DNA of 64,000 nt. It comes from Kangiella sp. Lineage in GTDB: Bacteria > Pseudomonadota > Gammaproteobacteria > Enterobacterales > Kangiellaceae. A model generated the notes under the pieces. It made no database searches, had not been told where the DNA came from, and saw nothing but the letters and a program-made list of their open reading frames with translations. Of this stretch, positions 1 to 64,000 are shown piece by piece (position 1 is the stretch's first letter; every line of letters begins with the position of its first letter). The translations under genes were made by a program, and so were the position numbers. The stretch lies in the NCBI RefSeq assembly GCF_014762745.1, contig NZ_JABURJ010000091.1, forward strand, positions 62,001-126,000. Direction: 5' to 3'.

Positions 1-1
1 T

Positions 2-502
2 GCACCTTTAATCGTAAAAGTTATCGAAAGTACCCACGGCAATGGTGTGGTCTTAGCAGAAACCAATAAAGCCGCCGAAAGTTTGATCAACGCCTTCCGT
101 AGCCTTAACGCTGACTTCCTGGTGCAAGAGTTCATAAAAGAAGCCGGTGGTTCGGATATTCGCTGTTTTGTGGTCGGCGACAAAGTGATTGCCGCCATGC
201 AACGCAGTGCCAAAGAAGGAGAATTCCGTTCCAACCTCCACCGCGGCGGCAGTGCTCAGGTCATCAAACTCAAGCCAGAAGAGCGCGCACTAGCCGTTCG
301 TGCGGCGAAGGTTATGGGACTGGATGTTGCTGGTGTAGACCTGATTCGTTCAGCGCATGGTCCTCTTGTCATTGAAGTGAACTCATCGCCTGGCCTGGAA
401 GGCATTGAAAAAGCAACCGGTAAAGACGTTGCTGGCTCAATCATCCAGTTCATTGAAAAAGACTCTTTAAAAGGCCCGAACAAGCCAAAAGGGAAAGGTT
501 AA
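2..502 (+). CDS. rimK: RimK, ribosomal protein S6--L-glutamate ligase (3' part)
   Basis: ATP-grasp ligase that adds glutamate residues to the C-terminus of ribosomal protein S6. The reading frame is open from base 2, so the gene starts upstream of the window. About 167 C-terminal residues are present, roughly half of a usual RimK of about 300. Visible landmarks are the stretch [20 protein letters not shown], the substrate-binding FRSNLHRGG, and the metal-binding end of the ATP-grasp fold, [14 protein letters not shown]. The protein ends in a short lysine/glycine-rich tail. The rimB-like gene follows after 15 bases with its own strong ribosome-binding site, so the two are very likely one operon. 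Identification is secure; only the missing N-terminus is uncertain. Confidence 0.95.
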
Positions 503-517
503 TTGGAGGAGAACGGC

Positions 518-946
518 ATGAGCAAGATGCGAGTTGGATGGAAAGAAAAAGCCAGGTTGACAGGACTTGGCATTTCAAGCATCAAAGTCAAAGTCGATAC
601 CGGAGCAAAAACCTCTAGCCTGCACGCCTTTGACATCAAAACCTTCGAGAAAGACGGCAACACCTATGTGTCATTCAAAACCTGTCCTCTACGCCGCCAT
701 CCCAAGCGAGTCTTCAACTGCGAAGCCGAAATGATCGACTACCGCAAAATCACCAGCTCCAATGGCCAAACCCAGTCACGTTACGTGATACGCACCCCGA
801 TCACCATTGGTGACCAAACTTGGGATATCGACATCACCCTCGCCAACCGCGACAAGATGCGCTACAAAATGCTGCTTGGCCGCGAAGCCATGGAAAACAT
901 ACTGGTATCGCCAACAGAAGCCTATTTGCAGAGTCCTAAAGATTAG
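518..946 (+). CDS. RimB-like retropepsin-fold protease (PF05618, 'ATP-dependent zinc protease' family)
   Basis: Small protein of about 142 residues. It carries the motif KVDTGAKTSSLHA near residue 30, which resembles the D-T/S-G active site of retropepsin-like aspartic proteases and is the hallmark of PF05618 (formerly DUF785). The family is often labelled ATP-dependent zinc protease, but the motif argues for an aspartic protease. In Pseudomonas the rimA-rimB-rimK operon pairs such a protease with the S6 glutamate ligase, and the adjacency here supports the same role in processing glutamylated S6. I chose the ATG at 518 because a GGAGGAG ribosome-binding site sits at 506-512. An in-frame TTG at 503 would start before that site. 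No rimA-like gene is seen downstream. Confidence 0.85.
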   Translation: MSKMRVGWKEKARLTGLGISSIKVKVDTGAKTSSLHAFDIKTFEKDGNTYVSFKTCPLRRHPKRVFNCEAEMIDYRKITSSNGQTQSRYVIRTPITIGDQTWDIDITLANRDKMRYKMLLGREAMENILVSPTEAYLQSPKD

Positions 947-1163
947 TTCTCTGACATAACTGTTTTGTTGAGTAGATTGGTGGTGCACTCGGGGCAGGCC
1001 AGCGAACCCCCAACAATTCGTAAAGTACGGGCAATTCATGATTTACCCCTACAGCCCCCATAAACAGTCTCACTAATATGGGCGACTTCTTTAGGGATTG
1101 CCTTTTTACGACAATTCATATATCTTACGCCGCCTAGATTGCTAGGCAGTCTAAGTAATTTAC
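947..1163. other. Intergenic stretch with no gene seen
   Basis: Between the rimB-like gene and the tandem repeats I see no credible coding sequence. It contains the left copy of a small palindromic element (972-1006) and a short perfect hairpin, GCCTAG-ATTG-CTAGGC, at 1132-1147. That hairpin is not followed by a T-tract, so I do not call it a terminator. Confidence 0.6.
972..1006 (+). repeat. Small palindromic element, left copy
   Basis: The sequence starting GTAGATTGGTGGTGCACTC and continuing through GGGGCAGGCC closely matches the reverse complement of 1830-1864, with a few substitutions and indels. The two copies therefore face each other across the tRNA-Ser repeat cluster. It looks like a dispersed extragenic repeat (REP or MITE-like), but copies elsewhere in the genome cannot be seen from here. 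Confidence 0.6.
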
Positions 1164-1667
1164 GGTGAAGTGCCCGAGTGCTGACTAGTTACGCAGTAAC
1201 TTGAACAGCGGAGTGACACGACGCTGGCCCGAAGGGCGAGAAGCGACAGCTTCGAGTCACGAGCACGCATAAGTGCGACGGGGTAAGTAAGATACAATCA
1301 TCACCCCATAAGAATTGACAAACAGGTTTACGGTGAAGTGTCCGAGCGCTGACTAGTTACGCAGTAACTTGAACAGCGGAGTGACACGACGCTGGCCCGA
1401 AGGGCGAGAAGCGACAGCTTCGAGTCACGAGCACGCATAAGTGCGACGGGGTAAGTAAGATACAATCATCACCCCATAAGAATTGACAAACAGGTTTACG
1501 GTGAAGTGTCCGAGCGCTGACTAGTTACGCAGTAACTTGAACAGCGGAGTGACACGACGCTGGCCCGAAGGGCGAGAAGCGACAGCTTCGAGTCACGAGC
1601 ACGCATAAGTGCGACGGGGTAAGTAAGATACAATCATCACCCCATAAGAATTGACAAACAGGTTTAC
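1164..1667 (+). repeat. Three tandem 168-bp repeats carrying the 5' end of tRNA-Ser
   Basis: Units run 1164-1331, 1332-1499 and 1500-1667. Units 2 and 3 are identical, and unit 1 differs from them at two positions (1173 and 1179). Every unit opens with about 15-20 bases matching the start of the true tRNA-Ser gene at 1668 (GGTGAAGTGTCCGAG), then diverges. The rest of a unit is dense in short hairpins: GTTAC-GCA-GTAAC, GCCC-GAA-GGGC, GAAGC-GACA-GCTTC and CGCA-TAAG-TGCG, with an outer GTGAC...GTCAC pair. It also carries a T-loop-like TTCGAGTC and a -10-like TACAAT 34-39 bases before the next unit. The spacing is exactly 168 throughout and the tRNA occupies the fourth position of the array. No open reading frame runs through it. 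Confidence 0.95.
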
Positions 1668-1758
1668 GGTGAAGTGTCCGAGTGGCTGAAGGAGCACGCC
1701 TGGAAAGTGTGTATACGTTAACAGCGTATCGAGGGTTCGAATCCCTCCTTCACCGCCA
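1668..1758 (+). tRNA. tRNA-Ser (anticodon GGA)
   Basis: A complete class II tRNA of 91 bases. The acceptor arms GGTGAAG (1668-1674) and CTTCACC (1748-1754) pair perfectly, followed by discriminator G and an encoded CCA. The anticodon stem CACGC/GTGTG encloses the loop CTGGAAA, giving anticodon GGA, which reads serine UCC and UCU. A long variable arm and the T-arm GAGGGTTCGAATCCCTC are present. A strong intrinsic terminator follows 10 bases later. The likely promoter (-10 TACAAT at 1629-1634) lies inside the last copy of the 168-bp repeat, so transcription of the tRNA may depend on that repeat. Confidence 0.98.
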
Positions 1759-1767
1759 TACATAAAG

Positions 1768-1790
1768 CGCCCGCATTAGCGGGCGTTTTT
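1768..1790 (+). terminator. Rho-independent terminator of tRNA-Ser
   Basis: A perfect 7-bp GC stem, CGCCCGC (1768-1774) with GCGGGCG (1779-1785), has an ATTA loop and is followed by TTTTT. Confidence 0.93.
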
Positions 1791-1809
1791 GTATGTGGCA
1801 CAAAGAAAT

Positions 1810-1864
1810 GTAGGTTGATGACTCGCTTCTCTGGGCCTGCCCCTTGGGTGCACCACCAACCTAC
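1810..1864 (-). repeat. Small palindromic element, right copy
   Basis: This 55-bp element is bounded by perfect 8-bp inverted repeats, GTAGGTTG (1810-1817) and CAACCTAC (1857-1864). Its right half, read on the minus strand, matches the left copy at 972-1006. It lies just downstream of the stop codon of the DUF6580 gene, between convergent transcription units. Confidence 0.6.
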
Positions 1865-1878
1865 CTAAAGTCCAAAAT

Positions 1879-2406
1879 TTAAGCTATCTGGGCTTCCCTC
1901 TTCCTCAGCCAATGTTTCTGAATCTGCCAATAAGTTAGGAATAAGACACCACTAAATAATAAATCACCCATCATGCTGCGTTGTAGGAATGGCAAGGCCA
2001 TGGTGTAGCACTCGATAAGTCCTGCCCAGCTTTTGCTGTAGTAGCCTGAAACCAGCCAGACGCCGAAGTTGCTGATTAGGAAGAAGACGAGCGAGCTACC
2101 GATAGTTGCGCCTATGACTTTGAGACTGCTGACTCGATTGTGTAAGTAAAAACCAATGACAACGGCAAAAGCCATAGCTGCATAGACGAAAATGATGGTG
2201 TTGTGGAGGCCTAGAAACAGATCAGCCAAAAACATTGCAATCAACGGTACGGCAAAGGCCAGCCATTTTTTTTCGAAGTAAGTTCCGGCAAATAAGGCCA
2301 GCGCCATCACAGGAGTAATGTTATGCGGGTGTGGGAAGATGCGATATAGCGAAACTGCGATAATCAGCGCAATCAAGGTATAGGTTTTTGGGTTTAGCTT
2401 TTCCAT
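1879..2406 (-). CDS. DUF6580-type small membrane protein, possible cobalamin/precursor uptake component
   Basis: About 175 residues, very hydrophobic, with five or so membrane segments (starting near residues 7, 35, 60, 85 and 145). The conserved opening YRIFPHPHNITPVMALALFAG, followed by acidic Asp residues within a later membrane segment (FLADLFLG), is what I recall of the DUF6580 family. Its fold resembles substrate-binding components of ECF-type transporters. It is the last gene of the btuB / adenosyltransferase unit, so a role in corrinoid handling is a reasonable inference from context, not demonstrated. The ATG at 2406 has AAGGAAA upstream; longer starts would overlap the preceding gene. 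Confidence 0.7.
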   Translation of the reverse strand: MEKLNPKTYTLIALIIAVSLYRIFPHPHNITPVMALALFAGTYFEKKWLAFAVPLIAMFLADLFLGLHNTIIFVYAAMAFAVVIGFYLHNRVSSLKVIGATIGSSLVFFLISNFGVWLVSGYYSKSWAGLIECYTMALPFLQRSMMGDLLFSGVLFLTYWQIQKHWLRKREAQIA

Positions 2407-2416
2407 TGTGTTTCCT

Positions 2417-2965
2417 TCATCGTTGCCATTGGGCTTCTGTGTCGTTGTTGGTGCGCGCAATCATGCGGCTGATAATAAACAGTAAATCTGACAATCTATT
2501 GAGATAGACGATGCTCAACTCTGTTACGGTTTTATTCTCGGCCAGTGCTACTAAACGGCGCTCGGCGCGGCGTGCTACGCAGCGTGCGAAGTGGGCATGG
2601 GCAGAGGCTATGCATGCTCCGGGGATTACAAACTCCTTCAGGGGTGGCAGCTTTTGATTCCAGGTTTTGACCCAGGCTTCAAGCTGCACCACATCCGATT
2701 GTTTGAGCATCTCCTGCGGTGGGCTGGCTAACTCACCACCCAGGCTAAACAGTTGATTTTGAATATTTCTGATCGCACTGACGATGGCTTCATGTTGTGG
2801 CTTTTTGATTGATGCCACTAACAGACCTAACGCTGCATTCAGCTCATCTACTGTGCCAATTGCCTCAATACGCGGATGACTTTTTTTGAGATGCTGCTGA
2901 TTAGCAAGGCGTGTCATTCCTTTGTCGCCCTGCCCGGTTGTGATTCGAGTTAATCGATTGCTCAT
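2417..2965 (-). CDS. PduO-type cob(I)alamin adenosyltransferase
   Basis: Transfers the 5'-deoxyadenosyl group of ATP to cob(I)alamin in the cytoplasm, giving adenosylcobalamin. The N-terminal TRITTGQGDKGMTRL corresponds to the family P-loop-like ATP-binding motif. The Arg-rich helix FARCVARRAERRLV and the C-terminal LNRLSDLLFIISR are characteristic. About 182 residues is the usual length. The chosen ATG (2965) has AAGGAAAT upstream; an in-frame ATG at 2995 would lie inside the end of btuB. It sits directly after btuB and before the DUF6580 gene, so uptake and activation of B12 are co-transcribed behind the riboswitch. Confidence 0.92.
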   Translation of the reverse strand: MSNRLTRITTGQGDKGMTRLANQQHLKKSHPRIEAIGTVDELNAALGLLVASIKKPQHEAIVSAIRNIQNQLFSLGGELASPPQEMLKQSDVVQLEAWVKTWNQKLPPLKEFVIPGACIASAHAHFARCVARRAERRLVALAENKTVTELSIVYLNRLSDLLFIISRMIARTNNDTEAQWQR

Positions 2966-2978
2966 ATTCAAAATTTCC

Positions 2979-4943
2979 TTAAAACACCAGATCAAAAGTC
3001 AGCACAAAATCACGCCCTTTTGCTGGGTAATAACCATTAAATTGTGCGTAATCAATATACGCTTTATCCAGTAAATTATCGACTCTCAGTCCCAGTCGGG
3101 CATTGTCGAATCGCCAATAAAGAGCGATGTTTAATAACGTATAGCTGTCGAGCTGGGCAAAGGAATTGGTACTATCACCGTCCTGATAGCGTTCTCCTTG
3201 ATAATAGGCTTCAAGGTACCAGCTCAGATCAGAAGTAAGTTGCCAGTCATACCAGCCGGTTAAGGTGTTTTTTGCCACACTGGGAACTGTGGTATCGCTA
3301 GTATCGAGCTTTGCATTCACCCAATGATAAGAGATACCTAACTCATCCTCATCAATAATCAGACGATAATCCAGCAGCAAACCGAGACGAGTTGACTCAC
3401 CACCATTGACATTGGCTCCCGGAAAAAAGGCGCCAGCTGGCGGTGTCGCCGAAGGGTCAAAAAAGATCTCATCTTCCAGCTTCAACTGATAGACAGAAGC
3501 CTGTAATAAGCTTGAGTCGAACTGACTGGTGATGCCTGCTTCAATGGAGCGACCTTTTTGTGGCTCAAGACCCAACACAGATTCTGAGGTATAAGCCTGC
3601 TCATCAACTTTAGCAAAACGATAGTTGTTGCTGTAGCGAATAAAACCATCCAGCGAGTCACTAAGCTTATGACTCAATCCTAGATCATAAGCCGTTGCAG
3701 AATTCTTTAAAGCAACGCCACTAGGGTATAAAGCGGCGTCAATCAAATCATCTTCCACCTCTGCCACGCGACCAGCTATCTCGAGTCTGGTCTGCTTCGA
3801 GAGTGGCCAATATAACTGGCTATAAAGACTTTCCATCGTTTGTTCATTCTTACGAGCAAGCAGTGAAAATTCATACTCTGCTTCATCGTAATCAATTCCG
3901 GTAATCCACTTGACCTCGCCCTGCTCTGTATTCCAGCGGCCCTGAACTCGCGGGTAGATACTGCTCTGGCTACGCTCTGTCTGATTAACATTGCTGGTAG
4001 CAAAATCCACAAAACTGTTCACGCTATCAATGTCGGCTTCCTGATGATTGAGGTCCAGCGCAAACCGCCAATGTTCGCTCAGTTCTGTCTGACCAAAAAT
4101 ACGACTGAAATATTCATCGGTACTGACATAATCATTGATAAATTCAGGACGTGACTGACGCGGATTTTGCAGGTCGCTTTCAAGCAGCGCTCCGGGCGTC
4201 TGCTGGGTTTCATTACGTGTGCGATAAGAAAAGCGCCATTGCTGCTTACCGTCCTGATAATGCAACTCAGCACCCAACTGATTATTTTTCAGCTCATTAT
4301 GGTCGCGATAATTATCAGTGTTTTTTTTATGACCAGACAGTACAGCTGACCAGCTATTATCAATCTGGAACCCAAGATTGACTGCTGCCTGTCGGTGCTG
4401 AAAACTCCCTTGCGAATAACGAATAGTGCTGGACTTGGCTGTTCCTGACTTGGTAATGATATTGATCACTCCAGCCACGGCTTGATCTCCATAAAGACTG
4501 CTGGCCGCACCCTGAATCACTTCGATGCGTTCGATATTAATAATGTTAATGGTGTCGATATCGGGAGAGGCAAGATCGGTTTTATTCAGGCGCTGTCCGT
4601 CAACCAGAACCAGGACGTTGCTACCTGACTGCTCAGCAGATATGCCGCGCATTGAAACACTGGTTTTACCGTTGGTATAGGAAACCTGCAAGCCCGGCAC
4701 TCGGCGCAAAACCTGACTGAGATCGGTTGCAGCAATGCGCTCGATTTCCTCTTGAGTAATAAGGGTGACATGGCTAGGAAGCTCAACTGTGTCGCTTTCA
4801 AAACGACTGGTTGTAATCACTATCTTGTTAAGATCAGAAGCTTGCTCTTCTTCAACTTTTTGTTCTTCAGCCTTTAGTGAGGGCTGGGATATAGCTCCCA
4901 GAATTAGAAGGGATACTAAACTCGATTTAAATGGGTGTCTCAT
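2979..4943 (-). CDS. btuB: BtuB, TonB-dependent vitamin B12 outer-membrane receptor
   Basis: Outer-membrane beta-barrel of 654 residues that imports cobalamin using energy from TonB. A signal peptide covers about residues 1-25. A TonB box-like segment, NKIVITTSRF, lies near residue 40. The plug domain follows, with VTLITQEEIER, VPGLQV, SMRGIS and VLVDGQRLNK, and the IERIEVIQGAASSLYGDQAVAGVINIIT block typical of BtuB. The barrel ends in the C-terminal phenylalanine signature DFVLTFDLVF. It is somewhat longer than the E. coli protein (about 614). A cobalamin riboswitch lies in its leader and MetJ boxes lie at its promoter, so it is probably repressed both by B12 and by S-adenosylmethionine. Confidence 0.93.
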   Translation of the reverse strand: MRHPFKSSLVSLLILGAISQPSLKAEEQKVEEEQASDLNKIVITTSRFESDTVELPSHVTLITQEEIERIAATDLSQVLRRVPGLQVSYTNGKTSVSMRGISAEQSGSNVLVLVDGQRLNKTDLASPDIDTINIINIERIEVIQGAASSLYGDQAVAGVINIITKSGTAKSSTIRYSQGSFQHRQAAVNLGFQIDNSWSAVLSGHKKNTDNYRDHNELKNNQLGAELHYQDGKQQWRFSYRTRNETQQTPGALLESDLQNPRQSRPEFINDYVSTDEYFSRIFGQTELSEHWRFALDLNHQEADIDSVNSFVDFATSNVNQTERSQSSIYPRVQGRWNTEQGEVKWITGIDYDEAEYEFSLLARKNEQTMESLYSQLYWPLSKQTRLEIAGRVAEVEDDLIDAALYPSGVALKNSATAYDLGLSHKLSDSLDGFIRYSNNYRFAKVDEQAYTSESVLGLEPQKGRSIEAGITSQFDSSLLQASVYQLKLEDEIFFDPSATPPAGAFFPGANVNGGESTRLGLLLDYRLIIDEDELGISYHWVNAKLDTSDTTVPSVAKNTLTGWYDWQLTSDLSWYLEAYYQGERYQDGDSTNSFAQLDSYTLLNIALYWRFDNARLGLRVDNLLDKAYIDYAQFNGYYPAKGRDFVLTFDLVF

Positions 4944-5029
4944 TGTAGTCTCGTAAATTACGAGCGGGCATTAAAATCACAAGGCGCATCTACTATCTTT
5001 TGCAGAGCCCACCGATCTGCGCGATACAC

Positions 5030-5250
5030 TGTTCAGGCCGGTCTCCGGGCTTATGATCCTTGGGGTCTATTGACCCTGACTACTTACCTTCCCAAGTTTT
5101 TCTCCATTTGCAAAGTCAACTCAGTGGTCTATCAAGTAGCGCTATCAATTACCGTTGCGGGGGCAGCATCAGATTTAAACTGATTTCCCGATTATCTTCT
5201 CAGTCAATTGACCTTTGAAGACCTGATCAGGGGATGAACCTCAACTCGCT
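5030..5250 (-). promoter_or_regulatory. Cobalamin (B12) riboswitch in the btuB leader
   Basis: Read on the minus strand, the leader contains the core signature of the cobalamin riboswitch. GGGAAATCAG and AATCTGATGC come first, then the B12-box-like CTGCCCCCGCAACGGTAA (5149-5166). These are followed by ACCACTGAG and a 3' part reading AGTCAGG ... GACCGGCCTG (about 5033-5083). The 5' segment GAGGTTCATCCCC lies near 5230-5243. The order and spacing match the class. It lies about 90 bases upstream of the btuB start, where it can control expression of the three-gene unit. Confidence 0.9.
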
Positions 5251-5302
5251 TTACCATCATAACTTCCGATATTAAGGGTTCACGATTGGCAAAAGCGATG
5301 CT

Positions 5303-5330
5303 ATTATAGCAAAATCTATTTGGACGTCTA
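5303..5330 (-). promoter_or_regulatory. Predicted btuB promoter
   Basis: On the minus strand a perfect TATAAT (5308 down to 5303) is preceded, after 16 bases, by TAGACG (5330 to 5325), four of six matches to the -35 consensus. Transcription would begin about 50 bases before the riboswitch. The -35 element lies inside the tandem MetJ boxes. Confidence 0.6.
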
Positions 5331-5337
5331 TACGTCT
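5322..5337. promoter_or_regulatory. Tandem MetJ boxes between btuB and metH
   Basis: Two adjacent 8-mers, GGACGTCT (5322-5329) and ATACGTCT (5330-5337), each match the MetJ consensus AGACGTCT at seven of eight positions. Two contiguous boxes are the minimum known MetJ operator. They overlap the -35 region of the btuB promoter and lie just before the likely -35 region of metH. metJ itself is in this window at 21553. Confidence 0.8.
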
Positions 5338-5356
5338 TTTTTATTGCTAGAAGTTA

Positions 5357-5362
5357 TATACT
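5357..5362 (+). promoter_or_regulatory. Possible metH -10 element
   Basis: TATACT at 5357-5362 is a good -10 hexamer about 25 bases before the metH start. The -35 region is poor and abuts the MetJ boxes at 5322-5337. The leader would be short, and no MetR-type site was identified with confidence. Confidence 0.4.
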
Positions 5363-5387
5363 GTTGCAAAGCAAGGTCGAGAGTTGA

Positions 5388-8300
5388 ATGAGTAAGAAAC
5401 AACAATTAGAAGAAGTCTTAAAACACCGTATTTTATTGCTTGATGGCGCAATGGGCACCATGATTCAGCAGTATCAGTTAAGCGAAGAGGATTATCGCGG
5501 CGAACGCTTTGCTGATTGGTCCTGCGATCTTAAAGGTAATAACGACCTGCTCAGCTTGACCCAACCGCAGATTATTTCGGATATTCACAAGGCCTACCTT
5601 GAAGCCGGTTCTGACATCATAGAAACCAATACCTTCAATGCGACTCGTGTGGCAATGGCTGACTATGGCATGCAGGAGTTGTCGGCAGAAATTAATCGGG
5701 AATCAGCACGATTAGCCAGGGCTATTGCGGATCAATATTCCACGCCCGATAAGCCGCGCTTTGTGGCTGGCGTCATTGGGCCGACCAACAGAACTTGCAG
5801 TATCTCACCGGACGTTAATGATCCCGGCTTTCGCAATATCTACTTTGAAGAACTGGCCGAAGCCTACTACGAATCAACGCAGGCCTTGATTCAAGGTGGC
5901 GCAGATATCATTCTGATCGAAACGGTATTCGATACTCTCAACGCTAAAGCCGCCATTTTTGCAGTAAAAAAATACTTTGATGATCACCAGATTGATTATC
6001 CCATTATGCTATCAGGTACCATTACTGATGCATCCGGCAGAACCTTAACCGGCCAAACTACCGAAGCTTTCTACAATTCTATTCGCCATGCCAATCCTGT
6101 CAGTGTCGGCTTGAACTGTGCTTTAGGTCCGAAAGATTTGCGCTCCTACATTGAAGAGTTATCCCGCATAAGTGAGTTTGCGGTTTCAGCTCATCCTAAT
6201 GCTGGCCTGCCTAATGAATTTGGTGGTTACGATGAAACGCCTGATGACATGGCCAACGAAATGTCAGAATGGATTGAGAAAGGCTTCATTAACATCATTG
6301 GTGGCTGTTGTGGTACCACTCCGGATCACATCGCTCGATTTAATAAAATGATTGCAGGTGCCAAACCAAGAGCAGAATTCAACCGAGATCCTAAATGTCG
6401 ACTATCCGGTTTAGAAGCTTTAAACCTCGACGATTCAAGTCTGTTCGTTAATGTTGGCGAGCGGACCAATGTTACAGGCTCAGCCAAGTTTCTGCGCCTG
6501 ATAAAAGAAGATGATTTTGAAACCGCTATTGAGGTGGCCTTAGAGCAAGTCGAGAATGGTGCCCAGGTTATCGACATCAATATGGATGAAGGCATGTTGG
6601 ATTCTAAAGCGGCCATGCAGCGTTTTCTGAATCTGATCGCTTCTGAGCCTGACATCAGCCGCGTGCCGGTCATGCTTGATTCATCCAAGTGGGAAATCAT
6701 AGAGGCTGGCCTACAGTGCATCCAGGGCAAGGGCATTGTTAATTCAATTTCATTAAAAGAAGGCGAAGCACAGTTTCTTGAACAAGCGCAACTGGTTCAA
6801 CGTTACGGTGCAGCGGTTATTATCATGGCTTTTGATGAAGATGGCCAGGCCGATACGTTGGAGCGCAAAACATCAATCTGTCAACGTGCCTATAACTTGC
6901 TTATCGAAAAACTTAACTTCGATCCGCAAGACATTATTTTCGACCCCAATATTTTCGCCATTGCTACCGGCATTGAAGAACACAATAATTATGCGGTGGA
7001 CTTTATCGAAGCCACGCGCTGGATAAAGCAAAATTTACCCGGCGCGCGCGTTTCAGGCGGTGTGTCCAATGTTTCTTTTTCCTTCCGTGGTAATAATACC
7101 GTTCGCGAAGCCATTCACGCAGTTTTCCTTTACCATGCGATCAACGCAGGCATGGACATGGGCATCGTCAATGCTGGTCAACTTGAAGTCTATAGCGCCA
7201 TTCCGGAAGACCTTAAAGAAGCGGTTGAAGACGTAGTGCTTAATCGCTCAGCCGAGGCGACTGAAAAATTACTCGATCTGGCAGAGCAATATCGCGGCTC
7301 AGGTCAGGAAGTTAAAGAAAAAGAAACTCAAGAGTGGCGACAATGGCCGGTTAATAAACGTCTGGAACATTCACTAGTCAAAGGTATTACTGAATTTATT
7401 GACGATGACGTTGAAGAAGCTCGCCAACAGGCCGAACGTCCTTTGCATGTTATTGAAGGGCCATTAATGGATGGCATGAATGTGGTCGGTGATTTATTCG
7501 GCTCAGGTCAAATGTTCCTGCCGCAAGTGGTTAAGTCTGCGCGAGTGATGAAAAAAGCGGTAGCCTACCTGTTCCCCTACATGGAGGAAGAAAAGAAACG
7601 ACTCAAGCTTGCTGATAAACCAAAGGGCAAAATTGTGCTCGCGACCGTTAAGGGCGATGTGCATGACATTGGCAAAAATATCGTCGGTGTTGTGCTGCAA
7701 TGTAATGGCTACGAAGTCTTTGACTTGGGAGTCATGGTGCCCTGCGATAAAATTCTGGATACTGCCATTGAGCAAAACTGCGATATTGTCGGTCTATCCG
7801 GTTTGATCACCCCTTCGCTGGAAGAAATGGTCCATGTGGCCAAAGAAATGCAACGTCGTGGGCTCAATTTACCTTTACTGATTGGTGGCGCTACCACCTC
7901 GAAAATTCATACCGCCGTTAAAATCGAACCTCATTATGAGCATCCTGCTATGTACGTAATGGATGCTTCGCGCGTAGTCGGTGTGGTGAATAAGTTATTG
8001 GGCGAACACAAAGATGAGTTTGTCAGCGAAATCAAAGACGAGTACCACAAGCTCAGAACAGAGCGTGAAAAGCGGCAAAAGAAATCAAGCCTGGTAAGCC
8101 TTGAGAAGGCCAGACAATTTGCAGCAAACATTGATTGGTCTCAGACAAAAATTACCAAGCCTTCTTTTCTCGGCACCAAAGTGTTTAGTGACTATCCTTT
8201 GGAAGATCTGCTGCCACGCATTGATTGGACGCCATTTTTCCGTTCCTGGCAATTAGCTGGCAAGTTTCCCAATATCCTTGACGATGAAATTGTCGGAGAA

Positions 8301-9071
8301 ACGGCACGTAAGCTTTATGCAGATGCACAAGCCATGTTAAAAACTATTGTCGAAGAAAAGTGGTTAACCGCCCGCGCCGTTATCGGCTTTTACCCTGCAA
8401 ACGCTCAAGGTGATGATATTGAAATCTATGCCGATGACTCGCGGCAGGAACTAGTCCATACACTGCACCATCTTCGCCAGCAAAAACAAACCCGAGAAGG
8501 CAAGTTCAATTACTGCCTGTCCGATTTTATTGCCCCGAAAGAAACTGGGTTTAAAGATTACATTGGCGGATTTGCAGTAACCTCCGGTATTGGTATTGAT
8601 GAACATGTCAAAGCCTTCGAAGCAAAACACGATGACTATAATGCCATATTGCTCAAAGCCCTGGCGGATCGATTGGCGGAAGCTTTCGCAGAGAGAATGC
8701 ATGAGCTAGTGCGCAAGGACTATTGGGGCTATGCTCCTGATGAAAACCTTAATAATTCAGAGCTGATTTCTGAGCAATATCAGGGCATCCGCCCCGCTCC
8801 CGGCTACCCGGCCTGCCCTGACCATACTGAAAAAGGAACTCTATGGGCCATGCTCAAACCCGATAGCGAAATTGAACTTAATATCACCGAGCACTTTGCG
8901 ATGTACCCTACTGCAGCGGTTTCCGGCTGGTATTTTGCACATCCTGAGTCTCGCTATTTTGGAGTTGGCAAAATCGAAAAGGATCAAGTCAATGACTATG
9001 CTCATCGTAAAGGCTGGGATTTGGAAACCGCAGAAAAGTGGTTGGCGCCTAGCTTGAACTATGATGGCTAA
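5388..9071 (+). CDS. metH: MetH, cobalamin-dependent methionine synthase
   Basis: Transfers the methyl group of 5-methyltetrahydrofolate to homocysteine via methylcobalamin. All four modules are visible in 1227 residues, the same length as E. coli MetH. The homocysteine domain ends with the zinc ligands [10 protein letters not shown] near residue 310. The folate-binding barrel starts near residue 350 ([15 protein letters not shown]). The cobalamin cap and Rossmann domain carry the axial-ligand motif [10 protein letters not shown] near residue 760 and GLSGLITPS further on. The C-terminal reactivation domain has [15 protein letters not shown]. The ATG at 5388 has only a weak ribosome-binding site. 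Expression is probably controlled by MetJ through the boxes at 5322-5337. The B12 it needs is imported by the divergently encoded BtuB. Confidence 0.98.
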
Positions 9072-9118
9072 GCCATTGTTCTATACTGTCCTGAGTTATA
9101 TAAGAATCAACACAAACT

Positions 9119-9146
9119 TTGAACTTTAGCTAAAATAAGCTATCCT
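9119..9146 (+). promoter_or_regulatory. Possible promoter of the copper-efflux operon
   Basis: TTGAAC (9119-9124) and TATCCT (9141-9146) are separated by 16 bases, about 50 bases before the first gene of the operon. I see no convincing CueR-type or CusR-type palindrome, so metal control is not shown by the sequence itself. Confidence 0.35.
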
Positions 9147-9192
9147 ATTGAGGTTCATGACTATTAACAGGTAATTCTTAACAGGTAAGTCC

Positions 9193-9558
9193 GTGCAGCA
9201 CAAATTCATACATGCATTAACCATCATATTGGCATTACTGGCATTTATCGGCCAGTCGAATGCTATGGTTGATATGTCTTGTATGGACTCGCATGAGCAG
9301 CCTGCCCATCAAATGGATCACTCTAAGATGAACCATGCTGATATGGCTCATTCAATGGAACAAGCCATGAATCAGTCAATGGATTGTTGTGATGAAGGCG
9401 GCAGTTGTGATATGACTACCTGTTCAACACTTGCCTTTATCGTTGAACCAGACTTCAATTCACCGTCAGCACAATATAGTCAATCTATTGATTTATATTC
9501 TGATCAGACAATAGTCACAATTCCCAGTTCCCTATATCGTCCCCCCATTATGAACTAA
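9193..9558 (+). CDS. Small exported Met/His/Cys-rich protein, probable periplasmic copper/silver binder
   Basis: 121 residues starting at GTG, with a clear signal peptide ending near QSNA (residue 24). The next 55 residues are packed with potential metal ligands: MDHSKMNHADMAH, five cysteines (including adjacent Cys-Cys), and many Met and His. The C-terminal third has ordinary composition. I do not recognise a named family with certainty. The MDHSKM-type repeats recur at the C-terminus of the CusB-like protein encoded two genes downstream, which ties this gene to the same efflux system. A function as metal chaperone or sensor accessory is inferred. The GTG start is chosen because it alone gives the full signal peptide. 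Confidence 0.65.
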   Translation: MQHKFIHALTIILALLAFIGQSNAMVDMSCMDSHEQPAHQMDHSKMNHADMAHSMEQAMNQSMDCCDEGGSCDMTTCSTLAFIVEPDFNSPSAQYSQSIDLYSDQTIVTIPSSLYRPPIMN

Positions 9559-9699
9559 CACAGCCTCGATCCGTCTTGAGTTTGCGTTTATCCAATACTC
9601 AGGAGTCAAGACTGAGTTAGTGTTGCCTATCCAGCACTCTACTCATTAGCAAAAGTTTAAATCAACATTGTTGATTCATCGCTCTGCTGGAGGAGTGAT

Positions 9700-11064
9700 A
9701 TGTTTTATCTATCAAGAAAATTATTTATTCAGTCGTTGTTATCGAAAACGGTTTTGGCGGCTATAGTTGCTATCTCTCCGTTATACCAGGCGTCAGCGAA
9801 AGAGACACAGCTCTATGGCCAGAATCAAACATTAACTCTTGAACGAGCGATTCAAGTTGCCCAGGAACAGGATCCCTGGTTACAGAGCAATCGATACCGG
9901 CAACAGGTTGTGACGGCACAAAGCAAAGCAGCTTCCACCCTGCCCGACCCGATGGTGTCCGTTTCGGTAGCTAATTTACCGGTTGATAGCTTTGATTTTT
10001 CGCAGGAGGCAATGACTCAACTCAAACTGGGAGTCAGTCAATCATTGCCGCGTGGCGACACGCTTGCCCTGTCAGAAAAACGTCTGCAACAGCTAAGCGA
10101 AGAGTTTCCATTACAACGTCAGGATCGAAAAGCCAAAGTTAGGGCAGCAATCAGCCAATTGTGGCTGGATATTTTCCTGACCCAACGAACCATTAAGCTG
10201 ATTGAGCAGGATCGGCCTCTATTTGAGCAACTTGTTGAAACCACATCCCTTAACTACTCCAGCGCAGTCGGCCAGACTCGACAGCAGGATGTTATTCGTG
10301 CTCAGCTTGAATTAACACGTCTTGATGACAGGCTCAGCCAACTCCGTCAGCAACTGGTGACTTATAAAGCTCAATTAGGCGAGTGGCTAACCTACGACCA
10401 TCAAAGCGGACGAGAGTTAAGTTCGATTCAATTACCGGATTCATTGCCAAGCTTGGATCTGAGTGAAACAATCGATAACCATACCATCGATAACACCGAA
10501 CAGCTGGTGCAGCACATTTCCCGACACCCGCAGTTATTAGCTTTCGAACAAAAAGTAAAAGCCAGTAATACGCGCATTGAATTGGCTGAACAAAGTTATA
10601 AACCGCAATGGAGTCTTAACGCCAGCTATGGATACCGTGACCAGGATCCTATGGGCAATAGCCGTTCGGACTTTTTCTCCGTTGGTGTTAGTTTTGATAT
10701 GCCATTATTCACCGAACAGCGCCAGGATCAGGAGGTAACAGCCACCATCAAGGAACGTGAAGCGGTTAAAGCCGACAAGTGGCTGTTATTACGCAGCATG
10801 CTAGCCCAGGTTCGAAACTACCATGGTCAACTTTCTGAACTGGACAAAAGGCGCCAGCTTTACCGCAGCAGGCTGTTACGGGAAATGCAGCAACAGTCAG
10901 AAGCCACCCTCAATGCATACACTAATGACCGGGGTGACTTTACTGATGTAATGCGCGCAAGAATTGCAGAACTAAACAGCAAAATAGAAGCGCTGACTCT
11001 AGACATTAACTATCTTAAAACAGTGGCTCAACTCAATTACTTACTCACTCAGGCTGAGCAATAA
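9700..11064 (+). CDS. cusC: CusC-like outer-membrane efflux protein (TolC family)
   Basis: 454 residues. The outer-membrane channel of a tripartite heavy-metal efflux pump. A signal peptide ends near QASA (residue 33). Two outer-membrane-efflux repeats follow, each with long helices: the first opens with LTLERAIQVAQEQDPWL and the second begins around residue 270 with HPQLLAFEQKVKAS. A strong ribosome-binding site (GGAGGAG, 9689-9695) precedes the ATG. A perfect small palindrome, ATCAACA-T-TGTTGAT, lies just upstream (about 9661-9675). The membrane-fusion gene follows after 15 bases. Metal specificity is inferred from the CusA and CusB neighbours; the channel itself carries no metal motif. Confidence 0.87.
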   Translation: MFYLSRKLFIQSLLSKTVLAAIVAISPLYQASAKETQLYGQNQTLTLERAIQVAQEQDPWLQSNRYRQQVVTAQSKAASTLPDPMVSVSVANLPVDSFDFSQEAMTQLKLGVSQSLPRGDTLALSEKRLQQLSEEFPLQRQDRKAKVRAAISQLWLDIFLTQRTIKLIEQDRPLFEQLVETTSLNYSSAVGQTRQQDVIRAQLELTRLDDRLSQLRQQLVTYKAQLGEWLTYDHQSGRELSSIQLPDSLPSLDLSETIDNHTIDNTEQLVQHISRHPQLLAFEQKVKASNTRIELAEQSYKPQWSLNASYGYRDQDPMGNSRSDFFSVGVSFDMPLFTEQRQDQEVTATIKEREAVKADKWLLLRSMLAQVRNYHGQLSELDKRRQLYRSRLLREMQQQSEATLNAYTNDRGDFTDVMRARIAELNSKIEALTLDINYLKTVAQLNYLLTQAEQ

Positions 11065-11079
11065 ATTCAAGGTGACATT

Positions 11080-12630
11080 ATGAAGAATCCAACATTTATT
11101 AAAATCGCAGGCGCTGCATTAGTTGGTGCTATTGTAGGTGTTACTACTGTAAAGCTATGGCTGAGCGATACGGGTGAGGCTGGCGAAAAAGGCAAAGAAC
11201 CACTCTATTGGGTTGCTCCAATGGACCCAAACTATAAACGCGACAAACCAGGAAAATCTCCGATGGGAATGGATCTTGTGCCTGTCTATGAAGAGGAGCA
11301 AGGAGCTGACTCTCCGGGAACAGTCAGCATTTCGCCTACCGTAGAAAACAACATTGCGGTACGTACCGACACCGTTAAATATGGCACCATTAATCAAGCC
11401 ATAAAAACAGTTGGCTATGTCCAGTTTGACGAAGACCAGCTGATCCATATTCACCCACGAGTCGAAGGCTGGGTAGAACAATTACATGTTAAAGCCTCCG
11501 GTGAGCCAGTTATCAAAAATCAGCCTCTGTATGAGCTTTACTCTCCACAACTGGTCAACGCGCAGGAAGAATATCTGTTGGCACTAAAGCGCAACAGCCG
11601 TGAACTTATTCAGGCTGCGCGAAACCGTTTGAAGTCGCTACAGATCCCCGACACATTGATTGAAGAGTTAAACAAAAACCGTCAGGTTAAACAGACAGTA
11701 ACTTTTTATGCACCTCAAAACGGTGTCATCGATCAATTGAGTATTCGTGAAGGCTTTTTTGTTCAACCGGGCACAACCATGATGTCCATTGGCACACTTG
11801 ATCAGGTCTGGGTTGAAGCAGAAGTATTTGAAAGTCAGGCGGGACTGATCAGCAAAGGCTTACCAGTAACCATGACGCTCGATTATTTCAATGGTCAATC
11901 ATGGCAGGGAAACGTGGACTATATTTATCCTTCATTGGACAGCACTAATCGTACGCTAAGAGTCCGCATCCGTTTCGACAATCCTGAACATAAATTAAAA
12001 CCAAACATGTTTAGTCAGATTGTTATTCGCGCCAACTCAGAACAACGCAATCTATTGGTGCCTAAGGAAGCAGTGATCAGAACTGAAAAGCAGAATCGTG
12101 TAGTACTTGCGCTAGACGAAGGAAAGTTTAAGTCAGTGGAAGTTCAGCTGGGAAGAGTTGGTGATGAATTTATCGAAGTAACTGAAGGACTTAAGGAAAA
12201 TGACAAGGTCGTAATTTCTGCCCAGTTCTTAATCGATTCCGAGTCGAGCAAAAGCTCTGACTTTAAGCGTATGAGTGCGGAGGATGAAACCGAATCGGCA
12301 TGGGTCGAAGCAACCATTAATAGTGTTATGGCCCACCATAATATGTTGAATGTCAGTCATGGGCCGGTTGAACTTTGGAAGTGGCCAGCCATGACTATGG
12401 ATCTTGATACTCATGACGATCTTGATTTGAGTAAACTCAAACAAGGGATGACAGTTCATATTGAGATCAGCAAATTTGATGACGGTAGCTTCTTGATTAC
12501 ACAAATCCATATTCCAGAACAAGCGGATAAGCAGCAGGAAGAAGAACCTGTAGATCATTCAAAAATGGATCATTCAAGTATGGATCATTCCAGTATGAAC
12601 CACGGCTCAAGCCGGGAGGATGAGCAATGA
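11080..12630 (+). CDS. cusB: CusB-like membrane-fusion protein with C-terminal CusF-like domain
   Basis: 516 residues, a periplasmic adaptor joining CusA and CusC. After an N-terminal membrane segment comes a heavy-metal-binding domain (YWVAPMDPNYKRDKPGKSPM, about residues 43-65). The barrel-sandwich, helical hairpin and beta-barrel region runs to about residue 385 (IHPRVEGWVEQLHVKASGEPV and further). The C-terminal 110 residues form a CusF-like copper-binding domain, with WKWPAMTMDLD (about 436-446) supplying the Trp and Met ligands. The tail is a run of MDHSSM repeats. A separate cusF gene is absent, so the chaperone is fused to the adaptor. The stop codon overlaps the cusA start as ATGA. 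Confidence 0.9.
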   Translation: MKNPTFIKIAGAALVGAIVGVTTVKLWLSDTGEAGEKGKEPLYWVAPMDPNYKRDKPGKSPMGMDLVPVYEEEQGADSPGTVSISPTVENNIAVRTDTVKYGTINQAIKTVGYVQFDEDQLIHIHPRVEGWVEQLHVKASGEPVIKNQPLYELYSPQLVNAQEEYLLALKRNSRELIQAARNRLKSLQIPDTLIEELNKNRQVKQTVTFYAPQNGVIDQLSIREGFFVQPGTTMMSIGTLDQVWVEAEVFESQAGLISKGLPVTMTLDYFNGQSWQGNVDYIYPSLDSTNRTLRVRIRFDNPEHKLKPNMFSQIVIRANSEQRNLLVPKEAVIRTEKQNRVVLALDEGKFKSVEVQLGRVGDEFIEVTEGLKENDKVVISAQFLIDSESSKSSDFKRMSAEDETESAWVEATINSVMAHHNMLNVSHGPVELWKWPAMTMDLDTHDDLDLSKLKQGMTVHIEISKFDDGSFLITQIHIPEQADKQQEEEPVDHSKMDHSSMDHSSMNHGSSREDEQ

Positions 12631-15600
12631 TCGCTGCTATTATCCGTTGGTCGATTCATAACCGGCTGTTTGTGTTATTGGCAACCCTGATTCTAATCGG
12701 AGCCGGAATTTATTCATTAAAGAAAACACCGGTTGATGCCATACCTGATTTATCCGATGTCCAGGTGATTATAAAAACCAGCTATCCCGGTCAGGCACCA
12801 CAGGTTGTTGAAGACCAGGTAACCTACCCGCTTACTACAGCAATGTTATCTGTACCTGGCGCGCAAACCGTACGCGGCTTTTCATTTTTTGGCGACTCCT
12901 ACGTCTATGTTATCTTTGATGAAGATACCGACCTCTACTGGGCGCGTTCAAGGGTATTGGAATATCTCAGTCAGGTGGCTCCGAGTTTGCCAGAAACGGC
13001 AAAGCCACAACTCGGGCCTGACGCAACTGGCGTCGGCTGGGTGTATCTTTATGCGTTAGTGGATGAAACCGGCCAGCATGATATCAGCCAGTTACGCAGT
13101 ATTCAGGATTGGTTTTTAAAGTATGAACTACAGACGGTTGAAGGTGTTTCTGAGGTAGCCACCGTCGGTGGCATGGTTAAACAATATCAGGTCAAAGTTG
13201 ATCCTGAAAAGTTGCGAGCCTATTCATTGCCACTGGATCTGATTCAACGCGCAATTCAACAAAGTAATCAGGAAGTTGGAGCCTCTGTTATCGAGATGGC
13301 AGAAGCCGAATATATGGTTCGTGCCAGTGGCTACCTGGAAAACCAGCAAGACATTGCTAATATTCCGCTTGGCGTTAACAGCCAGGGCACTCCCCTGCTG
13401 CTCCGTGATATTGCGGACATTTCTGTCGGTCCACAAATGCGACGCGGCATTGCTGAGCTCAACGGCCAAGGTGAAACAGTTGGCGGCATTATCGTTATGC
13501 GTTATGGCGAAAATGCACAGCAAACCATTAATGCTGTTAAGGATAAATTAGAACAGTTGCAATCCAGTCTTCCCGAAGGCGTTGAGCTGGTGACAGTCTA
13601 TGATCGTAGTGGTTTAATCGAACGAGCCGTCGATAACCTGTGGCAAAAACTTGCTGAGGAGCTGCTGATTGTCGCCCTGGTCTGTATGCTATTCCTGTTT
13701 CATGTTCGCTCTTCACTGGTTGCTGTCATTAGTCTGCCGGTTGGTATTTTAGCAGCCTTCATCGTCATGCACTGGCAGGGGTTGAACGCTAATATTATGT
13801 CACTCGGTGGCATCGCCATTGCTATCGGCACCATGGTTGATGGTGCCATTGTGATGATTGAAAACATGCACAAGCATCTTGAACGAGCCAGAACTGAGGA
13901 TGGGTCATTAACCAGTAAACAGCGTTGGGAAATTGTCAGTCGTTCGGCAACTGAAGTTGGACCTGCATTATTTTTCAGTTTGTTGATTATCACAGCTAGT
14001 TTTATACCGGTCTTCACACTGGAAGCGCAGGAAGGCCGTATGTTTTCTCCATTGGCATTTACCAAAACCTATGCCATGGCCGCATCTGCAGCATTAGCCA
14101 TTACACTAATCCCGGTGCTTATGGGCTATTTTGTCCGCGGCAAAATCAAGCCTGAAGATAAAAACCCGATCAATAGAAGTTTGATAAAAATCTATAAGCC
14201 AGCACTCACCGGAATTTTGAAATATCCTAAGGCAACACTTACTGCAATGGGAGTATTGTTGCTGGTTGGCTTATGGCCAGCTACGAAAATTGGCAGTGAA
14301 TTTATGCCTGAACTGGATGAAGGTGATCTCATGTATATGCCGACAACCTATCCGGGATTATCAATTGGCGAAGCACGCGAAATTTTGCAGCAGACCGATA
14401 AGTTGATCATGACAGTTCCTGAAGTAAAAACCGTGTTCGGAAAAATTGGGCGTGCCGATACGGCAACCGATCCGGCACCTCTAACAATGATTGAAACCTT
14501 CATTCAATTGAAACCAAAAAGTGAATGGCGCGAAGGTGTGACCACAAAATCAATCAAGCAACAATTGGAAAACTTAATACAGATTCCGGGCCTTTCCAAC
14601 GCTTGGGTAATGCCGATTAAAACCCGAATCGACATGCTGGCAACAGGTATTAAAACTCCTGTCGGCATAAAAATTGCAGGACCAGATTTGGCAGTCATTG
14701 AAAACATCGGAAAGCAGCTGGAAGATATTTTGCAGAATGTGCCTGGAACTGCGTCCGTTTATTCTGAGCGCGTAGCCGGTGGTCGCTATCTGGATATTGA
14801 TATTCGACGAGAACAGGCCGCGCGTTATGGCCTGAGCATCAAAACTATTCAGCAGGTAATCTCGACCGCAGTTGGCGGCATGAATATCACACAGACCATT
14901 GAAGGACTGGAGCGTTACCCAGTTAATCTTCGCTACCCACAGGAGTACCGTGACTCACCAGAACAACTGGCTTTACTGCCCATAGTCACTCCAACGGGAC
15001 AACGAATAGCGCTGGGCGATGTGGCTGAAATTAAAATCCTCGATGGCCCCCCCGCGATCAAAAGTGAGAATGCCCGCATCAACGGCACAGTATTTGTGGA
15101 TATCGAAAATGTCGACATTGGCCATTATGTTGCAGAGGCACAAAAAGCAGTTAATGATCAACTGGAGCTGCCCGCAGGCTATTCTCTGAACTGGGCGGGA
15201 CAATATGAATACATGCTACGAGCGGAAGAAAAACTCAGTTATGTGTTACCTCTGACGGTGGCTATTATCATGATCCTGCTGTACTTGAGTTTCAGGAATT
15301 TAATAGAAGTCATCATCATCATGGGCACTTTACCACTGGCAATTGTTGGAAGCTTATGGCTAACCTACCTGATGGGCTTAAACTTCTCGGTAGCCGTCTG
15401 GGTTGGATTCATCGCATTGGCTGGCGTTGCGGTAGAAATAGGCGTCATTATGCTGGTCTATCTTAATCAGTCCTATAAAGAATTAACGGCAACTCATAGC
15501 TCGTTCAATAGAAACGATTTAAGGAAAGCCATTATCGAAGGAGCTTCATTAAGAGTACGCCCCATCATGATGACTGCAGCGTCCATTATTTTAGGCCTGC

Positions 15601-15755
15601 TCCCAATCATGCTAGGTGGCGGTACCGGCTCAGAACTAATGAGTGGTATTGCTACCCCAATGGTTGGCGGCATGTTAAGCGCTCTGTTATTAACACTGAT
15701 CGTTTTGCCTTTGGTCTACTTTTTATGGCGCTCACATTCAATCAAACATCAATAG
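12627..15755 (+). CDS. cusA: CusA-like RND heavy-metal efflux pump
   Basis: 1042 residues, the inner-membrane proton-driven pump of a Cu(I)/Ag(I)-type system. The N-terminal membrane helix is followed by KKTPVDAIPDLSDVQVIIKT, typical of the heavy-metal RND family. Membrane segments cluster around residues 340-540 and 865-1035. The conserved intramembrane acidic motif GGIAIAIGTMVDGAIVMIEN lies near residue 400. Methionine-rich periplasmic segments such as LDEGDLMYMPTTYPG fit a monovalent metal substrate. Translation is coupled to cusB by a 4-base overlap. Copper/silver rather than zinc or cobalt is inferred from the CusB heavy-metal and CusF domains. Confidence 0.93.
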   Translation: MIAAIIRWSIHNRLFVLLATLILIGAGIYSLKKTPVDAIPDLSDVQVIIKTSYPGQAPQVVEDQVTYPLTTAMLSVPGAQTVRGFSFFGDSYVYVIFDEDTDLYWARSRVLEYLSQVAPSLPETAKPQLGPDATGVGWVYLYALVDETGQHDISQLRSIQDWFLKYELQTVEGVSEVATVGGMVKQYQVKVDPEKLRAYSLPLDLIQRAIQQSNQEVGASVIEMAEAEYMVRASGYLENQQDIANIPLGVNSQGTPLLLRDIADISVGPQMRRGIAELNGQGETVGGIIVMRYGENAQQTINAVKDKLEQLQSSLPEGVELVTVYDRSGLIERAVDNLWQKLAEELLIVALVCMLFLFHVRSSLVAVISLPVGILAAFIVMHWQGLNANIMSLGGIAIAIGTMVDGAIVMIENMHKHLERARTEDGSLTSKQRWEIVSRSATEVGPALFFSLLIITASFIPVFTLEAQEGRMFSPLAFTKTYAMAASAALAITLIPVLMGYFVRGKIKPEDKNPINRSLIKIYKPALTGILKYPKATLTAMGVLLLVGLWPATKIGSEFMPELDEGDLMYMPTTYPGLSIGEAREILQQTDKLIMTVPEVKTVFGKIGRADTATDPAPLTMIETFIQLKPKSEWREGVTTKSIKQQLENLIQIPGLSNAWVMPIKTRIDMLATGIKTPVGIKIAGPDLAVIENIGKQLEDILQNVPGTASVYSERVAGGRYLDIDIRREQAARYGLSIKTIQQVISTAVGGMNITQTIEGLERYPVNLRYPQEYRDSPEQLALLPIVTPTGQRIALGDVAEIKILDGPPAIKSENARINGTVFVDIENVDIGHYVAEAQKAVNDQLELPAGYSLNWAGQYEYMLRAEEKLSYVLPLTVAIIMILLYLSFRNLIEVIIIMGTLPLAIVGSLWLTYLMGLNFSVAVWVGFIALAGVAVEIGVIMLVYLNQSYKELTATHSSFNRNDLRKAIIEGASLRVRPIMMTAASIILGLLPIMLGGGTGSELMSGIATPMVGGMLSALLLTLIVLPLVYFLWRSHSIKHQ

Positions 15756-15762
15756 TGGCAAA

Positions 15763-15792
15763 TTGCTGGTGCCTTCTCGAAGGCACCAGCAA
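15763..15792. terminator. Long perfect hairpin between convergent cusA and metF
   Basis: A 14-bp perfect stem (15763-15776 with 15779-15792) sits between the two stop codons. Neither side has a proper T-tract, so it may act as a bidirectional terminator or as an RNA 3'-end stabiliser. It is the only candidate for ending either transcript. Confidence 0.6.
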
Positions 15793-15794
15793 CC

Positions 15795-16718
15795 TTAGCT
15801 GGCGGCAGCAAAACAATCCCTTCGGCCAAGACTATGACAAATAGCATAGGTCAGATCGGCTCTATTTAAAGTATAGAAGTGAAAATTCTTAATACCCTCC
15901 TGGGCCAAAAGTTTGACCTGCTCTATTGCAATATGGGAAGCGATTAATTGGCGTGTAGTGGGGTCCTGATCGAGTCCCTGATACATTTTATGCATCCAGC
16001 CAGGAATCTCCACCTGAGTAAATCGAGCAAATTTAAGCAGCTGCAGAAAGTTAGTTACCGGCAAAATACCGGGAATTAAATCCACATCGATTTGCTGCTG
16101 AGCACACAGGTCCCGGAAGCGAAGAAATTTTTCCGTATTAAAGAAAAACTGTGTGATAGCGCGATTGGCGCCAGCATCAACTTTACGTTTGAGATTTTCC
16201 AGATCAGATTGAGCACTGCTGGCTTCAGGGTGAACCTCTGGGTAGGCAGCCACACTGATTTCAAAATCATAGAGACTTTTTAATTTATAAATCAAGTCGG
16301 TAGCATAACTAAAGTCGCTAGCGTTATTGGAGGCATCAGGTTTGTCACCGCGCAATGCAACAATATGCCGCACTCCAATTTCCCAATAACGATGCGCAAT
16401 CTGTTCAATTTCAGATTCGCTGGCATCCACGCAAGTCAAATGTGGAACCGCACTTAGGCTTGTCTGCTCAATGATTTTCTCTATCACCTCATGTGTTCGC
16501 TCACGAGTACTGGCACCGGCACCATAAGTGACAGAAACAAATTCAGGCTGTAACGGCTCAAGCTTTTTGACGCTTTGCCAGAGTACCTGATTCATTTCAT
16601 CACTCCGTGGCGGAAAAAATTCGAAGGAAATATTGACGTTGCCAGACATACTGGCTAATCCCTGATTAATCCTATCTAGCTCCTTGGCCTGTAGATACAA
16701 TCGTTCTGCCCGACTCAT
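15795..16718 (-). CDS. metF: MetF, 5,10-methylenetetrahydrofolate reductase
   Basis: 307 residues, a TIM-barrel flavoenzyme that makes the 5-methyltetrahydrofolate used by MetH. Landmarks are SFEFFPPRSDEMNQVLW (about residue 31), VSVTYGAGASTRERT, HLTCVDAS, VRHIVALRGDKP and FFFNTEKFLRF. It is the last gene of metX-metB-metL-metF. Its ATG overlaps the metL stop codon by four bases. Control should come from the MetJ-bound promoter at the head of the operon; I see no separate promoter. Confidence 0.95.
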   Translation of the reverse strand: MSRAERLYLQAKELDRINQGLASMSGNVNISFEFFPPRSDEMNQVLWQSVKKLEPLQPEFVSVTYGAGASTRERTHEVIEKIIEQTSLSAVPHLTCVDASESEIEQIAHRYWEIGVRHIVALRGDKPDASNNASDFSYATDLIYKLKSLYDFEISVAAYPEVHPEASSAQSDLENLKRKVDAGANRAITQFFFNTEKFLRFRDLCAQQQIDVDLIPGILPVTNFLQLLKFARFTQVEIPGWMHKMYQGLDQDPTTRQLIASHIAIEQVKLLAQEGIKNFHFYTLNRADLTYAICHSLGRRDCFAAAS

Positions 16719-19201
16719 GAGACGCTCCTTAGTAAATCACACAGGTCATTCAGCACCCCGGCGGCAGTGACTTCGCGTCCGGCGCCCGGCCCCTGTAAAA
16801 TTAATGGATTGTCCTTGTACCACTCACTTCGAATGGCAAAAACATTATCGCATGGGTTGAGGTTGGCAAATGGATGAGATGGGTCAATGATTTCTAATTT
16901 CAGGCTTAGCTCCTGCTTAGTTAAGGTTGCAATATAACGTAACAGACCACCCTGCTCCTGCGCCTTGTTATAAAGCCTGCAATAATGCTCATTGATGGTA
17001 TCGGCACTCTGCCAGAACTGCTCCAGACTGCCCTTTAACAATTCATCATCCAGCGCAGGTTCAAAGTTTTCTCTTGCCTGAGTAAAGCCAGCTTCTCTTG
17101 CCAGGATTCGGATTTTACGAATAACGTCATTGCCAGAAAGATCTTCTCTGGGATCCGGCTCAGTAAAGGCGTTGGCCTTGGCTTCAAATAATAGATCAGA
17201 AAAGTTTTGCTGCCCATTGTACTGACCAAATAACCAGGATAAAGATCCAGAAAATATTCCAGAAATACTCAATATGGTATCGCCAGCTTCTTTAAGTTTC
17301 TTAATGCTGGACTGAATAGGAATTCCTGCTCCAGCTGTGGTATTACGTAACCAGTGACGCTTTTTGCTCGACTGAATCTTTTCAATCTTGCTGGCTAACT
17401 GCTTATCAGATGCTGCGATTTTGTTAGCAGAAATAATATGCCAACCGTTGGTGGCAAACTTTGGATACAGGCGAGCAATCTTGTCACTGGCTGTCAGGTC
17501 AATAATGACCAGTTCTTTATGCGCATAAGGTTCTAACGCATTTATGATCTGATCATCATTGTTTTGGTGAAGGTCAGATAAGGTGTTTGAGCACTGAGAT
17601 CCAACAACTGAATCCTGCTCATGAAGCAATTGAAACAAATCATCACGATCAATCAAGCATTGTTTTGACAAAATATATTGACGGCTGTTTGCCACCGCCA
17701 ACAAAGATAGCGATTGTTTCAGACTGGACTCAATATCGGCCTTGTTATCTTTCAGTATTTTGACAAACTGCTTACCAATATTACCGTAACCAAGTACCAC
17801 AATTGGAATCGATGGCTCCAGTTCAAAAAAAGTATCATGCAGAGCATGTAATAGAGTTATTGCCTGAATATCTTCTATCAGCACACTTAAAGTATGAGCA
17901 TTAGAAGGATAATGAATTTCTTCTATTGGGTACCTCTCAAGATGCTCAATGAACTTGCTGATGATCTTCTGATTCTGACGAATACCTTGGCCAACAAGGC
18001 TTATCAGGGATAAATTGTTCTTCTCAACAATCGGATAAAATTGAGCGGCCTGAATGATGGATACACAGTTAAATCGATCCGCGTCTGCAACATAAAGTGT
18101 CAAGCGGTCCAGAGTGCGATCAAAGTTACTGGCATAACTGGCAATTTGATTCAGTAAAATTCGCTGCTGAATGGTTCGCGCACTAAGTTCATTAATATTG
18201 TGTATCACTATCCGGGTTAAGTCCTGCTTAATCGTGATCGTTTTAACTTGGCCCGAACTGGTTGGGTATTGAGTTATTTGTGTACCTTGTGAACCATCCA
18301 GCAAAGAACTTTTGATGCAGGCTTGAGTTTTGTAAGTCAGCAATGGAGTAACTGTTTTCTGGTGTAAAACATTGGCACCTAACTCTGAAATTGCCTGCGC
18401 CTCACACAGCGATAAATGCTCTACCTTTTTTGCATTCTTCACAATATTCGGGTCAGCCGAATAAATACCATCAACATCGGTCCAGATGGTCACAGATGTT
18501 GCTTTAACCAGTTGTGCGATAATAGTGGCACTATAGTCACTACCGTTACGCCCTAGAGTTATCAGCTTGCCATTTGTATCGCTGGCAATAAATCCGGTAA
18601 AGATAAAACGATGGGAGTTATACTTCGGGTCAGACAATAACGGCTGATAAAGACTGCTGAAACTGGCATCGGCGTATTGCTCGTCAAATTGCTGATATTC
18701 ATGCAAGGAGGTTAGTTTCAGGTAATGGCTGGCATCAATTGCCTGCGCTGCACACTGCTCGCTATTCAGTAGCTCAGACAATAACTTGGCTGACCATTTT
18801 TCGCCATAGGCAAGAATGGTGTCATTTGCTGTAGGAGTTTGTTGGCATAACTCCTGAATCACCAAAAGATCCTGCTCGATTTGTTGCAAAAACTCTGCGG
18901 CATTAATAGCAGTGCCAACCACCAGTTGTTTGAAATACTCTATGATGTCTGTAGCGGTATTGTGCCTTCCGTTAATACAATTAAGCAGTTGATCAGTAAT
19001 ATCACCATTGGCGGACACCACAATGATATTCCCGGGGCTAGTCTGATTCATAATGATATTACTGACTTTTTTCAGTTGTTCTATGCTTGCCAGGCTCGAG
19101 CCACCGAACTTGTGCACAGCAACGCCAAGGCTCTTATAAGTTTTTGCGTGACTCGACTGCTCACGATAAGCAGTTACATTCGAATGGAGTTGATCAGCCA
19201 T
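16715..19201 (-). CDS. metL: MetL, bifunctional aspartokinase / homoserine dehydrogenase
   Basis: About 828 residues with two enzymes in one chain. The N-terminal aspartokinase has VHKFGGSSLAS and the nucleotide/aspartate motif TIWTDVDGIYSADPN (about residue 235). The C-terminal homoserine dehydrogenase has the NAD(P)-binding VVLGYGNIGKQF (about 475), NTTAGAGIP, SGIFSGSLSWLF and the catalytic-lysine region. Linker regulatory segments between about 310 and 460 are divergent and I cannot tell whether threonine inhibits. Its place between metB and metF makes it the methionine-specific isozyme. Both the ATG at 19201 and a GTG at 19210 have plausible ribosome-binding sites; either way the start overlaps the end of metB. 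Confidence 0.93.
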   Translation of the reverse strand: MADQLHSNVTAYREQSSHAKTYKSLGVAVHKFGGSSLASIEQLKKVSNIIMNQTSPGNIIVVSANGDITDQLLNCINGRHNTATDIIEYFKQLVVGTAINAAEFLQQIEQDLLVIQELCQQTPTANDTILAYGEKWSAKLLSELLNSEQCAAQAIDASHYLKLTSLHEYQQFDEQYADASFSSLYQPLLSDPKYNSHRFIFTGFIASDTNGKLITLGRNGSDYSATIIAQLVKATSVTIWTDVDGIYSADPNIVKNAKKVEHLSLCEAQAISELGANVLHQKTVTPLLTYKTQACIKSSLLDGSQGTQITQYPTSSGQVKTITIKQDLTRIVIHNINELSARTIQQRILLNQIASYASNFDRTLDRLTLYVADADRFNCVSIIQAAQFYPIVEKNNLSLISLVGQGIRQNQKIISKFIEHLERYPIEEIHYPSNAHTLSVLIEDIQAITLLHALHDTFFELEPSIPIVVLGYGNIGKQFVKILKDNKADIESSLKQSLSLLAVANSRQYILSKQCLIDRDDLFQLLHEQDSVVGSQCSNTLSDLHQNNDDQIINALEPYAHKELVIIDLTASDKIARLYPKFATNGWHIISANKIAASDKQLASKIEKIQSSKKRHWLRNTTAGAGIPIQSSIKKLKEAGDTILSISGIFSGSLSWLFGQYNGQQNFSDLLFEAKANAFTEPDPREDLSGNDVIRKIRILAREAGFTQARENFEPALDDELLKGSLEQFWQSADTINEHYCRLYNKAQEQGGLLRYIATLTKQELSLKLEIIDPSHPFANLNPCDNVFAIRSEWYKDNPLILQGPGAGREVTAAGVLNDLCDLLRSVS

Positions 19202-20372
19202 GTTGCTCACCCTGTATCACCTTAATTTGACATCGTTGAAAGGCACTTTCTAAATCTTTTATCAGATCGTCAGCCTCTTCAATTCCCACCGAAACACGCA
19301 GCAGATTGTTTTTAATCCCTGCATTAAATCTTGCTTCTTGATCCATTGCGGCATGGGTCATACTGGCAGGGTGACAAATCAGACTTTCGACGCCACCCAA
19401 GGATTCAGCCAATGAGAATAGCTCCAGACTGTTTACAAAAGTTCGCAGATTGGCATGGTCTAAATTAAGTTCAAATGACAACATTGCACCGAAGCCTTGC
19501 TGCTGTTTAGCGGCAACTGTATGGGTCGGGTGGCTTTCCAGACCAGGGTAATAGATATGTTCAACCAGCGGTTGCTGTTGCAGGTACTGGATAACCCTAT
19601 GAGTATTTTCCTGATGCTGGCGTAAACGAATGGATAAGGTACGCAAGCCACGACTGGTGATAAAGCTATCAAATGGCGAACCAGTAATCCCAATGCAGTT
19701 TGCCCACCAGGCAAGTTTCTCAGACAACTCCTGTTCTCTGGCTATCACGGCACCGCCGACCACATCACTGTGTCCATTGATGTATTTTGTGGTTGAATGA
19801 ATAACCACATCAGCACCGAGGTTCAGAGGTTGCTGCAACACTGGCGAAAGAAAAGTATTATCGACAACTTTTATCACGTCGGAACCTGCCAAATCGCAAA
19901 TTTGTTGAATATCCACCACACGCAGCAGTGGATTACTCGGTGTTTCGATCCAAACCAGCTTTGGCTTCTTATTAAGCGCCTGTTGCAAACTTTCAGCACA
20001 ACCCTGATCTACAAATAGAACCTCGAATAGCCCCTTTTGTGCAAGACTGTATAACAAGCGATAAGTGCCACCGTAGCAATCATGTGGCGCAATAATTAAA
20101 TCGCCCTTATCAAGCAGATGAGTGACCAGATAAACTGCTGACATGCCGCTTGAAGTAATCACGGCCCCGTACCCATTTTCCAGTTGTGCAAGAGTATCTG
20201 CCAGTGTGTCTCGGGTAGGGTTACCGGAGCGGCTATAGTCATATTTTCTTGGCTGTTCAAGATCGGCAAAGGTGTAGTTGGAGGATAAATACAGCGGCGG
20301 TGTGACAGCGCCAAACTGCTGATCCGACTCAATGCCTGAGCGAACGGAAATGGTCTGATTGGTGTGTGTCAT
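19194..20372 (-). CDS. metB: MetB, cystathionine gamma-synthase
   Basis: 392 residues, a PLP-dependent enzyme condensing activated homoserine with cysteine to give cystathionine. Seen are YDYSRSGNPTRDTL, the cofactor-stacking region SSGMSAVY, VVDNTFLSP and the PLP-lysine motif HSTTKYINGHSDVVGG (about residue 190-205). The C-terminal substrate region has SLGGVESLICHPASMTHAAM. It overlaps metX upstream by four bases (ATGA) and metL downstream. Cystathionine beta-lyase and homocysteine synthase belong to the same fold family, but the operon context and the SLGGVESL sequence support MetB. No metC is present in the window. Confidence 0.92.
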   Translation of the reverse strand: MTHTNQTISVRSGIESDQQFGAVTPPLYLSSNYTFADLEQPRKYDYSRSGNPTRDTLADTLAQLENGYGAVITSSGMSAVYLVTHLLDKGDLIIAPHDCYGGTYRLLYSLAQKGLFEVLFVDQGCAESLQQALNKKPKLVWIETPSNPLLRVVDIQQICDLAGSDVIKVVDNTFLSPVLQQPLNLGADVVIHSTTKYINGHSDVVGGAVIAREQELSEKLAWWANCIGITGSPFDSFITSRGLRTLSIRLRQHQENTHRVIQYLQQQPLVEHIYYPGLESHPTHTVAAKQQQGFGAMLSFELNLDHANLRTFVNSLELFSLAESLGGVESLICHPASMTHAAMDQEARFNAGIKNNLLRVSVGIEEADDLIKDLESAFQRCQIKVIQGEQHG

Positions 20373-21388
20373 AGTGTATTCCTTAAGAATGGGGTAATAC
20401 AGTTGGCCAACTGTTCTGCTTCAAGTAAAAAACCGTCGTGGCCGTAGTAAGAATGTATGATTTGGAATTGAGTGGTGCCGCGACATGACATTGCAGTTTC
20501 TTTCACCAGCTCAGCAGGCACTAACTCATCGCTATCAATACCAATAAACAGAGCCTCAGTAACAATTCCTTTTGGCTCAACTTTGTGTAAATCGATAGAC
20601 TGTGAAAGCGAGCGGTATCGTTCTATATCGAATTTTGCGGCAAACTTTTCACCCTGATATTTCAGATAATCAACCAGCTCGTAGCTGAGTTTTTGCTGCT
20701 CAATTATCCTGTGGGATTTAAAACGATGCTCAAGTTCTTTCTGACTACGGTAACTAATAAAACCCAGTTGGCGAGCTATTGATACAGCTTGCTGAGTTTT
20801 GCCGGAGGCTATACCTAATTCGAGTACTTGCTGCTGAATCTGACGCTGTGCGATGGATTTCTGTGTGTTCATATGCGCGGCAGCTATACAGATGAGCTTA
20901 TTAAGCTTCTGTGGAAACAGGTGAGCAAAGGCAAGTGCCACCATACCACCGTAAGAACTCCCAATAATGGCTTCGGCCCGATTAATGTTTAGCTGTTCTA
21001 ATAACTCATTAATGATCTTGGCCTGATCAAAAGTGGAAATTAGATTGGGATACTGGTGATGATGATTGGCAATATAATCAATGCCAATGATTTGAAATTG
21101 TTCAGGGTTAAGAGGTTTTTGCTCACCAAACAGTTCAGCCCACCATTCATGCAGGTTTCGTGAAGATGAAATACCACCAAGGACAATCAACGCTGGCTTG
21201 TGAATAGAGCCATAACGGTTGTAGTAAAGCTCAACCGAATTAAGTTTGCCGCCATGCAATAAAGCAAAATCCTGCAAATGAATAGTTCCCGTGTCGATAA
21301 AGCCGATACTTTTCTCTGGCTTACGACACAAAGGCTGCCATTTATCTACAGTCTTGTCGTAGTCTTGTTCAATTGCCTGATTGGTCAT
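20369..21388 (-). CDS. metX: MetX-fold homoserine O-acyltransferase, probably succinyltransferase
   Basis: 339 residues with an alpha/beta-hydrolase fold. It activates homoserine for MetB. The nucleophile elbow is GSSYGG with Ser145, the acid lies in GIDSDELVP (about residue 270) and the catalytic His in YYGHDGF (about 310). GGISSSRNLHEWW at 71-83 resembles the segment I recall from MetX-type homoserine succinyltransferases of other gammaproteobacteria (GGIS..R...WW), so succinyl rather than acetyl transfer is likely; this is not certain. It is the first gene of the operon. MetJ boxes lie at its transcription start, and metJ is divergent. Confidence 0.85.
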   Translation of the reverse strand: MTNQAIEQDYDKTVDKWQPLCRKPEKSIGFIDTGTIHLQDFALLHGGKLNSVELYYNRYGSIHKPALIVLGGISSSRNLHEWWAELFGEQKPLNPEQFQIIGIDYIANHHHQYPNLISTFDQAKIINELLEQLNINRAEAIIGSSYGGMVALAFAHLFPQKLNKLICIAAAHMNTQKSIAQRQIQQQVLELGIASGKTQQAVSIARQLGFISYRSQKELEHRFKSHRIIEQQKLSYELVDYLKYQGEKFAAKFDIERYRSLSQSIDLHKVEPKGIVTEALFIGIDSDELVPAELVKETAMSCRGTTQFQIIHSYYGHDGFLLEAEQLANCITPFLRNTL

Positions 21389-21438
21389 CTTGTTACCCGT
21401 ATCTATTGCAACTCTCTTGACAGAGTTTATTTCGACAA

Positions 21439-21454
21439 AGACGTTTAGACGTCT
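21439..21454. promoter_or_regulatory. Tandem MetJ boxes at the metX operon start
   Basis: AGACGTTT (21439-21446) and AGACGTCT (21447-21454, a perfect consensus box) are adjacent. They lie just downstream of the metX -10 element, where bound MetJ would block initiation. Confidence 0.85.
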
Positions 21455-21462
21455 AAATGGCC

Positions 21463-21492
21463 AATATATATTTTAAGCAGATTAAAAGTCAA
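21463..21492 (-). promoter_or_regulatory. Predicted metX operon promoter
   Basis: On the minus strand TTGACT (21492-21487) and TATATT (21468-21463) are separated by 18 bases. The predicted start falls at the edge of the MetJ boxes at 21439-21454. Confidence 0.6.
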
Positions 21493-21523
21493 GATGTTTA
21501 GAAGGCTGAAAAAAATGTATAAT
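21492..21523 (+). promoter_or_regulatory. metJ promoter region with two degenerate MetJ boxes
   Basis: A perfect -10 TATAAT lies at 21518-21523, about 30 bases before metJ. Two adjacent weak boxes, AGATGTTT (21492-21499) and AGAAGGCT (21500-21507), each match the MetJ consensus at six of eight positions and cover the -35 region. This suggests that metJ represses itself. Confidence 0.5.
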
Positions 21524-21552
21524 AACCGCATCGAATAAGACACGAGGTTTAT

Positions 21553-21849
21553 ATGGCTAAAGATTGGGATGGAAACTTTATCAATCCATACGTTGAGCAT
21601 GGCGAGAAAAAAGACAAAGTTAAGAAAATTACGGTATCAATTCCTTTTTCGATTCTTAAAATTCTAACTGATGAAAGAACTAGAAGGCAGGTAAACAACC
21701 TACGCCATGCCACCAATAGCGAACTGTTATGCGAGGCATTTTTACACGCGTATACTGGCCAACCATTACCAACCGATGACGATTTAAGAAAAGATCGTGA
21801 CGACTATGTTTTAGATATGGAAGCCAAAGGCAAGAAAGTTAAAAGCTAA
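21553..21849 (+). CDS. metJ: MetJ, methionine regulon repressor
   Basis: 98 residues, a ribbon-helix-helix dimer that uses S-adenosylmethionine as corepressor. The DNA-contacting beta strand [19 protein letters not shown] (about residues 23-41) and the helix segment [19 protein letters not shown] are nearly invariant in the family. The C-terminus is slightly shorter than that of E. coli MetJ and lysine-rich. A ribosome-binding site (GAGG) precedes the ATG. It is divergent from metX, which it should repress, and ends at a strong bidirectional terminator. Confidence 0.97.
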
Positions 21850-21870
21850 AATCATTAGCCAGTTAAGAAA

Positions 21871-21897
21871 AAGCAGGAGTCAGACTCCTGCTTTTTT
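21871..21897. terminator. Bidirectional terminator between metJ and cysK
   Basis: A perfect 10-bp stem (21871-21880 with 21884-21893) with loop CAG is followed by a T run on the plus strand. On the minus strand the sequence after the stem is also T-rich, so it can serve both convergent genes. Confidence 0.92.
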
Positions 21898-21927
21898 ATT
21901 AAGTATAAGTTTTATTGAGCATAGGCA

Positions 21928-22875
21928 TTAATCAAACACTTCATCATCACTGCCTTCGTTAACTCCTTCGAACAGGAAAGTACTCATGTAGCGTTCGCCA
22001 GTATCTGGGAGCATTGCCAGTATAGCCGCCCCCTCGTCCGCATCTTTAGCAACTTCTAAAGCGGCAGCAAAAGTTGCACCGGCAGAAATACCGCAAAAGA
22101 TCCCCTCTTTTTGTGCTAAGGCTAATGCTGTGTCACGAGCTAGCTCATCATCAATTGGAATAATCCGATCATAGATTTTCTGATTCATAACATCGGCAAT
22201 AAAATCCGGAGTCCAGCCTTGGATTTTATGAGGTTGCCATTCCTTGCCAGCCAGCAATGAAGCCCCAGCTGGTTCTGTAGCAATGATTTTTGTTTCTGGA
22301 CGAGCGACTTTAAGAACCTCCCCTACACCAGTTATGGTTCCACCCGTTCCATAACCACTTACAAAATAGTCCAGTCGCTGACCGGCAAAATCTTTTAAGA
22401 TTTCTGGAGCTGTGGTATTGCGGTGGTAAGCAGGATTAGCTTCATTTTCGAACTGACGAGCAAGAAACCAGCCATTCTTTTCAGACAGCTCTTTTGCCAC
22501 CCGTACCATACCGGTGCCTCGCTCTGCTGCTGGCGTTAAAACCACTTTTGCACCAAGCGCACGCATGATCTTACGTCGCTCAACAGAGAAGGTTTCAGTC
22601 ATCACCGCCACAAATGGATAACCTTTAGCAGCACACACCATGGCTAACGCAATGCCAGTGTTACCCGAAGTGGCTTCAACCACGGTTTGTCCCGGCTTGA
22701 GCAAACCCCGTTGTTCTGCATCATTGATAATGGCAAATGCCAACCTGTCTTTTACCGAAGCTAATGGATTAAAAAATTCAGCTTTGACATACATGGTGAC
22801 ATGGTCAGGAGCCAGGCGATTAATTTTAATCACTGGCGTGTTGCCAATGGTTCCCAATATAGAGTTATGAATCAT
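21928..22875 (-). CDS. cysK: Cysteine synthase A (O-acetylserine sulfhydrylase)
   Basis: 315 residues, PLP-dependent. Makes cysteine from O-acetylserine and sulfide in the cytoplasm. The PLP lysine is in NPLASVKDRLA (about residue 42). The substrate loop is TSGNTGIAL and the phosphate-binding loop is GYGTGGTITG (about 175-184). GIFCGISAGA is also present. The C-terminal segment is acidic and divergent and does not end in isoleucine, so binding to serine acetyltransferase cannot be predicted. It is divergent from cysB, its expected activator. CysM is an alternative, but overall motifs and length favour CysK. Confidence 0.9.
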   Translation of the reverse strand: MIHNSILGTIGNTPVIKINRLAPDHVTMYVKAEFFNPLASVKDRLAFAIINDAEQRGLLKPGQTVVEATSGNTGIALAMVCAAKGYPFVAVMTETFSVERRKIMRALGAKVVLTPAAERGTGMVRVAKELSEKNGWFLARQFENEANPAYHRNTTAPEILKDFAGQRLDYFVSGYGTGGTITGVGEVLKVARPETKIIATEPAGASLLAGKEWQPHKIQGWTPDFIADVMNQKIYDRIIPIDDELARDTALALAQKEGIFCGISAGATFAAALEVAKDADEGAAILAMLPDTGERYMSTFLFEGVNEGSDDEVFD

Positions 22876-22944
22876 TTGTAAAACCCCTAATTAATAACCT
22901 TTGGTTATTTATCTAAATAAAAACCGCAGATTAACCGATTCTCA

Positions 22945-22966
22945 TAAGAAAAGACTTTATTTCTTA
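22945..22966. promoter_or_regulatory. Dyad in the cysK-cysB intergenic region
   Basis: TAAGAAA (22945-22951) and TTTCTTA (22960-22966) form a perfect inverted repeat with an 8-base spacer about 70 bases upstream of cysK. It could be a LysR-type (CysB) site, but CysB sites are poorly conserved and this is only a suggestion. Confidence 0.3.
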
Positions 22967-23067
22967 GATACAAAAAGATGCTGTAAATCTAAGTGTAATA
23001 AGGATTGGAAGCTAATTGTTTTTCATTATCCATTAATAACTGAAAGTTATAAAGAAGCAAAAAACAT

Positions 23068-23096
23068 TTGCACAATATATCTCAAAGATATATAAG
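23068..23096 (+). promoter_or_regulatory. Predicted cysB promoter
   Basis: TTGCAC (23068-23073) and TATAAG (23091-23096) are separated by exactly 17 bases, giving a leader of about 57 bases. Confidence 0.6.
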
Positions 23097-23148
23097 ATGT
23101 TGCTTTTGCGCATAAAGCATGTTAACTTCTTCAGCCATTTAACCATTT

Positions 23149-23156
23149 AGACGTCC
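23149..23156 (+). promoter_or_regulatory. MetJ-like box immediately before the cysB start codon
   Basis: AGACGTCC matches the MetJ consensus AGACGTCT at seven of eight positions and lies three bases before the cysB ATG. The preceding 8-mer (23141-23148) matches only four of eight, so a full tandem operator is not evident. Confidence 0.4.
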
Positions 23157-23159
23157 AAA

Positions 23160-24164
23160 ATGAAACTGCAACAGTTAAAATATTTGATCGCAATTGCTGA
23201 TAACAATCTGAGTATCACAACTGCCGCACAGAAAATATTCACCTCTCAGCCGGGAATTAGCAAACAGCTACGCCTGCTAGAAGATGAGCTACAAACCAAA
23301 ATCTTCGAACGTAATGGCAAGCAACTGGTCGGCATAACCCATGTTGGCAAGGAAATTCTTGCTCGAGCTCGCAAAGTCCTGCAGGAAGTGAACAATATTA
23401 AGCGCCTTTCCAGCGAGATTAGTCAGGAAGACTCTGGTTGCTTTTCTATTGGCACAACTCAAACACAGGCTCAATATGTGCTACCTCGTACATTTTCCTC
23501 CTTTCACAAGGAATACCCCAATTTAAAAATTGATTTACACCAGGGCACAACCGAGCAGATTATTGAGCAACTGAAAAAACAAGAAATCGATTTTGTCATC
23601 GCCTCAGGTACCGTGGAGCTGGGTCCGGACATTGTTCAGATCCCCTGCTATCAATGGGATAGAACCTTATTGTTCCCTCAGGATCATGACCTTGGGGACT
23701 TGAGAAAGATCTCGTTAGAAGATCTGGTCAAATATCCATTGGTTACCTATAACTTCAGCGATAAAAGCTCATCAAGTCTGTTGCGGGCGTGTCACAAAGA
23801 AAATCTTCAGCCTAACATTGTATTCACCGCGCGAGATGCTGACATTATTAAAACCTATGTCAGGAAAGGTTTCGGAGTGGGTATCATTGCCAGCATGGCT
23901 TATGACTCTGAGGCCGATAAAGATTTGATCAGTTATTCAACCAGAGACATGCTGCCTAAATGCACGACATGGCTTGCTTTCAATAAGAATCTGTTTTTGA
24001 AGCAGTATATGAAGGACTTTATCGAACTGTTTGCACCGCATATTTCACAGAAAGAGCTGGTACGTTACCTTTACAGCGAACATACCTCTTCCTCAGAACT
24101 ATTGCACCATGCAAAAACTCAGGGAAATAAAGTAACAGAGCTTAGAAGAGTAGCTTCAGCATAA
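23160..24164 (+). CDS. cysB: CysB-type LysR-family transcriptional regulator
   Basis: 334 residues. The N-terminal winged helix-turn-helix MKLQQLKYLIAIADNNLSIT ... TSQPGISKQLRLLEDEL is almost identical in pattern to E. coli CysB. The effector domain from about residue 93 (FSIGTTQTQAQYVLP, sulfate-binding TTQT-like motif) fits N-acetylserine/sulfate binding. Extra residues at the C-terminus (last 15-20) are divergent. It should activate cysK across the shared intergenic region. No clear ribosome-binding site precedes the ATG; a MetJ-like box is there instead. Confidence 0.92.
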   Translation: MKLQQLKYLIAIADNNLSITTAAQKIFTSQPGISKQLRLLEDELQTKIFERNGKQLVGITHVGKEILARARKVLQEVNNIKRLSSEISQEDSGCFSIGTTQTQAQYVLPRTFSSFHKEYPNLKIDLHQGTTEQIIEQLKKQEIDFVIASGTVELGPDIVQIPCYQWDRTLLFPQDHDLGDLRKISLEDLVKYPLVTYNFSDKSSSSLLRACHKENLQPNIVFTARDADIIKTYVRKGFGVGIIASMAYDSEADKDLISYSTRDMLPKCTTWLAFNKNLFLKQYMKDFIELFAPHISQKELVRYLYSEHTSSSELLHHAKTQGNKVTELRRVASA

Positions 24165-24190
24165 CACTGCACGCTCAGGTGCAGTGTTAT
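24161..24190. terminator. Hairpin at the end of cysB
   Basis: A 12-bp perfect stem, 24161-24172 with 24179-24190, has a 6-base loop and overlaps the cysB stop codon. There is no T-tract on either side, so efficient intrinsic termination is doubtful. Confidence 0.5.
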
Positions 24191-24222
24191 CACTGAATTG
24201 AAGCTTATTGGCTAAGAGTTGT

Positions 24223-25158
24223 TTATTCCGTTGCCGGTTTAACAAACTTTAACGTCATACGATCACTTTCACCGATTTCGAGATATTGCTCTTTGTTTTC
24301 TTCACCAAGTCGCAGGCTTGGCGGCAAAGTCCAGACGCCTTTAGGGTGATCGGTAGTATCTTTAGGGTTAGCATTAATCTGCGAACGTTCCAGCAGCTTA
24401 AAACCAGCCTCTTCTGCCAGATCAATCACAAACTTTTCATGCATATAGCCCGAGCTGGCATTTTCATCCTGCTTCAAACCCGTTGCCAGACGGTGTTCAA
24501 CCACACCAAGAGTACCCCCCGGTTTAACCGCATCATACATCAACTTGAATGCGTTAAGCGCATCTTCACGACCACCGCGCATCCAGTTATGAACATTACG
24601 GAAAGTTACAACCGCGTCAGCACTGTTAGCAGGTGCAATGGGCGTATCTGAAGTGGCATCAAAAACGGTTAATTCAACATTGGAATATAAATCCGGATTA
24701 GCTTCCAACTTTTCCTGAAAGCCTTTCAAACTGTTGCGGTAATATTCCACTTCCGAATTTGGATCAAAATGAGCGGCATACAATTTGCCGTCTTTACCGA
24801 GCCAAGGTGCTAAAATCTCGGTATACCAACCGCCGCCAGGAGAAACCTCAACCACGGTCATTCCTGGTCGAATGCCAAAGAACTTTAAGGTTTCAGCTGG
24901 ATTACGATACTTGTTACGGGCTTTATTTTGCTCGCTACGGTGGTCACCCTCAATAATTGAGACTAGTTTGGAACCAGTAGTTTCTCGCGCTTGTTGCGCT
25001 ACTTGCTCAGCTTGAGCCTGGCTCGCGGTATCCTCGGTAGTTTCGACTGCAACTAGTTGACTCGGCTTGGACTCAGCCTGATCATTTTGCTCGCTACAGG
25101 CACCGATGCCCAATCCTGCAATAACGGCTAAAGTCAGTAACTTGATTGTTGGTTTCAT
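24223..25158 (-). CDS. Exported lipoprotein with class I methyltransferase fold (COG4798-like)
   Basis: 311 residues. The N-terminus is a lipoprotein signal with lipobox GIGAC (Cys about residue 21), followed by an acidic/Gln-rich linker. A class I S-adenosylmethionine methyltransferase fold follows: motif I is VVEVSPGGGWYTEILAPWL (about residue 103), then AAHFDPNSE, and VVTFRNVHNW (about 185). The C-terminal part has GVVEHR, which fits the exported predicted-methyltransferase family. The substrate is unknown. S-adenosylmethionine is not expected in the periplasm, so either the fold has been reused or the protein stays inside. It is convergent with cysB and lies directly downstream of nadA in the same direction. 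Confidence 0.75.
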   Translation of the reverse strand: MKPTIKLLTLAVIAGLGIGACSEQNDQAESKPSQLVAVETTEDTASQAQAEQVAQQARETTGSKLVSIIEGDHRSEQNKARNKYRNPAETLKFFGIRPGMTVVEVSPGGGWYTEILAPWLGKDGKLYAAHFDPNSEVEYYRNSLKGFQEKLEANPDLYSNVELTVFDATSDTPIAPANSADAVVTFRNVHNWMRGGREDALNAFKLMYDAVKPGGTLGVVEHRLATGLKQDENASSGYMHEKFVIDLAEEAGFKLLERSQINANPKDTTDHPKGVWTLPPSLRLGEENKEQYLEIGESDRMTLKFVKPATE

Positions 25159-25178
25159 GAACTCCCCTTTGGTCTTAG

Positions 25179-26240
25179 TTAAATATTACTTTTAACGCTA
25201 GTTTGTATATCGTTAGCAAAATTTACCATTTTCTGTAGGGGGATCAACGCTTTTTCGGCTAAATCGTGATCAACGAAGACTTCATTGTCGTCACGCTCAA
25301 ATACCTGCGACAGCAATTGCAGGACATTCATCTTCATCCAGGGGCAATGTGCACAGCTACGACAGGTAGCTCCCTCGCCGGCTGTTGGAGCAATAATTAG
25401 CTCTTTCTCCGGGGCTGCCTGTTGCATCTTGTAGAAAATACCCTTGTCGGTTGCAACAATTACCTGCTTCTGCGGAAGCTCTTTGGCAGCCTTGATTAAT
25501 TGCGAGGTTGAGCCCACAAAGTCAGCCAAATCGACAATCTTTTGTGGCGATTCGGGGTGAACCAGCACGGCTGCTTCAGGGTACAAGGCCATCGTTTGTT
25601 CTAGTGCCTTGTATTTAAATTCATCATGTACAATACAGGCACCCTGCCATAACAGCATATCGGCCCCTGTTTTTTGCTGGATATAGCGCCCAAGATGCTT
25701 ATCAGGCCCCCAGATAATTTTTTTGCCCTGCTCAGCCAGATACTCAAGCACATCTACCGCGATACTGGATGTTACAACCCAGTTGGCACGTGCTTTTACA
25801 GCAGCTGATGTATTGGCATAAACCACTACTTCACGATCTGGATGCTGATCGCAGAACTCACTGAATGGTTCAATTGGACAGCCCAGGTCCAGCGAACAGG
25901 TTGCCTCAAGAGTTGGCATCAACACTCGCTTTTCAGGGCTTAGAATCTTGGCCGTTTCACCCATAAACTTCACACCTGCAATAATCAGGGTATCGGCCGG
26001 GTGACGCGCTCCAAATTTGGCCATTTCAAGAGAATCGCCAACAAAGCCTCCAGTTTCCTCGGCCAGAGCCTGAATTTCAGGATCCGTATAATAATGAGCA
26101 ATCAAAACCGCATTATGCTGCTTGAGTAACTCTATGACTAGCTTGCGATGATGTTCTTTTTCATCAACAGACAGTTCAACAGGAGGCTTGGGGAATGGAA
26201 CATCAATTTCGATGGGCGCTACAATATGATTCATCGCCAT
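25179..26240 (-). CDS. nadA: NadA, quinolinate synthase
   Basis: About 353 residues. A [4Fe-4S] enzyme condensing iminoaspartate with dihydroxyacetone phosphate in NAD synthesis. The three cluster cysteines are in [21 protein letters not shown] and [13 protein letters not shown], as in other NadA proteins. Also seen are [23 protein letters not shown] and FMGETAKIL. The start is uncertain: ATG at 26240 or 26234, with a TTG further up; none has a strong ribosome-binding site. The partner nadB is not adjacent. A lipoprotein methyltransferase-like gene follows after 20 bases. Confidence 0.95.
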
Positions 26241-26276
26241 ATACAGGTATTGCAAAGTGGTTCGATCATTATATAA

Positions 26277-26293
26277 CAGTTAGCAACTAACTG
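26277..26293. other. Small perfect hairpin in the nadA upstream region
   Basis: CAGTTAG-CAA-CTAACTG lies between the divergent nadA and S9-peptidase-like genes. It could be an operator, but no family match can be claimed. Confidence 0.35.
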
Positions 26294-26382
26294 ATAAATC
26301 TTTTCTGGCTATTTGGTTTTGCATTAAAATTCCCTATTGGTACAATCAATTCAATTTCCTACAAGCCCCTTGCAAGGACTCT

Positions 26383-28596
26383 ATGCTTTTCCACGCAACT
26401 ATTAAGAATACCTATCAACCGCTAATTAAGCGTGCTAAAGCTGTTCTACTGCTACCCATCGTTGCTGGAACCCTGTTACTGAGCGCCTGCTCAGATGAAG
26501 AGACTGCGCAGCAGCCTCCTGTAGCCAAGGTGTCTTTGCCTAAAAATCCCACTCAGGATTACGACTACCTTCTTAATGGTGTGCAAATTGATGATAATTA
26601 TATGTGGCTTGAACAAAAGACACCGCAGCGCACCAACTGGATTGAACAACAAAGGGAGCTTAGCGAACAGTATTTTTCAAGGCTGGATCAATCAATTGAC
26701 GATGCCAAGCAAGGCGAAACACTTTTTAATCGGCGGCTTCCTCAGCAGTTACTCGATCGCTATTTCTATATCAAAGAGAACCTCTCTAACCAACAAAATT
26801 CCATTGCAGTGTTTGACACTATCAAGGAGGTTGAAACAGACCTTGGGGCGATCCCTGATGGTCTTAAAGCGGTCTCAACTTCGTTATCACCACAAGGTAG
26901 ATTTCTGGCCATACAAACTCAGAACAGGCAGCAGCAATTCCGCTGGTTATTGTTTGATCTGGCTAGTCGACAATTTAACAGCTATCGACTCCCACTAACA
27001 AAAATCAAAACTGACTTTAACTGGCTAGCAGGATACAACCGGTTTATCTATCAAACCGATCATCAGGTGTATTATCAGAATCTCGGACAAGGCCCCGAAT
27101 TTAGTCGACTGCTGTTCGATTTCAGCGAGCAACTTGAAGACACTGAGCAATGGCACATAAATGCCAAGCTGACAACCGATACCCGCTACTTGTTGATCAC
27201 AGCAAAACATCTTGTCGATACTTCCGATATGATATGGGTTATCCCCATGGACGAATCGGGGCAACTGGGTAAAGCCGTTAATATTGCAAAAAACACTCGC
27301 GCCAATCTTAACTTTGTTGGCAATATTAATGATACTTTTTATTTTCACACCAATCTGGTTGCGCCCCGCTGGCGAATCATTTCGATCAATCTAAAGCAAC
27401 CTTCGCGTCGCGACTGGAAAGAAGTTATTGGTCAACAAAATGAACTGTTGCTTGATGCTCAGTTAATAGACAATCGCTGGCTGCTACAGTACCTGGACAA
27501 CACTCAACAGAAACTTTACCTTTCTCAGCTGAACGGCTCGTCCAAGCAATCGATCAAGGTCAGTGCAAACAGTCATGTGGAACTGCAGCCGGCCCATTAT
27601 ATGCTTAATGGTCAGTTAAGTAGTCTGGTCACAGTAAACAGCTTTTTGCACCCATCCAGTATCTTTTCCCTGTCACTTGATGATAGACAATTAGTGGCAG
27701 AGCCATTGCCCTTAACTCAGCTTGACGATATTAAAGTTGAAACGGTTTTTTATCGTTCTGCAGATGGAAGTCGCATCCCATTGACCATCGCCCACCAGGA
27801 GCGCCTGTCCAGGAATGGTAACAATCCAGCTCTCATTATCACCAACCAGGGGTTTGGCCATATCCAGATGCCCTACTACCATCCTATATTTAACGACTGG
27901 CTTGAGCGCGGCGGCATTATAGCTATTGCTCACATTCGAGGTGGTGGCGTTTATGGCGAGAGCTGGCGACAATCGGTTGCTGGTCAAAAGCATGCGCGCG
28001 CCGTTGAAGACATCATTGCGGCCGTTGACTGGCTGGCGAACAATAATTACTCAAACCGAAAGCAGACCGCAGCCTTTGGTGAAGGTTTTGCTGGTAGCTT
28101 AATCATGGAGGCTGCCATTCATGCGCCGCAAAACTTTAGAGCATTGGCACTCAATAATATTGAAGCAAACTATCTGAGCTTTCTTGAGTCCGAGAACCCA
28201 TTTTGGATGAAAGAATTCATGCTTAAAAATGATCAGGCCTCAACAGAATGGTTTTTAGCAGTCAGCCCTTACCATCGACTAACCGTCAAAAATTACCCAG
28301 CCGTATTAATCATTGATGATAATAATGAACCAGAAGTCAGTAATTATAAAACTTTGGCAAAGTGGCAAAATATGCAGTTATCACAAAGGCCCGTGTTACT
28401 GTTGAACAAAGAAATGATTGAAGACATTACGGATGAGACAAACTTTAGTCTCATCACTCAGGAAGCGGTTAAGCAGTTCCTGAGTAATGAATTAAGAGCG
28501 TCAGCACAGGAGCAGGAAGAAAAGCCGGCTCCTGATGAGAGTCCTGATCAAGAGCAGGCAGACACTCAGGAAGCAAGCAATAGCGAGCTTAATTAA
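26383..28596 (+). CDS. Prolyl-oligopeptidase-like (S9A) lipoprotein, catalytic triad apparently lost
   Basis: 737 residues. A lipoprotein signal with lipobox LSACS (Cys about residue 36) precedes an S9A propeller domain (QDYDYLLNGVQIDDNYMWLEQ onward) and an alpha/beta-hydrolase domain from about residue 450. The hydrolase domain keeps HIRGGGVYGESW and EDIIAAVDWLANN. The position of the nucleophile motif GGSxGG reads GEGFAGS (about 566-572), so Ser is replaced. The usual GLxD loop reads DDNNEPEV, and the region that should hold the catalytic GHGG reads NKEMIEDITDE with no His. The tail is acidic and rich in Gln/Glu/Pro. It is most likely a binding protein or scaffold derived from a peptidase, anchored in the outer or inner membrane. 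Confidence 0.8.
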   Translation: MLFHATIKNTYQPLIKRAKAVLLLPIVAGTLLLSACSDEETAQQPPVAKVSLPKNPTQDYDYLLNGVQIDDNYMWLEQKTPQRTNWIEQQRELSEQYFSRLDQSIDDAKQGETLFNRRLPQQLLDRYFYIKENLSNQQNSIAVFDTIKEVETDLGAIPDGLKAVSTSLSPQGRFLAIQTQNRQQQFRWLLFDLASRQFNSYRLPLTKIKTDFNWLAGYNRFIYQTDHQVYYQNLGQGPEFSRLLFDFSEQLEDTEQWHINAKLTTDTRYLLITAKHLVDTSDMIWVIPMDESGQLGKAVNIAKNTRANLNFVGNINDTFYFHTNLVAPRWRIISINLKQPSRRDWKEVIGQQNELLLDAQLIDNRWLLQYLDNTQQKLYLSQLNGSSKQSIKVSANSHVELQPAHYMLNGQLSSLVTVNSFLHPSSIFSLSLDDRQLVAEPLPLTQLDDIKVETVFYRSADGSRIPLTIAHQERLSRNGNNPALIITNQGFGHIQMPYYHPIFNDWLERGGIIAIAHIRGGGVYGESWRQSVAGQKHARAVEDIIAAVDWLANNNYSNRKQTAAFGEGFAGSLIMEAAIHAPQNFRALALNNIEANYLSFLESENPFWMKEFMLKNDQASTEWFLAVSPYHRLTVKNYPAVLIIDDNNEPEVSNYKTLAKWQNMQLSQRPVLLLNKEMIEDITDETNFSLITQEAVKQFLSNELRASAQEQEEKPAPDESPDQEQADTQEASNSELN

Positions 28597-29918
28597 TAAT
28601 CAAGCTCACTTAAAAAGTTATCGTCAGCTGCTCTGATCTGCACTTCGCAAACAATCCCCTCTTTCTCAAGTAACTCAAGAATAGGATTGTAAATATCCTT
28701 GGTCATAGGTAGTACCAGTCCTTTACGAGCAATCTTGCCATCCGCGATCAATTGACACGCAATGGCTGCTGGATAGCCAACCGTTTTGGACATTGCAGAA
28801 TAACCACCGTCCTGACCAAACTCCTGCAAGGTTGAAGCGATGTGGTAACGGCTACCATCTGCTTTTTCAATTTCAAACTTATGCTGAAGCAGAACCATAT
28901 CAACCTGCCCCTTTTGATAACCGAGCTTCTGAATTAACAGATTGCAGAAGGCATCAATAGGGCCAGCAAATTCGCCGACTTGCTGCTCAGAGAAACAACC
29001 CAGCCACTCCAACCCTTGCCATGCACTATCAGATAACTGCGCTTTAAGAGCCTCAAGGCTATCCGCACCATTCAGTTGTACAATATAGTCTTTCCAAATC
29101 ATGTCCTGCATTGACACATCGGAATCCGCATCAAGCAAATTCAAATCCTTGGCTGCCTGGATAATTTCACAGAAGCCTGAATAACGGAAAGTTCCTCGAA
29201 TGATGTTCTGCGCTTCAGGAATACCATAAATTTCCTGATAGCCGGTTGAATCACGGTTCGGATAACCCTCAAGATCCAGGTCGTTAGCCTGCAACGGTTT
29301 GGCCCACTTCAGAAGCTCTTTAGCAACGACACGTTCAACTTTACCGTGGTGCAAAAATAAAGCGTCATTAAGTAGTGCCAATAAAACCCCTTTGGGGGCC
29401 CAGGAAAACTTATAACCAAGCGGGTTATCATTATCCTTTGGTGAAGGAAGACCACCACACCAGGATACAAAGCTGATCACTTTCTCATTATTGGCATGAG
29501 CCTGGTCGATAATCTTCATGGCACTAAGATGGTCAATGCCGGGATCGAGACCAATTTCGTTGAGGATAGTAACGCCCGCATCCAGTGCTTGCTGTTTTAA
29601 CTCGCGCATCGCAGGTGATTCATAACTTGCCGTTACCATATTCTTTTTTTGCGCTATTGCGGCTTTAGCAATGACCGGATGCAAGGTGGCCGGAACCAGA
29701 CTGACAACCATGTCGTGCTCAGCAATCACAGGTTCGATTTGGGTCTGGTCGGTAACGTCTGCCTGTAACGCTTTAACGCCGGGAAATTTATTCGCCAACG
29801 CCTGAGCTTCATCATATATATGACTGACTACTGTCACCGAGTTGTCCGAGCGACGCAGCAAATATTCAACTAAAGGTTCGGCAACAAACCCAGCGCCGAA
29901 AACTAAAAACTTTGCCAT
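28593..29918 (-). CDS. Saccharopine dehydrogenase-family oxidoreductase
   Basis: 441 residues. The NAD(P)-binding GAGFVAEPLVEYLLRR lies at the N-terminus. Later motifs are VSLVPATLHPVIAKAAI, NEIGLDPGIDHLSAM, SWCGGLPSPKDNDNPLGYKFSW and the C-terminal TVGYPAAIACQLIADGKI. The pattern is that of the glutamate-forming saccharopine dehydrogenase (LYS9-like). In bacteria this can serve lysine catabolism or an unknown amino-acid reaction; no partner lysine-ketoglutarate reductase is adjacent. The M14 carboxypeptidase gene lies four bases upstream in the same direction. The stop codons of this gene and the S9-like gene overlap tail to tail. Confidence 0.85.
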   Translation of the reverse strand: MAKFLVFGAGFVAEPLVEYLLRRSDNSVTVVSHIYDEAQALANKFPGVKALQADVTDQTQIEPVIAEHDMVVSLVPATLHPVIAKAAIAQKKNMVTASYESPAMRELKQQALDAGVTILNEIGLDPGIDHLSAMKIIDQAHANNEKVISFVSWCGGLPSPKDNDNPLGYKFSWAPKGVLLALLNDALFLHHGKVERVVAKELLKWAKPLQANDLDLEGYPNRDSTGYQEIYGIPEAQNIIRGTFRYSGFCEIIQAAKDLNLLDADSDVSMQDMIWKDYIVQLNGADSLEALKAQLSDSAWQGLEWLGCFSEQQVGEFAGPIDAFCNLLIQKLGYQKGQVDMVLLQHKFEIEKADGSRYHIASTLQEFGQDGGYSAMSKTVGYPAAIACQLIADGKIARKGLVLPMTKDIYNPILELLEKEGIVCEVQIRAADDNFLSELDY

Positions 29919-29922
29919 GCTA

Positions 29923-31050
29923 CTACCTTAATTTTTTAACCAGTTGATATAGTGGATTAAGCAGGGTTTGACCCAATAAATAACTGCGGTCACCTGACCA
30001 GCCAGTTTCTTTATTTGGAAGGTTTGCATTGTCTTTAAATGGCATTTCCAACGTCAATGACAAGCATTTAAACTCTTCACCAACCCATGCGTTAGCTACT
30101 GTCAGATTCGCTTTACCCGGCTCATCTTTATCATAACCATACTCGGTCTGGAAATCTGGGTTCACTGATTTAAGAATTGCACTGAACTCTTCTTCCAGTT
30201 GCTTGATGCGATTGTCATAACTTGGAATACCTTCACAGGCAGCAACGAAAACATAAGGCAAACCTTCATCACCATGCAAATCAAGGAAAGCATCAACACC
30301 TGTTTGCTTCATCTTGTTACGCACATGGTAAACTTCCGGGCTTTTCTCCAGACTTGGATTTTGCCACTCACGATTAAGATTGGCTCCAGCGGCATTAGAG
30401 CGCAAGTTGCCACGGATACTGCCATCTATATTCATGTTGGGAACGATATAGAAAACAGCTTGCTGCAAAAGACTTTGTGCCAGCGCATCGTCCTCATTAA
30501 GAAGGCGTTCAATAAGACCCTCGGCACACCACTCAGCCATCGTTTCGCCTGGATGTTGACGTGCAGTTACCCAAATTTTGCGCTCACGGCTTTCATCACC
30601 AATGATCAATAAATCAATATCATGCCCATCAACAGTTTGTCCTAACACTTGATGCTGACATAGCTCAGAGTGCTGCGCCTGATGAATCAAACTCAAATGG
30701 CGTTGGTATGAATAAGGTTCAAAGTAAGCAAAGAAAATGGTGGACTGTTCTAACTGATGAGAAAATGTGAGGCGTTTGTCTGAATCAAAGGAAGTGTGAA
30801 CTCTAAACCAATACTCGCCATCATAGGAAGCGGCAACCTGATAATCATTCCAACCGTCTACATAAGAACATTCCTTGGCATTGGTAATTTCGAAGTTATA
30901 AGTTTTACCAATGTCACCATGTACTCTGAAGTGAAACCATTGTTTAAATTCCGAGTTAGAATCGTCTCTGATGGCTAGTTTAACGGCATTGTTATCACTA
31001 GCATCAATTACCTCAATATTTCCACTGTCAAATAAGCAATTGATATTCAT
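29923..31050 (-). CDS. M14 family carboxypeptidase, cytosolic-carboxypeptidase (CCP) type
   Basis: 375 residues with no signal peptide. An N-terminal beta-sandwich of about 120 residues (FHFRVHGDIGKTYNFEITNA) precedes the M14 domain, the architecture of cytosolic carboxypeptidases (AGBL group). Zinc ligands are in TARQHPGETMAEW (His and Glu, about residue 170) and in DLHGDEG (His, about 262). The catalytic Glu is in SLTLEMPFKDN near the C-terminus. NREWQNPS carries the substrate-binding Asn-Arg. The active site therefore looks complete. Eukaryotic relatives remove C-terminal and side-chain glutamates; the bacterial substrate is unknown. AAGGTG precedes the ATG. It forms a two-gene unit with the saccharopine dehydrogenase-like gene. 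Confidence 0.87.
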   Translation of the reverse strand: MNINCLFDSGNIEVIDASDNNAVKLAIRDDSNSEFKQWFHFRVHGDIGKTYNFEITNAKECSYVDGWNDYQVAASYDGEYWFRVHTSFDSDKRLTFSHQLEQSTIFFAYFEPYSYQRHLSLIHQAQHSELCQHQVLGQTVDGHDIDLLIIGDESRERKIWVTARQHPGETMAEWCAEGLIERLLNEDDALAQSLLQQAVFYIVPNMNIDGSIRGNLRSNAAGANLNREWQNPSLEKSPEVYHVRNKMKQTGVDAFLDLHGDEGLPYVFVAACEGIPSYDNRIKQLEEEFSAILKSVNPDFQTEYGYDKDEPGKANLTVANAWVGEEFKCLSLTLEMPFKDNANLPNKETGWSGDRSYLLGQTLLNPLYQLVKKLR

Positions 31051-31075
31051 TAATTTTCACCTTAATTGTGAGTAA

Positions 31076-31112
31076 CGAGAGAATTAGTATTAACCAATAC
31101 TTGTCTCGTTTC
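31076..31112 (-). other. Nested inverted repeats upstream of the M14 gene
   Basis: AACGAGA (31076-31082) pairs with TCTCGTT (31106-31112), and inside it AGTATT (31088-31093) pairs with AATACT (31098-31103). It lies 26 bases before the M14 start codon, so it would be in the mRNA leader or the promoter. Confidence 0.4.
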
Positions 31113-31197
31113 TTTGACAAATGCTAAAGGGTTAAGGTCTCTTGGACCCATATTAAGTGCCCATATAATAGCCAATATAAAATCAGCAAAATAATAG

Positions 31198-31220
31198 AAA
31201 GGGGCCATAAAGGCCCCTTT
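31198..31220 (-). terminator. Terminator of the TonB-like gene
   Basis: A 9-bp stem, AAAGGGGCC (31198-31206) with GGCCCCTTT (31212-31220), lies 20 bases beyond the stop codon. On the minus strand it is followed by T-rich sequence. Confidence 0.85.
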
Positions 31221-31240
31221 CACAAAAGTTGTAGATGATT

Positions 31241-32473
31241 CTACATTTGTGGCGCTGGAATTGAAATAGGCAATGTGGTGTTAAATGTTTCTTCCGGTAA
31301 CTCCTCTGGCATTGCAGGATAAGGAACCGCATCAAACAATGCACTCATCACAGCATCATCCAGAATTTTCTCTCCAGAACTGCTAACCAGACTACCACCA
31401 ACCAGTTCACCGTCACGATCAACTTCAAGCTGAATGGTGACCTCACCGTGAGTGCGTCCTTTACGAGGATTCAGAAGCGCAGACTTGCCATGGCGACGCA
31501 TGATTTGCTGCACAGGATACTCGAAGAAAGGAACATAATGCGCACGAATCGCAGAATTATAACTCACCCTCATAGCTTCCAACTCTTCTTCAGTTGGGCC
31601 TGCTGGAACCTCTACCACCTCAGGTTGTTTAACCTCTGGCTTAGGTTCTGGTTTCTTCTCAACCTGCTGCTGAGCAGCCTGTTGCGCCTGTTCTTGCTCA
31701 CGTTGTGCGGCCAGCTCTGCCTGACGCTGTCTTTCTTCTTCGGCGCGACGAGCCTCTTCTTCACGACGCTCCTGCTCCAGGCGACGCTCTTCAGCTTCGC
31801 GAGCCTTTCGCTCCTCTTCCTCTTTAGCAGCCTGAGCAGCCTGGTCAAACAGTGAAACACGCGATGGTGCAGGATTAATTGTTGAATATTTGGCCAATAG
31901 ATCAGAATAACCTACAGCTGATTGATTACCCAGAATAGCGTCTTTGAATTCGGATGAAGGAGGTCTTTCACCAACCCAGGTGTTAAGCATTAACGGGAAG
32001 ATTGCTTCATCTACTGTATTTACAGTGGCACCGTTAATTTGAATTACTGTCCCCTGACCTGGCACATAATCAATATCGATAGTGTCGCCAGCCGCTAAAT
32101 CCTGTCCAATAGTATCGGCCAGCTCACGAACGCCTCTGGCATTTTCCAAAACAACCGCTGCTTCATTATTGTTCTTGATACGCTCAATCCAGAAACGCTT
32201 CAAGCGACGTCCTGGCAGCTCATCAGCTAATACCTTGATCTGCATTCTTTTAGTAGTTGGAGAATTTATGATTTCCGCTGGGTCATCTGACTTGCTGCTT
32301 AAGTATAGAGCATTAAGGAACCACTCCTGACGCAACTCACTATGAACGGCCAAGCCATTCAATTGCAAATTTGAACCTTGCACATTCACCTGTTCAGCAG
32401 CCTTAGCCGCTCCAGAAAAACTAGAAAGCGCAACCAATAAGAATGAAGTTAAGAATAATGTTACTTTTTTCAT
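31241..32473 (-). CDS. Chalcone-isomerase-like domain fused to a TonB C-terminal domain
   Basis: 410 residues in three parts. After a signal peptide (residues 1-26, ending AAKAAE) comes a chalcone-isomerase-like domain of the bacterial PF16036 type: VQGSNLQLNGLAVHSELRQEWFLNALYL, KRMQIKVLADELPGRRLKRFW, about residues 28-190. Next is a long Glu/Arg/Ala/Gln coiled coil (about 210-290) ending in a Pro/Glu/Lys stretch. Last is a TonB C-terminal domain (about 310-405): YPVQQIMRRHGKSA, GEVTIQLEVDRDGELVGGSLVSSSG, DDAVMSALFDAVPYPAMPEEL. The N-terminus looks like a cleavable signal rather than a TonB membrane anchor. No exbB/exbD is nearby. It could be a periplasmic protein that bridges an isomerase-like domain to an outer-membrane partner, or an unusual TonB. 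Confidence 0.82.
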   Translation of the reverse strand: MKKVTLFLTSFLLVALSSFSGAAKAAEQVNVQGSNLQLNGLAVHSELRQEWFLNALYLSSKSDDPAEIINSPTTKRMQIKVLADELPGRRLKRFWIERIKNNNEAAVVLENARGVRELADTIGQDLAAGDTIDIDYVPGQGTVIQINGATVNTVDEAIFPLMLNTWVGERPPSSEFKDAILGNQSAVGYSDLLAKYSTINPAPSRVSLFDQAAQAAKEEEERKAREAEERRLEQERREEEARRAEEERQRQAELAAQREQEQAQQAAQQQVEKKPEPKPEVKQPEVVEVPAGPTEEELEAMRVSYNSAIRAHYVPFFEYPVQQIMRRHGKSALLNPRKGRTHGEVTIQLEVDRDGELVGGSLVSSSGEKILDDAVMSALFDAVPYPAMPEELPEETFNTTLPISIPAPQM

Positions 32474-32826
32474 GGGTTTACAGCCGTAATGCGTGAAAAG
32501 TTAATAAGCCTAAACAATGCCAATAATGTTAAATTTTATGACACAGTTCATATCGTAAGAGATTAGCAGTTAAATGCATGTATGACAATAACAAGCCGGC
32601 ACAGAGCTATAAACTCACATTGCAAACCAGATATATCTTGTTTAACTTATTGATAAATCAGACTATTTAATATGAAGTAGAACTTTAAATGCAAATCTGT
32701 GCTATCATCAAGTCAGAAATATCTAAAAATACTTTAGATATTTAAACCAAGGCATTGACCTGACAGGCTAATTCAGGCAATTTAATGCCTACTTTTATTG
32801 GGTGTACTCTAAAAAACTATAAAATA
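32474..32826. promoter_or_regulatory. Divergent upstream region of the TonB-like gene and the RstA-like gene
   Basis: A 353-base AT-rich region without a gene. The clearest element is a perfect inverted repeat, AAATATCTAAA (32717-32727) with TTTAGATATTT (32733-32743) around a 5-base spacer, about 85 bases before the response-regulator start. A -10-like TATCAT lies at 32703-32708 just upstream of it. The dyad may be an operator for the response regulator itself. Confidence 0.45.
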
Positions 32827-33516
32827 ATGTCGCAAACTATATTACTTGTAGAAGATGATGACAAACTAGCTTCGCTGGTAGCAGAATTCCTTGAAAGCAA
32901 TGACTATCAAGTGCAAATTGAAGCTAACGGCACAAAAGCTATCGATCTTATCATTGAACAGCAGCCACGAGCTGTCATCCTTGATGTTATGCTTCCCGGC
33001 GCAGATGGCCTGACTGTCTGCCGTACCGTGCGCCCGCATTATAGCGGCCCAATATTAATGCTGACGTCAATGAGCGACGATATTGACGAAGTCGCTGGCC
33101 TTGAAACAGGCGCCGATGACTATCTTTCCAAGCCGGTCAAATCCAGAGTATTGCTTGCTCACCTACGCGCTCTGTTGCGCCGAGTAGAAGTTTCTGACTC
33201 AGTAGAGTCAGGCACTGAATTTATCCATGCAGGCAAAGTCAAAATCAATCCGCAAAATCGCACGGTTATTTCTGATGGCCAGGTTGTTCATCTGACCACA
33301 GCTGAATACAACCTGTTATGGCTACTGGCAGAACGTTCCGGCGAAGTGGTCAGCCGTGAAGAGTTACACCGCAAAACGTTCCGTCTCGAGTATGATGGAA
33401 CCGATAGAAGTATCGACTTACGAATTTCAAGACTGCGTAAGAAGCTAGGCGACGATCCAAAACTCCCATACATCATCAAGACCATCCGCGGCGAAGGCTA
33501 CCTGTTGACTAAATGA
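32827..33516 (+). CDS. rstA: RstA-like response regulator (OmpR family)
   Basis: About 229 residues. The receiver domain has the acidic pocket LLVEDDD and the phosphoacceptor Asp in VILDVMLPGADG, with LTSMSDD and the conserved switch Lys in LSKPVKS. The C-terminal OmpR-type winged helix has LTTAEYNLLWLLAERSGEVVSREEL and the recognition region DRSIDLRISRLRKKLGDD. The LPGADGLTVCRTVRPHYSGPI stretch is closest to RstA. The ATG at 32827 fits the family start; an upstream ATG at 32785 would add an unconserved 14 residues. The kinase gene overlaps by four bases. Confidence 0.87.
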   Translation: MSQTILLVEDDDKLASLVAEFLESNDYQVQIEANGTKAIDLIIEQQPRAVILDVMLPGADGLTVCRTVRPHYSGPILMLTSMSDDIDEVAGLETGADDYLSKPVKSRVLLAHLRALLRRVEVSDSVESGTEFIHAGKVKINPQNRTVISDGQVVHLTTAEYNLLWLLAERSGEVVSREELHRKTFRLEYDGTDRSIDLRISRLRKKLGDDPKLPYIIKTIRGEGYLLTK

Positions 33517-34883
33517 TCCGGAAACTGCTCGCACCGCTATTGATTCTGGTTGTTGCCAATATTCTCGGCGGTACTTTCGTTTATTATGTGTACTTTCCCT
33601 GGATTTACGATATTGGGGAAAAGGAAGTTAAAGATAGCATCACCGCCGATGCCCGTGAACTTAATTTCAGATTATCCATACTGGACTATAACCACTCGCC
33701 ACAAACGATTGCTCGTGCAGAATATGAGCTGGATGCCAAAATAACCAGCGACCAGCTATCCAACCTGAAACTTGATGACAACATCAAAGACGAACTGAAG
33801 CAGAATCGTTATCTGGTGTATATGCAAGGAGAAGATGGGCCTATCGGTCTAGTCATTCTCAATGACAACGAGTCCGTTCTGGTACTGGGTCCTTATGACG
33901 CCCCCTACTACTATGTTTCTATGACTGATTGGATAGTCTATGCCCTGGTATTGTTATTGCTGAATGGCGGAACTTTATACGGCGTCTACTATTTGAATCA
34001 GCGCAACCTTCGCCCAGCAAGCTATGCTCTGGACAAGGTTCAGTTTGATGGGCTCGCTTTAGACAGAAAAGGTTATGCCCTTGACGATTTAGCAACTAAT
34101 ATTCCTAAGCTCATTCAGCACATTAATGATTTACGAAAAGAGCATCAGCAGAGTCTTTATAACCAGCGCGATCTGATGCATGCAGTTGCTCATGAATTTC
34201 GCGGGCCAATGGCAAGATTGAGTTTTGCTCTGGATTTGTTTAACGACAAAACCAGTGATTCCCGTCGCGAAAAACTTACTGATGATATGCATGATGCTTT
34301 GGATGAACTGGACGCTCTGGTTCGAGAGGTGCTGGGTTACTCACGCTTGAAGCATGGCCAACACCCATTGCAACTGTCCGAGTTTAATATCAAAGAACTA
34401 ACACAGGACGTCTGCGACAAGGTAAAAACCATTCACAACAACAAACAATTTGTGATTTACAGCCAGCCCAACCAAGGCAGCACCCTTTACGCTGATAAAA
34501 ACCTGATTGAACGAGCACTCATTAATCTGATTCGAAATGCGGCGCGTTTTTCAATCTCCACGGTACAGATCAATCTAACCGAATATAATGACTCAATTGA
34601 TATTCAGGTAGAAGATGATGGCCCAGGCATTCCACCCGGCAAGCGTGAGAGAATCTTTGAACCTTTTACTCGCTTAGACTTTAGTCGCAATCGAGATTCA
34701 GGGGGTGCAGGTTTAGGTCTGGCAATCGCTAAAGGCATCATCACCCGCCATCACGGCAAGATCTGGGCAGAGGACAGCCGCATGCTTAATGGAGCCCTGT
34801 TTACCATCACCATGCCATTAAAACAGCTGGAAAGTTCCGAAGAGGAAAAGTCTCTGGAATATCAGGAAGATGACTTAAGCTAA
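33513..34883 (+). CDS. rstB: RstB-like sensor histidine kinase
   Basis: 456 residues. A first membrane helix (about 5-27), a short periplasmic domain, a second helix (about 143-165), then a HAMP-like linker. The dimerisation/phosphoacceptor helix carries HAVAHEFRGPMARLSFAL (His about 229). The ATPase domain has the N box ALINLIRNAARFS, the G1 box DDGPGIPPG, the F box and GGAGLGLAIAKGI. A glutamate-rich tail ends the protein. It is translationally coupled to the rstA-like gene by ATGA. The signal is unknown; E. coli RstB responds to magnesium and acid conditions through PhoPQ, but there is no phoPQ here. Confidence 0.87.
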   Translation: MIRKLLAPLLILVVANILGGTFVYYVYFPWIYDIGEKEVKDSITADARELNFRLSILDYNHSPQTIARAEYELDAKITSDQLSNLKLDDNIKDELKQNRYLVYMQGEDGPIGLVILNDNESVLVLGPYDAPYYYVSMTDWIVYALVLLLLNGGTLYGVYYLNQRNLRPASYALDKVQFDGLALDRKGYALDDLATNIPKLIQHINDLRKEHQQSLYNQRDLMHAVAHEFRGPMARLSFALDLFNDKTSDSRREKLTDDMHDALDELDALVREVLGYSRLKHGQHPLQLSEFNIKELTQDVCDKVKTIHNNKQFVIYSQPNQGSTLYADKNLIERALINLIRNAARFSISTVQINLTEYNDSIDIQVEDDGPGIPPGKRERIFEPFTRLDFSRNRDSGGAGLGLAIAKGIITRHHGKIWAEDSRMLNGALFTITMPLKQLESSEEEKSLEYQEDDLS

Positions 34884-34928
34884 GACAGCTACTCTAAGTC
34901 ATCTTTAGATTCCGATTAATCTGACTGC

Positions 34929-35735
34929 TTACGTACTACACACTTCATGCCAGTCAAAACCCTTATCCTGCTGCGCAATTTTGACTTTCTCCAAAGGCCA
35001 GTTCAGGGCCTCTGCCAATAATTCACTGACCAGTTTGGGACAATTGTTCTGCTCGCTCAGATGAGTGGCTATCACAAGTTGCAACGCCTCCCGCTCCATT
35101 TGCTGCAACAGCTCAATTGCCTGCCTGTTGCTCATATGGCCCATTCTGCCAGCAACGCGTTGCTTGAGGCGATCCGGATAAGGTCCATTCCATAACATCT
35201 CTTCGTCATGATTACACTCGAGCAATATGCCATGACAGGGGGTCAACTGCTCAACAATTTTTGGTGTAAAACACCCAAGGTCAGTCAGAATTGCAAGCCG
35301 CACCTGGTCTTGTGTAAACAAAAATTGGCAGGGCTCCCGGGCATCATGTGGAACGGATAAAGGTGTGATATTGAGGCTACCGATGGAAAAAGGATTAAAA
35401 CCTTCAATGATATTGCAGTGCGGCAAATTACCGCACTTTCCTGACAAAAGGCTGCCACGAGTCGCCCATACTGGTATAGAAAACTTTCGGCTAAGCGCTC
35501 CCACTCCACTGATATGATCCTGATGCTCATGGGTCACCAGAATACCGTCAATCTGCTCTGGTTGCAGATCGATGCGGGGCAGCCGCTTTAGAACTTCTTT
35601 GACGGTGAAACCACAGTCAACCATGACCGTAACTTCACCGTTGGAAACAACTGTTGCATTGCCTTTACTTCCTGAACCCAGCGATGCAACTCTTAATCGA
35701 TTATTGCTTGGCACGGCTTTTGAAGCTGGCTGCAA
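34929..35735 (-). CDS. MBL-fold metallohydrolase (WalJ/YycJ-like)
   Basis: 268 residues. The N-terminal SLGSGSKGNATVV and the metal-binding THEHQDHISG (about residues 68-77) are the landmarks. Later ligands lie in LTDLG and ECNHD, and a C-terminal THLSEQNN follows. The protein belongs to the family around WalJ (YycJ), proposed to be exonucleases in DNA repair. The start overlaps the end of bamC: TTG at 35735 or GTG at 35714 are possible, neither with an ideal ribosome-binding site, so translational coupling is likely. The dapA-bamC-MBL order is common in gammaproteobacteria, usually next to purC, which is not in view here. Confidence 0.85.
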   Translation of the reverse strand: MQPASKAVPSNNRLRVASLGSGSKGNATVVSNGEVTVMVDCGFTVKEVLKRLPRIDLQPEQIDGILVTHEHQDHISGVGALSRKFSIPVWATRGSLLSGKCGNLPHCNIIEGFNPFSIGSLNITPLSVPHDAREPCQFLFTQDQVRLAILTDLGCFTPKIVEQLTPCHGILLECNHDEEMLWNGPYPDRLKQRVAGRMGHMSNRQAIELLQQMEREALQLVIATHLSEQNNCPKLVSELLAEALNWPLEKVKIAQQDKGFDWHEVCST

Positions 35736-36783
35736 ACTCCGGATAAATGCGGGTTACAACACTAGGATCCAGCAGGTTACCCTCATCATCTTTAAAGGTC
35801 ATGCTAACGCCTGATGCCGTAGTTTCAACCAAAATCTGATAATCACCAGGCTCCATCTCAACTTTCGGATTGGCTTCATCATCATTCCACAACCAGGCCC
35901 AGAAACCGGTTGCTGGTTCTTTAACATTAAAGTAGTAAATTCCTGCTGATTGATCACGGTCTGAAACAGTCAGATTTAAGTCTTCAAGAACTCTAGGCAA
36001 CTGATCCCAGACAGCCAAGAATTCACGCTCCGCAGTCAGAGCGATGTTCCCTTGTGGGTTGGTGCTCAGATTGACATTGATAGTACCCTCTTCAAGGATC
36101 CGCTCACGAGCTTCTTTAGTGCGCTCAGAATCATAGAAACCAAGGAAAGCATTCAGGAACTGACTAGCAACTGTTTTTGATGGAGTCATAGCAATCCACT
36201 TCTCGCCCTGCAGGCGTTGGCTTTCAGTATTGCGTGCCTGAAGTGAGATTTCATTCGCATTCTGACCAACAATTTCAAGCGTAATGCGATGGCGTTGTCC
36301 ATCGAGATTATAAGAGCCAATATAATTTGCCAGAGCCGTTTCGTCATCATCGGTGATCCAGTCCGTGCTAACCTGTGAATCGCTGGATGAGGCAACAGGA
36401 ATATTCTTCTGACTCATAAATCGAGAGACATAATCCATAAATGGTGTGTCTTGATGACGAATCCAAACAGTCGGATTTGACTGCTCTAAATCCTCTCGGA
36501 CACCATCACCACCTACCAACAATAACTGTGGTGGGTCAAGCGACAGCTTTTTACCTTCGGCGTCGCGATTGGTAATGATAACGCCTTCTGGAACACGGTA
36601 TCGATCTTGAACATTAATGTGCTTAGCGGTCGGTGGCACCTGAAGTTCAGGCCCCTGCTGGCTACGCATATAACGATCATCAATATCTTCAGTGCCATCT
36701 TTAGCAGAAAACCAGCTACATGAAGACACCGCAGCTAATGAACTTAAAATGATTAGTGTTTTATATTTATTTAATCTCGACAT
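35701..36783 (-). CDS. bamC: BamC, lipoprotein of the outer-membrane assembly complex
   Basis: 360 residues. Lipobox AVSSC (Cys about residue 22) and the long unstructured N-terminus (DRYMRSQQGPELQVPPTAKH) that contacts BamD are typical. Two helix-grip domains follow, in about residues 95-210 and 240-355. The second includes GIYYFNVKEPATGFWAWLW, a recognisable BamC segment. It lies between dapA and the MBL-fold gene, overlapping both, as expected for this conserved operon. Confidence 0.92.
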   Translation of the reverse strand: MSRLNKYKTLIILSSLAAVSSCSWFSAKDGTEDIDDRYMRSQQGPELQVPPTAKHINVQDRYRVPEGVIITNRDAEGKKLSLDPPQLLLVGGDGVREDLEQSNPTVWIRHQDTPFMDYVSRFMSQKNIPVASSSDSQVSTDWITDDDETALANYIGSYNLDGQRHRITLEIVGQNANEISLQARNTESQRLQGEKWIAMTPSKTVASQFLNAFLGFYDSERTKEARERILEEGTINVNLSTNPQGNIALTAEREFLAVWDQLPRVLEDLNLTVSDRDQSAGIYYFNVKEPATGFWAWLWNDDEANPKVEMEPGDYQILVETTASGVSMTFKDDEGNLLDPSVVTRIYPEFAASFKSRAKQ

Positions 36784-37648
36784 TCGCTTGTTCCAACGCT
36801 TGTAATACTTGTGAATGGTACTGTTCAGCTAATACCGTCAATGGCAATAAAATTGTTTCTTGGCATTTGCCCAGTTTGGCCAGAGCCCATTTAACTGGAA
36901 TCGGATTGGCTTCAACAAACAGATCCTGATGTAAAGCTGACAGTTTTTCATTAATAACAGTGGCTTGTTTCCATTGCTCTGCCTGGGCCAATTCGCACAT
37001 TTTGCTCATCAGCGCCGGTGCCACATTGGCGGTCACGGATATGACGCCATGACCACCCCGCTTCATAAACTCCAGAGCCGTAGCATCATCACCACTTAAC
37101 AGGGTGATTGGAGTGCTGCATAGCCGATTAAGTTCCTCAACGCGAGATAAATCACCGGTCGCTTCTTTAATCGCCACAATATTTTCAATATCTGCAAGAC
37201 GAGCAACTGTCTCAGGCAATAAATCACAGGCAGTACGACCAGGTACATTGTAAAGGATAATAGGAAGCTTAGTATTCTCTGCTACAGCCTTAAAGTGTTC
37301 GAACAGGCCCTGCTGACTCGGCTTGCAATAGTAAGGAGTTACCACCAGAGCACCATCAACACCCATGGCCTCGGCCTGCTTGGTCAGCGCAATGGTCTTT
37401 TGGGTACTTATGGCTCCCGTTCCAGCTATCACTGGAACTCGCCCGGCCACCTGCGTCACAGTCAGCTTAATGGCGGCTTCGTAGTCTTTACTATCAACTG
37501 TCGCAGACTCACCAGTAGTCCCCATAATGACGATACCATGGGTGCCCTGGTCAATATGCCACTCAATAAGCTCTTTTAATGCATTCTCGTCAATAGAACC
37601 ATCAGCCTGTAAGGGACTGACAATCGCTACAATACTACCTGAAAACAT
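36767..37648 (-). CDS. dapA: DapA, 4-hydroxy-tetrahydrodipicolinate synthase
   Basis: 293 residues, a TIM-barrel aldolase that condenses pyruvate with aspartate semialdehyde in lysine and diaminopimelate synthesis. The motifs are GTTGESATVDSKDY, VTPYYCKPSQQGLFEHF, the Tyr in LYNVPGRTACDL and the Schiff-base Lys in IVAIKEATGDLSR (about residue 161). Its stop overlaps the bamC start. No lysine riboswitch was recognised in the 170 bases upstream. Confidence 0.96.
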   Translation of the reverse strand: MFSGSIVAIVSPLQADGSIDENALKELIEWHIDQGTHGIVIMGTTGESATVDSKDYEAAIKLTVTQVAGRVPVIAGTGAISTQKTIALTKQAEAMGVDGALVVTPYYCKPSQQGLFEHFKAVAENTKLPIILYNVPGRTACDLLPETVARLADIENIVAIKEATGDLSRVEELNRLCSTPITLLSGDDATALEFMKRGGHGVISVTANVAPALMSKMCELAQAEQWKQATVINEKLSALHQDLFVEANPIPVKWALAKLGKCQETILLPLTVLAEQYHSQVLQALEQANVEIK

Positions 37649-37823
37649 GAACTGGTCCTTAAGGCTCGTCTTTGTTTGCGGGCTATGTTAGCCAGCGAGG
37701 CCAGCAAAAACAAGCAAAATCACAAAAAAGGAGGGATTGCTTGCGACAATATTTTTTCTGACGTAAAGTGATAATGAAAACGAAAAAAATGATTTCAGAA
37801 ACACAACTTTAAAGGAGGCTGAT

Positions 37824-38291
37824 TTGAGCCAACCACAGCTTAATAAAAAAGCACCCAACTTTAAACTTCCCGCCACTGGCGACCAAACTCTTTCACTGGC
37901 CGACTTCAAAGGCAAAAACCTCGTCATCTACTTCTACCCTAAAGACAACACCCCAGGATGCACCACCGAAGGTCAGGACTTCCGTGATCATTTCAAGCAA
38001 TTTCAGAAGCATAACACTGAAATTCTGGGTGTCTCACGCGACAGCATCAGAACTCATGAAAACTTCCGTAAAAAGCACGAGTTTCCTTTTGAATTGCTGT
38101 CCGACGCTGACGAAGAGATGTGCAAAGCTTATGACGTCATTAAGCTGAAGAAACTCTATGGTCGTGAATATATGGGCATCGAGCGCAGTACCTTTTTGAT
38201 TGATGCACAGGGCAAACTGAAACAGGAATGGAGAAAAGTCAAAGTAAAAGGCCACGTAGAAGAAGTATTAGAAGCCGTTAAAGCACTATAA
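37824..38291 (+). CDS. bcp: Bcp, thiol peroxidase (peroxiredoxin)
   Basis: 155 residues. Reduces hydrogen and organic peroxides in the cytoplasm. The peroxidatic Cys lies in YPKDNTPGCTTEGQDFRDH (about residue 47). The second Cys position five residues later, present in atypical two-Cys Bcp, is not a Cys here, so it may work as a one-Cys enzyme. The start codon is TTG at 37824, chosen because of the excellent AAAGGAGG at 37811-37818. It precedes phoH2 by 22 bases. Confidence 0.93.
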   Translation: MSQPQLNKKAPNFKLPATGDQTLSLADFKGKNLVIYFYPKDNTPGCTTEGQDFRDHFKQFQKHNTEILGVSRDSIRTHENFRKKHEFPFELLSDADEEMCKAYDVIKLKKLYGREYMGIERSTFLIDAQGKLKQEWRKVKVKGHVEEVLEAVKAL

Positions 38292-38313
38292 TAAACCACT
38301 TGAGAGGTGCCTC

Positions 38314-39735
38314 ATGGTAAAAGAAAACCTGGACGGAAAACGTCTATTCGTATTGGACACGAATGTATTGATGCACGACCCAACCGCTCTATTCCGTTTC
38401 GAAGAGCATGATATTTTAATTCCGATGGTAGTTCTTGAAGAGCTGGACGCTGGAAAGAAAGGGGTTTCGGAGGTGGCTCGAAATGTTCGGCAAGTCAGCC
38501 GCTATCTCGACGACCTGCTCTCCGCAGCCGAAGAAGGCGAAGACCCCATGGTTGCAGGAATCCACATCGGCCTTATCCCGCAAATACAAGACAAGAACAA
38601 ACACGGCAAGATTTACTTCCAGACCAAAGAACATATTGATCGACTCCCTGATTCCCTTCCTAGCAGCAAAGCGGATAACACCATCCTTAATGTAGCCCTT
38701 GCGCTACAAGCGCGTGATGATGATAGAACTGTCACGCTAGTGTCTAAAGACATCAATCTTCGCATCAAGGCCAATATCGTTGGCGTTCATGCTGAAGACT
38801 ATTACAACGACAAGGTGCTGGATGATGTTGAACAACTCTATACTGGCTATTATGAACTTCCCGAGAATTTCTGGGACACCCACAGCCGCGATATTGACTC
38901 CTGGCAGGAAGAAGGCAAAACCTACTACCGCATTCAGGGGCCTTTAGTTTCCGAATGGTCAATTAACGAGTGCTTATATCAACCACAGGATAATTTTGAA
39001 GCCATAGTCCGCTCCGTCGAAGAAGAAGATGGTCATGCGACTGCCACTATTGAGCTGCTCACCGATTATCGAAGCGACAGTCACAATATCTGGGGCATCA
39101 CCGCCCGCAACCGCGAACAAAGTTATGCACTGAACCTCTTGATGGATCCTGAGATTGACTTTGTCACCCTGCAAGGCCCGGCCGGTACTGGTAAGACACT
39201 ATTAGCGCTTGCTGCTGCCTTAGAACAGACCATTGAGCTAAAACGCTACAAAGAAATCATAGTCACCCGGGTAACGGTTTCTGTGGGCGAAGATATTGGG
39301 TTCCTGCCCGGAACCGAGGAAGAAAAAATGACGCCCTGGATGGGCGCACTGATGGACAACCTTGAAGTGCTCTCCCCGTCCGATAACGATGAATGGGGAA
39401 CCGCAGTAACGCACGACCTGCTGCGTAAATGGATCAAGGTCCGTTCCCTAAACTTCATGCGCGGCAGAACCTTTCTCAATAAATTCATCATCATTGACGA
39501 AGCACAGAATCTGACTTCAAAGCAGATGAAAACCCTCATTACCCGTGCAGGTCCCGGCACCAAAGTGGTCTGTATGGGTAACGTTGCTCAAATTGACACA
39601 CCCTATCTGACTGAGACCACTTCCGGTATTACTTTTGTTGTCGACCGTTTCAAGAACTGGGCACATTCAGGACACATGACCCTTAAACGCGGCGAACGAT
39701 CACGCTTGGCTGATTACGCCTCAGAATTGCTTTAA
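38314..39735 (+). CDS. PhoH2-type protein: PIN RNase domain plus PhoH ATPase
   Basis: 473 residues. The N-terminal PIN domain (about 8-150) has acidic catalytic residues in FVLDTNVLMHDP, ELDAGKKG and SKADNTILNVAL. The C-terminal PhoH ATPase has Walker A GPAGTGKTLLALA (about residue 288) and Walker B KFIIIDEAQNLTSKQ (about 391). Homologues are RNA helicases/RNases with toxin-antitoxin ancestry. Ends at a strong bidirectional terminator. Confidence 0.92.
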   Translation: MVKENLDGKRLFVLDTNVLMHDPTALFRFEEHDILIPMVVLEELDAGKKGVSEVARNVRQVSRYLDDLLSAAEEGEDPMVAGIHIGLIPQIQDKNKHGKIYFQTKEHIDRLPDSLPSSKADNTILNVALALQARDDDRTVTLVSKDINLRIKANIVGVHAEDYYNDKVLDDVEQLYTGYYELPENFWDTHSRDIDSWQEEGKTYYRIQGPLVSEWSINECLYQPQDNFEAIVRSVEEEDGHATATIELLTDYRSDSHNIWGITARNREQSYALNLLMDPEIDFVTLQGPAGTGKTLLALAAALEQTIELKRYKEIIVTRVTVSVGEDIGFLPGTEEEKMTPWMGALMDNLEVLSPSDNDEWGTAVTHDLLRKWIKVRSLNFMRGRTFLNKFIIIDEAQNLTSKQMKTLITRAGPGTKVVCMGNVAQIDTPYLTETTSGITFVVDRFKNWAHSGHMTLKRGERSRLADYASELL

Positions 39736-39742
39736 CAAACAT

Positions 39743-39769
39743 AAAAACCTCGTCACTGACGAGGTTTTT
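39743..39769. terminator. Bidirectional terminator between phoH2 and the PerM-type gene
   Basis: A 12-bp stem, 39743-39754 with 39758-39769, has loop ACT and T runs on both strands. It immediately follows the convergent stop codons. Confidence 0.95.
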
Positions 39770-39772
39770 TCG

Positions 39773-40885
39773 TTAGAAGTCTTCTTCTGATTCAGGAGCT
39801 TCGAGCACCTTTTGCGGCTCACTTTCCTGTAACTGTTCCTTGTGTTCTTTTATTGCCAACAATACTGCATTAACCAGAATAGCTAGCGGAATAGCGAAGA
39901 AGACGCCCCAGAAGCCCCATAGACCACCAAACAGCAGAATCGAACCAATGATGGCTACTGGATGCAGATTGACTGCCTCAGAGAAGATCAGCGGCACCAG
40001 CAGGTTACCATCCAGAATCTGGATGATGAAATAAATCACCATCATAATATAAAAGTCATGGGTAAAGCCCCACTGGAAGAAAGCAATTAACGCTACAGGA
40101 ATAGTAACCAGCGCTGCCCCAATATAAGGAATAAGAACCGACAATCCCACACAAACACCCAACAGCAAGGCATAGTTCAAACCCATAATCAGGAAGCTTA
40201 TATACGACACGGTTCCGACGATAACAATCTCCAGAGCTTTACCGCGAATATAATTGCCGATCTGTCGGTTAACTTCATTCCAAACTGCTTCAGCCAGATG
40301 GCGCTCCTGCGGTAACCATTGAGTACACCAGCCAATAATCTGAGTACGGTCTTTTAGGAAGAAAAACACCAATAGCGGCACCAGAATGATGTAAACCAGC
40401 AGAGTTGCCACACTCATTAAAGAACTGACCGAGGCACTCAGCAGCGCCTCACCAAAACTGGCAAGCTCACTATTCAAGCTGGAATAAAAAGCATTCACCT
40501 GTTCGACACTGACCAGGTTCGGATACTTTTCAGGCAACTCAAGTATGGTGTCACGCAACTTAGTCATAATATTGGGAAGCTCAATGACCAGTCGTGAACC
40601 CTGGTTCCAGATCAGCGGAATAAGACCAAAGACAATAATAAGAGCTAGCCCCAGAAATCCCGCAAATACCAGTAACACCGAGAATAATCTCGACAAGCCT
40701 TTACGAGTCATAGCTGAAACAACCCACTCCAATAGGTAAGCAAAAACCAATGCCCATAAAATAGGCGCCAGGATGTCACCTACTGTTAAAATGATAACAA
40801 AGCCCACAATCAGCAGCATACTGAGTACAACGGTAGCCGGGCTTGAGAAATTACGCTTAAACCAACGAGTAAATATTGTTGTCAT
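39773..40885 (-). CDS. AI-2E/PerM family membrane transporter
   Basis: About 370 residues with roughly eight membrane segments. A pair near the N-terminus (PATVVLSMLLIVGFVIILTVG ...) is followed by the amphipathic middle part (IVMTKLRDTILELPEKYPNLVSVEQ-like). The C-terminal block GLNYALLLGVCVGLSVLIPYIGAALVTIPVAL is characteristic of the family. Substrate is unknown; some members export autoinducer-2 or act as ion/proton antiporters. The ATG at 40885 has GGATATT upstream. Divergent from bepA. Confidence 0.87.
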   Translation of the reverse strand: MTTIFTRWFKRNFSSPATVVLSMLLIVGFVIILTVGDILAPILWALVFAYLLEWVVSAMTRKGLSRLFSVLLVFAGFLGLALIIVFGLIPLIWNQGSRLVIELPNIMTKLRDTILELPEKYPNLVSVEQVNAFYSSLNSELASFGEALLSASVSSLMSVATLLVYIILVPLLVFFFLKDRTQIIGWCTQWLPQERHLAEAVWNEVNRQIGNYIRGKALEIVIVGTVSYISFLIMGLNYALLLGVCVGLSVLIPYIGAALVTIPVALIAFFQWGFTHDFYIMMVIYFIIQILDGNLLVPLIFSEAVNLHPVAIIGSILLFGGLWGFWGVFFAIPLAILVNAVLLAIKEHKEQLQESEPQKVLEAPESEEDF

Positions 40886-41013
40886 GGAATATCCAAATTT
40901 GCTCAATGTTTGATCACTGAACATGATACACAGTTCGAGATTGAACTTTTACCACACAAGTCCCATCATATACAGTAACCTGCTTATGATTTTGTCACAC
41001 CATATTACAATTT

Positions 41014-42513
41014 ATGAATAAACCTAAACCAAAGCTCCCACAAAAGCTAAGCTCTCTACTCGTTGGGCTAAGCCTAAGCAGTTGCATCACCCTGGCTTCG
41101 CTAACGGCTTCGGCAGCCGCAAATGACCTGCCTAAGCTAGGAGAAGCAGCCGGTGCAACCTTGTCTGTGTCAGAAGAGCAGATGATTGGTGACCAGATCA
41201 TGGCGCAAATTCGCCGTAGTCAGTTTTTGATGAAAGATCCACTGATTACCGACTATATCCAGCAGTTAGGTCATAAGCTGGTAGCAGCTAACCCAGACGC
41301 ATTGGGAAGACGCTTTCAATTCTTTGTTATTCAGGAAAACTCCATTAATGCCTTTGCCTTACCAGGTGGTTATATCGGCATCCACTCAGGTCTGATTACC
41401 GCCTCGCAAAGCGAAAGTGAACTTGCTTCAGTGCTTGGACATGAGGTGGCACATGTCACTCAACGTCACCTGGCCAGGCGTTTAGAGCAACAGGACAAAA
41501 TTTCCATACCAACAATTTTGGGGGTGATTGCCTCTGTTATTGCCGCAACGCAGGATCCTGAGGCTGGCATTGCAGGCATGAGCGCCACTCAGGCAGCGGC
41601 ACAACAAAGCATTATTACCCATACCCGAGATAACGAACAGGAAGCCGACCGGATTGGTATTACCATGCTTGCAGGAGCCGGTTTTGATGTTCGAGCTGCC
41701 GCAGACTTTTTCGAGACCCTGCAACAGGCTAGTCGCTATACTCAGATGCCACCTGAAATTTTACTGACCCACCCGCTTTCAAGAAATCGTATTGCCGCAG
41801 CTCGCGAACGCTCACAGTTATATCCTCAGATCGAGCATCAGAATTCAGTTAGTTACTATCTGGTCAAAGCGCGAATTAAAAGCATCGAAATGGTTAATAA
41901 CAACGACAGCTTTAGATTACTGGAGCAGAAGTTCGGTAAGGGGCAGTTGACGTCAATTGAAGATCGCTATCTGTATGCAGAGCTTCTAAAAAAGAAAGGA
42001 AGGTCACAACAGGCCTTGCCCATTTTAAAAGCCTTATATAAAGAATACCCTGACAATCATCTATTATTGTTCACACTGGCTGAAGCTCATCGGGTCAACA
42101 AGACTTCGTCGGAAATACTACCCGAACTGACAAAGCAGCTCGAAAAAACGCCTGGTTCGACAAAATTGATACTGGCCACTGCACAAATTTATCTTGATAA
42201 TAACCAATCCCAACAAGCGGAGAAATTGTTGCTTCGTTATGCAGACGTCAATCAGCATAATCCAAACTATCTTTATCTACTTGCGGAAGCCCAGGCAAAG
42301 GCTGGCCATACTCCTGAAATGCATGAAACAACAGGTCAATATCTGTTGCTACTGGGTGACTTGCGAACCGCCAAAAAACACTTTGAATTAGCGCTTAACA
42401 GCACATCCAAAGATCCTTACGCGCAGACTCGAATTCAAGCCAGACTGGAAGAGGTCAACAAAAGAATTCGTGAAGTTCTGACTGAAAATGCTCGCTCAAG
42501 ATATGCAGGTTAA
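41014..42513 (+). CDS. bepA: BepA-like periplasmic M48 metalloprotease with TPR domain
   Basis: 499 residues. A signal peptide of about 35 residues precedes the M48 protease. The zinc motif HEVAH is in LGHEVAHVTQRHLARR (about residue 148), and the third ligand is in EQEADRIGI (about 210). A C-terminal tetratricopeptide region (about 300-490) follows, as in BepA, which monitors LptD and BAM-substrate assembly. The ATG overlaps nothing and has no strong ribosome-binding site. Confidence 0.92.
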   Translation: MNKPKPKLPQKLSSLLVGLSLSSCITLASLTASAAANDLPKLGEAAGATLSVSEEQMIGDQIMAQIRRSQFLMKDPLITDYIQQLGHKLVAANPDALGRRFQFFVIQENSINAFALPGGYIGIHSGLITASQSESELASVLGHEVAHVTQRHLARRLEQQDKISIPTILGVIASVIAATQDPEAGIAGMSATQAAAQQSIITHTRDNEQEADRIGITMLAGAGFDVRAAADFFETLQQASRYTQMPPEILLTHPLSRNRIAAARERSQLYPQIEHQNSVSYYLVKARIKSIEMVNNNDSFRLLEQKFGKGQLTSIEDRYLYAELLKKKGRSQQALPILKALYKEYPDNHLLLFTLAEAHRVNKTSSEILPELTKQLEKTPGSTKLILATAQIYLDNNQSQQAEKLLLRYADVNQHNPNYLYLLAEAQAKAGHTPEMHETTGQYLLLLGDLRTAKKHFELALNSTSKDPYAQTRIQARLEEVNKRIREVLTENARSRYAG

Positions 42514-42534
42514 TCTCAGCGAGCACAGCAAGAT

Positions 42535-43020
42535 CTATTCAGCAGCCTGAGCCGACTTTACCTTCTCAATTAGCTCAACAATCTTGTGGCGGTCTACCTT
42601 GCCCATCAAAGGCCCCATTATTTCACCTTTTGGAGTTACGATATAACTGGCGGGCAGGCTTTGTGGGCGCTCCATCGGCAAATAAGGCATTGGCTCGGTG
42701 GCAACAACCGGATACTGAATATCAAGCTTTTCAGATAGCGCGCTCAATTCATCATTAGGCAACCGATCAAAGCTGACGCCAATAACCTGAATGTCATCGT
42801 TCTCCTGAGCCAGTAAATTAAGCTCGGGAATTTCTTCAAGACAAGGTGGACACCACTCGGCCCAGAAATTCACAACCAACCATCTTCCATTATAGTCAGA
42901 CAGGCTTTTTTGCTCTCCGTTTAGCAGTGAAAACTCTTTGCCACTATCACAGGCAACGACCAGAGATAAAAGAGAAGCTATAAAGAGCAAGCGCAAACAG
43001 AAAAGTCTCATAATAATCAT
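42535..43020 (-). CDS. TlpA-like lipoprotein thioredoxin
   Basis: 161 residues. The lipobox LVVAC gives a lipid-anchored periplasmic protein. The thioredoxin active site is WCPPC in NFWAEWCPPCLEEIPEL (about residue 60), with a conserved cis-proline region SLPASYIV. A reductase role towards periplasmic disulfides is expected. An alternative ATG three codons later (43011) cannot be excluded. Convergent with bepA. Confidence 0.85.
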   Translation of the reverse strand: MIIMRLFCLRLLFIASLLSLVVACDSGKEFSLLNGEQKSLSDYNGRWLVVNFWAEWCPPCLEEIPELNLLAQENDDIQVIGVSFDRLPNDELSALSEKLDIQYPVVATEPMPYLPMERPQSLPASYIVTPKGEIMGPLMGKVDRHKIVELIEKVKSAQAAE

Positions 43021-43145
43021 TTAAAAATCATTGGGTTAGAAAGCGTTAATTTGAATAGAATGGTGGAAATGCCACTAACTTTCGGGCATATTATACTCAG
43101 TGGACTGAATAAATAATAGAACTATAGCCCGGTAGGCACTATTAA

Positions 43146-44723
43146 ATGACTCAATTAAAGCTCACATATCCCTCTTTACAGGCTGGCCAGGAATTTATGC
43201 TGGATACAGCCCCTTCTGCTATCAGCACCTGGTTAGAGAATCTGGCCTTTTCGGATATTGATCGAGCGATTCATGAGTTACTCAATGTGGCCAAAACTCT
43301 CAATCGCTGCCAGCAAAAAACAGCACATCGTGAAGCAAATTTCCTTACCTTAAATAAAGGCTATCTGCAGATCAGCAAACACCTCAGAGAGCACAATGAT
43401 CGCAGAACCATCAAAGTCAGTCATACACAACTCAAGGCCCTTCATACTCTCAGTTCCGAAATGGCCTTTGCGTTTAAACGAATTGTTGATGAGTTAACAG
43501 GCCAAAAATTCGCCCTCAAGAAAAATCAGCGCCTGGCCCAGGCCATAAATTATTCGCAACATTATCTGGGCATTATGCTGATCGAGCATTACCAGTTACA
43601 TACTCCCGTGCCAGCTTATCTGTGGCATGAGCTACACATGCTGTATGAGTTCGCAGAAGATGCAAAACTACACAAGGTAAACACCAGCTCATCCAATGAT
43701 GCGCTTGAGCTTATGCCAACCATTGAAGAAACCTATATTCGTAGTTGTTTAATGGCAATTATTGATCCTTATCACTTGGGAGATAATTTGCATTGGCACC
43801 TATTCAAATACTTCTACCACTGGGGCAATAAGGCTACTCTCGACAAAAATCTTCAACACTTCAGCGAAAGCCGATGCTTTATCATCAATCTCAATGAAGG
43901 AAAAAAACCACTCTTCATTCAGAAAGAAACCGAATACGAAGACTCTGGACACTTGCGCCTACTGCTGACTCATAAATTGCTGGAAATCGTAGAGCAACAC
44001 ATGCTGAAGCTTGAAGAAACTCAGGAGTTACCCAAACCCGGTTTCTATAAAGCCATAGATAACAAACTTGCGACAAAACTTTTGCATCGCATATTTACCT
44101 ATTGTGACCAGCACCTTAAACGCCAGTCCACCCGCTATCCCATGATGGGACATGTCAGCACCGTATGGGGCGCCAATGCCATTCAGAAGATCTTGTCTCA
44201 ACTGGATAAGTTGACCATTAATGAACATCTTGGACATCAAATTAAGGAGCTTCTGGGACAGGACTATAAAATTGGCATCAACTGGCAAACGGTCAATTAC
44301 AGCGAAGGCGGCATGTGCATTCGCCACAACAAGCAACAGGTGTCACAGCTTGCGGTTGGGAGCATCGCCTTAATACGAATCGACAATAATCATGAAGAGC
44401 CTAACCGCTGGCAACTAGCGATCAGCCGTTGGCAAAATATTGACCATGCGCGTGGAACCACTGTGGGTGTTGAATATTTGCGTGGTGAGCCAGAGCTCAA
44501 CTACTACCTGACCAAAGCCAAGGATGATGAAATCGTTAAACACGCCATTATCACTTTGCAACAAGGTGGTAGCTTCCCTTCCATAATGATAGCGCCGCGA
44601 AGCTTAATCGGTGGCCAAAAGCTATTGCAGCTTGAGGTCGGTGGGAAACACTACCCCAGCTATGTGACTCATATTATCGAAAGTAGCTCGCAACTAGCTA
44701 TCTTTGGCATTCGAAGAGACTAA
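43146..44723 (+). CDS. Hypothetical protein with C-terminal PilZ-like domain
   Basis: 525 residues without signal or membrane segments. The N-terminal 370 residues look all-helical and I recognise no domain. The last 120-150 residues include VNYSEGGMCIRHNKQQ (about 382-397) followed by a VGSIALIRI strand. This matches the D/N-x-S-x-x-G part of the PilZ c-di-GMP-binding motif and the start of the PilZ barrel. The upstream RxxxR half of that motif is not evident, so nucleotide binding may be lost. The gene runs tail to tail into the YihY-family gene with a 30-base overlap. Confidence 0.6.
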   Translation: MTQLKLTYPSLQAGQEFMLDTAPSAISTWLENLAFSDIDRAIHELLNVAKTLNRCQQKTAHREANFLTLNKGYLQISKHLREHNDRRTIKVSHTQLKALHTLSSEMAFAFKRIVDELTGQKFALKKNQRLAQAINYSQHYLGIMLIEHYQLHTPVPAYLWHELHMLYEFAEDAKLHKVNTSSSNDALELMPTIEETYIRSCLMAIIDPYHLGDNLHWHLFKYFYHWGNKATLDKNLQHFSESRCFIINLNEGKKPLFIQKETEYEDSGHLRLLLTHKLLEIVEQHMLKLEETQELPKPGFYKAIDNKLATKLLHRIFTYCDQHLKRQSTRYPMMGHVSTVWGANAIQKILSQLDKLTINEHLGHQIKELLGQDYKIGINWQTVNYSEGGMCIRHNKQQVSQLAVGSIALIRIDNNHEEPNRWQLAISRWQNIDHARGTTVGVEYLRGEPELNYYLTKAKDDEIVKHAIITLQQGGSFPSIMIAPRSLIGGQKLLQLEVGGKHYPSYVTHIIESSSQLAIFGIRRD

Positions 44724-45887
44724 ATCTACATTAAGTAGTTTATCCAGTTCCAGGTTCGCCCGCTCGATAGGCTGGCTAAACATATCATCGTCATCGTCAG
44801 ACAGGACCTGATTATTATTCGGTAAACGCCAGTTTCCTCGACGATATACCTCATCAATAGTCAATGACCGCCCTGTTAACTTTAAGCAATATTGATCATT
44901 TTCCAGTTTGGCCAAAAAGTTCAGTCTTAATAACTGTTCCAGATAACCGCGAACTGTTTGTTCGTGCAGATAGCTAAACTTACTTTTCAGCTGCTGCAAG
45001 GAAAGCGAGCTTTCATTTTCCTGTGCCTGAGTAAAAAACTGTAGAATTTTTAAAATTGAAATAAATTCATGCTCATGTTTTTCACTATCCATCTCAAAGC
45101 GATGTAAGCCAAAACAGATAATCACACCAAGCAGTAAAATAGACCAGGACAGATAAACCCACAGGAAGAAAATTGGTATGGCAGTAATGGCGCCATAAAT
45201 CAGTTCATAACTGGAAAATTTAGTCACAAAAATAGCGAAACCATATTTAGCCGTTTCAAACAGAATCGCAGTGACAGCAGCGGCGATCAGCGCCTTATAG
45301 AACCTTACCTGAGCAAAAGGAACCACTGCATATAACGCAGAAAACGCCAGGACAATTAAAATAAAAGGTAGGCCAATAGTCAAAATGCCACTTAGCTTAG
45401 AGACAATCGGTAATGCAGCAAAATATGAAGATGCCGCCAAGCTGGCCGCAATTAGAATAGGTGCCATGGTCAGCATGGCCCAGTAAGCCAATATCTTGTG
45501 AACACCTTTGCGCTGAGTTGGAGTCTCCCACAGAGCATTAATCGAACGGTCAATGGAGCGCATCAACAATAGTGACGTCACGATTAAGAAGCCCAGTCCT
45601 ATCGCCGATAAGTTTTTAGACTTGGAAACATATTCGTTCAAGTGCTCCTGAACGGCCAGGCCAGTTTCAGGCATAAGATTATCAAAAATAAGAGACTGAA
45701 CCTGTGCATTGACGCCTTCAAATGAAGGAAAAACCGCCATCAAACTCACAGCAACCGTCATCAGCGGCACCAGCGCCAGCATATTACTAAGCGTCAGCTC
45801 TGCCGCCATGGCACTTGCCTGCTTACGATTAAACTGAATAAAAATAAACTTAATGAAGGCTTTTAACCACTTCCATCTTTTTTCCAT
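44694..45887 (-). CDS. YihY/virulence factor BrkB family membrane protein
   Basis: 397 residues, with six or so membrane segments over residues 15-265 and the family core (LTLSNMLALVPLMTVAVSLMA, RSIDRSINALWETP, LPFILIVLAFSALYAVVP, AAVTAILFETAKYGFAIFV). The C-terminal 130 residues form a soluble winged-helix-like extension (LQLKSKFSYLHEQTVRGYLEQLLRLN region) that makes it longer than E. coli YihY. Formerly annotated as RNase BN, but that assignment is not supported. Function unknown. Confidence 0.85.
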   Translation of the reverse strand: MEKRWKWLKAFIKFIFIQFNRKQASAMAAELTLSNMLALVPLMTVAVSLMAVFPSFEGVNAQVQSLIFDNLMPETGLAVQEHLNEYVSKSKNLSAIGLGFLIVTSLLLMRSIDRSINALWETPTQRKGVHKILAYWAMLTMAPILIAASLAASSYFAALPIVSKLSGILTIGLPFILIVLAFSALYAVVPFAQVRFYKALIAAAVTAILFETAKYGFAIFVTKFSSYELIYGAITAIPIFFLWVYLSWSILLLGVIICFGLHRFEMDSEKHEHEFISILKILQFFTQAQENESSLSLQQLKSKFSYLHEQTVRGYLEQLLRLNFLAKLENDQYCLKLTGRSLTIDEVYRRGNWRLPNNNQVLSDDDDDMFSQPIERANLELDKLLNVDLVSSNAKDS

Positions 45888-45937
45888 GCCGATTTATGCC
45901 TAAAATAGCCCTACGTTTGTACAAATTACATCATATT

Positions 45938-46910
<973 letters not shown>

Positions 46911-46947
46911 ATCAATCAGCCACATCCAATGAAAGGTAACAAACCTC

Positions 46948-47361
46948 ATGTCTAATGATTTAAACCCACACCTGGTCAGTGCAAGTCGCTATCGTTTAAT
47001 CGGACTCGCCGTTTATATGGTGATTGTGATTATGATGCCTTTCTTTATTTTAAAAAATCATCAAAGTCAGGCGCTAGTCTACTTTTCTTTAGCGATCTGG
47101 TGGGCACCGTTACTCATAGCAGTTCCGGGATTATTTAAAGGCAAAACCTACACCTACGGCTGGACCGGCTTTATTATTTTGCTGCCCTTCTTTTATGCTT
47201 TTTTCTATATTATTGAGCCAGACAAGTTTCAATGGTCGCTAATCATCACTATACTTTGCGTGGTTTATTTTTTTGCATCGGTTCTATACGTTAAGAAAAA
47301 CGCACTTGGTCATGGTATTAAGACCAATAAAGAGGCTAAAAAAGCAAAAGGGCTGGAATAA
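46948..47361 (+). CDS. DUF2069 family membrane protein
   Basis: 137 residues with four membrane helices (about 15-37, 45-63, 73-92, 99-118). The pattern QALVYFSLAIWWAPLLIAVPGLFKGKTYTYGWTGFI matches DUF2069. Lysine-rich C-terminus. It follows wrbA after 37 bases. Function unknown; the link to arsC and wrbA is conserved but unexplained. Its stop codon lies in the loop of the terminator. Confidence 0.82.
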   Translation: MSNDLNPHLVSASRYRLIGLAVYMVIVIMMPFFILKNHQSQALVYFSLAIWWAPLLIAVPGLFKGKTYTYGWTGFIILLPFFYAFFYIIEPDKFQWSLIITILCVVYFFASVLYVKKNALGHGIKTNKEAKKAKGLE

Positions 47362-47373
47362 ACCAGCCCTTTT
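47346..47373. terminator. Bidirectional terminator between DUF2069 and aroC
   Basis: An 11-bp stem, 47346-47356 with 47363-47373, is flanked by T-rich sequence on both strands. It ends the long trp-aro transcript as well as the arsC unit. Confidence 0.93.
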
Positions 47374-47399
47374 ATTTGTCTTTGCCTAAGTCTGTTTAA

Positions 47400-48494
47400 C
47401 TACACATTAAACAAATCTTTATAAGCTCTAAAACGCAGGAAGTGATCACACAGCACTAGGGCCGCCATCGCTTCAACAATCGGTACCGCTCTGGGCAACA
47501 CACAAGGGTCATGGCGCCCTCGTCCATGAAACACCGTTTCTTCACCTTCCAAGTTAACCGTTTCCTGCTCTTTTATAATGGTTGGCGTTGGTTTAAAGGC
47601 TACTCTAAAGACAATCGGCATGCCATTGGAAATACCACCCAATACACCACCTGAATTATTGGTCCGAGTTTTGACTGCGCCTTCTTCATTAATGAAGACA
47701 TCATTATGGGTTGTGCCACTCAGCAAAGTCCCGGCAAAACCAGAACCGATTTCAAAAGCTTTTGAGGCGTTAATCGCCAGCATGGCTTTAGCCAAATCAG
47801 CTTCTAACTTATCAAACACCGGCTCTCCCAAACCTACTGGCACAGATTTGATTCGGCACTCAACAATACCACCCAGCGAGTCACCATTTTTTCGAGCCTG
47901 CTCAATCTTGGCAATCATCTGTTCGGCCAGCTTTAAATCAGGACAACGTACCGGAGTCTGCTCAATCAGGCTGGCATCCACCGCATCAGAATCAAGAGTC
48001 ATAGTTAAATCCTGAACACTTTTGACATACGCTACAATCTCAGTGCCTAGTGCTTGTTCCAGCACCTTTCGCGCAATAGCACCGGCTGCAACGTGCCCTG
48101 CTGTAATTCGCGCAGAACTACGTCCACCACCTGCCACATCACGTATGCCATATTTTTTCTGGTAGGTATAATCGGCGTGGCTGGGTCTAAAGATTGATTC
48201 AAGCTCTGAATAGTCTTTGCTGCGTTGATCCTGATTAGGAATTAATAAACTGATTGGCGTGCCGGTAGTGATGCCATTAACCACACCAGACATAATCTGC
48301 ACCTGATCCGCCTCATCGCGCCGCGTGGTAATTGAGCTCTGGCCTGGGCGACGACGATCAAGAAAAACTTGAATATCTTCCTCAGACAGTTTCAAGCCTG
48401 CTGGGCAGCCCTCAACTACAGCACCAATCGCCTTGCCATGAGACTCACCCCAATTGGTCACTCTGAATAAAGTTCCGAAACTATCGCCTGCCAT
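47400..48494 (-). CDS. aroC: AroC, chorismate synthase
   Basis: 364 residues. Catalyses the last step to chorismate, using reduced FMN. The signatures are [18 protein letters not shown] near the N-terminus, [19 protein letters not shown] (about residue 122) and the C-terminal [22 protein letters not shown]. It is the last gene of the trp-aro unit. The 62 bases between aroA and aroC show no clear terminator. Confidence 0.97.
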
Positions 48495-48556
48495 AAGGAT
48501 TTCCTAATACTTTAATTTTCTGCTGATACTTTTTCTGTAGAGACTGTCTCTATAGC

Positions 48557-49855
48557 TCACTCTAATACTGGTTCAGTCACCATACCAATCTGCTCAAGAT
48601 ACTGCCAATAGTCTGGGAATGACTTTGCCACTGCTTCCGAGGATTCAACCGTCAGACCCTTTAACTTGATACCAATTAAAGCTAAGCTCATCGCCAAACG
48701 ATGATCATGGCAACTTGAAACCTTGTCTGCAGTAAGCTGTTTACCACCTCGAATGGTAATACTGGATTCATCGTACTCACAATCGGCACCAAGTTTCTTC
48801 AGCTGCTCACATAAGTCGACAATACGATTAGACTCTTTATAAGCTAAATGAGCAATGCTGGTTATACGAGTTTCGCCCTTAGCAAAACAAGCCAGAGCAG
48901 CCAAGGTTGGCACCACATCAGGCATATTACCCATGTCCACTTCGATGCCTTTTAAAGGTGAATCGTACTCAACTTTTAAATCATCCTGCATCAAGTAAAC
49001 TTTAGCGCCCATTCGCTCCAGAACTTGAGGAAATTTTGACTCGCCTTGCGGAGAGTCAAAGTGATAGTTATGAATAGTGCAACTCGATTCTGCCAGCAAG
49101 GCGGCTGCCAAAAAGTAACTACTACTCACCACATCACCGGCAACATGAATATCTTGCGCAGCTAAAGTTTGTTGACCGGGAATAAAAAACTCACGGCAAT
49201 TGATGCGCTTTACTTCGCCACCGAACAACTCAATTGCACGTAAAGTCAGCTCAACATAGCTCTCAGAAACCAGCTCAGAACTTAAATGTATTAAAGTATC
49301 TTTTTCCGCTCTCAGGCATGCAATTAATAACCCACTTAGAAATTGACTACTTCTAGAAGCGTCCAGTTCACATGAGCCGCCAGCAATTGGTCCTGAGACC
49401 TTAAGCGGCAAATAACCATTATCACTCTCTATGCTGACGCCCAGACCTTCAAGACTGGCAACACTTTCTTGCATCGGTCGCGACCGCATCTGCGGACTTC
49501 CAGTAATTGTGATGCTGTACCCTTCTGATGAATAAAATAAACCTGTCAGGGCCGTTATAAAGCGCGCCAAAGTACCACTATCATGGCAATCAATAACAAC
49601 GTCATCAGCTAACTCGAAGCTTTCAATGCCTTGAATCTCAACACTGGTTTGGTCAAGCCACTCAACCCCGGCACCTAACGCCTTAATAGCATTCAATGCA
49701 GCAAGTATATCGTCATTTCGAGGAATATTGCTCAGTCGAGTGGTTCCACTGCTGATAGCAGCCAGTACCACGTAACGGTTAGCCAAATATTTACTACCGG
49801 GCAACTTTAATTCGAAGGGCTTTATCGCACTTGAAATTATTATTCGATCAGTCAA
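48557..49855 (-). CDS. aroA: AroA, 3-phosphoshikimate 1-carboxyvinyltransferase (EPSP synthase), with altered N-terminal motif
   Basis: 432 residues. Catalytic residues are largely in place: Lys22 and Arg27 in the N-terminal motif, RSRPMQ, SRSSQFLSGLL, the Asp in NMPDVVPTLAALA, YKESNRI, DHRLAMSLAL and FPDYW. The N-terminal motif reads GSKYLANR instead of GSKSxSNR, so Tyr replaces the Ser that contacts the shikimate-3-phosphate phosphate in E. coli EPSP synthase (Ser23). This is notable but the rest argues for a working enzyme. It follows yfcL by 26 bases. Confidence 0.92.
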   Translation of the reverse strand: MTDRIIISSAIKPFELKLPGSKYLANRYVVLAAISSGTTRLSNIPRNDDILAALNAIKALGAGVEWLDQTSVEIQGIESFELADDVVIDCHDSGTLARFITALTGLFYSSEGYSITITGSPQMRSRPMQESVASLEGLGVSIESDNGYLPLKVSGPIAGGSCELDASRSSQFLSGLLIACLRAEKDTLIHLSSELVSESYVELTLRAIELFGGEVKRINCREFFIPGQQTLAAQDIHVAGDVVSSSYFLAAALLAESSCTIHNYHFDSPQGESKFPQVLERMGAKVYLMQDDLKVEYDSPLKGIEVDMGNMPDVVPTLAALACFAKGETRITSIAHLAYKESNRIVDLCEQLKKLGADCEYDESSITIRGGKQLTADKVSSCHDHRLAMSLALIGIKLKGLTVESSEAVAKSFPDYWQYLEQIGMVTEPVLE

Positions 49856-49881
49856 AAGATATCATCACTCTTATCATTAAT

Positions 49882-50130
49882 TTAATCTTGAGGTTGCAGC
49901 TCATCCAGCAGTTCAGATAACAGCTCAACATCACGATCAGCCAAACCATCCGCCTCTACAGCGTCTTCAACAAATAGTGCAAATTCAGCAAACCATTCAT
50001 CGTCAGATAAATCATCGGCAGGTATCAAATCCACCATCGGAATCAGATACCCAACTAAAAACAATTTCTCTTCTTCAACCTGCTGTTCCATTTCCAGCAG
50101 TTGCTGTTTGACTGTTTCTGCTATCGACAT
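49882..50130 (-). CDS. yfcL: YfcL-family small acidic protein
   Basis: About 82 residues, strongly acidic. The pattern (EEKLFLVGYLIPMVDL ... DDEWFAEFALFVEDAVEADGLADRDVELLSELLDEL) matches the YfcL family, which in E. coli and others sits next to aroC. Function unknown. The ATG at 50130 with AAAAAGG upstream lies inside the last codons of trpA, so the two genes overlap by 56 bases in different frames. A TTG further up is less likely. Confidence 0.75.
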   Translation of the reverse strand: MSIAETVKQQLLEMEQQVEEEKLFLVGYLIPMVDLIPADDLSDDEWFAEFALFVEDAVEADGLADRDVELLSELLDELQPQD

Positions 50131-50980
50131 AGTGTGAGCCTTTTTCAATTGATTCGGTCATGTTCAATTCATGACGCGCATTATGTGCCGTATTAGACAT
50201 AGTCTGGGCATATTCTGCCACTAAATCTAACATTTTATCCGGCGTATTATAATGCTCATTGATCAAGTTAACTATGGCTGAACCGGTAATAATTCCATCC
50301 ACACCAGCCTGAGCTGCCTTTAACACATGCTCAGGCCTGGAAATACCAAAGCCCTGCACTAACGGCGGCGCTCCTAACTGCTTTAAGCTTTCAATTAAAT
50401 CAGTTCCTGTTTCCTGCTGATTGTTATCAGCTCCGGTAATCCCTTTGCGGCTTAACACATAGGTATAGCCCTGGCTATTTTCAGCAACCAGTTTCAGACT
50501 GGCAGGGCTCGCATCAGGAGGTGCAATATACACTGTATCGATACCCTTAGATTGCGCAGATCCGGAAAATAAGTCACGCTCCTCTACCGGACAATCAGCA
50601 ATCAGTACCGAATCAATGCCTGCTTTTTGGGCATCATGATAAAACTGCTCAATGCCGGGAGCAAAGACCAGATTGGCATAAGTCAAAATCCCTATGGGTA
50701 AATCAGGGTATTTAGCGCGAATTTTAGCAACCAGAGCAAAACCTTTCTGTACACTGAAGCCATGAGCTAAAGGTCTTAGACTGGCAGTCTGAATCACTGG
50801 CCCATCGGCTACCGGATCGGAAAAGGCAAAACCCAGCTCCAGTGCATCAGCGCCACTCCCAACCAGTCTATCAATGAGTTGTAACGACAATTCTTCTGTA
50901 GGATCACCCAGCAGCACAAATGGAATATAAGCCAATTGATTGGAATCTTTGAGTCGTGCAAATAATTGTTGGTAACGCAT
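50075..50980 (-). CDS. trpA: TrpA, tryptophan synthase alpha chain, with C-terminal extension
   Basis: 301 residues; the usual length is about 268. The catalytic Glu is in ALELGFAFSDPVADGPVIQ (about residue 48), the Asp in VLIADCPVEE, and phosphate-binding GFGISRPEHV and GIITGSAIV lie further on. About 30 residues beyond the normal end (NMTESIEKGSHYVDSRNSQT and so on) form a Ser/Thr/Gly-rich tail that overlaps yfcL in another frame. GAGAG precedes the ATG. Confidence 0.95.
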   Translation of the reverse strand: MRYQQLFARLKDSNQLAYIPFVLLGDPTEELSLQLIDRLVGSGADALELGFAFSDPVADGPVIQTASLRPLAHGFSVQKGFALVAKIRAKYPDLPIGILTYANLVFAPGIEQFYHDAQKAGIDSVLIADCPVEERDLFSGSAQSKGIDTVYIAPPDASPASLKLVAENSQGYTYVLSRKGITGADNNQQETGTDLIESLKQLGAPPLVQGFGISRPEHVLKAAQAGVDGIITGSAIVNLINEHYNTPDKMLDLVAEYAQTMSNTAHNARHELNMTESIEKGSHYVDSRNSQTATAGNGTAG

Positions 50981-51009
50981 AATTACTCTCTTTATCAGAA
51001 TTTGGTATG

Positions 51010-52221
51010 TTAAACAGTCTCTTTCAGGAGACTCATGACATGAGCTAAATCTTTATCGCCGCGTCCGGACAGGTTGACCAGAATATTCAGTGGTTCACTG
51101 GATTCTGCAGCTAACTTTTTGGCATATGCCAATGCATGCGATGATTCAAGTGCAGGAATAATTCCCTCGGTTTTTGATAACTCCTGAAATGCCTCTAAGG
51201 CCTCTTCATCGGTCACCGAAACATATTCAGCACGACCGGCAGTCATTAAGTGGACATGCTCAGGTCCAATACCTGGATAATCGAGACCGGCAGAGACTGA
51301 ATGCGACTCTTGAACCTGCCCTTCGCCGTCCTGTAGTACATAAGTTCTTGAGCCATGCAAAATGCCCTCACGTCCTTTTAATAAAGTCGCGCCATGGGCT
51401 TTGGTATCGAGCCCCTTGCCAGCTGGCTCAACACCAATTAATCGAACATCCTCATCTTTAATGAAATCTGCGAAAATACCAATCGCATTAGAGCCTCCGC
51501 CGACACAGGCCACAACAGCATCAGGCAACTTACCAATTAACTGCTTCATTTGCTGCTTGGCTTCTTCACCAATGATTTTCTGGAAAGTTCGCACCATTTT
51601 TGGAAACGGTGCTGGACCAGCTACTGTACCCAACAAATAGTGAGTGCTTTCGTAGCTCGATGCCCAATCCCGCAAAGCTTCATTGATGGCATCTTTTAAG
51701 CTGGCACTACCATTGTCTACAGGGATGACTTCTGCCCCCATCAACTGCATCCTGAAAACGTTAGGAGCCTGGCGGTCGCAATCCTTTTTGCCCATATAAA
51801 TTGTCGCTTTTAAACCCAGTAAGGCACAAGCCAGTGCTGTCGCCACACCATGTTGACCAGCACCGGTTTCCGCAATGATGCGATGCTTACCCATTTTCTT
51901 GGCTAATAAAGCCTGAGCCAGAACCTGATTGGTTTTATGTGCACCGCCATGCAACAAATCTTCACGCTTGAGGAATATTCGCGACTGATTAATGCGTGCG
52001 TAAGATGTGCACTCGGTCACCGGCGTTGGGCGTCCTGCATACTCCTTGAGTAAACGGCTCAGCTCAGTTTGAAACTCATCATCAAGCAATGATGCCTCGA
52101 ATGCCCGATCAAGTTGCTGCAATGCTGGCATTAATAACTGTGGGACAAACTGTCCGCCATATTGACCAATATAAGCACCATCAAACTCGAAGTTAGTAGG
52201 TGAGTTAACTTTTTGATTCAT
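51010..52221 (-). CDS. trpB: TrpB, tryptophan synthase beta chain
   Basis: 403 residues, PLP enzyme. The PLP lysine is in [18 protein letters not shown] (about residue 93), the substrate loop is [15 protein letters not shown], and the phosphate-binding motif is [12 protein letters not shown] (about 240). The start overlaps the trpCF stop as ATGA with GGAGG upstream, so translation is coupled. Confidence 0.98.
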
Positions 52222-53678
52222 GATGAGATACCTCCAACAGCAACTCGGGTTAGATTACTTCCTAATACTGGTGCTGTAGATTTTGAATGATAACGTCCTG
52301 ACTGTGGCCGACAATGACTAAAAAACTCTTCAAGCAAAGCTTCGCTCTTTATTCCTGGACTAGACTCAACTGAGCTGGATAAATCTACTTTGACTACACC
52401 CAGCTTTTTGAGCTGTTGAATGTTATCTGCACTGACCCCACCTGCTATACGAAGCTTTGTCGCACGAAGGTCTGAGTCCAACTGGCTAAGTAGCGACCAG
52501 TCGAAAGTGACACCGGTACCGCCCCGCTGACTTTGTGCTTTATTAGTCACTTCAGTATCCAGCAGCACCTCATCAAAAGTTTCGAGCAGAGCCTTCAATT
52601 CTGAGGTAAGATTTTCCACTGATAGCTGTTCTCCAACGTGGAAAACTTTTGACACCTTAACGGAGGGCAATTGTTGCTTAATCTCTTGAGCAAGCTGTAT
52701 CGTTTCGTCACCATGCAATTGCACAATTTGCAACTTATAGTCTTGAGCAGAAGCTACAACCTCATTAATCGATTGGTCTTGGAAAACACCAACCAGAGGC
52801 TTAGTTGAACTAATCGCTTTATGGGTAACAAAACGCTTTGAGTTGGGCGCAAAAATAAGACCCACTGAGCTGACAGGAGAAGTTTGCAGAAAGTCGCAAT
52901 CAGACTGTTGCGTAACACCACACACTTTAATATCGCCATACACCAGTTGCCGAGCTGCTAACTCCAGGTTAACTTCCTTCATAAGACTGGAACCGACCAG
53001 GCAGGCATCTGAAAACTGCGAAAGCTCTAATACATCTTGATGGGTATTGATACCGGACTCAGTAATAACTAATCGGTCGGCCGGTACTTTTTGTACGAGT
53101 GCTTTGGTGTGCTCAAAACTGGTCGACAGGTCTTTTAAGTTGCGATTATTAATGCCAATAATTTTAGCATCCAACTTAATGGCTCGCTCAAGCTCTACTT
53201 CGGTATGTACTTCGGTCAGCACATCCATATTTAAAGCCTCGGCCTGCTCCTCACAAACTTTATAATCTCTATCGTTAAGAACCGACAGCATTAACAGTAC
53301 TGCATCAGCTCCAAAGTGACGAGCCTGGCGAATCTGTTTTGGTGATAAAATAAAGTCTTTGCACAATAACGGCTTATCAGTAAGCTCTCTTGCTTTCTGC
53401 AGGTTGGAAAAACTGCCACGAAAAAAGCGTTCTTCAGTTAACACCGAAATAGCATCTGCATATTGATCATAAACAGGAACAATGTCATCTAAATCAAACT
53501 CAGCGCGAATCAGCCCTTTGGAGGGCGACGCTTTTTTGCACTCCATGATAAACCCATAATGAGGCTTACTGAGCGCATCAAAAAAGCTTCGTTGACTTGC
53601 CTCTAATTCGGTATAGTCAGGCGTATTACCAATGACATTACGCTTATGTTCGAGGATGGTTTCTAGTACATTAAGCAT
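52218..53678 (-). CDS. trpCF: TrpCF, fused indole-3-glycerol-phosphate synthase / phosphoribosylanthranilate isomerase
   Basis: About 486 residues. TrpC occupies residues 1-250: [42 protein letters not shown] and CLVGSSLM. TrpF occupies residues 255-460: [50 protein letters not shown] and VDLSSSVE. The fusion is as in E. coli. A Ser/Arg-rich tail of about 25 residues ends the chain. ATG at 53678 has AAGGA eight bases before it; an ATG at 53687 sits directly against that site. It overlaps the end of trpD. Confidence 0.96.
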
Positions 53679-54678
53679 GGGAAGCATCCTTAATCATTTG
53701 TAACTGCTGATAGGCTCGGCCACTCTTCAATAAATCTTTAGCAAGCTGTGTTGCTGCTTCAAAATCATCCGCAAGATTATTCAGAACCAATAAGGCCCCA
53801 CAATTTACAGCCACCATATCAATATGCGCATCACTGCCCTGGCCTTTCAGCAATTGCTTGGCAGCAAGAACATTATCATCAACACTGCTTGCCTGAATGC
53901 TGGCAATGCTGTGTCGTTCAATGCCAAAATCTTCTGGCGAAAGAGTAAGCTCCTCAATGACACCATTATTGAGCGAAACGGCAAAGGTGCTGTCATGCAC
54001 CGCGATTTCATCCAAACCTGAGCCATGCACCACCAGAGCTTTTTCTGCACCAAGAATTTTTAGGATCTCAGCAAAAGGACGACAATACTTCTTATCATAA
54101 ACCCCAAGTAACTGGACTTCAGGTAACGCTGGGTTTGCCAATGGCCCAATCAGGTTAAAGATAGTCCGTGTTTTAAGTGACTGCCGAATTGGCATTACAT
54201 GTTTAACGCCCGGATGATAGTCTGGCGCGAACAAAAATGAAAAGTTCACTTCATCTAAAAGCTGCTTGCTCTTTTCTGGACTGACATGAATATTCACACC
54301 AAGCTGCTCCATTAAGTCTGCAGAGCCACACTTTGATGAAACCGACCGATTACCGTGCTTCACTATTTTGATACCAGCAGTCGCCGCTAACAAGCTGACA
54401 ATGGTTGAAACATTAATAGTATTCAAACCATCACCGCCAGTTCCACAGCAATCACTTACCGAATAATCATGACTCGGAAACCTCACTGCTTCTTGGCGCA
54501 ACGCGTAAGCAGCGCCTGCAATTTCCTCAACTGACTCACCTTTGGTTTTTAATGCTGCCAACATGGCTGCAACCACAGGAGCTTCGACCTGACCTTGCAA
54601 AACAGCCTGGAACGATTCGGTTGCCTGCGAATAATTCAAGCTTTCGCCTTGATAAATGGATTCAAGCAACTGCATCAT
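53671..54678 (-). CDS. trpD: TrpD, anthranilate phosphoribosyltransferase
   Basis: About 335 residues. Phosphoribosyl pyrophosphate loop CCGTGGDGLNTINVST, KHGNRSVSSKCGSADLME and the hinge region VMPIRQSLKTRTIFNLIGPLANP are clear. The protein is not fused to trpG. The ATG at 54678 (or the next codon) has AAGGAGG upstream, inside the end of trpG; a longer start would lie within trpG. Confidence 0.96.
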   Translation of the reverse strand: MMQLLESIYQGESLNYSQATESFQAVLQGQVEAPVVAAMLAALKTKGESVEEIAGAAYALRQEAVRFPSHDYSVSDCCGTGGDGLNTINVSTIVSLLAATAGIKIVKHGNRSVSSKCGSADLMEQLGVNIHVSPEKSKQLLDEVNFSFLFAPDYHPGVKHVMPIRQSLKTRTIFNLIGPLANPALPEVQLLGVYDKKYCRPFAEILKILGAEKALVVHGSGLDEIAVHDSTFAVSLNNGVIEELTLSPEDFGIERHSIASIQASSVDDNVLAAKQLLKGQGSDAHIDMVAVNCGALLVLNNLADDFEAATQLAKDLLKSGRAYQQLQMIKDASHA

Positions 54679-55282
54679 GACTAGCCTCCTTGGCAGCTTT
54701 ACCCGAGTGCCTTTTAACAATATTTATGAAGTTACGCAGCAACTTATAACCAGCGAAACTCATAATGCTTTCAGGGTGAAACTGAACACCGAAGATTGGC
54801 AACTTACTGTGTTGAACCGCCATCACTTCACTCTGTTCTGACTCGGCTGTGATTAGTAGTGATTCAGGTACAGTTGTGGCGACCAGAGAGTGATAACGAG
54901 CTACCGCAATACAATCTGTGATATCAGAGAACAGTCCTGAACTTTTATTTAATTTAAGCAGCGAGACTTTTCCATGCACTACTTGCTGTGCTTTCTCAAC
55001 CACTCCACCAAAAGCTTCAACTATAACTTGATGTCCTAAACAAACACCTAAGATTGGCTTTATGTTTTGAAAGTCCTGTAGCAGCTTCACACAGCAACCT
55101 GCATCTGATGGCTTGCCTGGGCCAGGCGAAAGCACAATACAATCTGCTTTATTGGCTAAATTAGAAACATAGCTATACTCAGCATCATTACGAACAACGC
55201 TGACTTCAAATCCAAGCAACTGCAATTCATAGTCGAGGTTGTAAATGAAGGAGTCGAAGTTATCGATCAATAATGCTTTCAT
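54662..55282 (-). CDS. trpG: TrpG, anthranilate synthase glutamine amidotransferase
   Basis: About 206 residues. The catalytic Cys is in ILGVCLGHQVIVEAFGG and the His-Glu pair in GVQFHPESIMS. Start ATG at 55282 with GGAGG upstream overlaps the trpE stop as ATGA. It is stand-alone and supplies ammonia to TrpE. Paralogue PabA is possible but the position inside the trp cluster decides. Confidence 0.96.
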   Translation of the reverse strand: MKALLIDNFDSFIYNLDYELQLLGFEVSVVRNDAEYSYVSNLANKADCIVLSPGPGKPSDAGCCVKLLQDFQNIKPILGVCLGHQVIVEAFGGVVEKAQQVVHGKVSLLKLNKSSGLFSDITDCIAVARYHSLVATTVPESLLITAESEQSEVMAVQHSKLPIFGVQFHPESIMSFAGYKLLRNFINIVKRHSGKAAKEASHDAVA

Positions 55283-56871
55283 GCTGCATCCTCCTTCAAA
55301 CTCTGCTGCACAAGAAGGCAAGCATTAAGCACCGCTCTAGCTTTATGGAATGTTTCATTGGCTTCCAGCTCTGGCACCGAGTCATACACAATCCCAGCTC
55401 CTGCCGAAACATGAGCTATACCATTAGACACTTCCGCAGAGCGAATGATAATAGCGCTGTCAAACTCCTGATTGGCATTGTAGATACTGACAGCCCCACC
55501 ATAATAACCGCGCGGCTTTTGCTCTAATTGACGAATGATTTCGACCGCTTTGATTTTTGGTGCGCCCGTTAAGGTTCCCATATTGGCGCAGGCTCGGTAG
55601 GCATGCATTGGATTAACATCATCGCGCAGTTCACCAATAACTTCTGAAACCATATGCATCACATTGGAGTACTTTACGATACGTTTCAACTGTGTGACCT
55701 GGCGACTTCCTGCCTTAACAACCTTTGCTAAATCATTACGGGCCAAGTCGACCAGCATCATATGCTCCGCCCCTTCCTTTTCATCACTGATAAGTTCAAA
55801 TTCAGTTTTTGCGTCCAGCTCAAAGTTAATGGCACCGTTAGAGGCAATAGCACGCTTACGCGTTCCAGCAATGGGGTAAAGGGTTACTTTGTTAGTATCA
55901 AAAACTTTTAAGGCACTTTCAGGGCTCGAGCCAAATAACTGACTGTCATCAAAGTTAATGAAGTACATATATGGCCCAGGGTTAGACTTTCTCAGCACTT
56001 GGTAGGCATTAAAGGCATCATCACAATCAGTCGAAAATGTTCTCGACAACACCACCTGGAAAGCATCGCCTTCAATGATATGTTGCTTAACTTTATTCAC
56101 ATTGTCGGCAAACTGTTTATCACTGACGTCCAACTGGAAATCACTGCTCTGCAATGGACTAAATGTGGTATTAGCTGATGTTGCCGTTAAAGACGGTGCT
56201 TTTGATGAAGACTCCAACTTTGATTCTATCGAGTCTATGGCTACGCCTAGTCGAACAGTATTACCAGCATTGCCACCAAAACCTTTAACAATAATCTTAG
56301 CGGACTGTGAGTCATCTTCTTGAATGACTAACTGGTCAGCAAGATAAAATCTAAAGTCAGGTGTTGTCTTGTTAAGTTCAGGCAAAGACTCATACTGATC
56401 CACAAGGTCAAAACTCATGGCACCAATTAAACAGGAACTGACATTATCGACTTTTTGCTCACATTTGATCTGCTCGGTTATCAAAGTCAGTACATCTGAA
56501 ATAGTTGGCTGAGTCAGACGTTGGTTTTCATTGAGCTCACTGCCACCATTTGTTTTTTCGAGTGTATAAGTGATAGTCTCTTTCGATGCTTGCTGGGAAA
56601 AACCAGCTAGAGCTTCATCAGCTTTTGCAAGTTCTGCTATAAAGCTTTTCCCATTATCGTTTAAGCTTTTGATGGTTACAGTGCCATCCAACCCTTCTAT
56701 AATCGCTGCCGCTGAAACCATGCTAATACTACGCTTACTCTTCTGAGTGCCAGGCTCTGCCGTCTCCAACAGTGCGGTATGAGCCAAGTGACCATTCTCA
56801 GTTAAAAGACCAAACACTTCGCAGGGCAATAAAGACAACGGTAGCTTTTTGGTTAGCGTATTAACTTGCAT
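55279..56871 (-). CDS. trpE: TrpE, anthranilate synthase component I
   Basis: 530 residues. The N-terminal regulatory region has LLET at 34-37, equivalent to the LLES motif of tryptophan feedback binding in other TrpE proteins. The chorismate-binding domain has NPGPYMYFINFDDSQLFGSSPE, LYPIAGTRKRA, MMLVDLARNDLAKV and GTLTGAPKIKAVEII. Start overlaps the end of aroF by 11 bases. Confidence 0.95.
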   Translation of the reverse strand: MQVNTLTKKLPLSLLPCEVFGLLTENGHLAHTALLETAEPGTQKSKRSISMVSAAAIIEGLDGTVTIKSLNDNGKSFIAELAKADEALAGFSQQASKETITYTLEKTNGGSELNENQRLTQPTISDVLTLITEQIKCEQKVDNVSSCLIGAMSFDLVDQYESLPELNKTTPDFRFYLADQLVIQEDDSQSAKIIVKGFGGNAGNTVRLGVAIDSIESKLESSSKAPSLTATSANTTFSPLQSSDFQLDVSDKQFADNVNKVKQHIIEGDAFQVVLSRTFSTDCDDAFNAYQVLRKSNPGPYMYFINFDDSQLFGSSPESALKVFDTNKVTLYPIAGTRKRAIASNGAINFELDAKTEFELISDEKEGAEHMMLVDLARNDLAKVVKAGSRQVTQLKRIVKYSNVMHMVSEVIGELRDDVNPMHAYRACANMGTLTGAPKIKAVEIIRQLEQKPRGYYGGAVSIYNANQEFDSAIIIRSAEVSNGIAHVSAGAGIVYDSVPELEANETFHKARAVLNACLLVQQSLKEDAA

Positions 56872-57895
56872 ACGCCACCTCTGCTAGTGTTCTGCCACTT
56901 GCTGTAACAAATGGAGCAAGCTGCTGCATCAAGTTATGAAAGTCTTGTGGCGATAATGCCTGAGCGGCATCAGAAACGGACTCTTTAGGGCTTCTATGAC
57001 ATTCAATAATGACACCGTCAGCTCCACAGGCTACTGCTGCTTTAGCCATTGGGGAGACCAATGTACGAACTCCAGTTCCATGGGATGGATCGACAATTAC
57101 AGGAAGGTGGCTACGCTCTTTGATGAAGGCTACGGCATTCAAATCCAGCGTATTGCGAGTGGCGGTTTCAAAAGTCCTGATGCCACGCTCGCAAATCATT
57201 ACATTAGGGTTGCCGCTAGCAACAATATATTCGGCGGCAAGCAATAACTCTTCAATTGTTGCTGATAATCCACGCTTGAGTAATACGGGCTTCTTGGTTT
57301 CACCCACTGCTTTAAGCAGCGTGTAATTTTGCATATTCCTAGCACCAATTTGAATCGCAGAAATATAACGCGCCACATCATCCAAATCTTTAACGTCCAT
57401 CAGCTCGGTAATGGTGTCTAAACCGGTTTCCCTGCCAACGTTATGCATAATCTTTAGACCTTCAACGCCCAGCCCCTGAAAGGAATAAGGACTGGTGCGT
57501 GGTTTAAAGGCACCACCGCGTAGCACTGTAGCTCCAGCCTGCTTAACGTAACGCGCAGTTTCTAACAGTTGCTCCTCACTCTCAATGGCGCACGGCCCTG
57601 CCATGATCGTAAATTGCTCAGAACCCACCGGCGTATTGCCAACCTGCACGACAGTATCCTGTGCATAAATTTCGCGGCTAACCAACTTGTATTTGCTTAG
57701 TACAGGTTTGACTAAATCAACCTGTGGCAAGTTTTCCAGGTGAAGAGACTCAAGCACGCGCTCATCTCCTAGCGCACCAATTACAGTGCGCTCAACACCT
57801 GGCATGTGTAAAGGTTTTAAACCTGCCGCATCAATTTTTTGTAGGATTTCTTGCGCATCCTGCTCAGACGCATCAGGGCGTAGAATAATAATCAT
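56861..57895 (-). CDS. aroF: 3-deoxy-7-phosphoheptulonate (DAHP) synthase, type I-beta with N-terminal regulatory domain
   Basis: 344 residues. An N-terminal ferredoxin-like domain of about 70 residues ([17 protein letters not shown] ... [10 protein letters not shown]) precedes the TIM-barrel catalytic domain: [37 protein letters not shown]-like loop replaced by [23 protein letters not shown] and the metal ligands in PSHGTGVR and IECHR. This is the I-beta subtype (COG2876), in which the extra domain can mediate feedback inhibition. It is the first gene behind the two trp attenuators. GAGGAAC precedes the ATG. Confidence 0.93.
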
Positions 57896-57981
57896 TGTGT
57901 GTTCCTCATTTTAAAATTAAATCTCAATAAACCTTGTGAAGTGCTTGCCCTAATTGGCAAGCAGAAATAAATTGCAGACAT

Positions 57982-58009
57982 AAAAAAAGCCCGCACAACG
58001 GCGGGCTTT
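57982..58009 (-). terminator. Second (promoter-distal) trp attenuator terminator
   Basis: On the minus strand AAAGCCCGC (58009-58001), a 6-base loop, GCGGGCTTT (57994-57986) and a T run form an intrinsic terminator about 90 bases before aroF. Its 5' arm can pair instead with GGCGGG at 58038-58033. An 8-bp inner stem (58010-58017 with 58023-58030) extends that alternative structure into a strong antiterminator. Confidence 0.92.
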
Positions 58010-58038
58010 ATCGTCTTTCCTCAAGACAATACCCCGCC

Positions 58039-58098
58039 CTACCGGAACCACCACCAGTTAGCCATTAGGGAAATGTCAGTTTTCAAATGTATTGTCAT
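58039..58098 (-). CDS. trpL: Second trp leader peptide
   Basis: An open reading frame of 19 codons reads MTIHLKTDISLMANWWWFR, with three consecutive Trp codons three codons before the stop. CCCTA just upstream of the Trp codons (58070-58066) can pair with TAGGG at the stop codon (58041-58037), which would form the early 1:2 hairpin. The antiterminator and terminator follow at 57982-58038. The ribosome-binding site is weak. Confidence 0.88.
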   Translation of the reverse strand: MTIHLKTDISLMANWWWFR

Positions 58099-58166
58099 AG
58101 TTAAATTCTCAATCTGTGTTTAAGTTTTGTGGCCTTAGCTCAATCAATTCCAATTCTGTCAGGCAT

Positions 58167-58193
58167 AAAAAAAGCCCGCTTTTGCGGGCTTTT
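58167..58193 (-). terminator. First (promoter-proximal) trp attenuator terminator
   Basis: On the minus strand AAAAGCCCGC (58193-58184), loop AAAA, GCGGGCTTTT (58179-58170) and further T residues form a canonical terminator. Its 5' arm can pair with GCGGGCCTTTT at 58238-58228 in the antiterminator form. Confidence 0.93.
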
Positions 58194-58241
58194 AAAATCT
58201 TGATGTTATAAATATCTTACAAACAACAAAAGGCCCGCTAC

Positions 58242-58289
58242 TTAAGTAACGTGCCACCACCAGATGTTTTGTATGATATTCATATTCAT
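58242..58289 (-). CDS. trpL: First trp leader peptide
   Basis: An open reading frame of 15 codons reads MNMNIIQNIWWWHVT, with three consecutive Trp codons near its end. The RNA around the last codons forms a 1:2 hairpin, GGCACGTTAC with GTAGCGGGCC and loop TTAA, with one mismatch. The 3' arm of this hairpin overlaps the antiterminator segment at 58228-58238. Ribosome stalling at the Trp codons would therefore free it to block the terminator at 58167-58193. This is textbook trp attenuation. Confidence 0.9.
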   Translation of the reverse strand: MNMNIIQNIWWWHVT

Positions 58290-58338
58290 GCCGTTCAATC
58301 TAAATGATATTGTTTACAGGGTCAACTATTTTTGTCTA

Positions 58339-58344
58339 TTTATA
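58339..58344 (-). promoter_or_regulatory. Possible trp operon -10 element
   Basis: TATAAA on the minus strand would put the transcript start about 40 bases before the first leader peptide. The -35 region is poor. A TTGACC with 17 bases to TAGATT lies nearer, but would start too close to the leader codon. I did not find a clear TrpR operator. Confidence 0.3.
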
Positions 58345-58376
58345 TAATTAATTGCAATAAACAACTATTAATCGCT

Positions 58377-59087
58377 TTATTTTCCTTTAGCGAACTTTTC
58401 AACCTGACTCTCGGTCTTAAGCCTGGACTTCGGTAGCTGTGATATCAGTCTTTCAATATTAGAAGTCAGTGACCAGATCTCAAGTTTAGCCGCGGGGTCA
58501 TGCCACTCCGCCACTGTAAGGCCTTCTGCAAAAGAATCTAGATAAGCTACACGATTGCCTAGCTTAGTTGGAAAGTCATCTATCGCCAGCTCCTGCTTAG
58601 CGTTTGCGACAACATTATCTGCAGAATTGGTACGTACGCGATAACGATTCCAACAGATTCTCGCTTCCAGATTAGGATTCAGTTGCTTGGCTTCATCCAC
58701 TATTTCCGCAAGATGCTTGGTGGACCAAACCTCTATTGGTGATGGGCTCAAAGGGATAAGTGCTAGATCAGATAGCAGAACCACTGCTCTGGTTAGGTTG
58801 GTGATTCTTGGATGGCCGTCTATCAGAATATAATCGTATAGGTCAGTATTTTCTCGAACCTGTTTTTGTAGGTGAGCAAGATTCTTAGCAGAAATAACAT
58901 CCATATTTTCAATGAGATACTGCTCATCACGTACCCGGTACCAGGTTTCTAGAGAACTTTGCGGATGATCAGTATCAATCATCAAAACTTTACTTTTATC
59001 GGATAAGGTGGAGGCGATATTGGCACATAGAGTGGTCTTGCCTGCCCCACCTTTCATCTGAACAAAACTAATGACTTTTGCGCGCAC
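58377..59087 (-). CDS. Orphan ParA/MinD-type ATPase
   Basis: 236 residues starting at GTG (CGGGGA upstream). Deviant Walker A KGGAGKTTLC (about residue 12), MIDTDHPQSS and YILIDGHPRI place it in the ParA superfamily. There is no ParB-type partner beside it. It lies between the trp leader and pilY1, on the same strand as both. A role in positioning a membrane or pilus complex would fit some orphan ParA proteins, but nothing in the sequence shows it. Confidence 0.82.
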   Translation of the reverse strand: MRAKVISFVQMKGGAGKTTLCANIASTLSDKSKVLMIDTDHPQSSLETWYRVRDEQYLIENMDVISAKNLAHLQKQVRENTDLYDYILIDGHPRITNLTRAVVLLSDLALIPLSPSPIEVWSTKHLAEIVDEAKQLNPNLEARICWNRYRVRTNSADNVVANAKQELAIDDFPTKLGNRVAYLDSFAEGLTVAEWHDPAAKLEIWSLTSNIERLISQLPKSRLKTESQVEKFAKGK

Positions 59088-59176
59088 AGAAAATCCCCGT
59101 ATCCTGTAGTTTTACATAATTCTACATGACACGGGGCAATTCGCAAGCCAGAGCTTTCATCTTTAATATCAAAGAG

Positions 59177-62137
59177 TTAGTCGTTTTTAACTTGCTCTAG
59201 CTCTTTTTTGGTTAATTCACGCCATTTGACAGTGTTTAATTCATTTAAGTAGTCACACTCAGCCCCGCTACAAATAACTTCAAGACCAACCAACTTAACG
59301 ACATCTCCGGCTCCACCATTACCATCGTCAGGATAGACCACGGTAGGCTCAGGGGCGATACCCAAAAAGCCTAAATCAGTTGAGCGCACGTACTCAACAA
59401 ATTCGCCATTTTGATTGTTTTTCTTGAAAAATATTGGCTTTCCATCCAACACACTCACAGTATATAGCTTGTTCTGTCCGGCAATTGCTTTACAGGTATT
59501 TTCTTCTTCGTTGTCCTCGTCAGAGCCTGGCTTATATGTTGTAAACAATACTCTGTAGTTAATGGTTGAAGCGTCTGCCAACACTTTTTCCCCATCTGCA
59601 AGTCGAAGATACCAGCCATTGTTAGTTGTTTCATGATCAAGAATATCAAAAATACCAACATACCGGCCTTTCGTTTCATCATTTGGATCAGTATCAACTT
59701 TATCCGTTACATCATAGAGAGTACTTTCAGTAAGTACCTGCTCAGGATATCCACCAGTGAGAATATGCTTGTCATAAAAGACATAGAAACGGTCATTAGT
59801 GTCCTCTGCAAGTGGATGTGCTCGGAAACCAGAACCCACCGCAATTAAAGCCATGGTCTTACCACGAAGTTTCACAAAGGAAACGTCTGGGCGGTTATAG
59901 AAACGTCGATTTCCTACAACTCCAGAGCCCGCAATATCCGCGAGCTTCACACCATAAATTTGAGTATTACTATTTTTATTTTCCTGTGTAATATCAAACC
60001 GGAATAGCTGACCACCCGTATCAGTAGCATAAATATGTTCAATGGTACCGCTACCTCGTAAATCTCCTGCGGAAAGATCTGATGCAAAACTGTTAGTTAG
60101 TTGGCTAGCAAAATCACCACCTCTTCGATCTATGGCATCATCTCTAGCATTCCATAACATTTGGCCCGAAACGGCATCAGCAATAAAAATATTGTGACCA
60201 ACAGTATCAGGTGTATTTGCTTCGAGTGCATGGTTATCCTGATTTTTGGCGTCATATCCACCACCAAAAATCATGACCAATTTTTTTCCACCTTTCCACT
60301 TGATGTGACCGATGATCGGCTTAGACCAGGTCTGACCTAGTCCTTCGTAATAATGAACGCTATCCCAACTAAGTCCAGCAGTAATTTCTTCCGAAGTTGC
60401 TAAATCACCAGTGATAGTAAACATGAGTTGTGGTCTTGCCGAGTCAGAAATATCAATAGCATAGTAATTCTGCCCGCCCCGACGCATTCCGACATACAGA
60501 TAGGCTTTTTCCCCATCATCCACTTTACCATTTCGGTTTTTATCCTGATGATAAACAGTAATATCACCATCTAGTCCATACATACGACTGGATACACTTG
60601 CCAGCGTATTATTTTCAAAAAGTTCAGCAGTATTTTTTAATAGCTGCCTTGGGATAAATGACCACTCTTCCTTTCCGCTATTGTCTGCGGTATTAATAGC
60701 GTGCAGATAACCTTCGTTGTCACCCATAAATAACAGACTTTTATCTGCATAGTCAATAACAACTGGCTTAGAGTGAAGAGGATCACCATATCGCTTAATG
60801 GTTCTATCAAGCTGGTCATCTCCATTACTATCGATTTCAACCGAACCATTAAATAACCACTCGATATGATTTGTTAATTGAGCATCGCTGGCCGTTGCAG
60901 GAAGGCCAAGTAATTGACGCGTAATTTTGTTGTTAGTTGTGGAAATCTTATTTTTCTGTGTCCAGAGGTTTTTTTCTAAAATGTTAGAGTAAACATTGCG
61001 AGGCATATCCATCGCCTGTGCGGCACCACCTAGTGCTAACTTGTTACCATCAAGCAAACTCCAGGCACTTGAAGCTGACTCCAGGAACTGCCCATTATCA
61101 TCCACTGCAACTGCATCATTGCTATCAACAACCTGGCCGTCTTTCAAATAATACTTTTTTAAATTGCCATGCCAGAACTGTGTTTTAGCAGGCTGGAACA
61201 TCGCAAGGAAAAGCTCATTGCTGCTGTTCAAACGGTTGCTTTGACTGAAGGGCACGCTTGGAGCAACCATCATACTTTGTTCAATGTCACTCTGGATTGA
61301 TGTTTTAAAAGCCTCAACCAGACCCTCAGTACTATCGGCTGTAAATGCTTTACCCTTACCATTGTCAGCAACATTCTGTAAGAAATCTCTGGCGCCTTGA
61401 TTTTCAAGGGCAAAAGCGATGGTATGTGTTTTTACCTGTGATGGGCTTATTTTTGCAACCTGATCGGTGCTTGATAAATAACTTGCAAGTTTTTCAGTAC
61501 AATCCTTACCGTCATCACTTCTCTGACAACTTTTCCCTGTCATAGCCGTAATCTGATCGCGATAATGATAGCGATCATAAGACAAACTGTTCGGCTCACC
61601 ATCAGTCAGGAAAACGATATTGCTGGCATTACCACAACCCGGAGTAATTGGGGAAGGGAAATTCCCATACTCTCCACGGTAGTAACTTGCAGCTTCATAT
61701 AAAGCTCCGGCTGATAAAGTACCACCATTAGCCTCAAGCGAGTTAATCGTCGCTAATAATTCTGCTTTATGGTTATTAGCTGTCAGCTCTTTAACTTCAT
61801 GTTGCAAATCAATATTATTGCCTGAAGAATAAGTAACCATTCCGACTTTTACATTATCTGGCAAGTCGTTTAAGAAAACTTCTAGAGCTTCCTTCATAAT
61901 CTCCAAGCGAGACTTTTCTCCATTAGAAGGATAGCAGCTTGGGTATGGTTGCCCCCAGCGGTTTAATCGACAGGTATCAGTAGTCCATGCCATTGACCCA
62001 GAAACATCGAGAACCAGAAGCAAATTAACGTCTTGTGCTTCCCCAAAATAAACTTCAGTATCATCTGCATGCAATAAAACAGGCATTAAACCTGCAATTA
62101 TCAATAGCGCTGTTATTAAACTTTTTTTAATAAACAT
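59177..62137 (-). CDS. pilY1: PilY1, type IV pilus tip-associated protein
   Basis: 986 residues with a signal peptide (residues 1-24). The N-terminal von Willebrand A domain has the MIDAS motif VLDVSGSMAW (about residue 43) and FLTDGEPN (about 175). The C-terminal PilC/PilY beta-propeller (about 450-950) carries a calcium-binding loop, HQDKNRNGKVDDGEKAYLYVG (about 535), as in PilY1. Cysteines in the N-terminal domain (SCYP, PGCGN) suggest disulfides. It promotes pilus extension and surface sensing, and forms a tip complex with minor pilins. pilX lies 11 bases upstream. Confidence 0.93.
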   Translation of the reverse strand: MFIKKSLITALLIIAGLMPVLLHADDTEVYFGEAQDVNLLLVLDVSGSMAWTTDTCRLNRWGQPYPSCYPSNGEKSRLEIMKEALEVFLNDLPDNVKVGMVTYSSGNNIDLQHEVKELTANNHKAELLATINSLEANGGTLSAGALYEAASYYRGEYGNFPSPITPGCGNASNIVFLTDGEPNSLSYDRYHYRDQITAMTGKSCQRSDDGKDCTEKLASYLSSTDQVAKISPSQVKTHTIAFALENQGARDFLQNVADNGKGKAFTADSTEGLVEAFKTSIQSDIEQSMMVAPSVPFSQSNRLNSSNELFLAMFQPAKTQFWHGNLKKYYLKDGQVVDSNDAVAVDDNGQFLESASSAWSLLDGNKLALGGAAQAMDMPRNVYSNILEKNLWTQKNKISTTNNKITRQLLGLPATASDAQLTNHIEWLFNGSVEIDSNGDDQLDRTIKRYGDPLHSKPVVIDYADKSLLFMGDNEGYLHAINTADNSGKEEWSFIPRQLLKNTAELFENNTLASVSSRMYGLDGDITVYHQDKNRNGKVDDGEKAYLYVGMRRGGQNYYAIDISDSARPQLMFTITGDLATSEEITAGLSWDSVHYYEGLGQTWSKPIIGHIKWKGGKKLVMIFGGGYDAKNQDNHALEANTPDTVGHNIFIADAVSGQMLWNARDDAIDRRGGDFASQLTNSFASDLSAGDLRGSGTIEHIYATDTGGQLFRFDITQENKNSNTQIYGVKLADIAGSGVVGNRRFYNRPDVSFVKLRGKTMALIAVGSGFRAHPLAEDTNDRFYVFYDKHILTGGYPEQVLTESTLYDVTDKVDTDPNDETKGRYVGIFDILDHETTNNGWYLRLADGEKVLADASTINYRVLFTTYKPGSDEDNEEENTCKAIAGQNKLYTVSVLDGKPIFFKKNNQNGEFVEYVRSTDLGFLGIAPEPTVVYPDDGNGGAGDVVKLVGLEVICSGAECDYLNELNTVKWRELTKKELEQVKND

Positions 62138-62148
62138 AATCCCCTCAC

Positions 62149-62706
62149 TTAAAGCGTTTTATTGCAACTACGCACAGCACTGACCCACTCTTCAATATGG
62201 GTATTCGCTTCGCCGACATCGGCAATATCGTTGTTATTAACATCCAGAGTTCCTTCGCCAATCAATTGAAAAGAATGGCAGCCTAACCCTGTGTTATCCC
62301 AAGAATTACCTAGACACTTTAATGCTGCAGTTTCACAGTCATGATAAAAAGCTTCTACCTTTGCTTTTAATAGTTTGTCTGACTCAAGTCGGACATCAGC
62401 ATCACAGTCAACCAGATCACCCACCTCATTGGTGCACTGGACATAACCATTTTTTGGAGCTGGCAAGCTATCCCAATAGGCATCTTCGGCAGTAGTCACA
62501 ATGTGTGAAGCATCATAATGATAAGTGCTAACATAAGAACTGTTAGCAGTCTGGGCAGCATGGAACACCATGGTGTCTTCCTGATTAACTACCGCGATCT
62601 TTTGCGATGAAATTCCCGAAGACATGATGGAAACGCCTAATAATGCCATGATGGCCAAAATAATCAGGCCCATGATTAACGAAAAACCATTTTGATTATT
62701 AATCAT
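62149..62706 (-). CDS. pilX: PilX-like minor pilin
   Basis: About 185 residues. The prepilin leader ends at QNG and is followed by the hydrophobic helix FSLIMGLIILAIMALLGVS. Position +5 is Met, not Glu, which is usual for PilX. Cysteine-rich C-terminus. ATG at 62706 has CGGAG upstream, spanning the end of pilW. Confidence 0.85.
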   Translation of the reverse strand: MINNQNGFSLIMGLIILAIMALLGVSIMSSGISSQKIAVVNQEDTMVFHAAQTANSSYVSTYHYDASHIVTTAEDAYWDSLPAPKNGYVQCTNEVGDLVDCDADVRLESDKLLKAKVEAFYHDCETAALKCLGNSWDNTGLGCHSFQLIGEGTLDVNNNDIADVGEANTHIEEWVSAVRSCNKTL

Positions 62707-62710
62707 AGAA

Positions 62711-63481
62711 CTACTCCGAAACCAATAATGAATCTGGTGGTTGGTGACCATTGTTATTTAAAACAATAGTGCTTGTGAAAACCTTGCGATAACGTCCGTC
62801 TGTGAACGTATATGGGCCTTCGTTTAAGACCCCATCTAAAGCCACATTTTTGTCAATAACATTTCGTTCGTCGGACGCAACGGAAAAGGCAATTTGCAAA
62901 GTTTGTAATAAGGAAATATCAGTGACCGAACCTGAAGTTACGTACTGCAAACCATTTGCTGTGAGTACGCCATATCTAATTTGAAAGCTTTCAACATTCT
63001 TAATTAAACTGGCACCATTACATTTCAACTCAGGCAAACCATCTGCAGTTGGCTCAAGCTGATATTGGTTTTGCACAATTCCATCTGATGGTTTATCACC
63101 AATACAGTTTTCTTCACCGTAATAGCGCACCGTTAAACCATCAGAAGCCTGCCCACCGCTTACGGCAACATTATCTTTCAACTGATCAAAAGGTGCGGCC
63201 AAACTGTGCCCATCAACGGTTTCAATGTCACTATCAACCCAACCTGCTTTACGCAAATCACTGACCAGATAATTCATAGCAAAACGTCCATTGTCATGAA
63301 CATGTGTCATGGCAGTATTTAATCGATAGGTTTGCTTGCTCGAAACAAACAGCATGACGATGCCAGCGATGATGATAAGACCAATCAACATGGCAACCAT
63401 CATTTCTATTAAAGTAAATGCTTTAACATTCACACTATTTATTGATCTCAGTAGAGACTTTTTTATTGTTTTTTTGTTCAT
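62711..63481 (-). CDS. pilW: PilW-like minor pilin
   Basis: About 256 residues. The prepilin signature is NVKAFTLIEMMVAMLIGLIII, with Glu at +5 but Ala rather than Gly at -1 of the expected prepilin peptidase site. The remainder is a PilW-type globular domain. The ATG at 63481 overlaps the pilV stop (ATGA), with GGAG upstream. Confidence 0.87.
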   Translation of the reverse strand: MNKKTIKKSLLRSINSVNVKAFTLIEMMVAMLIGLIIIAGIVMLFVSSKQTYRLNTAMTHVHDNGRFAMNYLVSDLRKAGWVDSDIETVDGHSLAAPFDQLKDNVAVSGGQASDGLTVRYYGEENCIGDKPSDGIVQNQYQLEPTADGLPELKCNGASLIKNVESFQIRYGVLTANGLQYVTSGSVTDISLLQTLQIAFSVASDERNVIDKNVALDGVLNEGPYTFTDGRYRKVFTSTIVLNNNGHQPPDSLLVSE

Positions 63482-64000
63482 GGGACAAGCTCCAATTGGA
63501 CACAAGCATAATCACTGTCTAAATCTAGCTCAGTCTGACACCGAGTATTCTGCGCATACTTATCTTTTCCGCTGATGTCTTCCCGCTCCGTACCTCTCCA
63601 GGCTAAAAACAAAGACATACGTGAGCCGTAACTGCAGTTGTCAGAATCCGCTTCGCGATCAAAACAACTAGCACCGATCACGCCAGTGGGGATCTTGGTA
63701 GCAATTAAACTTGAACAAACCTCATAGATGTCCTGTTTAGCCAAGTCACTCATAGAGCAGCTTGAGTCGACGTCGCATATAGCTTCTGGGGTTATTCCAT
63801 TCTCAATATTGCACCATTGGAATACTGATTTTGACTCCAAGTCACCAACATACACATTGGCCTCACCCATATCACTTTTGAGATACTCTGAGTTATTACG
63901 AATGCGGGCCGCGGCATCTTCCAGAATAATGCTCGCCTGAGAGCGTGAAAATGAATCAAGAGAGCTATTTAATGCGCCCATTTGTAGTGCTGCATAGCCT
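63478..64000 (-). CDS. pilV: PilV-like minor pilin (3' part)
   Basis: About 174 C-terminal residues. The reading frame continues past the end of the window (upstream codons read GYAALQMGALNSSLD), so the prepilin leader is missing. FSRSQASIILEDAAARIRNN is the PilV-like helix after the membrane segment. Several cysteines are present. The order pilV-pilW-pilX-pilY1 is that of the minor-pilin operon of type IVa pili. Confidence 0.85.
   Translation of the reverse strand, partial: GYAALQMGALNSSLDSFSRSQASIILEDAAARIRNNSEYLKSDMGEANVYVGDLESKSVFQWCNIENGITPEAICDVDSSCSMSDLAKQDIYEVCSSLIATKIPTGVIGASCFDREADSDNCSYGSRMSLFLAWRGTEREDISGKDKYAQNTRCQTELDLDSDYACVQLELVP

Follow-up and report, generated by a model that had tools for sequence, protein, structure and literature searches.

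We found two complete leader-peptide/antiterminator/terminator modules, each built around a run of Trp codons, in series ahead of a DAHP synthase-trpEGD(CF)BA operon of a marine Kangiella sp. The pair extends from 58289 to 57981 on the minus strand of the 64-kb stretch of DNA that we analyzed as a whole, referred to here as the window (Table 1). Judged from its sequence, this is an old and conserved form of double Trp attenuation. We consider it likely that each of the two modules functions as a ribosome-mediated Trp attenuator and that they act serially on one transcript, the second probably supplying the layer of control that TrpR gives elsewhere. An initial annotation of this DNA had described two complete serial attenuators ahead of one operon, and both leader open reading frames (ORFs), both hairpins and both T runs were indeed recovered on the minus strand. 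That annotation had missed the restriction of the tandem pair to operons that start with the DAHP synthase gene, the absence of TrpR from the genomes that carry the pair, and the probably leaderless state of the first leader suggested by the sequence upstream of it.

Table 1. Coordinates of the double leader and of the genes behind it, in window positions
Feature	Position	Strand	Remarks
Candidate sigma-70-type promoter	58297..58325	-	TTGACC (58325-58320), 17 nt, TAGATT (58302-58297)
Leader peptide 1, MNMNIIQNIWWWHVT-stop	58242..58289	-	Trp codons 58262-58254; predicted ORF
Module 1 segment 2 core GCGGGC	58233..58238	-	antiterminator with segment 3; also part of the 1:2 hairpin
Module 1 terminator (segments 3 and 4), AAAAGCCCGC-AAAA-GCGGGCTTTT and T run	58167..58193	-	
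Leader peptide 2, MTIHLKTDISLMANWWWFR-stop	58039..58098	-	Trp codons 58056-58048; predicted ORF
Module 2 antiterminator hairpin, GGCGGG...CCCGCC with TATTGTCTT/AAGACGATA stem	58000..58038	-	
Module 2 terminator (segments 3 and 4), AAAGCCCGC...GCGGGCTTT and T run	57981..58009	-	
Ibeta-type DAHP synthase, first structural gene of the operon	56861..57895	-	NF006421, TIGR01361
trpE	55279..56871	-	
trpG	54662..55321	-	TIGR00566 subfamily; the ORF as listed possibly starts too early
trpD	53671..54720	-	
trpC-trpF fusion	52218..53687	-	NF006945
trpB	51010..52221	-	
trpA	50075..50980	-	
EPSP synthase aroA	48557-49855	-	downstream of trpA
Chorismate synthase aroC	47400-48494	-	downstream of trpA and aroA

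Each module contains a short, translatable predicted ORF with clustered Trp codons, downstream of which lie a hairpin (GCCCGC/GCGGGC) and a run of T. In leader 1 of Kangiella the first Trp is codon 10, as in E. coli trpL, and the ATG always lies 9 codons ahead of it. The TAGATT -10 box of the promoter-like element ends 7 nt before this ATG, and a ParA-like gene upstream of the element ends at 58377. At the other end of the operon, trpA, aroA and aroC lie on one strand, so a transcript of the trp genes may also cover much of the shikimate end.

A detector that searched both strands of the window for a leader ORF with clustered Trp codons and a terminator 25-170 nt downstream returned three modules, namely, the trp pair and one weak match at 29384-29460. 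The latter, on the minus strand, consists of a short ORF (VWWSSFTKG) and then a GC-rich hairpin with a T run and probably arose by chance. In 300 shuffles of 20 Kangiella upstream regions, the detector reported no module 298 times, one module twice and two modules in no case. For 145 upstream regions taken as reverse complements, the respective counts were 142, 3 and 0. The detector under-calls (loci L142 and L144 were scored as tandem by eye), and its errors include a false third module in L132 and a mis-set start in L116. The Rfam signal in the window was weak, since the Trp_leader model (RF00513) scored 25.3 bits for module 1 and 23.6 bits for module 2 on the minus strand, neither reaching the gathering cut-off of 41 bits, and the best regional match (26.1 bits) lay on the plus strand over terminator 2. 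Among 20 related loci scanned, 5 had one module above the cut-off.

Both modules were present in all 20 Kangiella genomes examined. Within the order, tandem modules were located upstream of the Ibeta DAHP synthase gene in 42 of the 52 complete upstream regions (40 called by the detector and two by eye). These loci span five families (f1, f4, f13, f14 and f15) and ten genera, and trpE follows downstream on the same strand in every one of the 42. In the other upstream regions, we observed a second leader reduced to a single Trp (G034 and G029), one attenuator plus a Trp-rich ORF without a terminator (G166 and G178), or a single or decayed module (5/52: a single module in G023, G027 and G028, a broken leader in G031, and G068); in G061, no trpE was seen beside the DAHP synthase gene. 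Further loci were left unscored, three of them because of contig ends (G024 at a contig edge, G026 and G051 cut), as well as L181 with its 147 nt. The search for doubled leaders in relatives that the initial annotation had proposed thus turned out in its favor: loss of one module in all relatives, which it had named as a refutation, is contradicted by these counts, and the spread of the pair over five families argues, as it had suspected, against a recent simple duplication. That the pair is kept in so many related bacteria suggests a job beyond that of a single switch.

Other trp operons carried one module at most. We took the stretch directly before trpE, which may differ from the actual operon start, from 80 of the 107 genomes in the order sample that have trpE and no match to this DAHP synthase (79 of the 80 with a long enough stretch). 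One module was detected in 65 of the 79, none in 14 and two in 0, in line with the view that known trp operons have a single module. All 10 named Vibrionaceae loci likewise had one module, and most of them contain, by eye, a palindrome that presumably resembles the TrpR operator. In the class-wide sample, a limit of 1e-110 on the E value left 3 of 274 genomes with this DAHP synthase. One of the three is the window's own, and no module was found upstream of the gene in the two others (L225 and L226). On a DAHP synthase tree built by a quick method, the tandem label requires 8 or more changes, of which starred branches force 4, and tandem loci stand on deep branches (f13 and f4). The pair may go back to a single origin followed by losses or to repeated origins.

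Folding of the two window modules, the check proposed in the initial annotation, gave a clear result for module 1 when compared to its own shuffles (z of -5.35, 0/200) and a moderate one only for module 2 (z of -1.66, 13/200). The pairing of segment 2 with segment 3 averaged -15.0 kcal/mol in module 1 and -13.2 kcal/mol in module 2, compared to -7.0 and -7.8 kcal/mol with shuffled linkers, and it was unmatched by any of 50 shuffles in 32 of 40 loci for module 1 and 16 of 40 for module 2. When a ribosome was placed on the second Trp codon, segment 3 was sequestered in 40/40 (module 1) and 38/40 (module 2) loci; with the ribosome at the stop codon, it was free in 34/40 and 37/40 loci, respectively. 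Full switching, i.e., the expected structures in both the stalled and the stop state, was predicted for module 1 in 34 and for module 2 in 35 of 40 species, compared to 78/400 and 107/400 shuffled-linker controls. Each module is thus predicted to have a mutually exclusive antiterminator (2:3) and terminator (3:4), and in these folding models the position of the ribosome would decide between them. Under a 14-nt footprint rule, a ribosome at the stop codon would mask the core of segment 2 in 32/39 copies of module 1 and 27/40 of module 2, so that the classical position of the stop codon is not universal.

In the window, the antiterminator of the stalled state had an energy of -16.1 kcal/mol versus -21.4 kcal/mol for the complete fold in module 1, and -22.8 versus -23.2 kcal/mol in module 2. 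These differences suggest that the thresholds of the two modules may differ, the energies being model values from one species. We also considered a scheme in which module 1 is off and module 2 is on when untranslated. This held in the window (0.00 and 1.00); across loci without a ribosome, segment 3 was sequestered in 32/40 module 1 and 33/40 module 2 loci, so that the contrast is not general and the scheme was rejected.

Sequence variation within the helices was limited. In eight loci, segment 3 of module 1 carries CCCGT, and the matching A was present in segment 4 in 7 and in segment 2 in 4 of these; L117 and L137 have the segment 2 A without a matching T, which speaks against strict covariation. 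Module 2 keeps the C and the G in all 40 copies, including those from genomes with CCCGT in module 1. Within Kangiella, pairing was intact in 100% of cells for the module 1 1:2 helix, where one double change occurs, and in 94.5% of terminator cells; the antiterminator core is nearly invariant. Since 36 of 500 shuffles matched the covariation observed over both helices (1:2 and terminator), covariation within the genus is weak. Codons 1-9 of leader 1 were found to pair with the stretch after segment 2 more strongly than shuffles do, with a mean z of -2.4 and negative values in 20/20 cases, the mean z for leader 2 being -0.33. A covarying leader-ORF pairing in module 1 was tried and rejected, as the swap test was weak (own partner better in 13/20 cases for module 1 and 8/20 for module 2).

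To score promoters at the leaders, we used a rule that asks for a -35 box with at least 5/6 matches, a -10 box with at least 3/6 matches including A2 and T6, a spacing of 16-18, and 5-8 nt between the end of the -10 box and a start codon in frame. Leader 1 conformed to this rule in 20/20 Kangiella and in 33 of 42 tandem loci overall (L120 could not be scored, its leader lying at the edge of its 700-nt stretch), and leader 2 of tandem loci never did. The rule was also satisfied in both loci with a one-Trp second leader, and in 1 of 82 single-module leaders (1/15 before DAHP synthase, 0/2 of the loci with an attenuator and an ORF, and 0/65 before trpE); by chance, it was satisfied in 71 of 10,000 shuffles for one fixed ATG. 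Outside the family of Kangiella, examples came from four families (f4, f13, f14 and f15, the last with 1/5 loci). In all 20 Kangiella loci, the -10 box ends 6 or 7 nt before the leader 1 ATG. Because -10 boxes usually end 6-8 nt ahead of the transcription start, the RNA should begin at this ATG, and leader 1 is probably leaderless.

Consensus scans agreed with this placement. A score of at least 9 was reached ahead of leader 1 in 23 of 40 loci, between the modules in 1 of 40, and in 13% of shuffles. An independent promoter between the modules, which had been named as a finding that would speak against serial action, thus received no support from these scans in either the window or the 40 loci. 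A Shine-Dalgarno duplex of -2.4 kcal/mol or better preceded leader 2 in 14 of 20 Kangiella loci and leader 1 in 5 of 20 (one leader 1 start being mis-set), a contrast that is suggestive only, since the bases ahead of leader 1 possibly are not transcribed.

We searched for the repressor gene with PF01371 (TrpR) and obtained no match over the cut-off in any of the 42 tandem genomes, the window's own among them, while the E. coli control was detected; a match of 25.1 bits in G017 remained below the threshold (cut-off of 27). In contrast, G068 and four named Vibrionaceae, the five single-module genomes with this operon that were tested outside the family, all had TrpR. Within the family, the members with a single module (G023, G027 and G028) or a decayed one (G031) also lack TrpR. 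Of the 79 trpE upstream stretches, those from genomes with TrpR had one module in 22 cases and none in 11. We therefore rejected the idea that TrpR loss alone explains the second attenuator, since 43 of the 46 trpE upstream stretches from TrpR-less genomes of other families had one module (the other 3 had none), and so did TrpR-less members of the family. Two modules go with the combination of a DAHP-synthase-first operon and no TrpR, a correlation drawn from few independent lineages.

Besides the Ibeta DAHP synthase of the trp operon, the window's genome encodes an Ialpha-like enzyme (contig C68) and a class II enzyme; the remaining PF00793 match, on contig C101, is a KDO8P synthase. Given these two further kinds, the Ibeta enzyme of the operon is probably a Trp-dedicated isozyme, for which control by Trp only would be sensible. 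The class II gene appears twice in the assembly, on C71 and at the end of C109, probably because of an assembly overlap.

From the computed anatomy, conservation and switching geometry of the modules, together with the missing TrpR gene, we infer the following course of events. Transcription would start at or beside the leader 1 ATG, and the first ribosome would load on the leaderless 5' AUG. At low levels of charged Trp-tRNA, this ribosome would stall on the leader 1 Trp codons, segments 2 and 3 would pair, and the polymerase would pass terminator 1; if Trp-tRNA is ample, the ribosome would reach the leader 1 stop codon, segment 3 would be freed, and terminator 1 would form. A polymerase that has passed terminator 1 would then meet leader 2, where internal initiation would allow the test to be repeated with a separate antiterminator and terminator. 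The full DAHP synthase-trp operon would be transcribed only if both tests report a shortage, so that the read-through fractions should multiply. Without TrpR, the second attenuator probably supplies the control layer that the repressor gives elsewhere. A more far-reaching version, which we put forward tentatively and hold to be rather doubtful, is that two-tier Trp control has been rebuilt purely from RNA, with the leaderless first attenuator replacing the repressor layer and the tiers reporting different signals. If so, tier 1 would report charged Trp-tRNA plus the capacity for leaderless initiation and tier 2 charged Trp-tRNA plus ordinary initiation, rather than the same signal twice.

By analogy with S. 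meliloti, module 1 might instead mainly make a short leaderless mRNA or small RNA at ample Trp, with the RNA or peptide acting elsewhere and module 2 controlling most of the operon. Leader 1 is probably leaderless, like S. meliloti trpL (PMC7298713). Of three Kangiella clades, two show signs of constraint on codons 2-9 of leader 1 (pN/pS of 0.43, 0.40 and 0.99), with leader 2 apparently unconstrained (1.39, 1.41 and 0.80). However, these pN/pS values come from tiny samples, and the constraint on leader 1 may stem from the RNA pairing of its codons 1-9 (mean z of -2.4), so that we regard such a division of labor as unlikely.

Somewhat less likely still is that only one module is active, with redundancy or decay of the other copy. 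The second module has indeed been lost or weakened in some relatives (G034, G029, G027, G028 and G023), and the leader of G031 is broken, but the retention of both modules throughout Kangiella and of the switching geometry in both modules across 40 species argues for two active attenuators. We see hardly any room for the remaining proposal, that leader 2 senses Phe or Arg besides Trp, the first gene making the common aromatic precursor. It derives from the Phe and Arg codons after the Trp run in the window's leader 2, which the initial annotation had pointed out; the residues at this place are not conserved across Kangiella (FR, FQ, SC, FD, IC, IH, NW and others), and the Ialpha and class II DAHP synthases elsewhere in the genome make it probable that the enzyme of the operon serves Trp. 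Two serial Trp attenuators thus remain our preferred reading.

The modules resemble E. coli-type trpL (RF00513) in having a Trp-run leader peptide and competing antiterminator and terminator structures on one transcript ahead of the trp genes; Kangiella differs in its two serial modules, the probably leaderless leader 1, the lack of TrpR and the DAHP synthase gene in first place. The trp genes of E. coli, too, are under two layers of Trp control, TrpR and a single attenuator, but the first layer there is a DNA-binding repressor, whereas Kangiella lacks a gene for TrpR and has another RNA layer in its place. In S. meliloti, the trpL RNA starts at the ATG, and the operon is under attenuation only, with no transcription repression (PMC7298713). 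It thus shares with Kangiella the leaderless start (probable in the latter) and attenuation without repression, but this alphaproteobacterium has one module, ahead of trpE(G). Its rnTrpL RNA and peTrpL peptide are documented as trans-acting in the same source (PMC7298713). Two attenuators in one leader are known from Salmonella mgtCBR, ahead of an Mg transport/virulence operon; these sense different signals, ATP and proline (PMC3641672), whereas both Kangiella leaders have runs of the same codon. A near-leaderless leader peptide, with its start codon one nucleotide from the transcription start, is described for Corynebacterium glutamicum ilvBNC, where a single attenuator responds to branched-chain amino acids (PMC11857589).

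TrpR is predicted to control aroF2 in Vibrionales (PMC5343134), and the aromatic supraoperon of Streptococcus pneumoniae is said to be one that "displays two attenuator units" (PMC1173090). All three elements, attenuators as such, leader peptides on leaderless RNA and attenuators in tandem, have been described before (PMC3641672, PMC7298713, PMC11857589). In the open literature searched, we found no paper on tandem trp leader-peptide attenuators, though an earlier mention is possible, and no case, conserved across families, of two complete serial leader-peptide attenuators for the same amino acid in which the first leader is leaderless and a repressor is missing.

With tandem attenuators for the same amino acid kept in five families, nature itself offers a way to ask what the doubling of a regulator is good for, be it for deeper or steeper repression, as a stand-in for a missing repressor, or for reading two signals. 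The probably leaderless first leader provides a handle on how gammaproteobacteria couple leaderless translation to attenuation. Given the small size of the loci, the predictions, namely, two 3' ends, one 5' end at the ATG and multiplying repression factors, are directly testable.

Several loci deviated from the common layout. In L130 and L134 (G166 and G178, family f7), the attenuator is followed by a second Trp-rich ORF (MLTIKVKSWFMWWLLPIYAG and MLTTKVKSWFIWWLQPIYAG, respectively), which occupies roughly the stretch from 120 to 35 nt ahead of the DAHP synthase gene; this ORF, which stops just short of the gene, may instead work at the level of translation. In L141 (G061, family f23), the DAHP synthase gene is preceded by a terminator and, ahead of that, by a Tyr/Phe-rich leader ORF (YFYFFGWF) containing a single Trp, a composition that would suit a response to several aromatic amino acids. 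In L120, L121 and L122 (G030, G027 and G028), the last terminator is separated from the DAHP synthase gene by copies of a short repeat (around GTCCAGGGATGGACTGTATG); L121 and L122 retain only one attenuator. Leader 1 of L016 (G010) ends in HVTTVAG-stop in place of the conserved HVT-stop, so that the usual stop codon is lost and the RNA stem is kept. In L144 (G075, family f13), leader 2 reads WWWHRRW and has no stop codon ahead of the terminator, so that a translating ribosome would run into the terminator.
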